From the NCBI GenBank assembly GCA_026388315.1, contig JAPLKA010000067.1, forward strand, positions 1 to 49,799: 49,799 nt of DNA, written 5' to 3'. Under the pieces are notes generated by a model, which saw only the letters and a list, made by a program, of their open reading frames with translations, did no database searches and was not told where the DNA came from. A program made the translations under genes and the position numbers. This DNA comes from Pseudomonadota bacterium (lineage in GTDB: Bacteria > Desulfobacterota > Syntrophorhabdia > Syntrophorhabdales > Syntrophorhabdaceae). Shown here piece by piece: positions 1 to 49,799 of this stretch (within the stretch, counting starts at the first letter, position 1; the number at the start of each line of letters is the position of its first letter).

Positions 1-1
1 G

Positions 2-547
2 ATACATTCCTTTCATCCGTACGATGAATTTGTTTTTATTTCATTACAAATCCTCCAGGTGATCTTTGCACCCATTCCAGGTGAAGCGACAGGCCTCATT
101 GGCGGTTACCTCTATGGCCCTCTCCTGGGCACGATCTATTCCACCATCGGTCTCACTATCGGTTCGTGGATTGCCTTTCTCCTTGCCAGGGTATTTGGTC
201 TTCCTTTTGTGGAAAAGACCGTGAAACCTGAGATTATCAAGAAATACGACTATGTCATGGAACATCAGGGGGCTCTTATTTCCTTCGTCCTCTTTCTCAT
301 CCCGGGATTCCCAAAGGACTACCTATGCTACATCATGGGGTTGAGTCACATGACAACAACAACATTCCTCGTCGTTTCCACAATCGGCAGGTTGTTTGGG
401 ACCACCTTGCTTTCCGTCTGTGGAAGTTACGCCCATCACCACCAGTATGGCGCTCTCATTATTGCTTTCGGTGTGAGCGGTATCTTTATTATACTGGCCT
501 ACCTATACCGGGAAAGATTAATAAAAATATTAAGGAGAAAAAAATGA
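2..547 (+). CDS. TVP38/TMEM64 (VTT/DedA-like) membrane protein, 5' end outside window
   Basis: This is an integral inner-membrane protein of the VTT (SNARE-associated/DedA-like) fold. The frame is open from base 2, so the gene starts left of the window; the GTG at 59 is an internal valine in the segment QVIFAPIPGEATGLIGGYLYG, a family hallmark. Further hydrophobic segments follow (IGLTIGSWIAFLLARVFG, ALISFVLFLIPGFPKDYLCY, LIIAFGVSGIFIILAYLY), with the conserved re-entrant G-F-P-K-D-Y motif. The tail is basic (RERLIKILRRKK) and probably cytoplasmic. Related proteins are linked to lipid scrambling or membrane homeostasis, but the substrate cannot be told from sequence. The gene lies directly upstream of a transposon-like element, and no terminator is evident. 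Confidence 0.85.
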   Translation: MHSFHPYDEFVFISLQILQVIFAPIPGEATGLIGGYLYGPLLGTIYSTIGLTIGSWIAFLLARVFGLPFVEKTVKPEIIKKYDYVMEHQGALISFVLFLIPGFPKDYLCYIMGLSHMTTTTFLVVSTIGRLFGTTLLSVCGSYAHHHQYGALIIAFGVSGIFIILAYLYRERLIKILRRKK

Positions 548-576
548 TATAGTTCATACAAAAATACACGATTTCA

Positions 577-933
577 GGCTTAATACTAAAAAACGGGGTC
601 TAATTTACACAATATGTCATGAATAATCTTGTCTTTGAGGGCTCTTGTACTCCTCTATGATAGATGGCAAATCGTTTGCACTGATATGCATATTCACTCC
701 AAATGATTTTGTCGATCCAGCGTCAGCTTGAATGATTACTAAACTGCCCATTGCATACTATACATCAGTATCTCTTTCTATTGGTTTGTAACTCTTTTTT
801 TATTGTGATCTTTGAACGTCAATAAGGACAGTTTATTGACCCATTTCTCAGCCTCTTGAGTTATCGATAGCTTAAACCATTGATAGTGTAGTATTTAGAG
901 GCTATTTTAGACCCCGTTTTTTAGTATTAAGCC
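577..933. mobile_element. MITE-like non-autonomous element, 27-bp TIRs, 8-bp target duplication
   Basis: Bases 577-603 and 907-933 are perfect 27-bp inverted repeats (ends GGCTTAATAC...GTATTAAGCC). Immediately outside, CGATTTCA occurs at 569-576 and again at 934-941, a perfect 8-bp target duplication. The 303-bp interior has no intact transposase. On the minus strand it holds a short open stretch ending about 616, with a peptide running MHISANDLPSIIEEYKSP, plus stop-interrupted remnants. The 8-bp duplication and GG- start are compatible with several DDE families such as ISL3, IS1595 or IS256, but the family is not resolved. Perfect repeats and duplication point to recent insertion. Confidence 0.85.
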
Positions 934-941
934 CGATTTCA

Positions 942-1133
942 TCAAAAAACACTTTTAAATGAATCCGATACTATTTGTGTGTAGATGCACTAAATATTCT
1001 TCGACTTCCACTCATGTGTCAGGGAAGGGGACTCCTATGAGAAGACAACGGCTGATTGATTCACAGCACACTTGTCAGCACTGTGGAAATGCCCTGTCAT
1101 CATGACATCGACAGACATGGTCGCTAAGCGCTC
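942..1133. other. intergenic, possible gene remnant
   Basis: No supported gene. A 22-codon plus-strand frame beginning ATG at 1037 encodes a peptide with a CxxC pair (HTCQHCGNA) and then stops. It resembles the start of a zinc-ribbon protein but is too short to call and may be the stub of a deleted gene. Confidence 0.3.
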
Positions 1134-1511
1134 TTATACGACCGTGTCCACTTGAGAACCTACACCCGTTGCCGATACAGCGGAAGCTCCAGTACCCCGG
1201 GACTGTTCGTTTTGCTGCAAGAGGCCTAAGATGGTATCGGGGTTCATCGTGAGAAGGTTGATGTTTAGGAGATTCTACGAGTCCACCGTCGAGAACTGCG
1301 CCGAATCTTTAGTGCTTGTGGAAGCACTCTCGTTGTTTGCATTCTGTTCCTGCACCAGAATCTTCTGAACCAACCCGGGGCTTGCCTTCATCAATTCCTC
1401 GTTTTCCGCGCCCATGAGTATGCTTATCATAGGGTCCGTCGAGTCCTGGCTTCCACCGAGCAGCGTATTCACCATGGAATCCCCTGACATTTGGCCGTTC
1501 AAGCCGAACAT
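1134..1511 (-). pseudogene. small Ser/Gln-rich protein interrupted by an in-frame amber codon
   Basis: The frame starts at ATG 1511 (MFGLNGQMSGDSMVNTLL) and runs 78 codons to TAG at 1277-1275. It then stays open in the same frame for a further 46 codons to TAA at 1136-1134, ending GVGSQVDTVV. Composition is the same on both sides of the TAG: methionine/leucine helices with Ser/Thr/Gln linkers. The C-terminal end resembles those of the two neighbouring small proteins (FNIDITV, NKLTATV). The simplest reading is a gene broken by a nonsense mutation; amber readthrough is possible but nothing here supports it. No signal peptide and no recognised domain. Confidence 0.55.
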
Positions 1512-1822
1512 GGAGGACTCGGCATTGAGGAAAACTTCGCTTTATATTTTTGATACCAATCCGCCTTCATTCATATAACTTTGTTGCCTTCGTCGTCATC
1601 TCCTCGACGTACTAAAATGTACGCCTCCGTCGCCTCCTCTTTGTCGCCCGGGTACCCTCTGGGTGCTATCTTTGAATCCGAATTGGTATGAGATTACTCG
1701 TGAGGCTGACCGTGTCGGTAACGGTGCTCTGGGTGCTCGCCGATGCTGTTTGGCTGTTAGCGCTTGACTGCTGGCCCGTCTGTTGGGTGTGCTGGTCAGG
1801 CCAATACTGTAATTGCGCCCCT
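1512..1822 (-). other. degenerate coding remnant
   Basis: No intact gene. On the minus strand one frame reads a low-complexity stretch (TQQTGQQSSANSQTASAST, then VTDTVSLTSNLIP) and stops at about 1669. The composition matches the neighbouring Ser/Thr/Gln-rich small proteins, which suggests a decayed paralogue without a start. Confidence 0.35.
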
Positions 1823-2109
1823 CTATTTGCCGGCTGCGGGTTGTGCAGGTTGACCCTGCCTGCTGTCCATCATAATAGGCATATCCTTGAGCATATCCCA
1901 CGCTCTGTCCCTTTCTTTCATGTCTTCTCGCCCGTTTGCATCACTGGAGTCTATTGAATACACGGTCTTCTCCTTGTCCTGCGTTACATCAAGCCCGTCT
2001 TTTCCAAAAAGAGGTGAGATTGTAGCCCGGGCACAAGAAAGAGCAGGATACTGCTGATACAGAGGATCCGGATAGGGTTTATACTTTTCGATGTCTCACA
2101 ACCTTTCAT
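1823..2109 (-). pseudogene. small exported protein, frameshifted in a T-run
   Basis: ATG at 2109 follows a good ribosome site (AAAAGGA) and opens a signal-peptide-like N-terminus (basic MKGCETSKSINPIRI, then a hydrophobic core LCISSILLFLVPGL). That frame stops at 1986-1984. In the minus-one frame the sequence stays open from the same place to TAG at 1825-1823, giving a charged, hydrophilic domain (SIDSSDANGRED, DRAWDMLKDMPIMMD, then PAQPAAGK). The two frames join if one T is restored to the five-T run at 2010-2006, yielding about 95 residues. Either a real frameshift mutation or a homopolymer sequencing error fits. The family is not recognised. Confidence 0.6.
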
Positions 2110-2319
2110 GCGGATTCCTTTTCAAATAATTATTCGCTATCCAGACCGGCTCGGGTCTCGTGAATGGTTAGTTAAACCGGTTTCCCTATCGCCCATGGGG
2201 TCAGGTTACCGAACCCGTCAGCAATCTGTTCCAGGAAAAAACTTCCTCTGTAGGAAAAGCTTTCCGCTTGATCAATAGAACCCTATATGACCTATATGCA
2301 CGTCCTTCGTAAATCCCTT

Positions 2320-2703
2320 TCAAACCGTGATATCGATATTGAACGTAGCTAATTGAAGGTTGGTGCCAGTTCCAGAGGCCGCGGTTGTTTTCTGCGCTAT
2401 GTCCTGGGCCAGAGTCGCAAAGGCTTTCTGAGCCCCTGTAAGGTCGCCTGATTGAAGGGCATTGCCAACTGCCGCAAGGTCATTGCTTGGCTGGCTGTTT
2501 CCCCCGGTCTGCTGAACGCTCTGTGACTGGCCCACACTCTGCAAATCCTGATTCAATGCAGCAAAGGCCTTCCGGGCCCCAGCAAGATCACCGGAAATTA
2601 AGCATTGCCCAAGGTCCGTAAAATCTTTCCCTATCTGCTGAAACTGGCTCGGTGTAGCGTTTTGGCTAACGGTTGTGCTTGAAGTAACACCAGAGACAAA
2701 CAT
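2320..2703 (-). CDS. small protein with two DLxxAxxAF-type helical repeats
   Basis: This 127-residue protein has no signal peptide and no recognised enzymatic domain. Two helical repeats are visible: residues about 25-55 (DLGQCLISGDLAGARKAF, then AALNQDLQ) and about 75-105 (DLAAVGNALQSGDLTGAQKAF, then ATLAQDIA), linked by a Ser/Gln/Asn-rich stretch. Such repeats resemble short TPR-like pairs. The start is supported by AGAGG six bases upstream of ATG. Its N-terminus (MFVSGVTSSTTVSQ) and C-terminus (FNIDITV) resemble those of the divergent EF-hand gene and of the broken gene at 1134-1511. This suggests a local family of small, perhaps non-classically exported proteins. Function unknown. Confidence 0.7.
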   Translation of the reverse strand: MFVSGVTSSTTVSQNATPSQFQQIGKDFTDLGQCLISGDLAGARKAFAALNQDLQSVGQSQSVQQTGGNSQPSNDLAAVGNALQSGDLTGAQKAFATLAQDIAQKTTAASGTGTNLQLATFNIDITV

Positions 2704-3147
2704 AATGTACCTCTTTAAATGAAATTTAAACCCGATCTTCTAAATGCAAACGGCGTGCCAACCTGCAGGAATTCGGAAAACATTCCATCAACGTGGATCA
2801 TAGCCTTTCCCTTCACGGGCATTCGAAGATATTTGACCTGCGTTACGGTTGTACTTGAAAGAAGAAAAAAGGACAGGCTGCTTCCCAGGAGCAATGGTTG
2901 TGGGGGGCAGAAACCACTTCAACTCCGATTCCGGCAATATCTGCCTGCCGGGAATAATTTTCCCATATTCTATCCACAGGACAAGCGAGAAAGCGTGCTA
3001 CACCCCCTGTAAAGTGCCGTCAAATCAATATATTATGCAGCATGAACAGAGGAGGCACGACTATTGCATAAATAGTTTTGGTACTCCAGACCAAACATTT
3101 ACAGGGGCAAGTCGGGGTTACCCATATCAGAAAGGAGGGAATCAAAA
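2704..3147. other. divergent intergenic region
   Basis: This separates the two-repeat protein (minus) from the EF-hand gene (plus) and should hold both promoters, but no confident -35/-10 pair was seen. A minus-strand frame from ATG 2822 to TAA 2715 (35 codons) ends just before the ribosome site of the downstream gene; it is too short to call. A strong AAGGAGGG at about 3132-3140 serves the EF-hand gene. Confidence 0.4.
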
Positions 3148-3768
3148 ATGATCAGCGGAATAAGCGGAGTAGACAACTCTTGCTACCTGCAGCACCTGCA
3201 ACAACTGCAACAATTGCAGCAGTCTCAATCCAACGGCCCCTCTGCGGACCAGCTTTTCAGCAAAATCGACATGAACGGAGACGGCTCCATAAGCAAGGAT
3301 GAGTTCGCGACTTATCAATCGAGCATGGCGAAACAATTCGAAAGCTCCATAATGGGCTCTCAGACGGACTCGACCTCAGCGTTCCTCGCCTTGCTTCAGA
3401 GCGCGGGGTTGGCCACTGCGGGAAGCAGCACTTCAACGACAGCAGCTTCCAATTCTACGACGTCTCAAAAAAGCAGCACAACGACGGACCAGCTCTTCAG
3501 CAAAATCGACACAAACGGAGACGGTTCCATAAACAAGGATGAGCTCGCGAAGGCGGGAGCGGCAATCCACCGTCACCACCATCACGGTGCGCACAAAGCG
3601 GGCTCGAAAAGCGGCTCTGCGTCTCCTCTGAACCAGCTCTTCAGCAACATCGACACGAACGGAGACGGCTCCATAAGCAAGGATGAGATGATCACGTTTT
3701 TTACGAATCTCGGCGCAACGACGAACTCAAGCACGACAGTTGGTAACAAACTGACAGCGACCGTTTAA
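3148..3768 (+). CDS. three-EF-hand calcium-binding protein, His-rich linker
   Basis: 206 residues with three canonical 12-residue EF-hand loops of the form DxNGDGSIxKDE at 41-52, 121-132 and 169-180, each preceded by (D/N)QLFS(K/N)I. All acidic ligands, the central Gly and the position-12 Glu are present, so calcium binding is likely. The N-terminus carries a Gln-rich run (LQHLQQLQQLQQSQS). A Ser/Thr-rich linker separates loops 1 and 2, and a His cluster (HRHHHHGAHK) lies at about 148-157, a possible second metal site. There is no signal peptide. The near-identical DNA of the three loops indicates recent internal duplication. A strong ribosome site (AAGGAGGG) fixes the start. Role unknown; calcium buffering or signalling is inference. 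Confidence 0.88.
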   Translation: MISGISGVDNSCYLQHLQQLQQLQQSQSNGPSADQLFSKIDMNGDGSISKDEFATYQSSMAKQFESSIMGSQTDSTSAFLALLQSAGLATAGSSTSTTAASNSTTSQKSSTTTDQLFSKIDTNGDGSINKDELAKAGAAIHRHHHHGAHKAGSKSGSASPLNQLFSNIDTNGDGSISKDEMITFFTNLGATTNSSTTVGNKLTATV

Positions 3769-4329
3769 AGGAACGGCAAATGATGATCCGGAAGACTTCG
3801 TTCTTGTCACAACCATTAAAAGGGACAAGTCTTAATTCACGGATCAGGATAGCAGGCACGCTATTTACATGTAAGGTAAACCGACTCGCCCCTCGACGAC
3901 ATGTAAAAGCTTCTTTGTTATGATCGGCTTAATTGACCGTAAACTTAAGGCGGAGGACGCATAGCGTTTCAAAAGCTATCACAGCGAAAGCGGTCGGCTA
4001 AGCGAACCGGCCCGAGGAACGTGCATTAAGAACTCCATCACGTACCAGTACAGGTAGCAAGCCTTCTCTTTCCGGTAGTAATCGTCAATACTTTCAGAAT
4101 CTCTGTTCCAAACATTTGTGTAGCTCGCAGGCGCACATTTCTTCCTGTCACTCAATGATTGACTAATTTTGGGAATCATGCAAGAGTATCCATGGTAATC
4201 GTTACATATTTCCATCTGGTTCCGTGAGGGGCTGATACCAAATGTTGTATGGTTGAAATACTGTGGCACCGCCTGGAAGACAGTCGGCAAAAGGAGAAAG
4301 CAAATCAAAAGACGAGGAGGACACAGACC
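3769..4329. other. intergenic, no supported gene
   Basis: No convincing coding frame. An inverted repeat TTTACATGT (3864-3872) / ACATGTAAA (3899-3907) could form a hairpin or operator downstream of the EF-hand gene. The 3' end holds the ribosome site GAGGAG for the next gene. A minus-strand open frame across 3979-4407 has no recognisable features and overlaps the next gene's signal peptide. Confidence 0.4.
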
Positions 4330-4833
4330 ATGAAAAAGACATTTGGAACGGTGGCAGCTGCAATGGTTGTGTTTTTTTTGATAGGAACTTTTATTACCGC
4401 TGAGCATGTCACAGCCGGGGAGACGGGTAAGGGGGGCGGGCGTTTCATCGCCTATGACAACGGGACGGTTCTGGACACTGGGAGCGGGCTAATGTGGGCA
4501 GCGAAGGACAACGGGTCGGATATTAACTGGCAAGACGCTATGAGCTATTGTCAAAATTATCAGGGAGGTGGGTACACAGACTGGCGGATGCCGACACTGG
4601 ATGAACTGGCAGGACTGTACGATGCGGACAAATCCCGTCCGTCAGCATACAATCGTGACTATAACATTCATGTCGCAACGGAGTTGATTGATATTACCCA
4701 TTTCGCTCCCTGGGCATCGGAAACCAGCGGTTCCACCGCCGCCAACTTCAATTTCTACAATGGCAAGCGGAACTGGAGTCAAAAGTCGAACGACAACATC
4801 ACCCGGGCACTCCCGGTGCGCAATACCAAATAG
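4330..4833 (+). CDS. exported DUF1566 (Lcl C-terminal domain) protein
   Basis: The start at 4330 is chosen over an upstream in-frame codon at 4249 because it has GAGGAG upstream and opens a classic signal peptide (MKKTFGTVAAAMVVFFLIG, cleavage after about residue 33). The mature part is a DUF1566 domain: the phrase FIAYDNGTVLDTGSGLMWAA, then INWQDAMSYCQN, then GGYTDWRMPTLDELAGLYD, and a terminal RALPVRN. These are the family's signature blocks, related to the formylglycine-enzyme-like/C-lectin-like fold. The product should be periplasmic or surface-exposed; no enzymatic role is established. A second DUF1566 protein, with a lipobox, occurs at 38325-39041. Confidence 0.85.
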   Translation: MKKTFGTVAAAMVVFFLIGTFITAEHVTAGETGKGGGRFIAYDNGTVLDTGSGLMWAAKDNGSDINWQDAMSYCQNYQGGGYTDWRMPTLDELAGLYDADKSRPSAYNRDYNIHVATELIDITHFAPWASETSGSTAANFNFYNGKRNWSQKSNDNITRALPVRNTK

Positions 4834-4974
4834 GTCATTTGGTAATGCAACACACATTGGGGCAGGGGAATATATTGTAAGCACACTTGATGTCTTTGCC
4901 CCTCATTCATATAACGGCATTGTTAATGGATGTCTTTCTTTGATGCCCATAGCGTTGAATTCAAGACAGATTCC

Positions 4975-5274
4975 TCAACGGGAGATGGCCGCAATCTCTT
5001 CAAAGATTTCCACGATCGGGGCTTCTGCCAAGAGATCATCAAACTTCTTGAACAACTGCTGAAGATACGGCGTGGACATGTGATAGTCAACCGCCGCTTG
5101 ATCCCGATATTTTTCGTAAAATAAAAATTTACCAGGATTCTTTGGCGCGCGATGGAGCACATACGCCAACGCTCCTTGCTCAGCTTGTACATGGGGAACC
5201 ATGGCTTTTAACATATTTTCCAATTCAGGTTCTTTTCCACTTTTGGCCTGTAAAATGGCATTTATAACAATCAT
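4975..5274 (-). CDS. YgiN-like antibiotic biosynthesis monooxygenase (ABM) domain protein
   Basis: A single 99-residue ABM/dimeric alpha-beta barrel domain. It begins MIVINAILQAKSGKE and carries the family pattern (LKAMVPHVQAEQGALAYVLHR, then FLFYEKYRDQAAVDYHMSTPY, then LLAEAPIVEIFEEI), the length expected for YgiN-type putative quinol monooxygenases. These act as small cytosolic dimers; the substrate cannot be told here. Ribosome site AAGGAG lies nine bases before ATG. The gene stands alone between noncoding stretches and is transcribed in the same direction as rnr, which lies upstream of it across a 670-bp gap. Confidence 0.85.
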   Translation of the reverse strand: MIVINAILQAKSGKEPELENMLKAMVPHVQAEQGALAYVLHRAPKNPGKFLFYEKYRDQAAVDYHMSTPYLQQLFKKFDDLLAEAPIVEIFEEIAAISR

Positions 5275-5682
5275 CAGAAGTTCTCCTTGTCATTTCTGTT
5301 TTTTTTCTACATGTGTTTCTTCATTCGACAGGGGAATCATCGCTCACCCAGTCAATTCTGTATTCTCCCCTGTCGTGGACGATTTAATTCTTTTTTATAT
5401 GCTGCATACTTGCTCTTATAGGTCCAGTCTGTCGCTTCCCGAAACAAGGAACTGATAATTATCATGAAACTGGTCGTAAATGCCCTTAAGGTAATTTTTC
5501 CATTCTTTGCATTTATGTATTTCATCATGGATACTATTTTGCATTATAATAAAATTTAGTCAAATAGTTTCATGCGCCGGAATTTCCCTGCTTGCTACGA
5601 GCAACAACCATGAAGCGTGCATGAGTCTATTACAGGGACTTGCGCCTGTCTCCGTAAGGGGGTTGCCCCCTCCTTTTTTAAA
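5275..5682. other. intergenic with a terminator-like hairpin
   Basis: No supported gene. At about 5656-5680 the plus strand shows GGGGG-TTG-CCCCC followed by TCC and a six-T run, which looks like a rho-independent terminator, though no plus-strand gene lies upstream. It may be a relic or serve an unannotated transcript. Confidence 0.35.
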
Positions 5683-5815
5683 TGTTCAAACAGCTTAAAC
5701 CGCTTAAACGGTTCAAACAGCCCGAATTACTTGAACGGCTTGAACGGTTTTATCGGCTTGAACGGTTCACTTGGAGTCTCCCCCTCTCGCTCGCGGTGCT
5801 CGCTGGGTAGATTCC
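5683..5815 (+). repeat. 9-bp-period repeat plus shared tail, copy 1
   Basis: About ten diverged 9-bp units (for example CTTAAACCG, CTTAAACGG, TTCAAACAG, CTTGAACGG repeated) are followed by a conserved tail: CACTTGGAG, then CTCCCCCTCTCG, then CTCGCTGGGTAGATTCC. The same organisation recurs in the same orientation at 37625-37739. A compound dispersed repeat; function unknown. Confidence 0.8.
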
Positions 5816-5818
5816 AAC

Positions 5819-5939
5819 ACCCGTGTAATACCACGGGTACCCAACGACGCAAGGCAGACTACCACGCTTTCAAGCGTGGGCGAATGCCTTATTATTCACA
5901 CAACGCGTGTATATATTCAGCGCCACGGGCTTGCCCGTG
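5819..5939. repeat. three short perfect hairpins downstream of rnr
   Basis: ACCCGTG...CACGGGT (5819-5838), CCACGCTTTCAAGCGTGG (5861-5878) and CCACGGGCTTGCCCGTGG (5922-5939) are successive palindromes. The last lies five bases beyond the rnr stop codon and may act as its 3' stabiliser or terminator, although no T-run follows it on the minus strand. Confidence 0.6.
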
Positions 5940-5944
5940 GGAAT

Positions 5945-8095
5945 CTATGATCTTGCGGTTCTTGAGCGGCTGTCTTTGACAAGGCTGAAGTGGAGACGGT
6001 TTTGTTCTACGTCAGCGAGTGCGACTTTGACTTTCACTTTATCGCCGATGCGGTATGTCTTTTTCGTTCTTCTCCCCATGAGCCTGAATTTATCTTCCTG
6101 GAAGATGTAATAATCATCATGAAGTTCGCTGAGGAGAACCAGCCCTTCCACGAAAAAATCAAGAAGCTCCACAAAAAAGCCAAAAGAGGTGATATGTGAA
6201 ACAATCCCTTCATATACCTCACCTAGCTTATCTTTCATGAAAAACACCTTGATCCTGTCTTCCAACTCTCTTTCAGCTTCCATGGCGACCCTTTCACGCT
6301 CTGAGAGGTGTATTGCCATGCGGTCAAGCTCCTGTTCAGGAAACAGTCCGCCTTTATCTCCCTTTGCATAATTGGCAAGTGCAAGTTTGAGCGCCCTGTG
6401 ACATACGAGGTCAGGGTATCTCCTTATGGGTGATGTAAAGTGTAGATAGCAATCTGATGCCAGCCCGAAATGGCCTTTATTTGAGGCCGAATATTTTGCC
6501 TGCTTCATGGACTTGAGAAGGGTCTTATTTATCAGGAATTCATATTGTGAGCCACTCACGCTTTTTAAAAGTGATTGAAGGTATCCGGTAGTCCCGTTGA
6601 CTTTCTTGTGATCTACAGGAAGGTTCTGCAAAAGCCTTTCAAAGTCTATCAGTTTCTCGCGGTCAGGATGTTCATGTATTCTGTAGATTGCGGGGATCTT
6701 GTTTTTAAACAGATATTGTGCTACCGCCTCATTTGCTGCAATCATGAATTCCTCGATAATCCTGTGGGCGAAGAGTCTCTCTGACCTGATAATGCCTTTC
6801 ACCCCGCCTTCGATGTCCAGTATGACCTCCGGTTCAGGCAAGTCAAAATCAAGACTGCCTCTCCGGTTTCTTTTTTCTGCCAATATCTCTGCAAGCGCTT
6901 TCATGAGCTCTAATTCGGTTATAACAGCCTTCAGGTCGTTCCTTGTTTTTTTGTCTTTATGTATGAGCGCCTTTTCAACTTTAGCGTATGTGAGCCTCAT
7001 GGCGCTTTTTATGAGCGATTTACAAAAGGATGTCCGGGTTAATGTTCCATCTTTTGAGAATGTCATTTTTGCTGTCATGGCAAGCCTTTCTTCATTGGGG
7101 TTCAGGCTGCATATGACGTTTGACAGTATCTTCGGGAGCATGGGGACGACTGTCCCCGGAAAATAGGTGCTTGTGCCCCTCTCGTATGCCTCTGTGTCGA
7201 GGACAGTGCCGGGAAGCACATAGTGGGAAACATCCGCTATGGAAACATACAGTTCGTAGCCATCCTTTGTTTTTTCTATGAATACGGCATCATCAAAATC
7301 TTTTGCAAATTCGCCGTCAATTGTGACGTGTTTGAGTGCACGCAGATCAACCCTGTCATGACCGGCCTCATCTGAGAGCCTTACTTCATTTATTTCGGTT
7401 TCAACTGTTTTCTTAAACCTCTGCGGAAGATTGTATTTAAATGCCACAAACTGGGTGATGGATTTTACATCATTAAGCCCCCCAAAGACCTTAACAATTT
7501 TACAGGTAGGGTCTTTCCCATCTTCAGGATACTTCAAAATCTGGGAGGCAACGAGGCTACCCTCGGCTATTTGCTTATATGCCGGATTCTCTATGATGAA
7601 ATGATGCGGAACCTTTCCATCTTCAGAAACAACATACCAGATATTTTTTAACTGTTTTGCATACCCTGTGATATTTTTTGTCTTTCTCTCGATAACTTTT
7701 ATTATCTTTCCTTCTTTTTTCCCTCTTACGGTATGTTCTATCCGCGCGATGACTTTATCGCCGTGGAAGGCATTTTTTATCGATCCTGACGGGATAAATA
7801 TGTCTTTCTCTCCCTCTTTCTCGGAAATTAAAAATCCATTCCCGCTTCGTGTGCACCATAATGTTCCTGACTGGAGATTCATCTCGTGGGGTATTCCGTA
7901 CATCCCGCTTTTGAGCATTATAACGGCACCCTCTTTAAGCAAATCCTTTATCAGCACTCTTATTGCCCTTCGTTCGGACTTACTTATCTGAAGAACCTTT
8001 TCCAGTTCCTTCAGACTGACCGGTCTTTTCGAGTTTTTTAAAACTTTCAGAAGATTTTCTTTATTGAGGGTAAGGACTTTTTTTTGTTTTATCAT
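5945..8095 (-). CDS. rnr: ribonuclease R (RNB-family 3'-5' exoribonuclease)
   Basis: A processive 3'-to-5' exoribonuclease able to degrade structured RNA, acting in mRNA and rRNA decay in the cytoplasm. The 716 residues follow RNase R order: N-terminal winged-helix (residues 10-70), cold-shock domains (about 75-210), RNB catalytic domain from about 250, and a C-terminal S1 domain (about 625-705: YEGIVSHITSFGFFVELLD). The catalytic acidic motif TIDGEFAKDFDDA spans 258-270 with D260, D266, D268 and D269 all present. Further RNB blocks include GTSTYFPGTVVPMLPKILS and HFTSPIRRYPDLVCHRAL. Length is slightly shorter than the E. coli enzyme. The gene stands alone; three hairpins follow its stop. Confidence 0.96.
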   Translation of the reverse strand: MIKQKKVLTLNKENLLKVLKNSKRPVSLKELEKVLQISKSERRAIRVLIKDLLKEGAVIMLKSGMYGIPHEMNLQSGTLWCTRSGNGFLISEKEGEKDIFIPSGSIKNAFHGDKVIARIEHTVRGKKEGKIIKVIERKTKNITGYAKQLKNIWYVVSEDGKVPHHFIIENPAYKQIAEGSLVASQILKYPEDGKDPTCKIVKVFGGLNDVKSITQFVAFKYNLPQRFKKTVETEINEVRLSDEAGHDRVDLRALKHVTIDGEFAKDFDDAVFIEKTKDGYELYVSIADVSHYVLPGTVLDTEAYERGTSTYFPGTVVPMLPKILSNVICSLNPNEERLAMTAKMTFSKDGTLTRTSFCKSLIKSAMRLTYAKVEKALIHKDKKTRNDLKAVITELELMKALAEILAEKRNRRGSLDFDLPEPEVILDIEGGVKGIIRSERLFAHRIIEEFMIAANEAVAQYLFKNKIPAIYRIHEHPDREKLIDFERLLQNLPVDHKKVNGTTGYLQSLLKSVSGSQYEFLINKTLLKSMKQAKYSASNKGHFGLASDCYLHFTSPIRRYPDLVCHRALKLALANYAKGDKGGLFPEQELDRMAIHLSERERVAMEAERELEDRIKVFFMKDKLGEVYEGIVSHITSFGFFVELLDFFVEGLVLLSELHDDYYIFQEDKFRLMGRRTKKTYRIGDKVKVKVALADVEQNRLHFSLVKDSRSRTARS

Positions 8096-8150
8096 ATATT
8101 TATTGAAATCCGTTTAGGGATTAAAGCCTGGAAGGCATTACTGTTTTTTC

Positions 8151-8243
8151 TGGCGGAGAGGCAGGGATTTGAACCCTGGGTACGGTTTAACCCGTACACT
8201 CGCTTAGCAGGCGAGCACCTTCGGCCAACTCGGTCACCTCTCC
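8151..8243 (-). tRNA. tRNA-Ser(GCT)
   Basis: The minus strand folds as a class II tRNA: GGAGAGG acceptor, D arm (GACCGAGTTGGCC), anticodon stem-loop GCCTGCTAAGC with GCT anticodon, long variable arm (TGTACGGGTTAAACCGTACC), TTCAAATC T-loop and an encoded 3' CCA. It reads AGC/AGU codons. Confidence 0.95.
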
Positions 8244-8301
8244 ATGGGCCAAAGTATACTTGTTTAAGTATTAAAAATCAATAGTTAAGAGGCGTATATG
8301 C

Positions 8302-8330
8302 TTGACAAACATTTTTATGACAGGTAATTA
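8302..8330 (+). promoter_or_regulatory. sigma-70-type promoter of epmA
   Basis: TTGACA (8302-8307), a 17-bp spacer, then TAATTA (8325-8330). It lies about 75 bp ahead of the chosen epmA start. The TTG of the -35 box also happens to be in frame with epmA and could be mistaken for its start codon. Confidence 0.6.
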
Positions 8331-8406
8331 TTATTCCCTGGGAAAGAAAACAAACCAAAACAAAAAACGAGATTGCCAAGCCCAAAAAACGGAACTTACA
8401 ACGTCA

Positions 8407-9348
8407 ATGAACAGAAAGTTGTTTAAGAGCGATATAACAGAGGTTTTAAATGCCCGGCATGAGTTGCTGAGAGCCATCCGGGATTTTTTTTATTCCCGCG
8501 ACTATATTGAGGTTGAAACACCTAACCTCATGAAAACTGTGCCGCCAGATCCCCACATTGACCCGCTGGAGGTGTTTATAGAAGATAAAGGACCGTTTTA
8601 CCTCCATACATCTCCCGAGTTACACATGAAGAAACTCCTGCAATGCGGGGCTGAGCGTATATTCCAGATATGCAAGGTTTACAGGGTGGAAGAGTTTGAA
8701 GAAGTGCATAACGTCGAATTTACCATGCTCGAATGGTACAGAAGGGGAACATACGAAGATGCCATAGAAGAAGTTGCTGAACTTGTTGAGCATGTGACGG
8801 GAATGAAAAAACCTTATAAGGTCTATGATTTAGAGCGTCTGATTGCAGACCGGACAGGGATTAACCCTTTTCAATATGACAGGGATGAATTTTACAAAGC
8901 GCTTAAAGGGAAAGGGTTTGCGGGTATTGACGAAAAAGATACCTGGAATGACCTTTTTTTCAAGCTTTTCATCCAGGAAGTCGAACCTGAGCTGAATCAA
9001 AACAGACCCTATTTCATAAAGGACTGGCCGATGTCTATATCAACTATGGCAAAAAGGAAAAATGTAAATAAAGTTGAGCGCTTCGAGCTGTATATGAATG
9101 GCCTGGAAGTAGCGAACGGGTACACGGAACTCCTGGATCCCGTTGAGCAGAGAGCAAGGTTTATCAACGATAACGAAGAGAGAGAAAGGCTTGGCAAAAA
9201 GACATTTGAGATTGATGAGAATTTCATTGAGGCGTTATTGCCTTTAGAAGGCTCATATACCGGCGTTTCCCTCGGTATTGACAGGCTGCTCATGGTTCTC
9301 ATGGGTAAAAAGACGATAAACGAAGTTTTGGTAGTGCGAAACTGGTAG
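8407..9348 (+). CDS. epmA: EF-P lysine lysyltransferase / GenX-PoxA, class II LysRS-like
   Basis: A 313-residue truncated class II lysyl-tRNA synthetase lacking the N-terminal OB anticodon domain. In E. coli EpmA attaches beta-lysine to elongation factor P, easing translation of polyproline stretches. Motif 2 (VYRVEEFEEVHNVEFTMLEW) and motif 3 (GVSLGIDRLLMVLMG) are clear, with the substrate loop NGLEVANGYTEL. The ATG at 8407 (MNRKLFKSD) is preferred over TTG 8302 because the latter coincides with a -35 box and the extra 35 residues are not family-like; 313 aa fits the usual length of about 325. No epmB or efp lies in the window. A GGCTTT...AAAGCC hairpin follows the stop. Confidence 0.9.
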   Translation: MNRKLFKSDITEVLNARHELLRAIRDFFYSRDYIEVETPNLMKTVPPDPHIDPLEVFIEDKGPFYLHTSPELHMKKLLQCGAERIFQICKVYRVEEFEEVHNVEFTMLEWYRRGTYEDAIEEVAELVEHVTGMKKPYKVYDLERLIADRTGINPFQYDRDEFYKALKGKGFAGIDEKDTWNDLFFKLFIQEVEPELNQNRPYFIKDWPMSISTMAKRKNVNKVERFELYMNGLEVANGYTELLDPVEQRARFINDNEERERLGKKTFEIDENFIEALLPLEGSYTGVSLGIDRLLMVLMGKKTINEVLVVRNW

Positions 9349-9349
9349 T

Positions 9350-9371
9350 CGCAGGCTTTAGCGAAAAAGCC
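9350..9371. repeat. CGCAGGCTTTAGC palindrome family, short copy
   Basis: CGCAGGCTTTAGC at 9350-9362 matches the first arm and loop of palindromes at 34904-34966 and 47309-47331; GGCTTT/AAAGCC forms a 6-bp stem just after epmA and could act as a transcript end. Confidence 0.45.
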
Positions 9372-9382
9372 ATGAGCTAATT

Positions 9383-10129
9383 TCAGAGTGTAAACTTGTA
9401 GAACATTATCCCCAGATATTCTTTTATTGCAAGCGATATAACGGCTGTATTGCCTGCATTTGGCAGATAGCTGAAGACATCATATTTCATTCTTGATGTC
9501 TTATAACCGGTAGGGAAGGGCAATACTTCCTTGAAATGCTTGTCAAAGAGCATTTTTGACCTTTTCATATGATAGGCATTCGTTATGAGAACTATTTTTG
9601 TAATCTTGTGTTGTTCGGCTAATTCTTTAACGTATCCGGCATTTTCAAAAGTGTCTTTGCTCCTGCCTTCAGGTAATATATAACTTTCGTTAACCCCCAA
9701 TGATAAGAACAGCCTTTTCGCTACTTCTGATTCAGCTATTCTTTCACCGATGTTTCCCCCTGAAAAAATGATAGGTTTTTTGGATAATTGAAAGAGCCTG
9801 AATGCACATACGACTCTTCCCAGTGCATCTTCACCAGGAATACCTTTTCCATCAATGTCAGGCGCATTGTCATAGACGCCTCCGCCGAGCACTACATAGG
9901 CTTCATATGTTTTTACTGTGTTGACAGGAGGAGGCTTAAAAGCGTTTTCAAGAGGCAGTAAAAACAGATCTTTTGTAGGCTCAATGCTGAAGACATATAA
10001 CAGGATTGCCAGAGACACTATGAGCAGTTTGAGTCTTTTTTTTAGAAATATTGCTCCCAGTAGGAGTAATACAATGAATATGCCCGGCGGCAGGATTGAA
10101 AATGTGATTATCTTTTTTAAAATAAACAT
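9383..10129 (-). CDS. DUF218/YdcF-ElyC-SanA family membrane protein
   Basis: 248 residues: two N-terminal membrane segments (about 6-28, ITFSILPPGIFIVLLLLGAI; 34-48) followed by a DUF218 domain. The hallmark AYVVLGGGVYDN starts the domain near residue 77, then PIIFSGGN, the conserved NTFENA-like SKDTFENAGYVKEL, and VLITNAYHMKRSKMLF. Relatives ElyC and SanA act in envelope polysaccharide/peptidoglycan metabolism, but the biochemical activity is not settled. The topology suggests a periplasmic or cytosolic domain anchored in the inner membrane. It converges with epmA. Confidence 0.87.
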   Translation of the reverse strand: MFILKKIITFSILPPGIFIVLLLLGAIFLKKRLKLLIVSLAILLYVFSIEPTKDLFLLPLENAFKPPPVNTVKTYEAYVVLGGGVYDNAPDIDGKGIPGEDALGRVVCAFRLFQLSKKPIIFSGGNIGERIAESEVAKRLFLSLGVNESYILPEGRSKDTFENAGYVKELAEQHKITKIVLITNAYHMKRSKMLFDKHFKEVLPFPTGYKTSRMKYDVFSYLPNAGNTAVISLAIKEYLGIMFYKFTL

Positions 10130-10137
10130 GGTTTTAT

Positions 10138-10310
10138 CAGTTTACGGTTCACAGTTACTTCAGTGAATAGTGAATAGTCAAAGGCATTTTTTAAGCTCAT
10201 TGTCATTAGTGTTTTGCCATATTTTCATACCCTTAAAATTTTTAATCTTATCTTCCATTTTCTATCTTCCTGTTTTTACTATTCACTAACGACTATTCAC
10301 TATTCACTGT
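10138..10310. repeat. two heptad arrays between DUF218 and patatin genes
   Basis: Units with a strict 7-bp period at 10138-10186 (CAGTTTA CGGTTCA CAGTTAC then TTCAGTG AATAGTG AATAGTC) and at 10276-10310 (TTACTAT TCACTAA CGACTAT then TCACTAT TCACTGT). The second ends three bases from the patatin stop codon. Confidence 0.75.
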
Positions 10311-10312
10311 CT

Positions 10313-11218
10313 TCATCTCTGTCGGTACTTTGCAATCAGCTCTTTAATCTTTGGTATCGCTGCCTTTGCAGCCTTTATCCCTTCTTCCATGAGCACCTTT
10401 TTCTGTGTAAAATCAAAGATCGAAACGCCTTTTGTATCCGGTTCGATTATGACATCTGCATATTGGAGCTTTGTTTTATTGCTCTGATGCATCACGATGT
10501 TCACCGACTGCCCGATAATATCTACCACTGAATTGATGTTGTAATCTTTGATGTCTTTAAGGAGGTTGACGGCGATGACGATGTCTGCCCCCTTATTTCG
10601 TGCAATGTCGCAGGGAATGCTGTTTGTTACCCCGCCGTCAACGAGCAATCTGTTTCCGAATGTAACGGGGACGAAGATGCCCGGGATAGCAGATGAGGCC
10701 CTGATTGCCCTTGAAAGAGAACCCTTTTCCAGGATGATTGTTTCGCCTGTATTTAAATCTGTAGCAATAGGGTAGAAGGGTATTTTTGTATCCTCAATTT
10801 TCTTTACTTTAACTGTCTGGTCAACAAAGGTTTCAAGCTTTGTACCCTGTGCAGGCCCGAGTTTGGAATAGATGATTGAAAGATCGAGGACGTCGTTTTT
10901 ATCAATTTTAAAGGCAATCCACTCAAGCTGGAAACTATCCGGATTTGAGGCGTAGATACCGCCAATCAGACTTCCCACGCTGGTGCCGACAATCATATGG
11001 ATGGGTATTTTTTCCTGTTCCAGCGCCCTGATTACGCCTACATGGGCGAACCCCTTTGCCGACCCTCCGCCAAGAACGAGTGCAATTTTCGGTTCCCGTT
11101 TTTCCTGAACCCTGGGTACCACCTGTGGCGTTGTCTGACAGGAAAAAAGGAACACGCAGGCTACAAAGAAAACGAAAAAACAGGACATCTTTTTACTTTT
11201 ATCTTTTGTCTTTTTCAC
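10313..11218 (-). CDS. patatin-like phospholipase lipoprotein (RssA/YchK-like)
   Basis: 301 residues with a lipoprotein signal (basic MKKTKDKSKKM, hydrophobic FFVFFVACVF, lipobox LFSC with Cys27), so likely membrane-anchored on the periplasmic side. The patatin domain has the oxyanion-hole GGGSAKG (50-56), nucleophile elbow GTSVG (Ser80) and the dyad Asp in DGG (194-196), all intact, which predicts serine lipid acyl hydrolase activity. The family includes lysophospholipases; the substrate here is unknown. A heptad array abuts each end: 3' at 10276-10310 and 5' at 11214-11276. Confidence 0.9.
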   Translation of the reverse strand: MKKTKDKSKKMSCFFVFFVACVFLFSCQTTPQVVPRVQEKREPKIALVLGGGSAKGFAHVGVIRALEQEKIPIHMIVGTSVGSLIGGIYASNPDSFQLEWIAFKIDKNDVLDLSIIYSKLGPAQGTKLETFVDQTVKVKKIEDTKIPFYPIATDLNTGETIILEKGSLSRAIRASSAIPGIFVPVTFGNRLLVDGGVTNSIPCDIARNKGADIVIAVNLLKDIKDYNINSVVDIIGQSVNIVMHQSNKTKLQYADVIIEPDTKGVSIFDFTQKKVLMEEGIKAAKAAIPKIKELIAKYRQR

Positions 11219-11276
11219 TATTCACTATTCACTATTCACGGTCTTACCCGCTTCACGCATAACGCTTCACGACTAT
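11214..11276. repeat. heptad array, 9 units in phase
   Basis: Nine 7-bp units in phase: TTCACTA three times, TTCACGG, TCTTACC, CGCTTCA, CGCATAA, CGCTTCA, CGACTAT. It fills the gap between the MBL gene stop codon and the patatin start. Confidence 0.8.
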
Positions 11277-11914
11277 CATACACGTTGTCCGACATAGGGG
11301 TTGTATACCTTTTCTCTCCCTATAGTGCTTTTTGGCGTGTCGCCGTAGTTATGGCCAGGGGCTACTACGGTGTCATCAGGTAGTGTGAAAAGTTTTTTAT
11401 GAATGGAGGATGTTAGAATATCCGACGACCCGCCAGCAAGATCTGTTCTCCCGACGCCTCCAACAAACAGGGTATCACCCGTGAAAACAATGCCTTTATG
11501 ATAGAGAGAAATGCTTCCCGGTGAATGACCTGGCGTATGCAATACCTGTAAAGTGGTTTCTCCTATAGCAATTGTATCTCCATCCCTGACAGTTATATCT
11601 GCCGGAGGGGAGGGTTCGGCGCTGAACATACTCATCATTTGAGGAGATTGATTGATGAGACTGGTTGACTCCTTTTCATGAATAATAATCTGTGCATTTG
11701 TTAAATCGCGCATCCGTCTGTTGCCCATGACATGATCAATGTGTGAGTGTGTGTTTAATATGTATTTTATGGTGTAACCCTTATCCGTTGCTTCCTTTAC
11801 AATTCTTTCGCACTCCCCTGCGGGGTCGATAATAAGCGCTTCTTTTGTGACCTTACATCCCACAATATATGCAAATACAGCAAATTGTCCCACTTCCATT
11901 TGTTTTACAAACAT
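11276..11914 (-). CDS. MBL-fold hydrolase, glyoxalase II-like
   Basis: 212 residues with the complete metallo-beta-lactamase metal site: THSHIDH at 55-61, His130 in HTPGHSPG, Asp147 in FTGDTLF and His188 in APGHNYGD. The GRTDL loop and overall length match the YcbL/glyoxalase II-like group (thioester hydrolases such as hydroxyacylglutathione hydrolase) rather than class B lactamases. Cytosolic; substrate not determined. AAGGAGG upstream of ATG supports the start. The stop codon lies at the edge of a heptad array. Confidence 0.9.
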   Translation of the reverse strand: MFVKQMEVGQFAVFAYIVGCKVTKEALIIDPAGECERIVKEATDKGYTIKYILNTHSHIDHVMGNRRMRDLTNAQIIIHEKESTSLINQSPQMMSMFSAEPSPPADITVRDGDTIAIGETTLQVLHTPGHSPGSISLYHKGIVFTGDTLFVGGVGRTDLAGGSSDILTSSIHKKLFTLPDDTVVAPGHNYGDTPKSTIGREKVYNPYVGQRV

Positions 11915-12212
11915 AGCGCCTCCTTGAGCTGTTTATAATAATATGTTTTACTTGGGTTTTCAATTTATTTGATGGAAATGTCCAGGCATGATAAGGTAAA
12001 AGTTAATTCTGAATTGCATTGGTGTCAATAAGAGGGTTAGAAAATTGCGAATTGAGAAAAATGCCGTACATCGTACATAGTACATCGTACATCGTGAAAA
12101 GCTCTTAACGAAGTACGATGTACGAACGACGGATTTTATTACGGATTACGAATTTCGGAATGGACATAGAAATTGAAAAGAAAAACATAACAAAAAGAAT
12201 TTGGAGGGGAAG
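11915..12212. other. intergenic with a heptad array
   Basis: Between divergent genes. Holds CGTACAT-type 7-bp units in phase at 12065-12099 (CGTACAT CGTACAT AGTACAT, then CGTACAT CGTGAAA). The ribosome site GGAGGGG at 12203-12209 belongs to the next gene. No gene seen. Confidence 0.6.
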
Positions 12213-12914
12213 ATGAAACCTGTATATATCGAAGCGAGGGACCTGCCTGATGCATGGTTTCAGTGTCTCTATAAACTTTTTGAGGATGAAGGTGTCCATG
12301 AATATGTAATAAGCAGGGGCTCTTTTGAAGGCCAGAAGAGGAGAGAATTTGATATTGTTATGATTCATATCAAGTATCCGGGGACTCAACCGCTTATACC
12401 GGACATACCTACAGAACTTGGTATTCCGGCGCCTACAAGCATAGAATATGTTGAGGAATACCTTCAATATCTCATGACAGACAAAAAAGCGGATAATGAG
12501 CTTTATACCTACGGAGAGAGATTAACCAACCCGAAAGTGTGTATCGAAGGACAGGAATGCACGCTTGGAGTAAACCCTGTTCAGGAAGTCATCAAGATAT
12601 ATAAAGAGGGGAAATTCGGGACAAACCAGGCTATCATGGAAATCGGCATGCCCCAGGACATCCTCGTTGAAGACCCGCCATGTTTGAGGTTAATTGATAC
12701 CCGTATTACGGATGGGAAACTCCATTTTGTACTCTATTTCAGGAGTTGGGACCTCTGGGCCGGTTTTCCGTCAAATCTTGCAGCCATCCAGATGCTGAAA
12801 GAATATATGTGCCATGAAATCGGCGTGGAAGATGGTACGATAACGGCAATCAGCAAGGGACTGCATCTGTATGAGTATACCTTTGACCTTGCCCTGAAAC
12901 GCCTGCGACGGTAG
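12213..12914 (+). CDS. thymidylate synthase, archaeal/methanogen-type
   Basis: 233 residues, predicted to methylate dUMP to dTMP. The C-terminal half carries thymidylate synthase motifs: catalytic Cys157 in the PPC context, the dUMP phosphate-binding RSWD at 177-180, GFPSNLA at 184-190 (equivalent to GxPFNI), and ISKGLHLYEY at 213-222, matching the HxY that binds the sugar. The N-terminal half is short and divergent, as in methanogen-type enzymes, not the E. coli ThyA layout. The start is ATG 12213, nearer an ideal spacing from GGAGGGG than the TTG at 12201, which overlaps that site. The stop codon is followed at once by a heptad array. The folate cofactor is not predictable. Confidence 0.78.
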   Translation: MKPVYIEARDLPDAWFQCLYKLFEDEGVHEYVISRGSFEGQKRREFDIVMIHIKYPGTQPLIPDIPTELGIPAPTSIEYVEEYLQYLMTDKKADNELYTYGERLTNPKVCIEGQECTLGVNPVQEVIKIYKEGKFGTNQAIMEIGMPQDILVEDPPCLRLIDTRITDGKLHFVLYFRSWDLWAGFPSNLAAIQMLKEYMCHEIGVEDGTITAISKGLHLYEYTFDLALKRLRR

Positions 12915-13057
12915 TAAGGCAGTGAATAGTGAATAGTTTCGGATTGCGGATCTGTTTTTCGCTTGAACCCTTGGTCCCTCGACCCCTTGAACCCTTTTTC
13001 GGTTACGAGGAACGAGATACGGTATTATCGTGAACAGTGAACAGTGCATAGTGAATT
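12914..13057. repeat. heptad arrays plus a 9-bp-type segment
   Basis: A 7-bp array at 12914-12948 (AGTGAAT twice with neighbours) directly follows the thymidylate synthase stop. A 9-bp-type stretch follows at 12962-12994 (CTTGAACCC TTGGTCCCT CGACCCCTT). A third array lies at 13030-13057 (GTGAACA GTGAACA GTGCATA, then GTGAATT), whose last unit overlaps the stop codon of the convergent gene. Confidence 0.75.
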
Positions 13058-13937
13058 AAACCGTGTGCATTGAGATCTTGTTGTACGTTTCTTTGATGTG
13101 TTTCTGGACAGTCTCAATATTCGAATGTTCTGTTATTATTTCAGTTTCATATGAATGTGAAGCGGGATTATGGATTGTGAAGAACAGAGTATTTTCGTTC
13201 GTCGGGATCATCTCTGCGAAGAATACTTTCTGATAAGTGATTATTATACCGTAATGCGACGATTCGATATAGATATCTTTACAGTAGTAGGCAGTATAAC
13301 TCAGAAGCTCATTAACCACTTCCTTGAAGGCCGAAGACTGTATTTTATCAATATGATCTTTTACATATACGTTCTGGATGCGTCTGTTTATATCCAATTC
13401 GAAGGAATCTTTCTTTGCCTGGTTCCCAACAACTAATGCAGCAAGATTATATGTATAGTCAGTTATTTCGGAGTAGGTATAGGAATCCTGTTCCCATAAT
13501 TTGTGGAAGATGAGAGAAGCCTCTTCCCATGTGAATTCATTTTCTGCATCTATAAAAATGTTTTTTCTTACTGCCCTGTTAAAGAAATTTTCTATGCCCT
13601 TTTTTTCCAGCCGGCTATCCACATAAATACTCCATATCTGGTTGTGCCGGTCTTTCAGCCGTGGTTCCTTGCTTTCTTCCGGTGCAATGTGAGGGTTATA
13701 GCGGAAGTGTGGATTTAAAACATCATAGATATACAGGAATAGACGGTATATTCTGCCATAGAGAAAAGTGCTGTCCTCCCAGATGGTGACCTTCACATCA
13801 AGGTGGTCTTTTTTCCTTTTTATAAGTGCTTTTTCATTCCAGGGAGAATCTGTTTCTTCAATATAAATATGGCGTATCGAATGGTCAATGCCTAAGATGT
13901 TGCTTATATTTTTTGTAGTTGTACCTGTTTCTTCCAC
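13056..13937 (-). CDS. hypothetical protein, 293 aa
   Basis: Not recognised. GTG start directly abuts the TAA of the upstream TPR-like gene, so the two are probably translationally coupled. The protein is soluble and rich in charged and aromatic residues. Visible blocks include IYRLFLYIYDVLNPHFRYN at about 62-80, EEASLIFHKLWEQDSYTYSE, and YCKDIYIESSHYGIIITYQKV. The pattern of histidines and acidic residues around 150-175 (TWEEASLIFHKLWEQDS) could bind metal, but no known catalytic motif is complete. The stop codon falls within the last unit of a heptad array. Confidence 0.7.
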   Translation of the reverse strand: MEETGTTTKNISNILGIDHSIRHIYIEETDSPWNEKALIKRKKDHLDVKVTIWEDSTFLYGRIYRLFLYIYDVLNPHFRYNPHIAPEESKEPRLKDRHNQIWSIYVDSRLEKKGIENFFNRAVRKNIFIDAENEFTWEEASLIFHKLWEQDSYTYSEITDYTYNLAALVVGNQAKKDSFELDINRRIQNVYVKDHIDKIQSSAFKEVVNELLSYTAYYCKDIYIESSHYGIIITYQKVFFAEMIPTNENTLFFTIHNPASHSYETEIITEHSNIETVQKHIKETYNKISMHTV

Positions 13938-14501
13938 TTAGAATTCGCCTTCTAAGCCATACTGACTAAGAAGCAATGTTTTTGTTTTCATCCACTGAGA
14001 ATCGGTTTCTAACGAAAAGGGCACTGTTTCAAGGACTTCTGATAGATATTTTCTTGCCCTTTCAGAATCTCCTTTTTTTGCATAAATGTAGCCCAGATTG
14101 TACGATGTCGATTCTTTTATGCTGCTGTATTTCGGCACAATTTGTTTTATCCTTTTTTGTTTTAACATGATTTCTTCCCTGTTGTTTTGTGCTGTCGATG
14201 GGTCATTAATGATTTTTTCGTATTGTGTTTGAACAAGTTTTGCAGTAATGAGGACATCTTTCGTATAACTGTATGTTTTTTGGTAGATTCTCAAAGAAGA
14301 ATCGAGGTCACCCTTTTTTAACAGTTCGTCGGCCTTTTTGACATAGGTTGTAATATTTGCATCAGTTATTGCAGCTTCTTGCGTTGTTACCGGCACCGGT
14401 GGTTTTTTTGGTTTTTTCTCTGCCCCGAAAGATATACATGGGGAAAATAGTGTTAGAATAATGAGGATATTTAATATGTTTTTTAAAATTGATTTTGTCA
14501 T
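13938..14501 (-). CDS. exported TPR-like repeat protein, 187 aa
   Basis: A signal peptide (MTKSILKNILNILIILTLFSP, predicted cleavage after ISFGA) is followed by a Lys/Pro-rich linker. Helical repeats of TPR character follow: ADELLKKGDLDSSLRIYQKT at about 57-76 and NLGYIYAKKGDSERARKYL at about 134-152. Probably a periplasmic scaffold. AAGGAGAAGG precedes the ATG. It forms a two-gene unit with the downstream hypothetical protein, with zero spacing between stop and GTG start. Function unknown. Confidence 0.75.
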   Translation of the reverse strand: MTKSILKNILNILIILTLFSPCISFGAEKKPKKPPVPVTTQEAAITDANITTYVKKADELLKKGDLDSSLRIYQKTYSYTKDVLITAKLVQTQYEKIINDPSTAQNNREEIMLKQKRIKQIVPKYSSIKESTSYNLGYIYAKKGDSERARKYLSEVLETVPFSLETDSQWMKTKTLLLSQYGLEGEF

Positions 14502-14558
14502 TCAGCCTTCTCCTTCGTTAAGATTTTTTTGGAAAAACATGTTGAAAAGATTTTTTAA

Positions 14559-14632
14559 TGGCGGTGCAGGGAATTGAACCCCGGACACTGCGGATATGAG
14601 CCGCATGCTCTAACCATCTGAGCTACACCGCC
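14559..14632 (-). tRNA. tRNA-Met(CAT), elongator type likely
   Basis: The minus strand folds as a standard cloverleaf: GGCGGTG/CACCGCC acceptor, TAGCTCAGATGGTTAGAGC D arm, GCGGCTCATATCCGC anticodon arm with CAT, and a GTTCAAT T-loop. No initiator-type GGG/CCC anticodon-stem pairs. CCA is not encoded. A CAT anticodon could also be lysidine-modified tRNA-Ile2; identity elements were not decisive. Confidence 0.9.
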
Positions 14633-14740
14633 GTGCTGTTCATATACGATATAACTACTCGTATTGTCAACAATATATTGGCAATTCATCAATGTTTTAT
14701 GCTATATATGGCAACAGTTAACGCGAATAACGGAGGTGTT

Positions 14741-15694
14741 ATGAAAGTACTTGTAACTGGTGGTTGCGGGTTCATCGGTTCGCATGTGGTAGACAATTTT
14801 ATTGCAAGCAATCACGAAGTGGTGATAATCGATGACCTCTCTTCAGGAAAAATGGAAAACAAAAATAATGCCGCCAGACTGCATGTTGCTAATATATGTG
14901 ACGATTCCATTGAAGAAATTATTAAAAATGAAAGGCCTGATATAATAAATCACCATGCTGCACAGATTTCTGTCCCCTTATCCGTGGAAATACCACTTTA
15001 TGATGCCGAGGTGAATATAAAGGGCACAATCAGGCTCCTTGAATTATCAAGGAAATACGGGGTGAAAAAATTTATATTTGCGTCTACCGGGGGTGCTATA
15101 TACGGAGATGCGGACAAAGTTCCCACTGCTGAAGATTATGTTCCCGAACCGGCATCGCCCTATGCGATTTCCAAATTTTCAAGCGAAAAATACATAAGGT
15201 TCTATTATGGTCAATATGGGCTTCAGTATACGATTTTACGATACAGCAATGTATATGGTCCAAGACAGATTCCTCATGGTGAGGCGGGTGTAGTGGCAAT
15301 TTTTACGGAAAAATTGCTGACAGGCGAGCACCCGAAGGTTTATCATTTTCCTGAGGAGGAAAGAGGGATGATACGCGACTATTGTTACGTCAAAGATATT
15401 GCAAATGCGAGCTTGATTGCTGTAAAAAATGAGAATGTCGGAATTTATAATATAGGCACAGGGAAGGGTACATACACCCTTGAGCTGTATAAAAAAACGA
15501 TCGATGCGTTAAGGAACAACGGTGTTGCCGTTCCCGAAATTTTTAATGAACCTCAGCGCGGTATTGCCAGGGCAGGTGATATAAGGGTAAGTACGCTCAA
15601 TGTCAGAAAGGCAAAAGACGAAATAGACTGGGAAGCGAAATATAGTTTAGAAGATGGTTTAATTGAAACGGTGGATTGGTACTTACATAAATGA
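14741..15694 (+). CDS. NAD-dependent epimerase/dehydratase (UDP-glucose 4-epimerase-like, GalE group)
   Basis: 317 residues of the extended SDR family. The NAD-binding TGGCGFIG sits at 6-13, IIDDLSSG (29-36) follows beta-2, and the catalytic triad is Ser115 region (ASTGG), Tyr141 and Lys145 (YAISK). ILRYSNVYGPRQ is the usual substrate-loop block. It most resembles UDP-glucose/UDP-GlcNAc 4-epimerases supplying sugars for envelope polysaccharide. The frame is open back to the tRNA, but ATG 14741 with GGAGGTG seven bases upstream and the immediate Rossmann start is clearly correct. It overlaps the next gene by four bases (ATGA). Confidence 0.9.
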   Translation: MKVLVTGGCGFIGSHVVDNFIASNHEVVIIDDLSSGKMENKNNAARLHVANICDDSIEEIIKNERPDIINHHAAQISVPLSVEIPLYDAEVNIKGTIRLLELSRKYGVKKFIFASTGGAIYGDADKVPTAEDYVPEPASPYAISKFSSEKYIRFYYGQYGLQYTILRYSNVYGPRQIPHGEAGVVAIFTEKLLTGEHPKVYHFPEEERGMIRDYCYVKDIANASLIAVKNENVGIYNIGTGKGTYTLELYKKTIDALRNNGVAVPEIFNEPQRGIARAGDIRVSTLNVRKAKDEIDWEAKYSLEDGLIETVDWYLHK

Positions 15695-16413
15695 AAATAA
15701 AGGTTCTCGGTACGGGAACATCTATCCCGTCCTTAAAAAGAGGTTCTTCTTCGTACCTTGTATCTGCCGAGAAATGTAATATTCTTGTGGATATAGGGCC
15801 TTCTGTGGTGAGGAGACTCCTCGAATATGGACATACAGTGGACGATGTGGATGCTGTTTTTCTCACACATTTTCACGTAGACCATACAGCAGACTTGTCA
15901 ACATTCTTATTTGCCTGCAATTATGGTTTAAAGCAGCGGACAAAACCCCTTATTGTAGCAGGCGGGCAGGGGATTCATAAATTCTATGCCGGCCTTTTAA
16001 AGATTTACCCGTGGATTTTACCCAAATCATATGAGTTTAGACTGCATCGTCTCCCTGGTGGTGAACTGAAGATTGGAGATGTTTTCGTGCGGACCACAAA
16101 AGTTAATCACAACAGGGAAAGCATCGGGGTGAGGCTTGAAAAAGAAAGAAGTCTTGTGTTTTCCGGTGATACGGATTATTCAACGAATCTTATTAAACTT
16201 GCACATGGAGCAGATCTTCTTATCGTGGAATGCTCTTTCCCGGAGAGAAAAGTGAAGGGACATTTAAGCCTGAGCATTCTGGAAAAGATAGTCAAAAAAG
16301 CTCAACCGAAAAGGGTTCTTATTTCTCATCTTTATCCGGAATGGGAAGGCTTAAAAGGAATTCTCCATGCACCATATCTCATGGCAGAAGACGGGATGGA
16401 AATGGAGCTCTAA
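15691..16413 (+). CDS. MBL-fold metal hydrolase, RNase Z-like
   Basis: 240 residues. Metal ligands: HFHVDH at 60-65, then VNHNRESIGVRLE, SGDTDYS and a terminal LISHLYPEW. Order and spacing resemble the RNase Z/ElaC and AtsA-like branch (Lactamase_B_2), but it is shorter than RNase Z and lacks the exosite arm, so tRNA processing is not assured; a phosphodiesterase or arylsulfatase-like role is possible. Translationally coupled to the epimerase by an ATGA overlap. Its 3' end overlaps the convergent gene by four bases. Confidence 0.8.
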   Translation: MKIKVLGTGTSIPSLKRGSSSYLVSAEKCNILVDIGPSVVRRLLEYGHTVDDVDAVFLTHFHVDHTADLSTFLFACNYGLKQRTKPLIVAGGQGIHKFYAGLLKIYPWILPKSYEFRLHRLPGGELKIGDVFVRTTKVNHNRESIGVRLEKERSLVFSGDTDYSTNLIKLAHGADLLIVECSFPERKVKGHLSLSILEKIVKKAQPKRVLISHLYPEWEGLKGILHAPYLMAEDGMEMEL

Positions 16414-18317
16414 GCAAATAGTTTGTCTAATTTCCTGCTTATCACGATGTAACCTTTCCTGAATTCAGCCTCGTATTTTTTTGATTTGTCCAGTTCAGCG
16501 ATAAGGCTGTCCCCGACATGTTCGAGACATACAATCAATTTGCCTTCCTGCTTGAGGTATGTCATGCCTCTTTTAATATATGCCTTTGTGGCATCTACAA
16601 CCGGTACTTCATCTTCCCATATGTAGCTCAACGCCGGCTGGACAAAAATATAATCATAAGCATTATGGAGGAGGAAAGGAAAATCAATTTCTAAATGGAA
16701 AAAACCGTGTTTACTGGCTATTTCTTTTGATTCCAAAAACCAGTTCTTCTTTCTTATAAGTTCCCATGTGGTCTCATCGCTGTCTAAACTAAAAAGCATG
16801 TCGCGAATTTTCTTGTTGTCGATGATTCTTGCAAAATGGGATGCTGTAATCACATCCATTACATCCCTTATTCTCTCTTTGTAAATATTTAATCTGGCCT
16901 TCATCTCATTTTTTATCTCAACGTCTTCTTTGATTTTATCAGAGAGGGAAAAATAGAGCTTATACATTTCCTTAAATTCATGTATCAAGTCTTTTGGGTT
17001 TTTGTTGAACAAGCCCATCTGATCTTTTTCATCATAGTAGTATGATATATCTTGAATTGCCATCCCGATAAGGGGGTTTCCTGACTTGTAGTAAGGTGCG
17101 TTTGAGTTGAAGCGGGTCTTTAAAATATTAATCATTATATCGAATGTCAGATGTGACCTCTCTATACCGTATAATATATGCTCGAGTATGTATTTTTTGA
17201 GTGAATATTCATCTTCCCACTCGGCAACAAAGGTATTCTTGTCACGGTAAGGAAGCACAAAAGAGAGGTATGAAAGGCCTTCAACGATCTGTGAACTCAT
17301 GGAGCCTAAACCAGGCGTCATATCGAGTATTTTGAGCTTAAAAAGGTCTTCTTTCGTGTAACGGATGTTTTTATTGTCCAAGAATATCTCTTCCATGTTC
17401 AAATTTGATTCATAGCCCTTTTTAACAAAGAGATAGGTAAAAATATCCAGGGCATCATATTTATTAATTATGTGGGGTGCTTCGTAAGCATGTTCTTCTA
17501 TTTTTATGCCTCTCTCGTTGAGAAATAATTCTGTAAGCGGGAGACTTTCGTGAGGGGAAAGCTCTTTATATGCCTGTATGAGCTTCGGGTATATCTCGAT
17601 TCTCTTTTTAACTCCCGAAATGGAGTTTTTGCACGTAACCCTTTTTTCCCTTAAAACTCCGATGAGTGTCTTTCTTTCATCTTCTATAATCTCGGGGAGC
17701 ATATTTTTAAGGCCATTTAATGAAAAAATGTGGAAAAAAAGGTGGAGCGTCTCTTCGTTTCCCAAAATAAGTGCATTTTCAATATCTATTTCAATGAGTT
17801 TTTTTTCGTAAGAGTTTGGTTTTTTCAGGAGGATCCAGTTTCTCCCGTTTGTAAGGATTCCCCAGGGGGTCTTGACATTTTTCAGAATGTAAATGAGTTG
17901 ATATACGGGGATTTTATTTTCGAATTCTAGATAAAAACCGCCTATGCCTTTGTCCAGAGATCTCCCGTACCGTTTAAGCTGAAGAAGCCCGATTGCCCTG
18001 CCAAAATATTCTTTCGTACCCCAGAATTGAGAGGCCTTTAACTTTTCCTGTTCATCGGTGAAAAGTGCAACATCCGGATTTTTCACGCTTTCTTCAAAAA
18101 ATTTTGGTTTTGATTCGTAGGCATACCCGAGTATTTTTAGAATGGGTTTTATAAGATGTATTTCTGTATGAATCTCGCTTGCGAATTTTTTAATATCCTG
18201 AAATTTGAGTAAAATGTCGGAAAAAGAGGTGTATATTGTGTTTTCTTCTGGTAATGATAAGATTTTATCAACACCCGATGGGGATATGAGTGTGTTTCTG
18301 ACTATTGAAGGATGCAT
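16410..18317 (-). CDS. Eco57I-like (type IIG) restriction-methylation protein with degenerate catalytic motifs
   Basis: 635 residues laid out like a fused endonuclease-methyltransferase. N-terminal nuclease-like domain: PD at 81-82 and LLQLKRYGRSLD at 111-122, where family members have EAKRWGRPLD; then TPWGILTNGRNWILLKK at 150-166. Methyltransferase part: LKILDMTPGLGSMSSQ at 328-343 in place of DPACGSG; ILEHILYGIERSHLTFDI at 377-394; FFHLEIDFPFL at 539-549; and YDYIFVQPALSY at 554-565 in place of FDVxxGNPPY. The catalytic Glu (E to Q113) and both methyltransferase motifs (I and IV) are altered, so neither nuclease nor N6-adenine methylation is expected. Yet the frame is intact over 1.9 kb. 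No ribosome site is obvious. No target-recognition domain extends the C-terminus. Confidence 0.72.
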   Translation of the reverse strand: MHPSIVRNTLISPSGVDKILSLPEENTIYTSFSDILLKFQDIKKFASEIHTEIHLIKPILKILGYAYESKPKFFEESVKNPDVALFTDEQEKLKASQFWGTKEYFGRAIGLLQLKRYGRSLDKGIGGFYLEFENKIPVYQLIYILKNVKTPWGILTNGRNWILLKKPNSYEKKLIEIDIENALILGNEETLHLFFHIFSLNGLKNMLPEIIEDERKTLIGVLREKRVTCKNSISGVKKRIEIYPKLIQAYKELSPHESLPLTELFLNERGIKIEEHAYEAPHIINKYDALDIFTYLFVKKGYESNLNMEEIFLDNKNIRYTKEDLFKLKILDMTPGLGSMSSQIVEGLSYLSFVLPYRDKNTFVAEWEDEYSLKKYILEHILYGIERSHLTFDIMINILKTRFNSNAPYYKSGNPLIGMAIQDISYYYDEKDQMGLFNKNPKDLIHEFKEMYKLYFSLSDKIKEDVEIKNEMKARLNIYKERIRDVMDVITASHFARIIDNKKIRDMLFSLDSDETTWELIRKKNWFLESKEIASKHGFFHLEIDFPFLLHNAYDYIFVQPALSYIWEDEVPVVDATKAYIKRGMTYLKQEGKLIVCLEHVGDSLIAELDKSKKYEAEFRKGYIVISRKLDKLFA

Positions 18318-18348
18318 AATGAATAGATGATAATCGATTTATCGGTGG

Positions 18349-18594
18349 TTAGTCAAGGAGAGGAATATCTTTTTCTGTTTTATCTATCCCCATTTTCTGG
18401 ATTCTTTCAATTTCTCTGAGCTTCATTCTTATGATAACAATGAGACCGATAATGAACATCCAGAAAATGGCAAGATTCTGGTAAATTGTATATTGATCAT
18501 AACTGACGGATGGGAATACTTCAATTTTGTCTTCTGCCCATGCAATGGCAGCACTTGAAACGATAAGCGCCAGCGTTGAAATGAAGCGTTTCAT
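18349..18594 (-). CDS. small membrane protein at the end of the sdh-bc operon
   Basis: 81 residues: a signal-peptide-like N-terminus (MKRFISTLALIVSSAAIAWA) followed by a short periplasmic part, one membrane helix (about 41-56, LAIFWMFIIGLIVIIRMKL) and a charged cytoplasmic tail. A ribosome site (AGGAGA) lies ahead of ATG, and only 11 bp separate it from the cytochrome b stop, so it is co-transcribed. Not recognised as a known subunit; by position it may be an accessory subunit of the cytochrome b/Rieske complex. Confidence 0.75.
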   Translation of the reverse strand: MKRFISTLALIVSSAAIAWAEDKIEVFPSVSYDQYTIYQNLAIFWMFIIGLIVIIRMKLREIERIQKMGIDKTEKDIPLLD

Positions 18595-18605
18595 ATGTCT
18601 ATCTC

Positions 18606-19670
18606 CTAAGTAACGAACCCAATAACCGTCATAACAACAAAATATAAGGTGTACATAATTCCGATCCAGGTAAATACAGGGCTTGGCTCACCACGGCTCG
18701 ATTTTCTGTCAAAAAACGGGATAAGAAAGAAGAAAAGAATGCCACAGGTGATGAGAATAATAGCAATTGTCTCGCCATTGAGGCCGAGGATTTCTCCCGG
18801 GAAAAGTTTCAATGTTTGGAAGAGAAATAAGAAATACCATTCGGGTTTGATGTTTTCGGGTGCCGGTGCGAGGGGGTCTGCCTTTTTCCCTATCTCAGGA
18901 GGCAGAAATACGGCAAGCGTTACCATGATGCCCAGGACAACAAGCCAGACGATAAGGTCTTTGTAAAATAAGTTTGGGAAAAAGGGTATACTTTTATGTG
19001 GTTTTTTTTCCAACGAAAGAGGGACGCTCATCCCATGAACCTGGACAAGGAGCACATGAACACCGATAAGGAGCAGTGTGACTATGGGGAGAATGGCTAC
19101 GTGAAACGCATAGAACCTGGTCAACGTGTCGCCGGTCACATCAATGCCGCCCCTCAGAAAGGCTTTAATGAAACCGCCTATAAAAGGAAGATTCCCTGCA
19201 CCGCCTGTTGCGACCCTCACCGCCGCAAAGGCCCTTTCATCCCACAGCAATAAATAACCGCTGAGCCCGAAGAAAATCGATATCTTGAGGAGCACGAAAC
19301 CCGTTACCCATGTGAGCTCCCGTGGTTTTCTGTATGATTTTAAAAGAAGTGTGCTGAAAACATGAATGAAGAGAACCAGAGTGGCGAGTTGCGCCCCCCA
19401 GTGGTGGATTGACCGGAAAAACCATCCCATATTGAGCTTTGTTACTATTTCGATGATACTTTTATGGGCATATTCTAAATGGGGTATGTAATAGAAAGAG
19501 AGTACCATCCCGGTGATAAACTGTAAAATGAAGAGAAACATGGCAATGCCGCCGGTGTAGTACCATATTTCGTACTGATGAACCGGCACGAGCTTGTGTG
19601 TGGCAAGTTTCTTGATTGCCTCAACATCGTAACGCTCTTCTATCCAGTTTTTAAGCCTTTGGCAGCTCAA
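18606..19670 (-). CDS. cytochrome b, full-length (b6 plus subunit IV fused)
   Basis: Core subunit of a quinol-oxidising bc-type complex in the inner membrane. Eight or so membrane helices; two pairs of haem-ligand histidines are seen in FRSIHHWGAQLATLVLFIHVF and RFYAFHVAILPIVTLLLIGVH, and the Qo-site motif PEWYFLFLFQ is present in the C-terminal half. The start is placed at TTG 19670 (SCQRLKNWIEERYDVEA) because AAAGGGG lies eight bases upstream. The TTG at 19691 has no such site. The gene overlaps the Rieske 3' end. No cytochrome c1 or other c-type haem protein follows, so the final acceptor is not encoded here. Confidence 0.92.
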   Translation of the reverse strand: MSCQRLKNWIEERYDVEAIKKLATHKLVPVHQYEIWYYTGGIAMFLFILQFITGMVLSFYYIPHLEYAHKSIIEIVTKLNMGWFFRSIHHWGAQLATLVLFIHVFSTLLLKSYRKPRELTWVTGFVLLKISIFFGLSGYLLLWDERAFAAVRVATGGAGNLPFIGGFIKAFLRGGIDVTGDTLTRFYAFHVAILPIVTLLLIGVHVLLVQVHGMSVPLSLEKKPHKSIPFFPNLFYKDLIVWLVVLGIMVTLAVFLPPEIGKKADPLAPAPENIKPEWYFLFLFQTLKLFPGEILGLNGETIAIILITCGILFFFLIPFFDRKSSRGEPSPVFTWIGIMYTLYFVVMTVIGFVT

Positions 19671-20121
19671 CCTTGAACCCCTTTCTGGCAATAATCAGTT
19701 TTTCACTTTCCACCTTTACATCGAAAAGTTCGAGAGGTTTTGGTGGTGGTCCTTCAATATTTTTTCCATTCTGATCAAACCAGCCTTTATGACATGCACA
19801 ATAAAATTTTTTATCTTCCGGTTTATAGGTGACATTGCATTCCATATGGGTACAGACACCTTTTAACGCAGTGGTTGAGCCGTTATCCTTTTTAAAGAAG
19901 AGGCCCAATTTGCCACCCCAGGCAAAGGGTTTTACGGAATTGAGGGGAATATCGAGGAAATCGGTAGCTTTCAGGACAACAAAATCAGGCTCTTTCCCCA
20001 GCGTAGGAAAGGCAAATTTGAAAAGTGTATACATACTGCCGGAAAGTAAAGCAAGTACCCAGCCGCCGAATAATGTATTCAGGAATGTCCTTCTTGTCAC
20101 AAGGGAGTAATCAATCTTCAT
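19651..20121 (-). CDS. Rieske [2Fe-2S] protein, low-potential-type motif
   Basis: 156 residues. An N-terminal VTRRTFLN twin-arginine motif and a hydrophobic helix (17-38) give Tat-dependent export and anchoring. Cluster boxes: C90-T-H92-M-E-C95 and C108-A-C110-H111-K-G-W-F. Ligands C90, H92, C108 and H111 and the disulfide pair C95/C110 are all there. Two departures are clear: the usual Gly in CTHxGC is Glu94, and the usual Ser after CPCHG is Gly113. Loss of that Ser hydrogen bond lowers Rieske potential in known cases, consistent with menaquinol. The 5' end overlaps sdhB by 11 bp and the 3' end overlaps cytochrome b. Confidence 0.92.
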   Translation of the reverse strand: MKIDYSLVTRRTFLNTLFGGWVLALLSGSMYTLFKFAFPTLGKEPDFVVLKATDFLDIPLNSVKPFAWGGKLGLFFKKDNGSTTALKGVCTHMECNVTYKPEDKKFYCACHKGWFDQNGKNIEGPPPKPLELFDVKVESEKLIIARKGFKVELPKA

Positions 20122-20860
20122 CTTTTTCCTTCCCGAAGATCTTTTCCATTTTGTTTTTCACGAGGGTTTTTCTCAGGCCTACTATGGAGTCGGTTGGCCT
20201 TACATCTTTCGGACATGCATCAATACACCTCAGAAGGGTGTCGCAACCCCATACCCCCTTATCATTATTCACTGTTTCAAGGAAACTCTTTGACCTTTCA
20301 TCCCTTGAGTCGAGTGCAAAGCGCTCAAGCTTTGCAAGTGCTGCCGGACCCACATAATCGGGGTCCCTCGATAACACCGGACAGGCTCCGTAGCAGGATG
20401 CACAGAGTATACAGTTCACATTTTGATCAATCCTCTTTCTTTCCTCTTCGCTTTGCTGGATTTCTTTTTCCGGGTCGGGGGTTTTTCTGATGAGGTATGG
20501 TTTAACTTTTTCGTACATATTCCAGAATGGGGTCATATCAACAAAAAGGTCCTTTATAACGTTCATATTAGGAAGAGGCTCAAGGATGATTGTATTTGAT
20601 CTGAAGGTTGCAACCTGGGTCCTGCAGGCAAGGTCTATCTTACCGTTTATTACCATGGCGCAGGAGCCACAGACTGCTGACCTGCATGAAGACCTGAAGG
20701 ACAGCGTTCCATCGATTTCGTCCCTGATACGCAAAAGAACCGAAAGGATTGTTAAACCTGTTATTACCCTGATGTTGTATGGTTCAAAATGGGGTTCAGT
20801 CTCGGGTTCTTTTGCATCATAGCGGAGTATTTTGAACGTATATTCGTTTGCTGTGATCAA
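20111..20860 (-). CDS. sdhB: succinate dehydrogenase/fumarate reductase iron-sulfur subunit
   Basis: 249 residues carrying electrons from the flavin to quinone. [2Fe-2S] ligands CRSAVCGSCAM (C59, C64, C67) and C79; ferredoxin-type CxxCxxCxxxCP at 150-161; third cluster block GCDTLLRCIDACPKD at 205-219. All cluster cysteines are present. It overlaps sdhA by four bases and the Rieske gene by 11 bp, so the five-to-six-gene unit is tightly coupled. Direction of catalysis (succinate oxidation or fumarate reduction) cannot be decided from sequence. Confidence 0.94.
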   Translation of the reverse strand: MITANEYTFKILRYDAKEPETEPHFEPYNIRVITGLTILSVLLRIRDEIDGTLSFRSSCRSAVCGSCAMVINGKIDLACRTQVATFRSNTIILEPLPNMNVIKDLFVDMTPFWNMYEKVKPYLIRKTPDPEKEIQQSEEERKRIDQNVNCILCASCYGACPVLSRDPDYVGPAALAKLERFALDSRDERSKSFLETVNNDKGVWGCDTLLRCIDACPKDVRPTDSIVGLRKTLVKNKMEKIFGKEKDED

Positions 20861-22560
20861 TATTTTCTCTCCATAGGCTGATAATTCGTTATTGTCACCT
20901 TTTTGGAAGAAATGACCGGTTCGCCGTCTTTTCCTATTTTTGCAATCGTATGTTTGAGCCAGTTTGCATCGTCTCTTGTATTATAATCGCGCCTGAAATG
21001 AGCGCCACGGCTTTCTTCCCTGAGATATGCCCCCAATGCAATCGTATGTGCTACTTCAAGCATGTATTCAAGCTCTATGGCATTTATAAGTTCGTGGTTC
21101 ATATGTAATTTTGAAGATGAAACATGGACATTTTTGTATCGTTCCTTTATTGCAATAATATTCTGTACTGCCTGTGCGAGTTCTCCTTTCTTTCTAAATA
21201 TTCCCACAAGCGAGCTCATTGTTTTACTCAAATCAGAAAGAATCTTAAATGGTTTTTCATTGCCTTCATGTATTAATCGGTCAATTTTTTTCTCTATTTC
21301 ACTTTTCTTATTAAGAAGAAGTGACTCGTCTAATTTTACTTCGCCGTTTTGTAAGTATTCATCGATTGCAAAGGAAGCCAATTTACCAAAAACTATTGTT
21401 TCAAGAAGGGAATTGCCCCCCAACCTGTTTGCTCCATGGACACTCACGCAGGCACATTCCCCTGCACCGTAAAAGCCTTTTATATCGGTTTCACATTTCT
21501 CATTTGTGTCAATTCCACCCATAGAATAGTGCTGGCAAGGCATGATGGGGATTGGTTCGAGTATTGGATCAATGCCGATGAAGTCAATGCAGATGTTCCG
21601 TATACCGGGGAGCTTTTCAAGGATTTTCTGGGCGCCAAGGTGTCTCAGATCAAGATTGATGTATTTACCTAAAGGATGTTCAAGTCCTCTTCCTTCATCG
21701 ATTTCTGTCTGAATGCTCCTTGAGACAATGTCTCTTGGTGCGAGTTCCATGGCATTTGGTACATAACGTGCCATAAACCGCTCGCCATCTTTGTTTGTCA
21801 AATAGCCGCCTTCACCTCTGCATGCCTCAGTCATGAGGATGTTTGTTCCAATGAGTGCAGTGGGATGAAATTGAACGAATTCCATATCCTTGATGGGAAC
21901 ATTTGCTTTATAGGCAATTCCGATACCACTCCCGGTATTGATAAGGGCATTTGTGGAATAGAAATATACCCTGCCGTAGCCACCCGTAGCAAAGAGAGTT
22001 GTCCTGGCCCGTATTGGAACTATTTCTCCATTTTTAAGATCAAAGGCGATTACACCGTGGCACATGCCACCATCAGTGACAAGGGCTACGACAAACCATT
22101 CGGGGTAGAATCTTACGCCTTTGGCAATGGCCCTTTCATTCAAAGTATTTAGTAATACATGCCCTGTAAGGTCTGTAGAATAGCATGTCCTCGGATAGCC
22201 TGCACCACCGAAGGGTCTTTGGGCGATAGAACCATCAGGAAACCTGCTGAAAGGGCACCCCCAGTGTTCCATCTCATAGACAATCTTTATTGCTTCCTGA
22301 CACATGATCTCAGCGGCGTTCTGGTCTGCAAGATAATCGCTCCCCTTTACCGTATCAAAGGTGTGTTTTTCCCATGTGTCGTCCTTACCGTTGGGGTTAT
22401 TTGCAAGGGCCGCATTAATCCCGCCCTGTGCTGCAATTGAATGTGATCTTATGGGATAAACTTTTGATAAAAGGCCTACGTCGTATTTATCACAGAGACC
22501 AACTGCTGCCCGAAGACCTGCAAGACCTCCGCCTACAATGAGGACGTCGTGATACAGCAT
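20857..22560 (-). CDS. sdhA: succinate dehydrogenase/fumarate reductase flavoprotein subunit
   Basis: 567 residues. FAD-binding GGGLAGLRAA near the N-terminus; the covalent-FAD His40 in RSHSIAAQGGINAAL; active-site blocks FVQFHPTAL, EACRGEGGYLTNKDGERF and PCQHYSMGGIDTN; C-terminal GANRLGGNSLLE. All catalytic residues appear intact. It faces the cytoplasm and sits on the iron-sulfur subunit. Length is typical. The upstream anchor gene ends two bases before the ATG. Confidence 0.95.
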   Translation of the reverse strand: MLYHDVLIVGGGLAGLRAAVGLCDKYDVGLLSKVYPIRSHSIAAQGGINAALANNPNGKDDTWEKHTFDTVKGSDYLADQNAAEIMCQEAIKIVYEMEHWGCPFSRFPDGSIAQRPFGGAGYPRTCYSTDLTGHVLLNTLNERAIAKGVRFYPEWFVVALVTDGGMCHGVIAFDLKNGEIVPIRARTTLFATGGYGRVYFYSTNALINTGSGIGIAYKANVPIKDMEFVQFHPTALIGTNILMTEACRGEGGYLTNKDGERFMARYVPNAMELAPRDIVSRSIQTEIDEGRGLEHPLGKYINLDLRHLGAQKILEKLPGIRNICIDFIGIDPILEPIPIMPCQHYSMGGIDTNEKCETDIKGFYGAGECACVSVHGANRLGGNSLLETIVFGKLASFAIDEYLQNGEVKLDESLLLNKKSEIEKKIDRLIHEGNEKPFKILSDLSKTMSSLVGIFRKKGELAQAVQNIIAIKERYKNVHVSSSKLHMNHELINAIELEYMLEVAHTIALGAYLREESRGAHFRRDYNTRDDANWLKHTIAKIGKDGEPVISSKKVTITNYQPMERKY

Positions 22561-22562
22561 GA

Positions 22563-22868
22563 TTATGAGGTAATAGCGTAAATGTAAATAAGAGCCAACG
22601 AGATGATTGATGCAACCAGATTAGAGAGCAAAAAAAGCCGTTTTTCGTTTCTATATCCAAGGTCCATGATGATTGTTCTCAAACCGTATATGCTGTGAAA
22701 CGTGAAGAGAATCAGGATAAGAACATCAAGGACGGGTTGTCTGTGTAAGCTCAACGCCCAGTCAGGCTTTTTGTCTTTTGTAAAGAGGAAAAAACTTGTG
22801 AGGATTTTTATCCCAAAAAGAATTATTAGTGAAACGCCGCTTATCCTGTGAAAAAGCCATATAAACAT
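22563..22868 (-). CDS. succinate dehydrogenase membrane anchor, single 3-helix subunit
   Basis: 101 residues, three membrane helices. FHRISGVSLIILFGIKIL in helix 1 is the SdhC-type HRxSG motif. FHSIYGLRTIIMDLG in helix 2 is the SdhD-type HxxxGLR...D motif, including a candidate haem-ligand His. It is the only anchor gene visible in the operon; most type C enzymes have two such subunits, so either it forms a homodimer or the partner is encoded elsewhere. First gene of the operon. No clear ribosome site precedes the ATG. Confidence 0.82.
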   Translation of the reverse strand: MFIWLFHRISGVSLIILFGIKILTSFFLFTKDKKPDWALSLHRQPVLDVLILILFTFHSIYGLRTIIMDLGYRNEKRLFLLSNLVASIISLALIYIYAITS

Positions 22869-22880
22869 AATGTATACAGA

Positions 22881-22910
22881 CTTCTATCAATTGAGCATAA
22901 TTTTTGTCAA
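22881..22910 (-). promoter_or_regulatory. candidate sdh operon promoter
   Basis: On the minus strand TTGACA (22910-22905), an 18-bp spacer and TAGAAG (22886-22881). The predicted transcript start falls within a few bases of the sdhC ATG, which lacks a ribosome site, so the message may be leaderless or nearly so. Confidence 0.4.
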
Positions 22911-23088
22911 GATAATTTTGCAGCAATAAACGATATTAATGATAATAAGTTTGTATGTCATTGAATATAAATTGTTTTCATGTTTATTAAAAAAATAAAT
23001 AATATTAATTAGTCTTGAAGTGATTATGGCTCTTGTGTAACAATATCATCATATGTACAGTTTGTCATAGCACGAGAAGAGGAGCATT

Positions 23089-23577
23089 ATGGGTAATTAT
23101 GATGACGAAAAACCTGATTGGCGCGAGATAGACAGAAAAAAAGACAGAAGCAAGCCTTTTGGACGGCAGGAAGAGAAGGGGCCGAGCAGAGACAAGCCAA
23201 AGGACAGATATAAAACTGGAAAATGGGAAAAGGCATTAGATAAACTTTTTATGGGTAAAAAGGGAACAATTGAGCACGAAAAGCTCTATAATAAAATCCA
23301 TAAAACATACGGCACAAAGAAATTTTTAGCGATTGTAGCAAGCTATATAGAAGAGTATGGATTACCGGATGATGTATCAACCCTCTTGCTTATTATTGAT
23401 ACGAAAGATCAGGATATCATTCTTCCTGTGTTTGAAAAATTGAAAGAAATCTATGGCAGGTTATTGCCACGTCAGAAGGAAGACGTGAAAAGAAAACTTT
23501 CTATCCTTAAGCTTACCGACAAATCAATTGAAGTAAAAGAAAAGGCAGCAACTGTACTGGAAGAACTGAGGGCATAG
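23089..23577 (+). CDS. hypothetical charged protein, 162 aa
   Basis: Not recognised. The first 50 residues are hydrophilic and disorder-like (Asp/Lys/Arg/Pro-rich: KKDRSKPFGRQEEKG). The rest forms amphipathic helices (IHKTYGTKKFLAIVASYIEE, STLLLIIDTKDQDIILPVFE, KAATVLEELRA), a helical-repeat-like layout. Ribosome site GAGGAG lies before the ATG. It stands alone, divergent from the sdh operon, across a 220-bp AT-rich gap. No signal peptide; probably cytosolic. Confidence 0.75.
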   Translation: MGNYDDEKPDWREIDRKKDRSKPFGRQEEKGPSRDKPKDRYKTGKWEKALDKLFMGKKGTIEHEKLYNKIHKTYGTKKFLAIVASYIEEYGLPDDVSTLLLIIDTKDQDIILPVFEKLKEIYGRLLPRQKEDVKRKLSILKLTDKSIEVKEKAATVLEELRA

Positions 23578-23626
23578 GACGAATGGGTGGGAAGCCGGGG
23601 GGCAGTTTCTCGGCCTGTAGGTTTGT

Positions 23627-23647
23627 CAGCTGAACGCTAAACGCTAT
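23627..23647. repeat. short heptad array
   Basis: Three 7-bp units in phase (CAGCTGA ACGCTAA ACGCTAT) ending at the stop codon of the minus-strand DUF6485 gene. Confidence 0.5.
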
Positions 23648-23844
23648 CAACTGCCTTGTTTGTTCTCCATTATAAAGTGCTTAAAAGACCTGTCGTAGGA
23701 TCGTTCTCCTTCCTTAGAAAAGAAACAGCCGGGGATTTGCTTCATTTTCCTGTGATAGGACACGCATTCACAGCATTTTCCTTTTTTGCCGCATTCGTAC
23801 GTGCATGTACATGCTGCTTTGTTTTGTTCAAAAGTACATTCCAT
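23647..23844 (-). CDS. DUF6485 family cysteine-rich small protein
   Basis: 65 residues with a dense cysteine pattern: MECTFEQNKAACTCTYE, then CGKKGKCCECVSYHR and IPGCFFSKEGERSYDRSF. The CxCTYxxC...CCxCxxYHR...PGCFF...YDRS order matches the small anaerobe-associated DUF6485 family. The eight or more cysteines could bind a metal or iron-sulfur cluster, but the role is unknown. ATG follows GAGGCAAC with weak ribosome complementarity. It lies 13 bp downstream of the LarA-like gene on the same strand, so co-transcription is likely. Confidence 0.85.
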   Translation of the reverse strand: MECTFEQNKAACTCTYECGKKGKCCECVSYHRKMKQIPGCFFSKEGERSYDRSFKHFIMENKQGS

Positions 23845-23857
23845 GATTGTTGCCTCA

Positions 23858-25111
23858 CTAAGTGATTAGCGTATTAGACCCATCAGGTATGATGTAGCAC
23901 AATTTTTCTTTCCCATCGTCAATGGACATTATGGCTTCCTGTATGGTCTGTTTCGGAGTGAGGCCCATCTTTTTTACCTGATCGCCTTCAAGCTGTGAGA
24001 CCATGACGATATTACAGCGCTCCGCTTTGAATCGCGTGGAATAGGCTGTCTGCGCGTATACTTTGTCGGCCTTTCTCACAAAAGGCTCCATTTCACCGGT
24101 TGATCCCAGATCGAACCACTTGAGGAAATCGGAATTGCCCATGCCGTCACTGCATTGGCCGGTCACTATAAGGGTACCGTTTTCTTTGACTGCCCCCATT
24201 GCATGTTCTATTGCCTTGTGTGACTGAATAAAGTTTATATCTTTGGGGAAGCCGCCCGAGCTTGTAATGACAACATCGGCCTTTTTATCGACCTTTACCT
24301 CAAAATGTTCTTTAAACCAGGCACATCCTTGTTCGTGGGCATCCCTAATGTCACCGGCAAAGATGTTCAGGAAGTTTTTTTTATCATCAAGGACAGTATT
24401 TATCAGAAACATGGGTGTTTTGATGAGGGAAATGCCCTGCATAATCTCTTCATGCATGGGATTTCCCTCGAGTATGCCTGATTTTGCACGGATATGCTTG
24501 CCTGGTTTATCAGGATTAAATACCTTTCTGTGGATTCCGAGAATCGTCTCGTAGCCGGCAACGCCGGGGAAGATGGATTTCCTGCCACCACCGAAACCGG
24601 CAAGATAGTGGAAGTTTATAGAGCCGGTAACAATAGCTGCTTCGGCATTAATAAGAAGGGAATCGAGAACTACTTCGAGGCCGGTGGAAGTCTTGCCAAC
24701 AGATGTTAAACCGCTGTTATCAAAACAATCATGGTCTATACAGGGGAACCTGTTATATATGCTCTCTGATACTAAACTTTTTTTCTCGTCTTCTGTCTGT
24801 TTCCTGTGGTTCCCCAGGGCAAAAAGGCATTTCACATTTACGTTCTGTAGAAAATTTTCATACAAAACCGGCAGAACACGCTCCATTCCGGCGTATCTCG
24901 TAATGTCCGGCACGATTATGAGAACTTCTCTGAAAGGCTTGAGCCATTCTGTGAAAGATTTATGGTTGATGGGGTTTTTAAGTGACTGAACAAGTGTCTC
25001 TTTCAAGGGCACAGATGCCGGTTCGCTATGTTTCAATACCTTTGTATGCCACTTTTCCGGCAGCTCAAACGATATTCTCTCATTTCCGTATTTCAGATTG
25101 TATGTTGTCAT
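23858..25111 (-). CDS. LarA-family nickel-dependent lactate racemase homologue
   Basis: 417 residues. Family blocks: IIVPDITRYAG near residue 70, ALGNHRKQTEDE (with His that contacts substrate), NFHYLAGFGGGRKSIFPG containing the lysine to which the nickel-pincer cofactor attaches, and TSSGGFPKDINFIQSHKAIEHA in the C-terminal domain. LarA enzymes racemise or epimerise alpha-hydroxyacids and need LarB, LarC and LarE to make the cofactor. None of those genes is in this window, so the cofactor must come from elsewhere. Substrate unknown; the family has many subgroups beyond lactate. Confidence 0.88.
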   Translation of the reverse strand: MTTYNLKYGNERISFELPEKWHTKVLKHSEPASVPLKETLVQSLKNPINHKSFTEWLKPFREVLIIVPDITRYAGMERVLPVLYENFLQNVNVKCLFALGNHRKQTEDEKKSLVSESIYNRFPCIDHDCFDNSGLTSVGKTSTGLEVVLDSLLINAEAAIVTGSINFHYLAGFGGGRKSIFPGVAGYETILGIHRKVFNPDKPGKHIRAKSGILEGNPMHEEIMQGISLIKTPMFLINTVLDDKKNFLNIFAGDIRDAHEQGCAWFKEHFEVKVDKKADVVITSSGGFPKDINFIQSHKAIEHAMGAVKENGTLIVTGQCSDGMGNSDFLKWFDLGSTGEMEPFVRKADKVYAQTAYSTRFKAERCNIVMVSQLEGDQVKKMGLTPKQTIQEAIMSIDDGKEKLCYIIPDGSNTLIT

Positions 25112-25132
25112 AATTATTTAAGCCTCTATCCT

Positions 25133-26543
<1,411 letters not shown>

Positions 26544-26651
26544 AAAAACTTAAAGCAGAACACCTAAGTTTATTGTTATTTGTTTTTGAGAATAACACAG
26601 TGTAAAAAACCCGTCAAATGTTTTATATTATCCGGAACAGGGAGAATGGAT

Positions 26652-27386
26652 ATGAAGAAAATGGTAATGTGCCTGATGTCGGTAATTGGAATGCTGTTGT
26701 TTTTTAACCCGGTTTTTGTCTTTGCCCAGGCCGATAATGCTGTATTGGAACAATTTAAAAAGTCATTTCCTCAAGTAAAGGTTGACGAATTCAAGAAAGC
26801 CGATATTGACGGCTTGTATGAGGTGATCACTGCAGGAAAGGTGCTTTATTATTTTGCACAGAAAAATTATATCTTTGACGGTGCCATATGGACCTCCTCA
26901 GGCAAAAACCTGACCAGGGAGAGGGAAGGAGAAGTTATTACAAAAAAAATCAAAGATGTGCCTCTGGATAAGGGTCTAAAGATTGGCAGCGGTGAAAATA
27001 TTGTCCTTGAATTTACCGATCCAGACTGTCCCTACTGCAGGCAGGCTTCAAAGTTCTTTGCTCAGCAGAAAAATGTTACGAGATATGTGTACTTTTCCCC
27101 TTTACCTTCACATAAGGATGCGGAGCAGAAGGTTAAATATATCCTTTGCGCCAAGGACAAGGAGAAGGCATACGAGGAGGCCATGACAGGAAAGCTGGAT
27201 GGAAAAAAGATAGAGCCTTGCAGCGATGAAAATGCAATGAAACTCTTTAACGAACAGAAACAGATCATTACCGTGCTTGGTTTGAATAGTACCCCGCAAT
27301 TCTGGGTCAACGGAAAGCATGTATCAGGCGCAAACATCCCGTTGATTGAAAGCCTTCTAAAGAAGGAGTCTCCAAAGGGGAAATAA
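26652..27386 (+). CDS. DsbC/DsbG-like periplasmic thiol:disulfide interchange protein
   Basis: 244 residues. Signal peptide MKKMVMCLMSVIGMLLFFNP with cleavage near FVFAQA. An N-terminal dimerisation-like region (30-100, including LYEVITAGKVLYYFAQKNYIFDGAIW) precedes a thioredoxin fold with active site CPYC at 126-129 in the FTDPDCPYCRQ context and the cis-Pro in NSTPQFWVNG. Predicted disulfide isomerase acting on exported or cytochrome-like proteins. ATG 26652 is chosen over 26646 and over an upstream TTG because GGGAG lies eight bases before it. A heptad array begins one base after the stop. Confidence 0.9.
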   Translation: MKKMVMCLMSVIGMLLFFNPVFVFAQADNAVLEQFKKSFPQVKVDEFKKADIDGLYEVITAGKVLYYFAQKNYIFDGAIWTSSGKNLTREREGEVITKKIKDVPLDKGLKIGSGENIVLEFTDPDCPYCRQASKFFAQQKNVTRYVYFSPLPSHKDAEQKVKYILCAKDKEKAYEEAMTGKLDGKKIEPCSDENAMKLFNEQKQIITVLGLNSTPQFWVNGKHVSGANIPLIESLLKKESPKGK

Positions 27387-27387
27387 C

Positions 27388-27514
27388 CAATTACCAAATA
27401 ACAATAAACAAATTAAGATAAACTTGTAAGTGGAGGATTTTGCAAGGGTCTCGTTTTTGGGACTTTTTGCGGGTTTGTTACTTATTGTAATTTGTAATTT
27501 GGTTATTTGTATTT
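27388..27514. repeat. two heptad arrays flanking a 70-bp spacer
   Basis: CAATTAC CAAATAA CAATAAA, then CAAATTA at 27388-27415 directly after the DsbC-like stop; GTAATTT GTAATTT GGTTATT, then TGTATTT at 27487-27514 directly before the stop codon of the convergent gene. Confidence 0.7.
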
Positions 27515-28021
27515 TTATACCGTAAATTTCCATTTGCAGAACATCTCTTTTGGATGTGGATCCGGCGGGGCAAAAAGACATTCAACTTTAATGTTCGGAT
27601 CGATTGAATGTGTGAAACTTTTGAATTCACCTTCGTGCATGTATTTGCATACAAATTCGTCAAGGCCACGTCTTAAACGGGCCTCCTGCGTCGGACAGTT
27701 TGGTACGGTAATGATTACCTCATCTTTTTTTTCTTCAATCTCATACCCCACAAGAATAGTCCATGGGAAGTACTGGAGCGCTTTAACGAGTCCTTTCAGG
27801 CCTTTTTCCTGAATGCCGAACCGTTTAATAAAATCTTTGCCTGCCATCTCCGGAACCCGTCCCCAGACCATCTCATTAATTTTTTCAGCGGTTTCCTGAT
27901 CAAATTTTTCAGCTACATAGATGAACCAGAATGCATCCATGACCCTGTAGTGCCAGAGCAGGAACTCAATGTAACTTTTTAATTGAGATTTATTCATCTT
28001 TTCAAAAACTCTTAAATCCAT
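27515..28021 (-). CDS. DUF6125-like conserved protein
   Basis: 168 residues, no signal peptide. It begins [20 protein letters not shown], followed by [40 protein letters not shown], a beta region [19 protein letters not shown], and C-terminal [21 protein letters not shown]. The H-Y-R-V-x-D-A-F-W and C-P-x-Q-x-A-R blocks and the conserved cysteines match a family of small proteins in anaerobes that I recognise as DUF6125; the assignment is from memory of the pattern. Function unknown. It converges with the DsbC-like gene, and heptads abut its stop. Confidence 0.75.
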
Positions 28022-28099
28022 AGGAACCTCCGCTCTTAAGTAACTCTGTGATAATCCCGTTCATTATCTTGATTTTTAAAAATTCACAATTCGAAATTG

Positions 28100-29095
28100 T
28101 TAATCGTCTTCTTCCTTAAGGGCTCTCTTTTTAATATCATTGAGCGAGGCAAAAAGGTCTTTCCCCTCATAGATAATCTTGTATAATTCTTCTGTAATAG
28201 GCATCTCTATGTCGAATTTTTTCGAGAATGCGTGTGCAGCATTGATCGTATAGTACCCTTCAACGACTTTCTTCTGTTCTTTTATAATAGTTGCCGGTTT
28301 TTTCCCTCTGGCTAATTCTGTCCCGAACCACCTGTTTCTACTCAACTGACCATACGATGTGAGTATAAGATCTCCAATACCGGAAAGTCCCATAAATGTA
28401 GTTTCTTTTGCGCCCAATGCCTTGCCAAGTCTTTTAATTTCAGCAATTGCCCGTGTTATAAAGGCTGCTTGCGTATTCGTGCCGAGCTTTAATCCTCCGA
28501 TAATGCCGGCACCAATTGCCATAACATTTTTCATGGCGCCGCCAAGTTCAACTCCTATTGGGTCTTCGCTTGTGTAGACCCTGAAATTGTCACTATGAAT
28601 CAATCTTTGAAAATTTGTTGAAAGCCCTTTATTTGCTGAGGCTACGACAACAGAAGTGAATGCTTCGCGAGCCACTTCTTCTGCAAAGGAAGGGCCTGAA
28701 AGGACTGCTATACGATTATCCTTTTTGTTCAGCACTTTTTCGGTTACCTGGCTCATGCGTAACAGGGTGTCAATTTCAAGCCCTTTGGTGAGGATAAGTA
28801 TGTTTTTACGGGCTAAAATGTGGGCTACAGGTTCAATAATTTTTCGTAAGGCAAAAGATGGGGTTGCGATTATAATATTATTTGATTTCTCGGCAAGGAT
28901 ATGCAGGTCATTGGTAAAATCAATGGCCTGGGGCAATATGAAACCGGGAAGATAAAGTCTGTTCTCCCTGTCTTTTTTTAGTGTTTCATAAAGGTTTGCC
29001 TCGTATACCCACTGGAGGATGTTAATACCTTTTCTTGCAAGATGCATGGCAAAAGCAGTTCCCCATGCACCAGCGCCGATTATCCCGATATTCAT
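28100..29095 (-). CDS. gpsA: glycerol-3-phosphate dehydrogenase [NAD(P)+]
   Basis: 331 residues, makes sn-glycerol-3-phosphate from dihydroxyacetone phosphate for phospholipid synthesis. N-terminal Rossmann GAGAWGTAFAMHLARKG, then ATPSFALR, LTKGLE, LSGPSFAEEVA, the catalytic lysine in GGAMKNVMAIGAGI, and the substrate-binding GLSGIGDLILTSYGQLSRNRWFG. The C-terminus is typical (YYTINAAHAFSKKF, MPITEELYKIIYEGK). Cytosolic. Transcribed in the same direction as gyrA, downstream of it after about 110 bp that contain a heptad array. Confidence 0.96.
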   Translation of the reverse strand: MNIGIIGAGAWGTAFAMHLARKGINILQWVYEANLYETLKKDRENRLYLPGFILPQAIDFTNDLHILAEKSNNIIIATPSFALRKIIEPVAHILARKNILILTKGLEIDTLLRMSQVTEKVLNKKDNRIAVLSGPSFAEEVAREAFTSVVVASANKGLSTNFQRLIHSDNFRVYTSEDPIGVELGGAMKNVMAIGAGIIGGLKLGTNTQAAFITRAIAEIKRLGKALGAKETTFMGLSGIGDLILTSYGQLSRNRWFGTELARGKKPATIIKEQKKVVEGYYTINAAHAFSKKFDIEMPITEELYKIIYEGKDLFASLNDIKKRALKEEDD

Positions 29096-29171
29096 CTAAT
29101 CTCGCATTTCATTGACAATATGTTTATGCATCCCGATTCAAGCAATTGTGTGAATGAGGAATTTCAACTTA

Positions 29172-29206
29172 ATTCATCCAGCATCCAGCATCCAGCATCC
29201 AGTATC
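29172..29206. repeat. heptad array (CAGCATC)
   Basis: ATTCATC CAGCATC CAGCATC, then CAGCATC CAGTATC: five 7-bp units in phase, ending four bases from the gyrA stop codon. Confidence 0.75.
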
Positions 29207-29209
29207 AAA

Positions 29210-31627
29210 CTACTCTTCCTCAATTACCGCTACCCCGTGTATCCTTTTATCTTCCTTTAAATCCATAAGTTTAACCCCGAGGCCGCCCCTCTTCTGTACC
29301 GGTATGTTTTTCGTTTCGAAACGTATCGTTCTCCCTGTATCGGTCACGAGAATAACCTCATCCTTATTGCTTACCTCTTTAAGACTTACTACTTCACCAT
29401 TTTTATCCCCGCATCTTACATTTATTATGCCGCTGCCTCCTCTTGCCTGGAGCCTGTATCCGCTACATGGGGCGCATTTCCCGTAGGCCTTTTCTGTAAC
29501 GGTAAAGACATTACAATCCTGGCTTACAATCTCAACAGAGACTACTTCATCATTTTTTTTGAGTCTTATTCCCCTGACACCGTATGCTACCCTGCCCATT
29601 GGCCTGATTTCTGTTTCCTTGAATCTGATAGACATACCTTTTTTTGTAGCGATCATCAACTCGTTTTGACCATCTGTTTCAAGGACACATATGAGACTGT
29701 CATCGTCCGGCAGGCTTATTACCCTTATGCCGGGAGCCCTCAAATGTTTCAATGAATCAAGGGTTATCCTTTTTACCTGTCCTTTCCTGGTCACCAGGAA
29801 TAAAAACTTGTTTTCTGAAAACTCTCTTGCATGTGCGACAGCAGTAATCCTTTCATCTTTATCAATATTGATAAGATTAACGATAGGTTTTCCTTTTGAG
29901 GACATTTGCGCTTCAGCGATATTAAATACTTTAACAATATGCGCCTTGCCTGTATTTGTGAAGAAAATAATGTAAGAGTGAGTGGAAGCTATGTAAAGAT
30001 GATCAACAAAATCTTCGTCTCTTACTATTATCCCAATCTTTCCCTTTCCGCCCCGTGCCTGATGTTTGTACTGGTCTACGGGTGTCCGTTTTATATAGCC
30101 CCGGTATGTAATGGTTACAACCACTTCTTCTTCCTTGATCATGTCTTCCGTTGTAATTTCCGGCAGCCAGTCAACGATTTCGGTTAACCTTCCATCCCCG
30201 TATTTTTCTTTAATTTCAATAAGTTCTTTTTTTATGATGCTCAGGAGGAGTTTTTCATCGGCGAGTATCTGCTGAAGTCTTTCTATTTCTAAAGCAGTCG
30301 CATTGTACTCATCGATAATCTTTGTCCTTTCAAGTGAGGTGAGTCGTTGTAAGCGCATTTCAAGAATGCTCGTTGCCTGCCTTTCAGAAAAGGCGAAACG
30401 TTCCATTAACGAAATTCTTGCTTCCTGTGTATTCTGTGATTTTTTTATAAGGGCGATTATCTCATCGATATTGGCAAGCGCTATTTTAAACCCTTCCAAT
30501 ATATGGAGCCTGTCTAAGGCCTTATTCAGCTCAAATATTGACCTTTTGGTTACGATTTCTTTTCTGAAGTTTACAAACTCGGCAATCAGCGCTTTAAGGC
30601 TCAGGGTCTTCGGCTCGTTATTCACAATTGTGAGGAGAATTATGCCAAAGGTGGTTTGCAATTGGGTATGTTTATAAAGTTTATTTAAAATGGGTATTGC
30701 CATTTCACCCCGTTTCAACTCTAATACAATCCGCATGCCTTCTCTGTTCGATTCATCTTTTATATTAGAAATGCCTTCAATTCTTTTCGTATTTATCAGT
30801 TCAACGATGTTTTCAATGAGGCGTGTTTTATTTACCTGGTATGGGATTTCCGTTATGACAATGGCTTCCCTGCCGTCTTTCTTATGTTTTTCAATTACTG
30901 ACCTTGCACGGAGGGTGATATGCCCTCTTCCTGTTTTGTAGGCCTCTCTGATCCCCTGTCTCCCGTAGATTATGGCCTTAGTGGGGAAATCAGGACCGGG
31001 GATAAGTGCAATGAGCTCATCCAATGTAATATCCGGGTTATTTATATAAGCCACGATGCCGTTTGTAATCTCTGTAAGGTTGTGCGGCGGAATATTTGTT
31101 GCCATTCCAACGGCTATTCCTGACGAACCGTTAATGAGAAGATTCGGAATTTTTGAGGGCATTACCATTGGCTCAAAAATGGACTCATCATAGTTTGGCT
31201 TAAAAGAAACTGTGCCCTTCTCGATATCTTTTAAGATTTCTTCGGCAATCTTTGAAAGCCTTACCTCTGTGTACCGCATTGCTGCAGGTGCGTCACCATC
31301 GATGGAACCAAAGTTACCCTGACCATCAATAAGCGGATAACGAAGTGAGAAATCCTGAACCATACGTGTAATTGCATCATATACTGCCTGATCGCCATGA
31401 GGATGGAATTTACCGATAACATCACCGACAACCCTTGCCGATTTTTTGTATGGTTTATCGTGTGTATTGTTCAACTCATACATGGCGTATAAGATTCTTC
31501 TATGAACAGGTTTCAGACCATCCCGTATATCAGGAAGAGCCCTGCCTATGATGGTGCTCATGGCATAATCGAGGTATGATCTCTTCATCTCTTCTTCAAT
31601 AGGCACAGTTATGACAGATGTATGCAT
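29210..31627 (-). CDS. gyrA: DNA gyrase subunit A
   Basis: 805 residues; the breakage-reunion subunit that, with GyrB, introduces negative supercoils. Catalytic Tyr119 in [29 protein letters not shown] spans the quinolone-resistance region with Gln80 at the position of E. coli Ser83 and Asp84 at that of Asp87. The C-terminal beta-pinwheel carries the GyrA-box QARGGKG (R to A at position 2) and a second, degenerate QARGGSG. GGAGG lies upstream of ATG. No acidic C-terminal tail beyond the terminal EEE. gyrB is not in the window. Confidence 0.97.
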
Positions 31628-31777
31628 CCGGAAGCCTCCGTGAATTGTGTTTTTATTACTTTAACACAAACAGCGCCCCGTTGACAAACTAAAGAAAATA
31701 TTTACAAGCAGCTTTAGCATGGAGTATGGACAATAACCTATTGACAAATTTGATGATATTGTAGAAAATAAAGAAAC

Positions 31778-32062
31778 ATGCGAACAACAATTGTTTTTAT
31801 AGCTTGTCTTTTTTTCGCCCTGGGATGCCTTTCCTGCAGTAAAGAGGCAAAAGGGTTAAGGGAAGAAATCAGGTTATTAAAAGAAGAAAATAGCTTCTTA
31901 AAGGCCGAGAATATCGGATTAAAAAAGGAACTTGAGGAGCTCTATAAAAGGATTGAAGAAAAAACAGTTATCAACACGAAAGCAACCGTAGAAACAAAAG
32001 AGGCTGCAAAGCCAAAAGAAAACTTGAAAGTCGAAGAAGGCGTCAAGAAAAAGAATAGATGA
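31778..32062 (+). CDS. small coiled-coil lipoprotein
   Basis: 94 residues. Lipoprotein signal MRTTIVFIACLFFALGCLSC with lipobox CLSC (Cys20). It is followed by a clear leucine/glutamate heptad coiled coil (LREEIRLLKEENSFLKAENI, then LKKELEELYKRI) and a Lys/Glu-rich disordered tail. Probably an outer- or inner-membrane-anchored spacer or structural lipoprotein. The start lacks a strong ribosome site; TTGACA at 31741-31746 may be its -35 box. It overlaps truA by four bases (ATGA), implying translational coupling. No specific function is assigned. Confidence 0.78.
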   Translation: MRTTIVFIACLFFALGCLSCSKEAKGLREEIRLLKEENSFLKAENIGLKKELEELYKRIEEKTVINTKATVETKEAAKPKENLKVEEGVKKKNR

Positions 32063-32793
32063 GAAACATCGCCTTGGTTGTCTCCTATGACGGGACAGCC
32101 TATCACGGATGGCAATGCCAGCCCGATTTAATAACAATCCAGCAAATACTGCAGGAAAGAATTGAAAACATCGTAAATCACAAAGTTAAGATTTACGGTG
32201 GGGCTCGTACTGACAGTGGTGTTCATGCCTTCGGGCAGACCATAAATTTTTTTACGATGAGCACAATTGAATTGAGAGGCCTGGCAAGAGGGCTGAACAG
32301 TCATTTACCGCCGGACATAAGAATACGGAATGCACGTGAGGTGGATGAGCATTTTCATGCCCGTTATTCAGCAAAAAGTAAAATTTATGTTTACTCTATT
32401 TTGAATACACCCTATAACTCACCTTTTTATGGGCGGTATGTTTGGCATATTCCTTATGTGCTTGACGTTTCTTTCATGAACCACGCGGCAAAACTTATTG
32501 CCGGTATGCACGATTTTTCAGCCTTTAAGAAAAAGGACGAAATATACCAGAGCACTATGAGGGAAGTGATAAAAACGGGCGTTAAGAGGAAAGGCGACTT
32601 CATATACATTCTCATCGAGGCAACAGGATTTTTGCGTTATATGGTGAGGAATATCGTGGGAACCCTCATGCTTGTCGGTTCCGGTAAGCTCACTGTGGAA
32701 GATTTCAAAAATATCCTTGAGTCAAAAGACCGGGAAAATGCAGGTCCTACGGCGCCGGCGAAAGGGTTATTCCTGCGGGAAATCAAGTACTGA
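32059..32793 (+). CDS. truA: tRNA pseudouridine(38-40) synthase
   Basis: 244 residues. Isomerises uridines 38, 39 and 40 of the tRNA anticodon stem-loop. The catalytic aspartate sits in GGARTDSGVHAFGQTINF; other TruA blocks are VSYDGTAYHGWQCQP at the N-terminus, LNSHLPPDIRIRNA, HARYSAKSKIYVY, and FLRYMVRNIVGTLMLVG. Cytosolic homodimer in known cases. ATGA overlap with the lipoprotein gene. A long heptad array starts eight bases past the stop. Confidence 0.96.
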   Translation: MRNIALVVSYDGTAYHGWQCQPDLITIQQILQERIENIVNHKVKIYGGARTDSGVHAFGQTINFFTMSTIELRGLARGLNSHLPPDIRIRNAREVDEHFHARYSAKSKIYVYSILNTPYNSPFYGRYVWHIPYVLDVSFMNHAAKLIAGMHDFSAFKKKDEIYQSTMREVIKTGVKRKGDFIYILIEATGFLRYMVRNIVGTLMLVGSGKLTVEDFKNILESKDRENAGPTAPAKGLFLREIKY

Positions 32794-32801
32794 CAAAAGG
32801 C

Positions 32802-32857
32802 AGTGAATAGTGAATAGTGAATAGGAAAATGCGAAATGCGAAAGGTGGAAGGTGAAA
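32802..32857. repeat. heptad array, 8 units in phase
   Basis: AGTGAAT three times, AGGAAAA, TGCGAAA twice, GGTGGAA, GGTGAAA. The unit sequence drifts along the array but the 7-bp phase is unbroken. It begins nine bases after the truA stop. Confidence 0.8.
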
Positions 32858-32911
32858 AGACCGTGAACAGATTTTTACGACGTACGATGTACAAACGACG
32901 ATATACGGGTT

Positions 32912-34813
32912 TTAGCTTCTCAGAATCCTCTTATCACCGGACCTTATTGTCAGTTTTATTTCATCGAGGTACTCAAGCACCGGTATCATATATTTTCTGG
33001 AAATATCAAAGAGTACTCTGAAATCTGTGGGTGCCATCTCTTTGTTTTCTCTTAAATAACCGGTTACCTTTTGTTTGATGTTTTCTATAATGTTTCTGTG
33101 AAAATACATATCGCCCTTGATTCTTACAATTTTTCCTTCGTATGTAAGTCTTTCAATAATGTCTTTGATGTGTTTTTCAGGCTGATCCAGTTCTAATGAA
33201 AGTTCTTTCAAACCCGGTGGAGTGAGGCCATATTTGTATAGTTTTTTCAATAATTTTTCTTCAAGTACAGAAATATCCTGATTATTTATTTGCGTTTGCG
33301 AAGCTCCTTTTAGTCTTACCTTATCCTTATCGGCCTCTATGAGCCCTTGGTTGATGTATTGGTCAAGTGCTGTCTGAAATATCGCTGGTTCTACTTTCGG
33401 CAGTTTCGTTCTTAATTCTTCTTTTGACAGGCCAACTTTCAAGGGGTTTTTCGTATGAAAATCCTCCATATATGTTTTAAGCATATTCTTGTACATATTG
33501 AACTTATCCATGTGTATTAATATTTTTCCAACAGATTTGATTTTCCCTTTCTGTTTCAGGTTGTCCAGTATATTGTCAATTCCCGCTTCGTTCTTGCCTA
33601 AAAGGATGGACAATGTTTTCTTCTGTATACCGGCATAGCCACCTTTTAATACATGATATTCGGTTTTATCGTTGAAGGTACCCTCGGTCAGAATTGCATG
33701 GTTTGAGTCAAGATATTCAGCTTTTCTTTTGTGTTTGGGCGGCATTATATCGAGGACCTTCCCGCCGCCGATAGTCTGGATTGCATAAGACCCCCTGATA
33801 ATAAACCTGTCACCGGGAAGCACAACGACTGGTTTTGGAAAAACAAATTGGGCAAAAAGTTCTTCACCTGGTTCGATGATGTCTTTTTTCAGTATAACGA
33901 GCCGCGCTTCTTCCTGTGCTGTGGCGATATGGAATCTCAGAACTGTGTCGGTTTTAATAGGCTTGTAAGGCAGCTTTAAATATTTAAACGTAGCGTCTAT
34001 CCTGTTGGACAACAGCAATGTGTCGGGTCGCCCGATGATGGTACCTCTTTCGATATCATTTTTTTCAATGCCCTGAAGGTTCAAGGCGACACGCTCTCCG
34101 GCCATTGCCTCTATTGTATCTTCGTGGTAGGTCTGAATATTCCTCACTTTCGCATATGTATTGAGGGGATAAATCTCTATTTCGTCGCCAACATTGATAT
34201 GACCTGATATGCATGTTCCGGTTACTATGGTGCCAAGCCCTTTCAGGGTAAAAACCCTGTCGATGGGGAGCCGGAATATCCCCTCTCTTGATTTTTCATG
34301 TATTTTGTTTGCAACGTTTATGATTGTATCTTTCAACAGGCCAATATTTTCACCCGTTGAAGATGACACTGTGATTACGGGTGTACCATCGAGGGGCCTG
34401 CCTTTGAGGAAATCTTTAACATCTTCCTTAACCAACTCCAGCATTTCTTCGTCAACGAGGTCTTTTTTTGTGATTGCAACAATACCCTTGCTCAAACCTA
34501 ACAGCTCGCATATGTCGATATGTTCTTTTGTCTGGGGCATCACACCTTCATCGGCAGCTACAACGAGGAGGACCATATCAATACCCCATGCACCGGCGAC
34601 CATATGGCGGACAAATTTTTCGTGTCCGGGTACGTCAACAATCCCCAAAAGCAGGCCATCACCGAATTTGTAATGGGCGAAGCCGAGCTCTATGGTGATT
34701 CCCCGCTCTTTTTCTTCTTTTAGCCTGTCGCAGTCAATGCCGGTCAAAGCCTTTATGAGAGAGGTTTTGCCGTGGTCGATATGTCCTGCTGTACCAATAA
34801 CAATCTTCTTCAT
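32912..34813 (-). CDS. selB: selenocysteine-specific translation elongation factor
   Basis: 633 residues. A translational GTPase that delivers Sec-tRNA to UGA codons with a SECIS element. G-domain: [13 protein letters not shown], the [10 protein letters not shown] switch [13 protein letters not shown], and TKKDLVDEE near residue 125. Domains II and III follow, then winged-helix repeats in the C-terminal third (from about 400) that bind SECIS RNA (for example [15 protein letters not shown] at the end). Its presence predicts selenoproteins in this genome, but selA, selD, selC and a SECIS-bearing reading frame were not identified in the window. Confidence 0.95.
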
Positions 34814-34861
34814 AGGTTATCTAACTATACACTATTTTCATGGGGCGCTCAATGAAGTCAT

Positions 34862-34966
34862 CGTGAAAGGTAAAAGGCAAACAGTAAACAGTGAATAGTT
34901 GGTAGCCGCAGGCCTGCCCCGATAGGCGTGCGAAGCAGGTCTTGGCCGGGGCTTTAGCCTGCGTAA
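34862..34966. repeat. heptad array joined to a long CGCAGGC palindrome
   Basis: CGTGAAA GGTAAAA GGCAAAC, then AGTAAAC AGTGAAT AGTTGGT (34862-34903), six units in phase, run straight into AGCCGCAGGC...GCCTGCG (34904-34966). The second part is the same palindrome as at 47309-47331 but with about 40 bp inserted in the loop, itself able to pair (CCCCG...CGGGG). Confidence 0.7.
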
Positions 34967-35060
34967 AGAATCCATGGCAATGTTGATAAATTCTTGATTA
35001 TATTGTGTTAAAGCAGTATAAAAACATTATCAAAATTCGAAACAGGAGATGCTGAGGGGA

Positions 35061-35411
35061 ATGGAAAAAGACCTGATGAGTACACCGCCCTGGGGTAAAT
35101 GGCTGGTTCTGATGGATGAAGAAGATTTCAAGATAAAAAGAATAGATGTATTGCCCGGTAAACGCCTGAGTTATCAGAAACACTTCAAGCGCGAAGAGCA
35201 CTGGGAAATCGTGAGAGGAAAGGGCAGGGTGACGATAGACGGGAAGGATTTTGTATTGAAGTCAGGTGATTGTATAAATATTAAGAAAGAGTCCCTTCAC
35301 AGGATTGAAAATATCGGGCATGATGCCCTTGTTTTCATTGAGGTTCAGAGGGGTGAATATTTCGGAGAAGATGATATAATAAGGGTGGAGGATGATTTCG
35401 GAAGAACCTAA
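35061..35411 (+). CDS. cupin protein, mannose-6-phosphate isomerase type II C-terminal-like
   Basis: 116 residues, a single cupin barrel. WGKWLVLMDEEDFKIKRIDV, then LSYQKHFKREEHWEIVRGKG with metal ligands H and E, GDCINIKKESLHRIENIG and FIEVQRGEYFGEDDIIRVED. This is the pattern of the isolated C-terminal cupin of GDP-mannose pyrophosphorylase/phosphomannose isomerase proteins, though without the nucleotidyl-transferase domain. Start uncertain between ATG 35049 (too close to AGGAG) and ATG 35061, which is preferred. Probably sugar-nucleotide metabolism for envelope polysaccharide; substrate not shown. Confidence 0.82.
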   Translation: MEKDLMSTPPWGKWLVLMDEEDFKIKRIDVLPGKRLSYQKHFKREEHWEIVRGKGRVTIDGKDFVLKSGDCINIKKESLHRIENIGHDALVFIEVQRGEYFGEDDIIRVEDDFGRT

Positions 35412-35450
35412 AAGCAATGCCAAAACATCGAAATAATTCAGGAGGGTAAC

Positions 35451-36164
35451 ATGAAAAAATCGGTTTACTTATTTTTTATCATTTTTGTCTTTTGCTTTGC
35501 AGGGATTGTGAATGCTGATGTAAATAGCGCAAAATCACTCCTTAAGGATATTCACTGGCTGGGGCACGATACATTCAAAATAACAGGCGAAAAGGTAATT
35601 TATACAGACCCCTTTAAGATAAAGGATAAGGATGTAGCTGATAAAGCAGACATTATCCTGATAACCCATGAACACCGTGATCATTGCTCACCGGAAGACG
35701 TGAAAAAAATACAGGGGCCCAATACTGTAATAGTTGCAACGCCATCCTGCGCTGCCAAATTGTCGGGAAATGTTAAGACAGCAAAGCCAGGGGATGTATT
35801 CAATATCGGTAACATCCACATTGAAGCGGCGCCGGCATACAATATTGACAAAAAATACCATCCGAAAGATAACAACGATGTTGGATATATTTTTACCCTG
35901 AAAGGGCAGAGGCTCTATCTTGCAGGGGATACAGATTATATACCCGAGATGAAGACATTCAAGAATATAGGCATCGCTTTTCTCCCTGTTTCAGGCACCT
36001 ACGTCATGACAGCGGAAGAGGCTGCAAAGGCAGCGCTTGATATAAAACCGGACATTGCCATACCGATGCATTATGGTACAATAATCGGCACCAGGATGAA
36101 TGCAGAAAAGTTTGCAGAAGATTTAAAAGGGAAAATTGAGGTTGTGATTTTGAAGGAAGAATAA
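35451..36164 (+). CDS. exported MBL-fold hydrolase (UPF0173/YcjY-like)
   Basis: 237 residues with a signal peptide (MKKSVYLFFIIFVFCFAGIV, cleavage near VNA), which is unusual for this group. MBL features: IHWLGHDTFKI, DPFKI, ILITHEHRDHCSPED (metal-binding HEHRDH), LAGDTDYIPEM and IPMHYGT. The H-x-H-x-D-H box, GDTD and terminal His are intact. This is the Lactamase_B_3 (UPF0173) layout. Predicted periplasmic metal-dependent hydrolase; substrate unknown. GGAGGG before ATG fixes the start. Confidence 0.87.
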   Translation: MKKSVYLFFIIFVFCFAGIVNADVNSAKSLLKDIHWLGHDTFKITGEKVIYTDPFKIKDKDVADKADIILITHEHRDHCSPEDVKKIQGPNTVIVATPSCAAKLSGNVKTAKPGDVFNIGNIHIEAAPAYNIDKKYHPKDNNDVGYIFTLKGQRLYLAGDTDYIPEMKTFKNIGIAFLPVSGTYVMTAEEAAKAALDIKPDIAIPMHYGTIIGTRMNAEKFAEDLKGKIEVVILKEE

Positions 36165-36208
36165 GCGAATATTTGACAGATTGTATTTAAAGAGCAATAA
36201 TTATAAAT

Positions 36209-37624
36209 ATGTGGCTCTATATTCTTAAACGATTTAACAAGACGTCTTTTTCAATTTTAATAATCTGTGTCCTTTTATTCTCTGTAATTTCAGGCACATC
36301 CTTTGCAAATGTGGTTACCATACAGAAGGATTATGCCTACGAGGCGGGAGATGCTGATAGTAAGATCTCGTGCAGAACCATTGCCATCGAACAGGTCAAA
36401 AAGATACTTTTAGAAGAATTAGGCACATATCTGGAGACAGAAACGGAAATCGCTAATTTCCAGTTAACAAAAGACAATATCGTTGTATTAACAGCCGGAA
36501 TAGTAAGCGTTAATGTACTGAAAGAAGAGTGGGACGGCTTTACATACCGCTTGAAGGCGGAAGTTACGGCAGATACGGATCAGGTTGCCAGGTCGATTGA
36601 TGCACTTCGACAGGACCGTCAAAAGATAAAAGAATTGGAAGAGACGAGAAAAAGGGCTGATGAGTTGCTGTCTGAAGTGGACAGGTTAAAGAAAGAACTG
36701 GAGTTAGCAAAAACAGAAGCCAGACAGGATGAGCAAAAGGAATATGTAGAAGCGGTCAAACAATTGGGCGCAATTGACTCGTTTGACAGAGGATACTCAT
36801 TCTCATTGTCGGGAAACTACGACGATGCAATTAATGCCTTCAGCCGAGCAACCGTAATGTATCCTCAATTTATTGCTGCATATAATAACCGTGGAATTGT
36901 CTATGCAGAGAAAGGGTATTATCAACAGGCGCTTAACGATTACGACAAAGTTATTACGATAAACCCCAAATATGCGCCTGCGTACCACAACCGTGGAATC
37001 GTATATTTTAATCTTGGCAATTACAAGCAGGCAGTGAAAGATTATGACAGGGCCATTAAAATAGACCCCAAATATGCAGAGGCCTATTCTCAGCGGGGTA
37101 TGACATATAGCTACGTTGGTAAATACAATAAGGCACTAAAGGACTTTAATAAAATAATCGAACTTAATCCTTCTCATGTTAACGCCTATCGAAATCGCGG
37201 TGATATTTATACCAAATATGGCGATAGGGAAAGGGCGACTAAAGATTACAATAAAGCCGTTGAACTGACATCGAGGCCCTCAGGAACTGGCCATACTCAT
37301 AAAATCCAGAATCAGCCACAATCGGTTCCGGTAAATCCTGCCGGCAATGCCGGTCAGCGCGGCCAATATCCAGGCACCGCAATTCAGCGCGGCCCATATC
37401 AAAGCACATCTCAAACTAAACGCCCACATACACAGAGAACATTCAGAACCGTTGAGATAGGCAGAGACAGCAAACCCCAGCACATGAGGGCGTCCCCGCC
37501 TGCTCGTGCGCCATCATCTCCGAGGATTGTATCGGCTCCAAGGCCCGGTCCATCGGGGTCGGCAAGGACCGGTTCTTCCGCGCCTGCAAGAACTAAATCA
37601 GGCAAAACAGGCGGTAGGAAATAA
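36209..37624 (+). CDS. exported TPR protein with coiled coil and basic Pro-rich tail
   Basis: 471 residues. Hydrophobic N-terminus (SFSILIICVLLFSVISGTSFA; signal or anchor), a domain of about 60-130 typical of uncharacterised secreted proteins, a coiled coil (about 145-180, RADELLSEVDRLKKELELAK), then five TPR units from about 195 to 350 (for example AYNNRGIVYAEKGYYQQALND; AYHNRGIVYFNLGNYKQAVKD). The last 115 residues are Pro/Arg/Ser/Thr-rich and strongly basic. The TPRs suggest a scaffold in the envelope. No strong ribosome site. The stop codon is followed at once by the 9-bp-period repeat. Confidence 0.85.
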   Translation: MWLYILKRFNKTSFSILIICVLLFSVISGTSFANVVTIQKDYAYEAGDADSKISCRTIAIEQVKKILLEELGTYLETETEIANFQLTKDNIVVLTAGIVSVNVLKEEWDGFTYRLKAEVTADTDQVARSIDALRQDRQKIKELEETRKRADELLSEVDRLKKELELAKTEARQDEQKEYVEAVKQLGAIDSFDRGYSFSLSGNYDDAINAFSRATVMYPQFIAAYNNRGIVYAEKGYYQQALNDYDKVITINPKYAPAYHNRGIVYFNLGNYKQAVKDYDRAIKIDPKYAEAYSQRGMTYSYVGKYNKALKDFNKIIELNPSHVNAYRNRGDIYTKYGDRERATKDYNKAVELTSRPSGTGHTHKIQNQPQSVPVNPAGNAGQRGQYPGTAIQRGPYQSTSQTKRPHTQRTFRTVEIGRDSKPQHMRASPPARAPSSPRIVSAPRPGPSGSARTGSSAPARTKSGKTGGRK

Positions 37625-37739
37625 TGTTCAAACCGCTTAAACCGTTTAAATGGTTCAAACAGCCCGAACTAATCGAACGGCTTGAACGGTTCACTTGGAG
37701 CCTCCCCCTCTCGATCGAGGTACTCGCTGGGTAGATTCC
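37625..37739 (+). repeat. 9-bp-period repeat plus shared tail, copy 2
   Basis: Eight or so units such as TGTTCAAAC CGCTTAAAC, GGTTCAAAC AGCCCGAAC and GGCTTGAAC GGTTCACTT, followed by CTCCCCCTCTCG and CTCGCTGGGTAGATTCC. Same order and orientation as 5683-5815. Confidence 0.8.
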
Positions 37740-37757
37740 CCCCCAGGTTGTTAGCTG

Positions 37758-38264
37758 TTACTGTACTTTGAGTACAAAAACCTTGCTTGTCATGCCTCCT
37801 TTTGTGTCGCCAAGAATAACCTTGATTTTATAATTGCCCGAGGGCAATTCAGCTTTGTCTACAAAGATCCCGTCATTGTTTGCGTATCCCTTCAATCTGT
37901 CGGTGATGTTGATTGTGAGCAGTTTCAGGAGCTCTATCCTTAATGTCGAAAGATCTACCTGCGATCCTTCGCGGGGTGTAAATTTGACCATTATTTTGAG
38001 CGGAGAGAAGTTTGTCTTGTCTGAATCCGGGGAAAGAACGGATATTTCCGGACCAGCGCCGTTGGCTTCAGGAACAGCAATAAGGCTTTTTCCCGTTTCT
38101 GTATCAGAAAAGCCAGGATGTTTTGCGGTAAAGGGAACATGTTCCAGTAGGGCCTCCTGCATTTGTGCTTCTTCCTGTGTAATAAGGATGAAAGCATGGG
38201 CATACGGTGCCCATGCAAAGCATGATACAAACAATAAAATAAGTAAAATAACGGTCTTTTTCAT
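37758..38264 (-). CDS. exported hypothetical protein with Ig-like C-terminal fold
   Basis: 168 residues from ATG 38264, chosen over 38306 because AGGAGG lies upstream and MKKTVILLILLFVSCFAWA is a clean signal peptide with cleavage at YAHA. The mature N-terminus FILITQEEAQMQEAL is a motif seen in several short exported proteins. The central region GPEISVLSPDSDKTNFSPLKI, then IMVKFTPREGSQVDLSTLRI, and the end YKIKVILGDTKGGMTSKVFVL resemble a single Ig-like/beta-sandwich domain. Not an enzyme as far as can be seen. Function unknown. Confidence 0.75.
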   Translation of the reverse strand: MKKTVILLILLFVSCFAWAPYAHAFILITQEEAQMQEALLEHVPFTAKHPGFSDTETGKSLIAVPEANGAGPEISVLSPDSDKTNFSPLKIMVKFTPREGSQVDLSTLRIELLKLLTINITDRLKGYANNDGIFVDKAELPSGNYKIKVILGDTKGGMTSKVFVLKVQ

Positions 38265-38324
38265 ATGTTTGGCCTCCTTGACTTCATTCAGGTATTCACT
38301 ACACATATAATCCTTTGTTCCACA

Positions 38325-39041
38325 TCACTTCGGGGAACGTACCGCCAGCACGCGACCATAGCTGCCTAAGTAGTTGCGGAAGATCGTGCCCTCGCGACCG
38401 TAAACGAAACTACAGAACCATGCCGAATCACCCTGAGCTTCCGAGGTCCATACCCAATTTTCGTTAATTTGAAAAACAGGGTCTGCGCCGCCTTTCATCG
38501 ATATACTATATATACTTTTCAGTTCCGATCTGGTGGGCAGTCTCCATCCTCCACCGCCAAGAGAGAGTTTCTGCGCGTATTTTTTGGCCTGAAACCAATC
38601 CATAGGCTGATCCGGCGCAGGCGCCCACTGGAGCCCGAGTTTAGAGTCTGTTATAATGCCATCGTTTGAAAGAGTAAAACGAACCATTATTGGCAAGGAT
38701 AGTATACTTGTCTTTCCTACCAATCCAGTTTTTACCATCGCCTTCTCCGATGTTTTCCATTCGTCTGACCACGCAACAATTGAATACTCGGATGTGGGGA
38801 AAAGACCCTTGAACCGGAAGATCCCTTCTGAGTCGGTTGTAGTCTCGAATTGTTCATATCCCTTGACAGGCCGAAACTGTTTAGCAGTGACCTTTATCCC
38901 GGACATAGGCTGCCCCTTACCGTCAATTACCTTTCCTTCGATACCTGTCTGCTTTTCTCCGCATCCCATAACTACTGCAATAATCAGAATGACAAAGATC
39001 ATCTGAACCGCTGATTTAATATGATGCCTCATCTCTTTCAT
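38325..39041 (-). CDS. lipoprotein with carboxypeptidase-regulatory-like and DUF1566 domains
   Basis: 238 residues. Lipobox VVMGC (Cys27) after a hydrophobic stretch. The first domain (about 33-125: GIEGKVIDGKGQPMSGIKVT, GIFRFKGLFPTSEYSIVAW) is a carboxypeptidase-regulatory-like beta-sandwich. The second (about 130-238) is DUF1566: TDSKLGLQWAPAP, MDWFQAKKYAQKL, GGWRLPTRSELKSIYS, GRVLAVRSPK. Surface-exposed lipoprotein by inference. Related to the simpler DUF1566 protein at 4330-4833. No good ribosome site near ATG. Confidence 0.83.
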   Translation of the reverse strand: MKEMRHHIKSAVQMIFVILIIAVVMGCGEKQTGIEGKVIDGKGQPMSGIKVTAKQFRPVKGYEQFETTTDSEGIFRFKGLFPTSEYSIVAWSDEWKTSEKAMVKTGLVGKTSILSLPIMVRFTLSNDGIITDSKLGLQWAPAPDQPMDWFQAKKYAQKLSLGGGGWRLPTRSELKSIYSISMKGGADPVFQINENWVWTSEAQGDSAWFCSFVYGREGTIFRNYLGSYGRVLAVRSPK

Positions 39042-39088
39042 TACAAGGTCTGTATTGATCTTCCAGATGTCTTTCCGCTTCCTATTTC

Positions 39089-39553
39089 CTATTTTCTTCT
39101 CCTCTTCTTCCGGTATTCTTCGAGGTATTCCAATGCCTTTTGCTCATCGCCGAGGGCGAGATATGTGAGATAGAGGTTGCCGAGTGCCGCAGCCTCACCA
39201 TCAGCAAAACCTTCCGCTCTAAACTGCTCCAGTACGGTTTCAAAGGCAGCCGCAGCCTCGTGCAATTTGCCTGACCGGAAAAGCTTTGCTCCTACTTCGA
39301 GTAAAGAAGTGTCATATCTTATTGAACGGGGAACTTCCATCGCTGCCGGCTCCCCCTGTTTATCGTTATTCTGCACGAGAGGTTTTTGGGTCTCGGTAGC
39401 TCTTGTTGCTTTATAGTTCATATCCCTTAAGAGCATCTTCTCGTCGTAGAGTTGTATTGCATCTTCGCACCCGTCTGCCGCAACGCAAAGAGTCTGGAAA
39501 ATTATCAGACAAAGCAGGATGGATATTGATATGATCATTCTCATATTAAGCAT
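39089..39553 (-). CDS. exported TPR-like protein, 154 aa
   Basis: Signal peptide MLNMRMIISISILLCLIIFQ with cleavage near CVAA. The central part is Gln/Glu-rich and probably disordered. The C-terminal half has two TPR-like helical pairs (LLEVGAKLFRSGKLHEAAAAF, then ALGNLYLTYLALGDEQKALEY) and ends in a basic run KKRRRK. Divergent from the sigma-factor gene. Likely a periplasmic scaffold; partner unknown. An AAGGAA site lies before ATG 39553. Confidence 0.73.
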   Translation of the reverse strand: MLNMRMIISISILLCLIIFQTLCVAADGCEDAIQLYDEKMLLRDMNYKATRATETQKPLVQNNDKQGEPAAMEVPRSIRYDTSLLEVGAKLFRSGKLHEAAAAFETVLEQFRAEGFADGEAAALGNLYLTYLALGDEQKALEYLEEYRKKRRRK

Positions 39554-39686
39554 TATATTCCTTTTTTTCGGCCGGCATAAAGTAAATTCTACTCATAAAA
39601 TGCAATCCACCTGATTATAAAGACTCAAAAAATAAAGATTTTCTTCCAACAGGATGAAGAAATTCCATGCAATTCTTCAATATATA

Positions 39687-39715
39687 TTCACAATTTTTTT
39701 AAATCCCTGTATAAT
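39687..39715 (+). promoter_or_regulatory. strong sigma-70-type promoter of the sigma-factor gene
   Basis: TTCACA (39687-39692), 17-bp spacer, TATAAT (39710-39715). Five of six and six of six matches. The expected transcript start is at about 39722, the A of the ATG itself, so the mRNA may be leaderless. Confidence 0.6.
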
Positions 39716-39721
39716 GCTTTT

Positions 39722-40327
39722 ATGGTGGGGGATGTTATTTCAACCATTGAAAGATGTCTTGCAGGAGATGGGGATGCGTGGAAGGGTTTCGTAAAGGATT
39801 TTGCCCCTCTGGGAAAGAATATCCTTTTGCGCTCTTTTGATTTCAAACCGGTTGAGCAGGATGATATTCTTCAAAATGTGTTCGTCAAGCTTGTAAACGG
39901 AGGGTTTAAACATTTCCGGGGGACCTCCGAATATGAATTCCTCAAATATTTCAAGACAATCGTCATAAATGAAGCGAGAAGCCATATAACTTCTGAAAAT
40001 AAAACAAAGGGAACAATACAATTAAATGGTGAAATGAACTTGGATGGCCGAACAGATGGCCAGGACGGGCTGTTACTTATGGATACCATACAAGACCCGG
40101 ATAAGAATTCGAGACCGGATTATGCCATAGAGGATAGGGACTTGCTTGAAAAGGCGGCAGGGATCATGAAGACCTATCCCTTGCTCGACCAGGAAATCTT
40201 TTTGATGAAGGTCAAAGGATACAAAGATGAGGATATTAAAACAATATTGAAGATTCCTACCGGAACCGTTGCCTCCAAATATTCACGGATCAGGGCAAGG
40301 ATAGCAGAGGAGCTTGGTGAAGAATAA
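39722..40327 (+). CDS. ECF-like RNA polymerase sigma factor
   Basis: 201 residues. Region 2 (about 22-85: WKGFVKDFAPLGKNILLRSF, DILQNVFVKLVNGGFKHFRG, YEFLKYFKTIVINEARSHI) and region 4 (about 145-200: LLDQEIFLMKVKGYKDEDIK, ILKIPTGTVASKYSRIRARI) flank a 45-residue linker (TKGTIQLNGEMNLDGRTDGQ). This is the plan of ECF and ECF-like sigma factors; the subgroup is not resolved. It should direct transcription of an envelope-stress or surface regulon. The gene 40 bp downstream encodes a membrane protein with an anti-sigma-type zinc finger, its probable regulator. The start lacks a ribosome site. Confidence 0.85.
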   Translation: MVGDVISTIERCLAGDGDAWKGFVKDFAPLGKNILLRSFDFKPVEQDDILQNVFVKLVNGGFKHFRGTSEYEFLKYFKTIVINEARSHITSENKTKGTIQLNGEMNLDGRTDGQDGLLLMDTIQDPDKNSRPDYAIEDRDLLEKAAGIMKTYPLLDQEIFLMKVKGYKDEDIKTILKIPTGTVASKYSRIRARIAEELGEE

Positions 40328-40381
40328 AAATCGGGAAGAAAATTGCCGGTTTCTTAGTCTTTAGTAGTGGAAACTAAAATT

Positions 40382-41905
40382 ATGGATACGTCTTTTGAAT
40401 CAAAGTTAAAAGAAGCCCTCAAAAACGCTGAAGCATTAAAGACCCCGACTTGCCCTGATACTGCAACTATAGGTCTTTATATCGAAGACAAGTTGCCAAA
40501 GGCGGAGGCAATCAGGATAGAGGCGCACATCAGTTCGTGTCTTTACTGCCTGGATCAGGTTTCAGAATTAAAAGAACTGCTTTACTATCAAAAAAAATGG
40601 ACTACTATCCCTTGTCACCTTCTTACGAAGTTAGAAAACATTTATCTTGAAAGGAAAAAATCTGAGAAGAAATCCTCACGTGGTTTTATAAATCTTTTTG
40701 TTGGCTTGATAGCCTCATTCATTGCATTTCCTTTTCGACAGTGGCGGTATGTAACAGTGAGTATCGTGAGTATTTGCGCTGTTCTTTTATTCAGCAGCGT
40801 AAACGATATAAATCTTATGGGGATGATAAGATTCCTTACCCCAAAGAGCGAAATGGCTGGTCTTCCCGAGCTCAATCTCAATGCCTTTGTAAATGTTAAG
40901 GCTCTGGACAACAACGGGATTATGATAAAGGATACCCAGGGAGTAATTATTGATTCACAAGGAACAGTGGCTGCCAATCTTTCTCCGTTAGCCGGAGCAA
41001 CCTCCGTTCAGGTTACACTGAGAGATGGAAAAAGCTACCAGATAAAGAGCATATGGAAAGACGACGGAAAAAATATCGCACTGATGAAGATTGGGGGCGA
41101 GTCGCTGCCATCTTTTAAGGTTGCCGATTTAAAACAGGTCAATATAGGGGAGAGGGTTTTTATCATTACCGACCTTTCTAAACTAAAAGAGGGTACAGGT
41201 GAGGCGGTTATCAGTGATTTCAAGCCTTATGCAGGAAGCCGTTCGGGGGGCGAAGTTCAATACATCCAGCTTGTTTCTTTCACCTCTCAATATACACGAG
41301 GCGCCCTGGTTGACAAGGAAGGAAGACTGATAGGATTAACTATAACTGATGAAAAGAATATCAATCTGGCGGCCCCTTTAAAAGAGGCATTCAGGCTCAT
41401 AAAGGATGGGCAGCCTATCGCGATAAATGAGTTAAAAAATGTTAACTTTTCGGCTGGCGCCTTGAACCTGTATCTTAAGGGCATTCTTGCGCGGAATGCT
41501 CAAGGGCAGGATGAGGCAATAGGGCTTTTCAAAAAGGCGATAGAGCTTAACCCTAATTTAGAAAGCGCCCATATTGAACTTGGTTTCCTGTATTATAAAA
41601 AGCGACTTTTCGACCTGGAGAGGAAAGAATATGAAGAGGCGCTGAAGATTAACCCGAACAATACTGATACCCTGTTTTACCTTGCCACAAATTTGGAAAC
41701 GATGGGACAATATGATGAGGCGACAAAGGTTTTTGAGAAGATTGTAACGCTTGATCCGGAAGATGCAGATGCGTACTACGAACTGGGGTTGGCCTACCTT
41801 GCACAGGGACAGAGGGCAAAGGCAATTGATGCTAGGGATAAGTTACAGAAGCTTGATCCCGGTCTTGCCGGGAAACTGAGGAGAATAGTAAAAAGTGAAA
41901 AGTGA
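40382..41905 (+). CDS. membrane anti-sigma factor fused to a pseudo-HtrA protease domain and TPRs
   Basis: About 507 residues. Residues are numbered from the in-frame GTG at 40367; ATG 40382 is taken as start. Order: zinc-binding anti-sigma-like helix bundle with Cys29 and HISSCLYC (54-61); membrane helix about 129-144; an HtrA/trypsin-like domain about 185-345; TPR repeats about 365-500 (GQDEAIGLFKKAIELNPNLE, EYEEALKINPNNTDTLFYLA, YYELGLAYLAQGQRAKAI). In the protease fold the HtrA blocks align, but all three catalytic residues are lost: His (NNHVV replaced by ANLSPLAG 203-210), Asp (DLALLKI replaced by NIALMKI, N236) and Ser (GNSGGAL replaced by QYTRGAL near 308-314). The stop codon lies inside a heptad array. 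Predicted sensor for the upstream sigma factor. Confidence 0.8.
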   Translation: MDTSFESKLKEALKNAEALKTPTCPDTATIGLYIEDKLPKAEAIRIEAHISSCLYCLDQVSELKELLYYQKKWTTIPCHLLTKLENIYLERKKSEKKSSRGFINLFVGLIASFIAFPFRQWRYVTVSIVSICAVLLFSSVNDINLMGMIRFLTPKSEMAGLPELNLNAFVNVKALDNNGIMIKDTQGVIIDSQGTVAANLSPLAGATSVQVTLRDGKSYQIKSIWKDDGKNIALMKIGGESLPSFKVADLKQVNIGERVFIITDLSKLKEGTGEAVISDFKPYAGSRSGGEVQYIQLVSFTSQYTRGALVDKEGRLIGLTITDEKNINLAAPLKEAFRLIKDGQPIAINELKNVNFSAGALNLYLKGILARNAQGQDEAIGLFKKAIELNPNLESAHIELGFLYYKKRLFDLERKEYEEALKINPNNTDTLFYLATNLETMGQYDEATKVFEKIVTLDPEDADAYYELGLAYLAQGQRAKAIDARDKLQKLDPGLAGKLRRIVKSEK

Positions 41906-41963
41906 AAGGCGGAAAAGGCAGTGAATAGTGAATGGTGGTTAGTGAATAGTGAAAGACGGAAAG
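41887..41963. repeat. heptad array, 11 units in phase
   Basis: AGTAAAA, AGTGAAA twice, GGCGGAA, AAGGCAG, TGAATAG, TGAATGG, TGGTTAG, TGAATAG, TGAAAGA, CGGAAAG. The array starts inside the coding region and supplies the TGA stop of the upstream gene. Confidence 0.8.
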
Positions 41964-41975
41964 GCAAAAAATGAC

Positions 41976-42368
41976 TTATAAACGTTTTATGGCGAGTCCA
42001 TCCTTTTTATACGCTTCAAAATGGCTGTCTGTAGTGTATATCTCCCGTGCCCCTGAATCAAGTAGTCCTGCAAGAATCAACGCATCTATCGCTGGTATGC
42101 CCAAGCCGTGTGATAACCTGCTTGCCAACTCGCAGACATCCGTGGAGTCTATCCATGCCACTTCCCCCACTGCAAAGATCGCCTGTACAGTTGTTTCAAC
42201 TTCATCAGCTTTTAGTGCGCCTTTAAGCGCCAGTCTTTTGAGTTCAAAGACTGTAAGGCAGGAAACAGACGCATCCTCCATACCGTCGACAATTGCCTTC
42301 CAGACCGTTATAGCCTCAGAATTGCCCCTGAGCAACTCCACAAAAAATCCCGTATCAAGTCCTGTCAT
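41976..42368 (-). CDS. VapC-type PIN-domain toxin
   Basis: About 130 residues. PIN-domain acidic residues are at the N-terminus (GLDTGFFVELLRGN), in the middle (Glu in LTVFELKRLAL) and near the end (IPAIDALILAGLL, then IYTTDSHFEAYKKDG). Predicted metal-dependent ribonuclease toxin. Start placed at ATG 42368 (TGLDTGFF), 12 bases after GGAG; an upstream in-frame ATG at 42386 lies inside the antitoxin. The gene overlaps the antitoxin by 14 bases, the usual toxin-antitoxin arrangement. Confidence 0.86.
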   Translation of the reverse strand: MTGLDTGFFVELLRGNSEAITVWKAIVDGMEDASVSCLTVFELKRLALKGALKADEVETTVQAIFAVGEVAWIDSTDVCELASRLSHGLGIPAIDALILAGLLDSGAREIYTTDSHFEAYKKDGLAIKRL

Positions 42369-42588
42369 CTTCGCTTCTCCATGCATCGAGCGTTTTCAAG
42401 ACATCCTCTGCAACATATGCGTTCCCTGCAAGTTTCAGGAGGTCCGTGCCGGCTTTTCTGCGTTTTTTTTCTTTGATGTAATGCTCCAGGGATTCAGCAA
42501 CGAGAGAGGATACGGACTTATGCTCATTTGCAGTAATTCTTTTTATGTCATCGTTCAGACTATCTTTTATATGTACCGTTATACGCAT
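42355..42588 (-). CDS. VapB-type ribbon-helix-helix antitoxin
   Basis: 77 residues. The N-terminal beta-strand MRITVHIKDSL followed by two helices (DIKRITANEHKSVSSLVAES and LEHYIKEKKRRKAG) is a ribbon-helix-helix DNA-binding fold. The C-terminal tail would wrap the PIN toxin. Antitoxin first, toxin second, with overlap. It probably represses its own promoter, upstream of 42588. An AGGAGG-like site lies before the ATG. Confidence 0.85.
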   Translation of the reverse strand: MRITVHIKDSLNDDIKRITANEHKSVSSLVAESLEHYIKEKKRRKAGTDLLKLAGNAYVAEDVLKTLDAWRSEDDRT

Positions 42589-42698
42589 GTTTTACCTCCT
42601 GTGCTTATGTATTATGCGCATATATTATGCTCATATTTTTTGTTATTGTCAATGTGTTCGAGTTTCAGGCGAGATAAGCTTCACGATATACAAAAAAA

Positions 42699-42761
42699 GG
42701 CTGTGAACCGTGAACAACCAATGCTTTTACTATTCACTGTTCACTAACGACTATTCACTGA
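42699..42761. repeat. heptad array, 9 units in phase
   Basis: GGCTGTG AACCGTG AACAACC, AATGCTT TTACTAT TCACTGT, TCACTAA CGACTAT TCACTGA. It shares TTACTAT, TCACTAA and CGACTAT with the array at 10276-10310. It ends just before the ribosome site of the following lipoprotein gene. Confidence 0.75.
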
Positions 42762-42778
42762 ATTAAAGGGAGATGTTT

Positions 42779-43969
42779 ATGAAAAAACTAATGATATTAA
42801 TTATGTTAACAGTAGTTTTAATGGTCTTTACCACCGGCTGTGCAACACAGAAGGTTTCACGATGCACTGTTCCTGGCGATACACCTCAGCAGCACTACGT
42901 TGCCGGCATGGAAGTCCTGCAGCAGGGCGATATGGCAGTTGCTCAGACAAAGTTTGAGCGGGCGCTTTACTGCGATGAAGATTTTCCCCCTGCCTACGGG
43001 GGGCTTGCGATTGTGTACGCCTATAAGACATCCCTTCAGAGAGATCCTGATTTCGAGAGCGTGGAGAGAAACAGAACCCTTGAATACGTGGAGAAGTTCG
43101 GTAAAACCATAAACTCATCCGAGGACAGGTTTGCATTCTATCTCGCGGTTATTCGCGTAAACACCTTCATGGATGGCAAAAACTGGCTTCCCAAAACAGA
43201 AGATGCGTATAAACGTGCCCAAAAGGTTACGGTGAATGAAAAGGCTCTTCTCTATTACGGGGGAGTTGAATCACTCGATTATTTCATGGGACTTGCATAT
43301 ATGAGAGCTCAGGATTTTCAAAAGGCAAGAAACATGTTTTCTCTTGTCCTTAATGCAAAGAAAGACAGCAAATGGAATGGTTATACAGACATAGCCTGGA
43401 AGAAGAACGACAAGATTGCCAGGGCAGTGTCAGGTATTTCTCTCGGTGAAATAGGCAAGAGGATTGCTGTGCAAAATTCCATAACCCGCGGCGATCTTGC
43501 TGTGCTCCTTATAGGTGAGCTCGATATGAGGAAATTATATACTGGACAGGTTTTCCAGCAAGAACTTGTCCCTGTAGATATAAAGGATTATCCGTTCAAA
43601 GAGGAGGCGCTTACCGTCTTAAAATATAAAATAAGGGGGCTTGAGCTGAAATACGACAATGCCTCCAGGGCATACCTCTTTAATCCGGGCGATATAGTAA
43701 AACGGGGAGAAATGGCATTTATCCTTGAAGACATTCTCATGAAAACCACCGGAGACAATACATTGGCTACGAAATATTTCGGTCAGGAGAAATCCCCTTT
43801 CACAGATGTGAGGCCTACATCACCTTTTTACAATGCGGTTATGAACATGACCACAAGAGGGATCATGGAGTCAGATATGTCAGGCATATTCAGAGTTGAT
43901 GCTCCTGTTGACGGTGCAGAGGCAATACTTGCCATCAGGATTTTGAAACAGAAGATAAATATTAACTGA
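42779..43969 (+). CDS. TPR and SLH-like domain lipoprotein
   Basis: 396 residues from ATG 42779, chosen because AAAGGGA is seven bases upstream; ATG 42773 is too close. Lipobox TTGC (Cys22) after MKKLMILIMLTVVLMVF. The first half has TPR-type helices (QHYVAGMEVLQQGDMAVAQ, GGVESLDYFMGLAYMRAQDF, KARNMFSLVLNAKKDSKW). The C-terminal third carries an S-layer-homology-like region: ITRGDLAVLLIGEL, then FTDVRPTSPFYNAVMNMTTR, GIMESDMSGIFRVDAPVDG. It could bind cell-wall or pyruvylated polymers. First gene of a four-gene envelope operon. Confidence 0.82.
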   Translation: MKKLMILIMLTVVLMVFTTGCATQKVSRCTVPGDTPQQHYVAGMEVLQQGDMAVAQTKFERALYCDEDFPPAYGGLAIVYAYKTSLQRDPDFESVERNRTLEYVEKFGKTINSSEDRFAFYLAVIRVNTFMDGKNWLPKTEDAYKRAQKVTVNEKALLYYGGVESLDYFMGLAYMRAQDFQKARNMFSLVLNAKKDSKWNGYTDIAWKKNDKIARAVSGISLGEIGKRIAVQNSITRGDLAVLLIGELDMRKLYTGQVFQQELVPVDIKDYPFKEEALTVLKYKIRGLELKYDNASRAYLFNPGDIVKRGEMAFILEDILMKTTGDNTLATKYFGQEKSPFTDVRPTSPFYNAVMNMTTRGIMESDMSGIFRVDAPVDGAEAILAIRILKQKININ

Positions 43970-43983
43970 TTTTGGAGGATAGT

Positions 43984-44901
43984 ATGAAAAAAGCCGGTTT
44001 AATCGTTTTTTCTATGGTGTTAATCGTTTTTGCTGTTAATGCGTATGGACAGACAAGCTCGGCACTGGCTGATGAAAAGTTTGCGAGAGTGAACAAGTGG
44101 CTTAACCAGGAGAAGCTTTCCATGACAGGCACAATCCCCCAGGCCTTTGTTGACAATTATATAATCATGGAAGGAGAAGGGCTGCCTTCAAAGGATGCCG
44201 TTACTCCCGGCCAGAAAAGGCTTACTGCAACACGGGCGGCAGAAATAGTTGCGTATAGAAATCTCGCGCAATTTCTGGATGGAGTCGGCATCGCGGGCGA
44301 TGCAACCATCAAGGAGATGGCGCTGAACTATGAAGTTGTACGTGTAGCGGTCTCCGGGTTTGTCAAAGGCGCCCAGGTTATTTACAAGGAATACAACGAG
44401 AAGGACGAGGTTGCCCTTGTTCTGGTAAAGGTCGGCATGACCGGACCGGGCAGTGTCGGTGAAATGGTGTATAAGAAGGTGCTTGGTGATCCTAAAATAG
44501 AAAAAACAGTCGCAACCACTGCAAAACCCCTTGACATAATAAAGCCGGTTCCGGTTGACGAGAGATACGATGGCATTATTATCGATGCAACAGGGTATAA
44601 TTTTAGACCTGCCCTGATAAACAGGGTGTTTACACAAAAAGGAGAGGTTTTGTATGACCCTTCCAAGGTAAGTCAAAAGATTCTTATTGAAAAAGGGTGC
44701 GGTGAATATACGAACAGTGTTCCTAAAGCACAATCTGCCCTTGAATCAAGGGGTGTGAAAAATCCGTTAATAATAAAGGCTGCGGGGACGACAAACCCCA
44801 CTGATCTCCAGGTGTCTGAAGACGATGCAGTTAAAATATTTTCTGCAAACCAGAAGACCGGATTCCTTGCAGATGCAAAGGTGGCATTTGTGTTGAAATG
44901 A
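43984..44901 (+). CDS. LPP20-like exported protein
   Basis: 305 residues. Signal peptide MKKAGLIVFSMVLIVFAVNA, cleavage near AYG. The block RLTATRAAEIVAYRNLAQFL followed by DGVGIAGDATIKEMALNYEV and VSGFVKGAQVIYKEY is the LPP20/flagellar-assembly-type domain common in envelope proteins. C-terminal region (KPVPVDERYDGIIIDATGYN, AQSALESRGVKNPLIIKAAG) is similar to other exported proteins of this type. ATG 43984 follows TTGGAGG with good spacing. The stop overlaps the next gene's ATG (ATGA). The family has no settled biochemical role. Confidence 0.84.
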   Translation: MKKAGLIVFSMVLIVFAVNAYGQTSSALADEKFARVNKWLNQEKLSMTGTIPQAFVDNYIIMEGEGLPSKDAVTPGQKRLTATRAAEIVAYRNLAQFLDGVGIAGDATIKEMALNYEVVRVAVSGFVKGAQVIYKEYNEKDEVALVLVKVGMTGPGSVGEMVYKKVLGDPKIEKTVATTAKPLDIIKPVPVDERYDGIIIDATGYNFRPALINRVFTQKGEVLYDPSKVSQKILIEKGCGEYTNSVPKAQSALESRGVKNPLIIKAAGTTNPTDLQVSEDDAVKIFSANQKTGFLADAKVAFVLK

Positions 44902-47207
44902 GCCCTGAAAAGATGAAAAAAAGTATTTTTATTATTCCGGTTATAGCCTTTGTTCTGACTTTTGTTGTGCCATTATGGCAGGCAAGGGCAGATGCGCCTG
45001 ATGCATCCATTAATAAGGCCGAACTCCCGCGGATGGTTGCCATTCTTCCATTTCAAAACGAAACCGAAGAGGTGGAATTGGCGAATAAAGCGAGGAAGGC
45101 ATTCTACAATCATTTCAGCTCTAAATCATATACGGAGATTAAACTTCCGATAGTTGATGAAAAGGCTGTTCAACTTGAAAAATCATCGGGCAAAAAGATA
45201 TATGAACTCAAACCGGGTGATGTGTGTGACGCAATAGGATGCGATGGACTGGTTTACGGGAAGATAATAGATTTTAAAAAGGTTTATGCCATTGTATACT
45301 CCCAGCTTTCCGTTGAGGCTGAAGTGTGGATGGTGAACGCTAAAACAGGAAAAGAGGTATTCAGGATCAGAGATTCGGTAAAGTATCATGGGGGAGGGGT
45401 ACCTATGTCCCCGCTGGATGCTATCATGACAGCCATCTCAACTGCCATGAACCTGAGAGAGATACAACAGATACGGTTGATAAGCGAATTGGCTTACAAA
45501 TTAAATGAAAAGATACCGTCCCCCGAAGGTATTGCCGCCGAGCAGAGACCGCTCATTAAGGAAGTGCTTACCAATGCAAAGGAAACCCCCTTTGGAAAAG
45601 GTAAAATCGTCAGAGCAGGACTGGAGGGGGATAAAGAGCTTGTTGCAACCTTCAGTATCGGGAACTTCAAAAAGGGTATCCCCATGAAAGAAACGAAAAC
45701 TGGGATTTATATGGGTGAATACCTTGTAATGCCCGGTGATAATACCCGTGACATGCCGGTTATTGTGTCCCTTAAAAAACCGGGGGGATATGAAACGGAA
45801 TGGATCGATGTAAGCGGTGTGGTAACGATTGATACAACCCCGCCGCCTCCGGCAGGAGGACTCAAAGCAAGAGGCTTTCAGGACAGGATAGAGGTCTCGT
45901 GGGAGACGCTGAAAAACGTCCCTGATTTAAAGATATATAAAGTGTTGAGAAGCGAGCAGCCTCTAAGCGGCTATAAAGAAACAGGATCAACAGAGCTGAA
46001 TACGTATGAAGACAGAACCCCTGACAAGGATAAGACATATTACTACCGTGTCATTGCCATTGATCAGGCTGATAATGAATCGGAACCACAGGATGCAGTG
46101 CGGGCATCCCTGGTGGGAAAAGAACCGGTTGCCCTTGCAGGGGACCTGGAAAAGGACACGATTTTGTCAGGGATATATACCATAGAAGATGAGTTCGTTG
46201 TTCCAAAGGGTTTAACGCTCACCATTGAGCAGGGAACGAGAATAATGTTTGATGAGGCGGCATCACTCATTGTTTATGGAAAATTGATTATGAACGGGAA
46301 GGAATCTCCTGTCGAGTTTTTTCCTTCAGGAACCGAACAATGGAGCGGGATAATAATGGAAAACGGAAGCATTGCTGCTGGCGGATTCCGCATAAAGGGC
46401 GCTGAAACTGCATTATATATGAAAGAGACTGAAGGACTTATTGAAGGAGGGATAATTACAGAGAGTGATACCGGGATCTTTGTTATTGGTACACCTGCTC
46501 CGGTTATTAAAAATTTGTCAATTTCACAGAATGAGACAGGGATAGAACTTCAAAAAACAGATGCCGGAATTATCTGGAACAATATATTCCAGAATAAGGA
46601 CGGTGTTTCCATGAGAGATTTTTCCGGTGAGATAAAAGATAACAATATCTTCAATAACGGGAAGAATATTGCATCGGAAAGCCTTGTAAAGATTGGCGCC
46701 AATTATTTCGGTTCAATCCATGTGGAAGAAATGCGTTTAGAAAATGTAAATGTCGTTAAGGCATATAACCTGCGGGTTCCCGATGGGAAAATAGTCGATG
46801 CAGTTTTAAACCCCTATGTAAGTATGACCCAGGAAGATCGCCGGAATAAACTGACTGAACTTGCAATTGAAGCCGGAAACTATTTCAGACAGAGGAATTA
46901 CGGTAAGGCGTCAACGCTTTTCGAAGAATCACTCAAGGTAAATCCCTCTGCCGACGTTTATTACTACCTTGCTCTCTGTTATCAGGAGATGAAGGACGAC
47001 GATAATGCGTTAAAAATATTAAGAGAAGGGGTGGAGAAATTTCCTAAAGATTCAACACTGGTAAAGTCATTGGGGCTGCTTCTTTACCAGAAAGGCAATG
47101 AAGAAGAGGCAAAAAATGTATTCAATGAGTTGATAAGATTAAGCCCGGAAGACAGACAGGTGAAGTTTTTGCTGGAAAGAATGAAAAATACAGTGAATAG
47201 TGAATAG
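44898..47207 (+). CDS. large exported multidomain protein: GNA1162-like, FnIII, beta-helix, TPR
   Basis: 769 residues. N-terminal signal/anchor (SIFIIPVIAFVLTFVVPLWQ). Domain order: a GNA1162/DUF799-like lipoprotein domain (about 40-205: MVAILPFQNETEEVELANKA, GDVCDAIGCDGLVYGKIIDF, LREIQQIRLISELAYKL); a fibronectin type III domain (about 315-400: PPPAGGLKARGFQDRIEVSW, TYYYRVIAIDQADNESEP); a right-handed parallel beta-helix (about 425-620, NosD type: NISISQN-like ETALYMKETEGLIEGGI); and three TPRs (about 655-760). The composition suggests a surface or outer-membrane scaffold. Its stop codon is contributed by a heptad array. Translationally coupled to the LPP20-like gene. Confidence 0.83.
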   Translation: MSPEKMKKSIFIIPVIAFVLTFVVPLWQARADAPDASINKAELPRMVAILPFQNETEEVELANKARKAFYNHFSSKSYTEIKLPIVDEKAVQLEKSSGKKIYELKPGDVCDAIGCDGLVYGKIIDFKKVYAIVYSQLSVEAEVWMVNAKTGKEVFRIRDSVKYHGGGVPMSPLDAIMTAISTAMNLREIQQIRLISELAYKLNEKIPSPEGIAAEQRPLIKEVLTNAKETPFGKGKIVRAGLEGDKELVATFSIGNFKKGIPMKETKTGIYMGEYLVMPGDNTRDMPVIVSLKKPGGYETEWIDVSGVVTIDTTPPPPAGGLKARGFQDRIEVSWETLKNVPDLKIYKVLRSEQPLSGYKETGSTELNTYEDRTPDKDKTYYYRVIAIDQADNESEPQDAVRASLVGKEPVALAGDLEKDTILSGIYTIEDEFVVPKGLTLTIEQGTRIMFDEAASLIVYGKLIMNGKESPVEFFPSGTEQWSGIIMENGSIAAGGFRIKGAETALYMKETEGLIEGGIITESDTGIFVIGTPAPVIKNLSISQNETGIELQKTDAGIIWNNIFQNKDGVSMRDFSGEIKDNNIFNNGKNIASESLVKIGANYFGSIHVEEMRLENVNVVKAYNLRVPDGKIVDAVLNPYVSMTQEDRRNKLTELAIEAGNYFRQRNYGKASTLFEESLKVNPSADVYYYLALCYQEMKDDDNALKILREGVEKFPKDSTLVKSLGLLLYQKGNEEEAKNVFNELIRLSPEDRQVKFLLERMKNTVNSE

Positions 47208-47308
47208 CGGATAGTGAATAGTGAAAAAGGCGGTGAAAGGTGAAAGCTTTAATCCTGCCGAAGGCGGGACAAAGTGAAAAGTGAAAAGTAAAGAAGGCAA
47301 TGAATAGT
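47190..47308. repeat. heptad array, 17 units in phase
   Basis: ACAGTGA, ATAGTGA, ATAGCGG, ATAGTGA twice, AAAAGGC, GGTGAAA twice, GCTTTAA, TCCTGCC, GAAGGCG, GGACAAA, GTGAAAA twice, GTAAAGA, AGGCAAT, GAATAGT. The longest array in the window. It begins inside the coding region and contains its TAG stop. Confidence 0.85.
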
Positions 47309-47331
47309 AGCCGCAGGCTTTAGCCTGCGTC
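47309..47331. repeat. CGCAGGC-TTTA-GCCTGCG palindrome
   Basis: AGCCGCAGGCTTTAGCCTGC gives a near-perfect hairpin immediately after the heptad array, the same join as at 34862-34966. Confidence 0.65.
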
Positions 47332-47352
47332 CGTGGAGTGTGGCAATCTGAA

Positions 47353-49056
47353 ATGAAGAAATTTTATTTAATTATATTTCTTACGATATCTTTCACATTA
47401 ATTATATGTCCTCGATTTGACTTCACCAGGGCAGAAACCGTCATTATTGAGGGCAGGCTGGACAGTAAAATCAAAATGTCAAAACAGATGAAGTGGGATG
47501 TTGACAGGCCACTTTCGGAATTGACTCTCAGGCTCCCATTGCCTGCAAATTATTCAAACAAAGCACAATCACAAAGTATACAGGGGCTTCGCATTCAATA
47601 TGACCCGCAACCTGCAAGTGTTAGTGAGGAGACGGACAAGTTTGGAAATGTCTACAAAAGGGTTGTATGGAGGAATATAAACAGAGATGCGCAAATCAAC
47701 ATGACGTATGAAGCGCTGATAAAAACGCTGCTGCCTGCAATGGAAAGCAGGACGTCATTTCCTCTCACGAACATTCCTAAACAGGAAAATGTATATTTAA
47801 CTCCAACCGAGTATGTACAGAGTAATCATCCTGAAATAATTTCACTTGCAAGGGAATTAACAAAGTATGCAAAAACGGAATACGAGGCAGTAACTGCCAT
47901 ACTCAATTTCGTTGTTGATACCATTAAATACAGCTATAATCCTCCGCGTTATGATGCAGGCTATACATTAAAGGTAAAATCGGGGAACTGTACAAATATT
48001 GGTCACCTGTCTGTTGCCCTCCTGAGGGCTTCAGGGATACCTGCAAGAATTGTGGGCGGAATAAGCCTTAACAAGCAGTGGACGATGCCGGTAAGCGATT
48101 ACAAAACCATTGTCCAGAAGATGGGGCAGGGGGGACATGCCTGGATAGAAATATATTTTCCCGATCTCGGCTGGCTCTCATATGACCCTCAACAGTCAAG
48201 ACAGTTTACGTCATCAAGGCATATTAAAGAGATGCATGGTTTTGATTATATGGACATTACTGTCCTCTGGACAGGGACGTCTTATGCACCGAAATATTCG
48301 AACACAATGGACGCACATTTTATTGATGATGAAGTCAATATAAAGCCGAAGTATACGGTTAATGCCCCCAGATCATACATTGCAAGCAGCCAGTTGCTGG
48401 CAAAGGCAGGTCCACCAGGACCTATTGAGGATAAGCCTGTGCCCGTGCCCCCTCTGCCCCCACCACCCCCTGTTGCGAAACCGCCACCCTTTGTGAAACC
48501 GCCACTGCAAAAGGACAGATATATTGAATTCGGGAATATGGAATTTCCAACCCTTGTAGACGCATACAGGATTGTCGGAAACAGGGCAGTAGGTATTCCC
48601 GATGCAGAGACAGCAGAATATGCTACATCGCAACACATCTATGCCCAGGCGTTTAAGGTAACCGAACCCCTTAAATTGAAGGCTGTATCGCTTGCCATGC
48701 ATAAATTCGGGGGTGACGGCACAATCTATATTGACATTGTTTCTGATGACAATGGAAAGCCGGCGCTTCTGGGGTTTCGTTCTCCTCCTGTCTTTCTTGA
48801 GAATATATCAAAGAAACATGGATATTACTGGGTAGATTTTACTTTTCCTGATGACGGAAGTATGGCTCCGTTAAAAGAGGGAAAATACTGGATTGTGCTG
48901 AGACGCTCGGGAGAAGCAATAATGACATGGTTCTATACACCCGGGAAACCATATGGCGGTCCGGACGATACGCGTTCCACATTAAAAGGTTACCTCTGGA
49001 AGGATATACTCAATTATGACTTTGTGTTCAAGGTGACAGGCCAGAAGATTTATTAG
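47353..49056 (+). CDS. exported transglutaminase-like cysteine peptidase/amidase with jelly-roll C-terminus
   Basis: 567 residues from ATG 47353 (MKKFYLIIFLTISFTLIICP, signal peptide); GTG 47338 is an alternative. The catalytic triad of the transglutaminase-like superfamily is intact: Cys213 in SGNCTNIGHL, His262 in GGHAWIEIYF, Asp278 in WLSYDPQ. A Pro-rich linker (about 355-385) leads to a C-terminal beta-sandwich (about 395-560) of choice-of-anchor type (AQAFKVTEPLKLKAVSLAMH; DIVSDDNGKPALLGFRSPP). Likely a periplasmic or surface protease/cross-linker. Last gene of the envelope operon. No regulator seen. Confidence 0.86.
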   Translation: MKKFYLIIFLTISFTLIICPRFDFTRAETVIIEGRLDSKIKMSKQMKWDVDRPLSELTLRLPLPANYSNKAQSQSIQGLRIQYDPQPASVSEETDKFGNVYKRVVWRNINRDAQINMTYEALIKTLLPAMESRTSFPLTNIPKQENVYLTPTEYVQSNHPEIISLARELTKYAKTEYEAVTAILNFVVDTIKYSYNPPRYDAGYTLKVKSGNCTNIGHLSVALLRASGIPARIVGGISLNKQWTMPVSDYKTIVQKMGQGGHAWIEIYFPDLGWLSYDPQQSRQFTSSRHIKEMHGFDYMDITVLWTGTSYAPKYSNTMDAHFIDDEVNIKPKYTVNAPRSYIASSQLLAKAGPPGPIEDKPVPVPPLPPPPPVAKPPPFVKPPLQKDRYIEFGNMEFPTLVDAYRIVGNRAVGIPDAETAEYATSQHIYAQAFKVTEPLKLKAVSLAMHKFGGDGTIYIDIVSDDNGKPALLGFRSPPVFLENISKKHGYYWVDFTFPDDGSMAPLKEGKYWIVLRRSGEAIMTWFYTPGKPYGGPDDTRSTLKGYLWKDILNYDFVFKVTGQKIY

Positions 49057-49142
49057 AAAAATATTGCCGGGAGACAGCATGTCGGTTATCATAATAATTT
49101 GTCAGACATCTTAATAAAATGAATTAATGCATTGATTTTAAT

Positions 49143-49218
49143 GGTAGGCGCACGGGGTTTTGAACCCCGGACTTCTACCGTGTCAGGGTAGCGCTCTCCC
49201 ACTGAGCTATGCGCCTAC
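49143..49218 (-). tRNA. tRNA-Val(GAC)
   Basis: The minus strand folds as a cloverleaf: GTAGGCG/CGCCTAC acceptor, TAGCTCAGTGGGAGAGC D arm, CTACCCTGACACGGTAG anticodon arm with GAC, GGTTCAAAACC T arm. CCA is not encoded, unlike the tRNA-Ser. Confidence 0.93.
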
Positions 49219-49538
49219 TTATGATGGGATTTTATAACAACAACCAGCCTTTCATGTCAAGGGAAAGTTGTTGAAACAAAGGGTCGGGGGTGCCGTGGCA
49301 TAAGGAGAGATGTTCTACGGCGGATCGTGGCAATCTCTGAGCTACACTCAAGAGGGGGAGGGGACTACACCGGTTGCAAAAGTCAAGAATAAACGGCCTG
49401 TTGCCCAAACCCTCAGTATAAACTTTGTTCATGACAGCAGGACCACAAAACAATGTTCATAATTGTATACAATATAGTTTGTATTTAATGACTCTTTATG
49501 GTAGAATAACTCATCGTAACTACAAGGAGATACACGCT
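49219..49538. other. intergenic ahead of the transposase, possible small ORF
   Basis: A plus-strand frame from ATG 49310 to TAA 49462 (50 codons, MFYGGSWQSLSYTQEGEG, then TPVAKVKNKRPVAQTLSIN) has codon-like character but a ribosome site too close (AAGGAG two bases away). It may be a fragment of a gene cut by the insertion sequence. AAGGAGA at 49524-49530 serves the transposase. Confidence 0.35.
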
Positions 49539-49799
49539 ATGATGGGTCATCATGATACACCCCGGGATAACCTGTTTTTGTATAATATTTATCTTGAAGA
49601 TAGGGTACGGAAGGACCACCCCTTACGGAGGATAAAAGAACTCATTGACTTCAATTTTATCTACAAAGAGGTTGAAGATAAATACGGTCAAAATGGCAAT
49701 GTCTCCGTTCCTCCTCCTGTTATTTTAAAACTCATATTTCTTTTTTTCTTTTACAACATCCGTTCAGAACGGGAACTCATGGAAACCATCCCTGAACGA
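49539..49799 (+). mobile_element. transposase N-terminus, IS1182/IS5-like (DUF772), runs off window
   Basis: 87 codons from ATG 49539 to the window end (MMGHHDTPRDNLFLYNIYLE, RKDHPLRRIKELIDFNFIYK, VPPPVILKLIFLFFFYNIRS, ERELMETIPER). The DHPLRxIxxLIDF...PPxVxLKLxxLxFxYxxxSERELME pattern is the N-terminal domain of IS1182/IS5-type DDE transposases. The catalytic domain and right end lie outside the window. AAGGAGA gives an eight-base spacing to the ATG. The left terminal repeat was not identified, and it does not match the MITE at 577-933. Confidence 0.85.

Follow-up and report, generated by a model that had tools for sequence, protein, structure and literature searches.

An ECF-type sigma factor gene paired with a putative membrane anti-sigma factor that carries a degenerate HtrA fold and TPRs

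Protease-like sensors on anti-sigma factors and proteolytically inactive members of the HtrA family are both known already, from RsgI9 and MamO, respectively. In Clostridium thermocellum, the anti-sigma factor RsgI9 carries a cellulose-binding sensor that resembles S1C peptidases, and the RsgI factors are subject to a proteolytic cascade of autocleavage, RseP and ClpXP (PMC12203970). Pseudoproteases of the HtrA type are able to stimulate catalytically active partners and to bind metal (PMC4794232).

We analyzed a 49,799-nucleotide stretch of DNA from a bacterium of the family Syntrophorhabdaceae (contig JAPLKA010000067.1; hereafter, the window). It encodes an ECF sigma factor next to a protein that joins a zinc anti-sigma domain, a dead HtrA domain and TPRs. 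This combination is conserved as a family and appears to be new, since the papers searched describe no anti-sigma factor with a zinc anti-sigma domain, an HtrA fold and TPRs. The main features are the following.

39687..39715, plus strand: predicted sigma-70-type promoter, TTCACA-17-TATAAT (consensus scan, 11/12 matches)
39722..40327, plus strand: 201-aa sigma factor of the ECF type, with regions 2 and 4 (ORF and Pfam/TIGR matches)
40382..41905, plus strand: putative anti-sigma factor of the membrane, 507 aa, combining a pseudo-HtrA domain with TPRs (ORF, domain matches, orthologues)
40439..40591, plus strand: zinc anti-sigma domain core, C24-x24-H49-x3-C53-x2-C56 (zf-HC2 match, five-member alignment)
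40748..40804, plus strand: single transmembrane helix, residues 123-141, with basic residues N-terminal to the helix (hydropathy, KD mean 1.89)
40862..41416, plus strand: pseudo-HtrA (DegS/S1C fold) domain, residues about 161-345 (sequence, model, alignment)
41459..41875, plus strand: TPR array, about four repeats, residues about 360-498 (Pfam, structure prediction)

The assignment of the sigma factor draws on its orthologues. The window product scores below the Pfam cut-offs for both Sigma70_r2 (19.6 bits) and r4_2 (17.1 bits), and is 32-40% identical to the sigma orthologues outside its own genus. The orthologue in genome G403 (L092:4909-5463) exceeds the cut-offs of all three models, namely Sigma70_r2 (33.7 bits), r4_2 (45.9 bits) and TIGR02937 (72.1 bits, cut-off 42.9), and through it the window protein shows the ECF arrangement, with regions 2 and 4 alone in about 200 amino acids. 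The -10 element of the predicted promoter ends 6 nt ahead of the sigma ATG, which would leave the mRNA with little or no leader; in the locus of the genus relative (L039), TATAAT is kept and lies 8 nt from the ATG. The scan for sigma-70 consensus sites found six, an unremarkable number compared with the 5.0 expected in shuffled sequence, and it is the site at the sigma gene that reaches 11/12. Judged from the nucleotide sequence, this arrangement suggests that the sigma gene may be served by housekeeping transcription of a leaderless message, not by self-activation.

The anti-sigma gene follows after 54 bases. Its longest reading begins at GTG 40367, and the orthologues favor ATG 40382. Along the product, Pfam models match in the order zf-HC2, Trypsin_2 (36.7 bits, cut-off 27.6) and TPR (TPR_11, 5e-21). 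Among the best 25 Pfam matches there is no RsgI domain, and no PDZ domain after the HtrA fold, where TPRs are found instead. The N-terminal helical domain carries the Hx3Cx2C motif of class I zinc anti-sigma factors, and C24, H49, C53 and C56 are invariant in all five fusion proteins that we collected. Two orthologues are recognized by NF052375, the "anti-sigma factor" model of NCBIfam, at 1.9e-9 and 1.1e-5, below the model cut-off. We infer a topology with the zinc domain in the cytoplasm and the HtrA fold and TPRs in the periplasm. The zf-HC2 score of the window copy, 21.5 bits, falls slightly under the Pfam cut-off of 22.2, as might be expected if the protein were an envelope scaffold that merely retained a zinc-finger-like N-terminus and had no anti-sigma function; we consider this very unlikely, given that zf-HC2 exceeds the cut-off in the orthologues from G403 (26.5 bits) and G435, that the four Cys and His positions do not vary, and that each of the five genomes has a sigma gene next to it.

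Whole-genome searching covered the host phylum. Among about 436 genomes, the combination of zinc anti-sigma domain, pseudo-HtrA domain and TPRs was found in five, from three families, a rare and patchy distribution. Two of the three genomes of the window's genus carry it, the relative (G002) with 89-90% identity to the window protein; that locus, L039, belongs to a MAG from sediment of Lake Pavin. G045 (L040) belongs to a different family of the same order (42-47% identity), and G403 (L092) and G435 (L103) to yet another family within the phylum (identity about 26-28%). A second search with a five-member profile, apparently of the same phylum sample, yielded no additional members, and a single locus was obtained from the named genome collection. 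The plasmid search returned ordinary HtrA-like matches alone, with no record covering 80% of the query, and no member of the fusion family was found on the viral contigs searched. Six loci on IMG/VR viral contigs (L113, L114, L115, L118, L121 and L123) encode HtrA-like proteases with intact triads. At L042 (G043:C276, 2802-3131), the zinc domain N-terminus of the fusion family runs into an unrelated coding region near the contig end; this fragment is either a misassembly or a broken gene, and the contig looks misassembled.

The sigma gene travels with the anti-sigma gene. A homologous sigma gene adjoins it in 5/5 genomes: in four it lies directly upstream on the same strand, and in G045 the two genes converge, 3' to 3'. 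A single TAG, in place of a Glu codon of the window, interrupts the frame of the G045 sigma gene (L040 7036-7611), and reflects either a sequencing error or decay; the MAG is 75% complete. When 99 relatives were searched with the sigma factor, scores above 100 bits were confined to three genomes, all with the anti-sigma gene, and the others reached at most 39 bits; the two genes therefore occur together. A chance fusion or an annotation artefact was rejected in view of the five members, the three families and the adjacent sigma genes. The initial annotation had proposed a sigma and anti-sigma pair at 39722 and 40382, and had made its reading depend on conservation of the pair in relatives; both reading frames lie at these positions with matching domains, and pair and fusion are conserved.

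The surroundings differ between families, so that synteny points to no shared regulon. Downstream, an SLH-domain lipoprotein gene at 42773 and a gene at 43972, both with counterparts at L039, are common to the genus only. The gene after the anti-sigma gene in G403 (L092 7280-8203) and G435 (L103 5450-6367) resembles lpxC, of lipid A synthesis, by its sequence. Well-conserved intergenic DNA, present also at L039, lies at 39590-39670, before a divergent TPR gene (39089-39553). The region 41919-42760, downstream of the anti-sigma gene, holds an inserted VapBC pair that is missing at the corresponding place of L039.

41976-42386, minus strand: PIN toxin of the VapBC pair
about 42364-42588, minus strand: antitoxin of the VapBC pair

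On either side of the pair stand inverted repeats of 37 nt, which are imperfect (78% complementary) and consist of AGTGAATAGTGAA units.

The catalytic state of the HtrA domain was assessed in an alignment of 56 domains, comprising the five fusion proteins and 51 other HtrAs, which places three replacements in the window copy.

40982-40984, plus strand: catalytic His replaced by S201 (HtrA alignment)
41072-41074, plus strand: catalytic Asp replaced by N231 (HtrA alignment)
41294-41296, plus strand: catalytic Ser replaced by T305 (HtrA alignment)

All three columns are intact in 51/51 non-fusion domains and lost in 5/5 fusion proteins, which have S/S/S/S/N at the His column, N/N/N/G/G at the Asp column and T/T/A/L/L at the Ser column. 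A HMMER alignment to solved DegP chains agrees on the triad positions. The oxyanion-hole GNSGG motif is missing as well, and the window domain contains no His at all, which excludes a catalytic His relocated within it; relocation of the catalytic residues inside the domain was rejected on this ground. The protein has the trypsin fold of the HtrA/DegS (S1C) family and lacks its His-Asp-Ser triad, and TPRs take the place of its PDZ domain. That T305 occupies the nucleophile position could hint at a protease working through other chemistry, but with Ala or Leu in this column in other members, no His in the window domain and GNSGG gone, this idea is close to refuted.

The dead domain is under purifying selection, with dN/dS of 0.118 in the genus pair, below the 0.188 of the whole protein, and 0.213 between G403 and G435. 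The linker and transmembrane segment has values of 0.25 and 0.37, and the juxtamembrane region is the fastest-evolving part. Purifying selection despite loss of the triad indicates that the domain has been retained for a non-catalytic purpose, and suggests a dead enzyme reused as a sensor.

A structural model of the domain (pLDDT 80.5, pTM 0.79), built from an alignment to which HtrAs of viral contigs contributed, and therefore leaning toward the HtrA fold, matches DegS with a Foldseek E value of 7e-13. The RsgI9 S1C-NTF2 structure 7sjy ranks third by Foldseek and first by VIA-align (Z 19.8, rmsd 2.8 over 182 residues), a first place that counts as a tie, since many HtrAs lie within one Z unit. 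Sequence search with the domain also returns RsgI9 (E 1.4e-4). In a full-length prediction from two close sequences, the TPRs alone are confident, with pLDDT above 90 over most of the array. Further points of the initial annotation hold up here, namely an HtrA-like fold fused in cis with His, Asp and Ser all replaced, and a role other than catalysis, which may be that of a sensor or of a scaffold. Structure prediction, a check that it had suggested, returns the HtrA fold, and catalytic residues elsewhere in the domain, which would have refuted its reading, are absent.

By sequence, the fusion proteins stand apart from ordinary HtrAs. A pseudo-HtrA profile scores the members at 280-304 bits against 67 for the next HtrA, and the five form one clade with support of 100/100. 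No HxxxCxxC motif occurs upstream of the protease domain in any of the 51 other HtrA proteins gathered (0/51), as it would in a zinc anti-sigma domain fused to an active HtrA. The proteins at L085 and L089, apparently secreted, likewise have a trypsin-like domain followed by TPRs, but their triads are intact, they lack a zinc anti-sigma domain and a PDZ domain, and they are not sister to the pseudo-HtrA clade. An origin of the fusion from these proteins is unsupported, both grouping with active HtrAs in a part of the tree weakened by long branches.

A dead protease in cis does not show absence of proteolysis, and an RseP-like M50 protein is encoded in the window's genome along with two HtrA-PDZ proteins that have intact triads (PDZ read from sequence), so that cleavage of the anti-sigma factor in trans is possible. 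We infer sigma binding, topology, sensing and proteolytic release as parts of one scheme, an envelope-signal switch with a dead HtrA and TPR sensor in cis and cleavage in trans, which we think is on balance probable. The cytoplasmic zinc domain would hold the ECF sigma factor at the membrane, and the periplasmic DegS/HtrA fold and TPRs would sense a peptide, a protein or another ligand in the periplasm. Once a ligand binds, or a bound partner is lost, the sensor would expose the juxtamembrane region to separate proteases, with an active HtrA or similar enzyme making the site 1 cut and the RseP-like protease the site 2 cut, and the sigma factor would be freed. Our preference for sensing in cis combined with cutting in trans follows from the RsgI9 cascade, the MamO precedent and the M50 and HtrA-PDZ proteins that this genome encodes. 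Since almost all bacteria have M50 proteases and HtrA, finding them here supports a cascade weakly.

Two other routes to release can be envisaged. The dead domain might join or recruit active HtrA subunits and thereby switch on cleavage of the anti-sigma factor. The degenerate HtrA MamO activates MamE-dependent proteolysis, and pairing of active and inactive proteases arose repeatedly in magnetotactic bacteria (PMC4794232). The two active HtrA-PDZ proteins could serve as such partners, but no partner HtrA adjoins the pair in the stretches examined around the five loci, and we hold this adaptor role to be unlikely. TPRs are protein-binding repeats and are present in all members; they might dock a periplasmic or outer-membrane partner and pass a conformational signal through the membrane helix, with no proteolysis involved. 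Since proteolysis controls most single-pass anti-sigma factors of known mechanism, release of this kind seems rather improbable.

One can speculate, with a modest chance of being right, that in this small family the anti-sigma factor took up a DegS-type protease, which lost catalysis. As a sensor in cis, it might read HtrA-type ligands, such as exposed peptide ends, through its empty cleft, or form mixed oligomers with active HtrA, the same fold then acting as sensor in cis and cutter in trans. If the dead fold does still bind HtrA-type ligands, a site-1 protease would have turned into a receptor of a like pathway. The five natural versions, with their differing dead-site residues, are material for tests.

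Each of the known systems shares part of this design. The RseA-DegS-RseP/RpoE pathway of E. coli likewise has an ECF sigma factor, a single-pass anti-sigma factor and a DegS-type fold, but there DegS is an active enzyme in its own right and bears a PDZ domain, whereas here the fold is dead, lies within the anti-sigma factor and is followed by TPRs. MamO, of magnetotactic Alphaproteobacteria, is an HtrA pseudoprotease with a non-catalytic role, which is not an anti-sigma factor and acts in MamE-dependent proteolysis and metal binding (PMC4794232). Class I zinc anti-sigma factors of the ChrR and RsiW type (PMC7406223) share the N-terminal Hx3Cx2C and an adjacent ECF sigma gene; no member with a pseudo-HtrA and TPR sensor is described in the papers searched, though the figure of fused domains in PMC7406223 may list one. 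The initial annotation had set a dead fold in cis against known systems with a separate protease. The dead HtrA fold in cis stands, but the fusion has a precedent in RsgI9 (PMC12203970; 7sjy), also a membrane anti-sigma factor with an outside S1C/HtrA-like domain as ligand sensor. RsgI9 differs in belonging to the RsgI anti-sigma-I family, whose sigma partners are of the SigI type, in possessing an NTF2 domain and a periplasmic domain that cleaves itself, in having no described zinc anti-sigma domain or TPRs and no known cognate sigma gene, and in its Gram-positive host. The window protein has a zinc anti-sigma N-terminus in place of the RsgI type, and an ECF-type partner in place of SigI. With RsgI9 as the first, the family described here would add a second instance, apparently of independent origin, in which the outside part of an anti-sigma factor is an HtrA/S1C fold.
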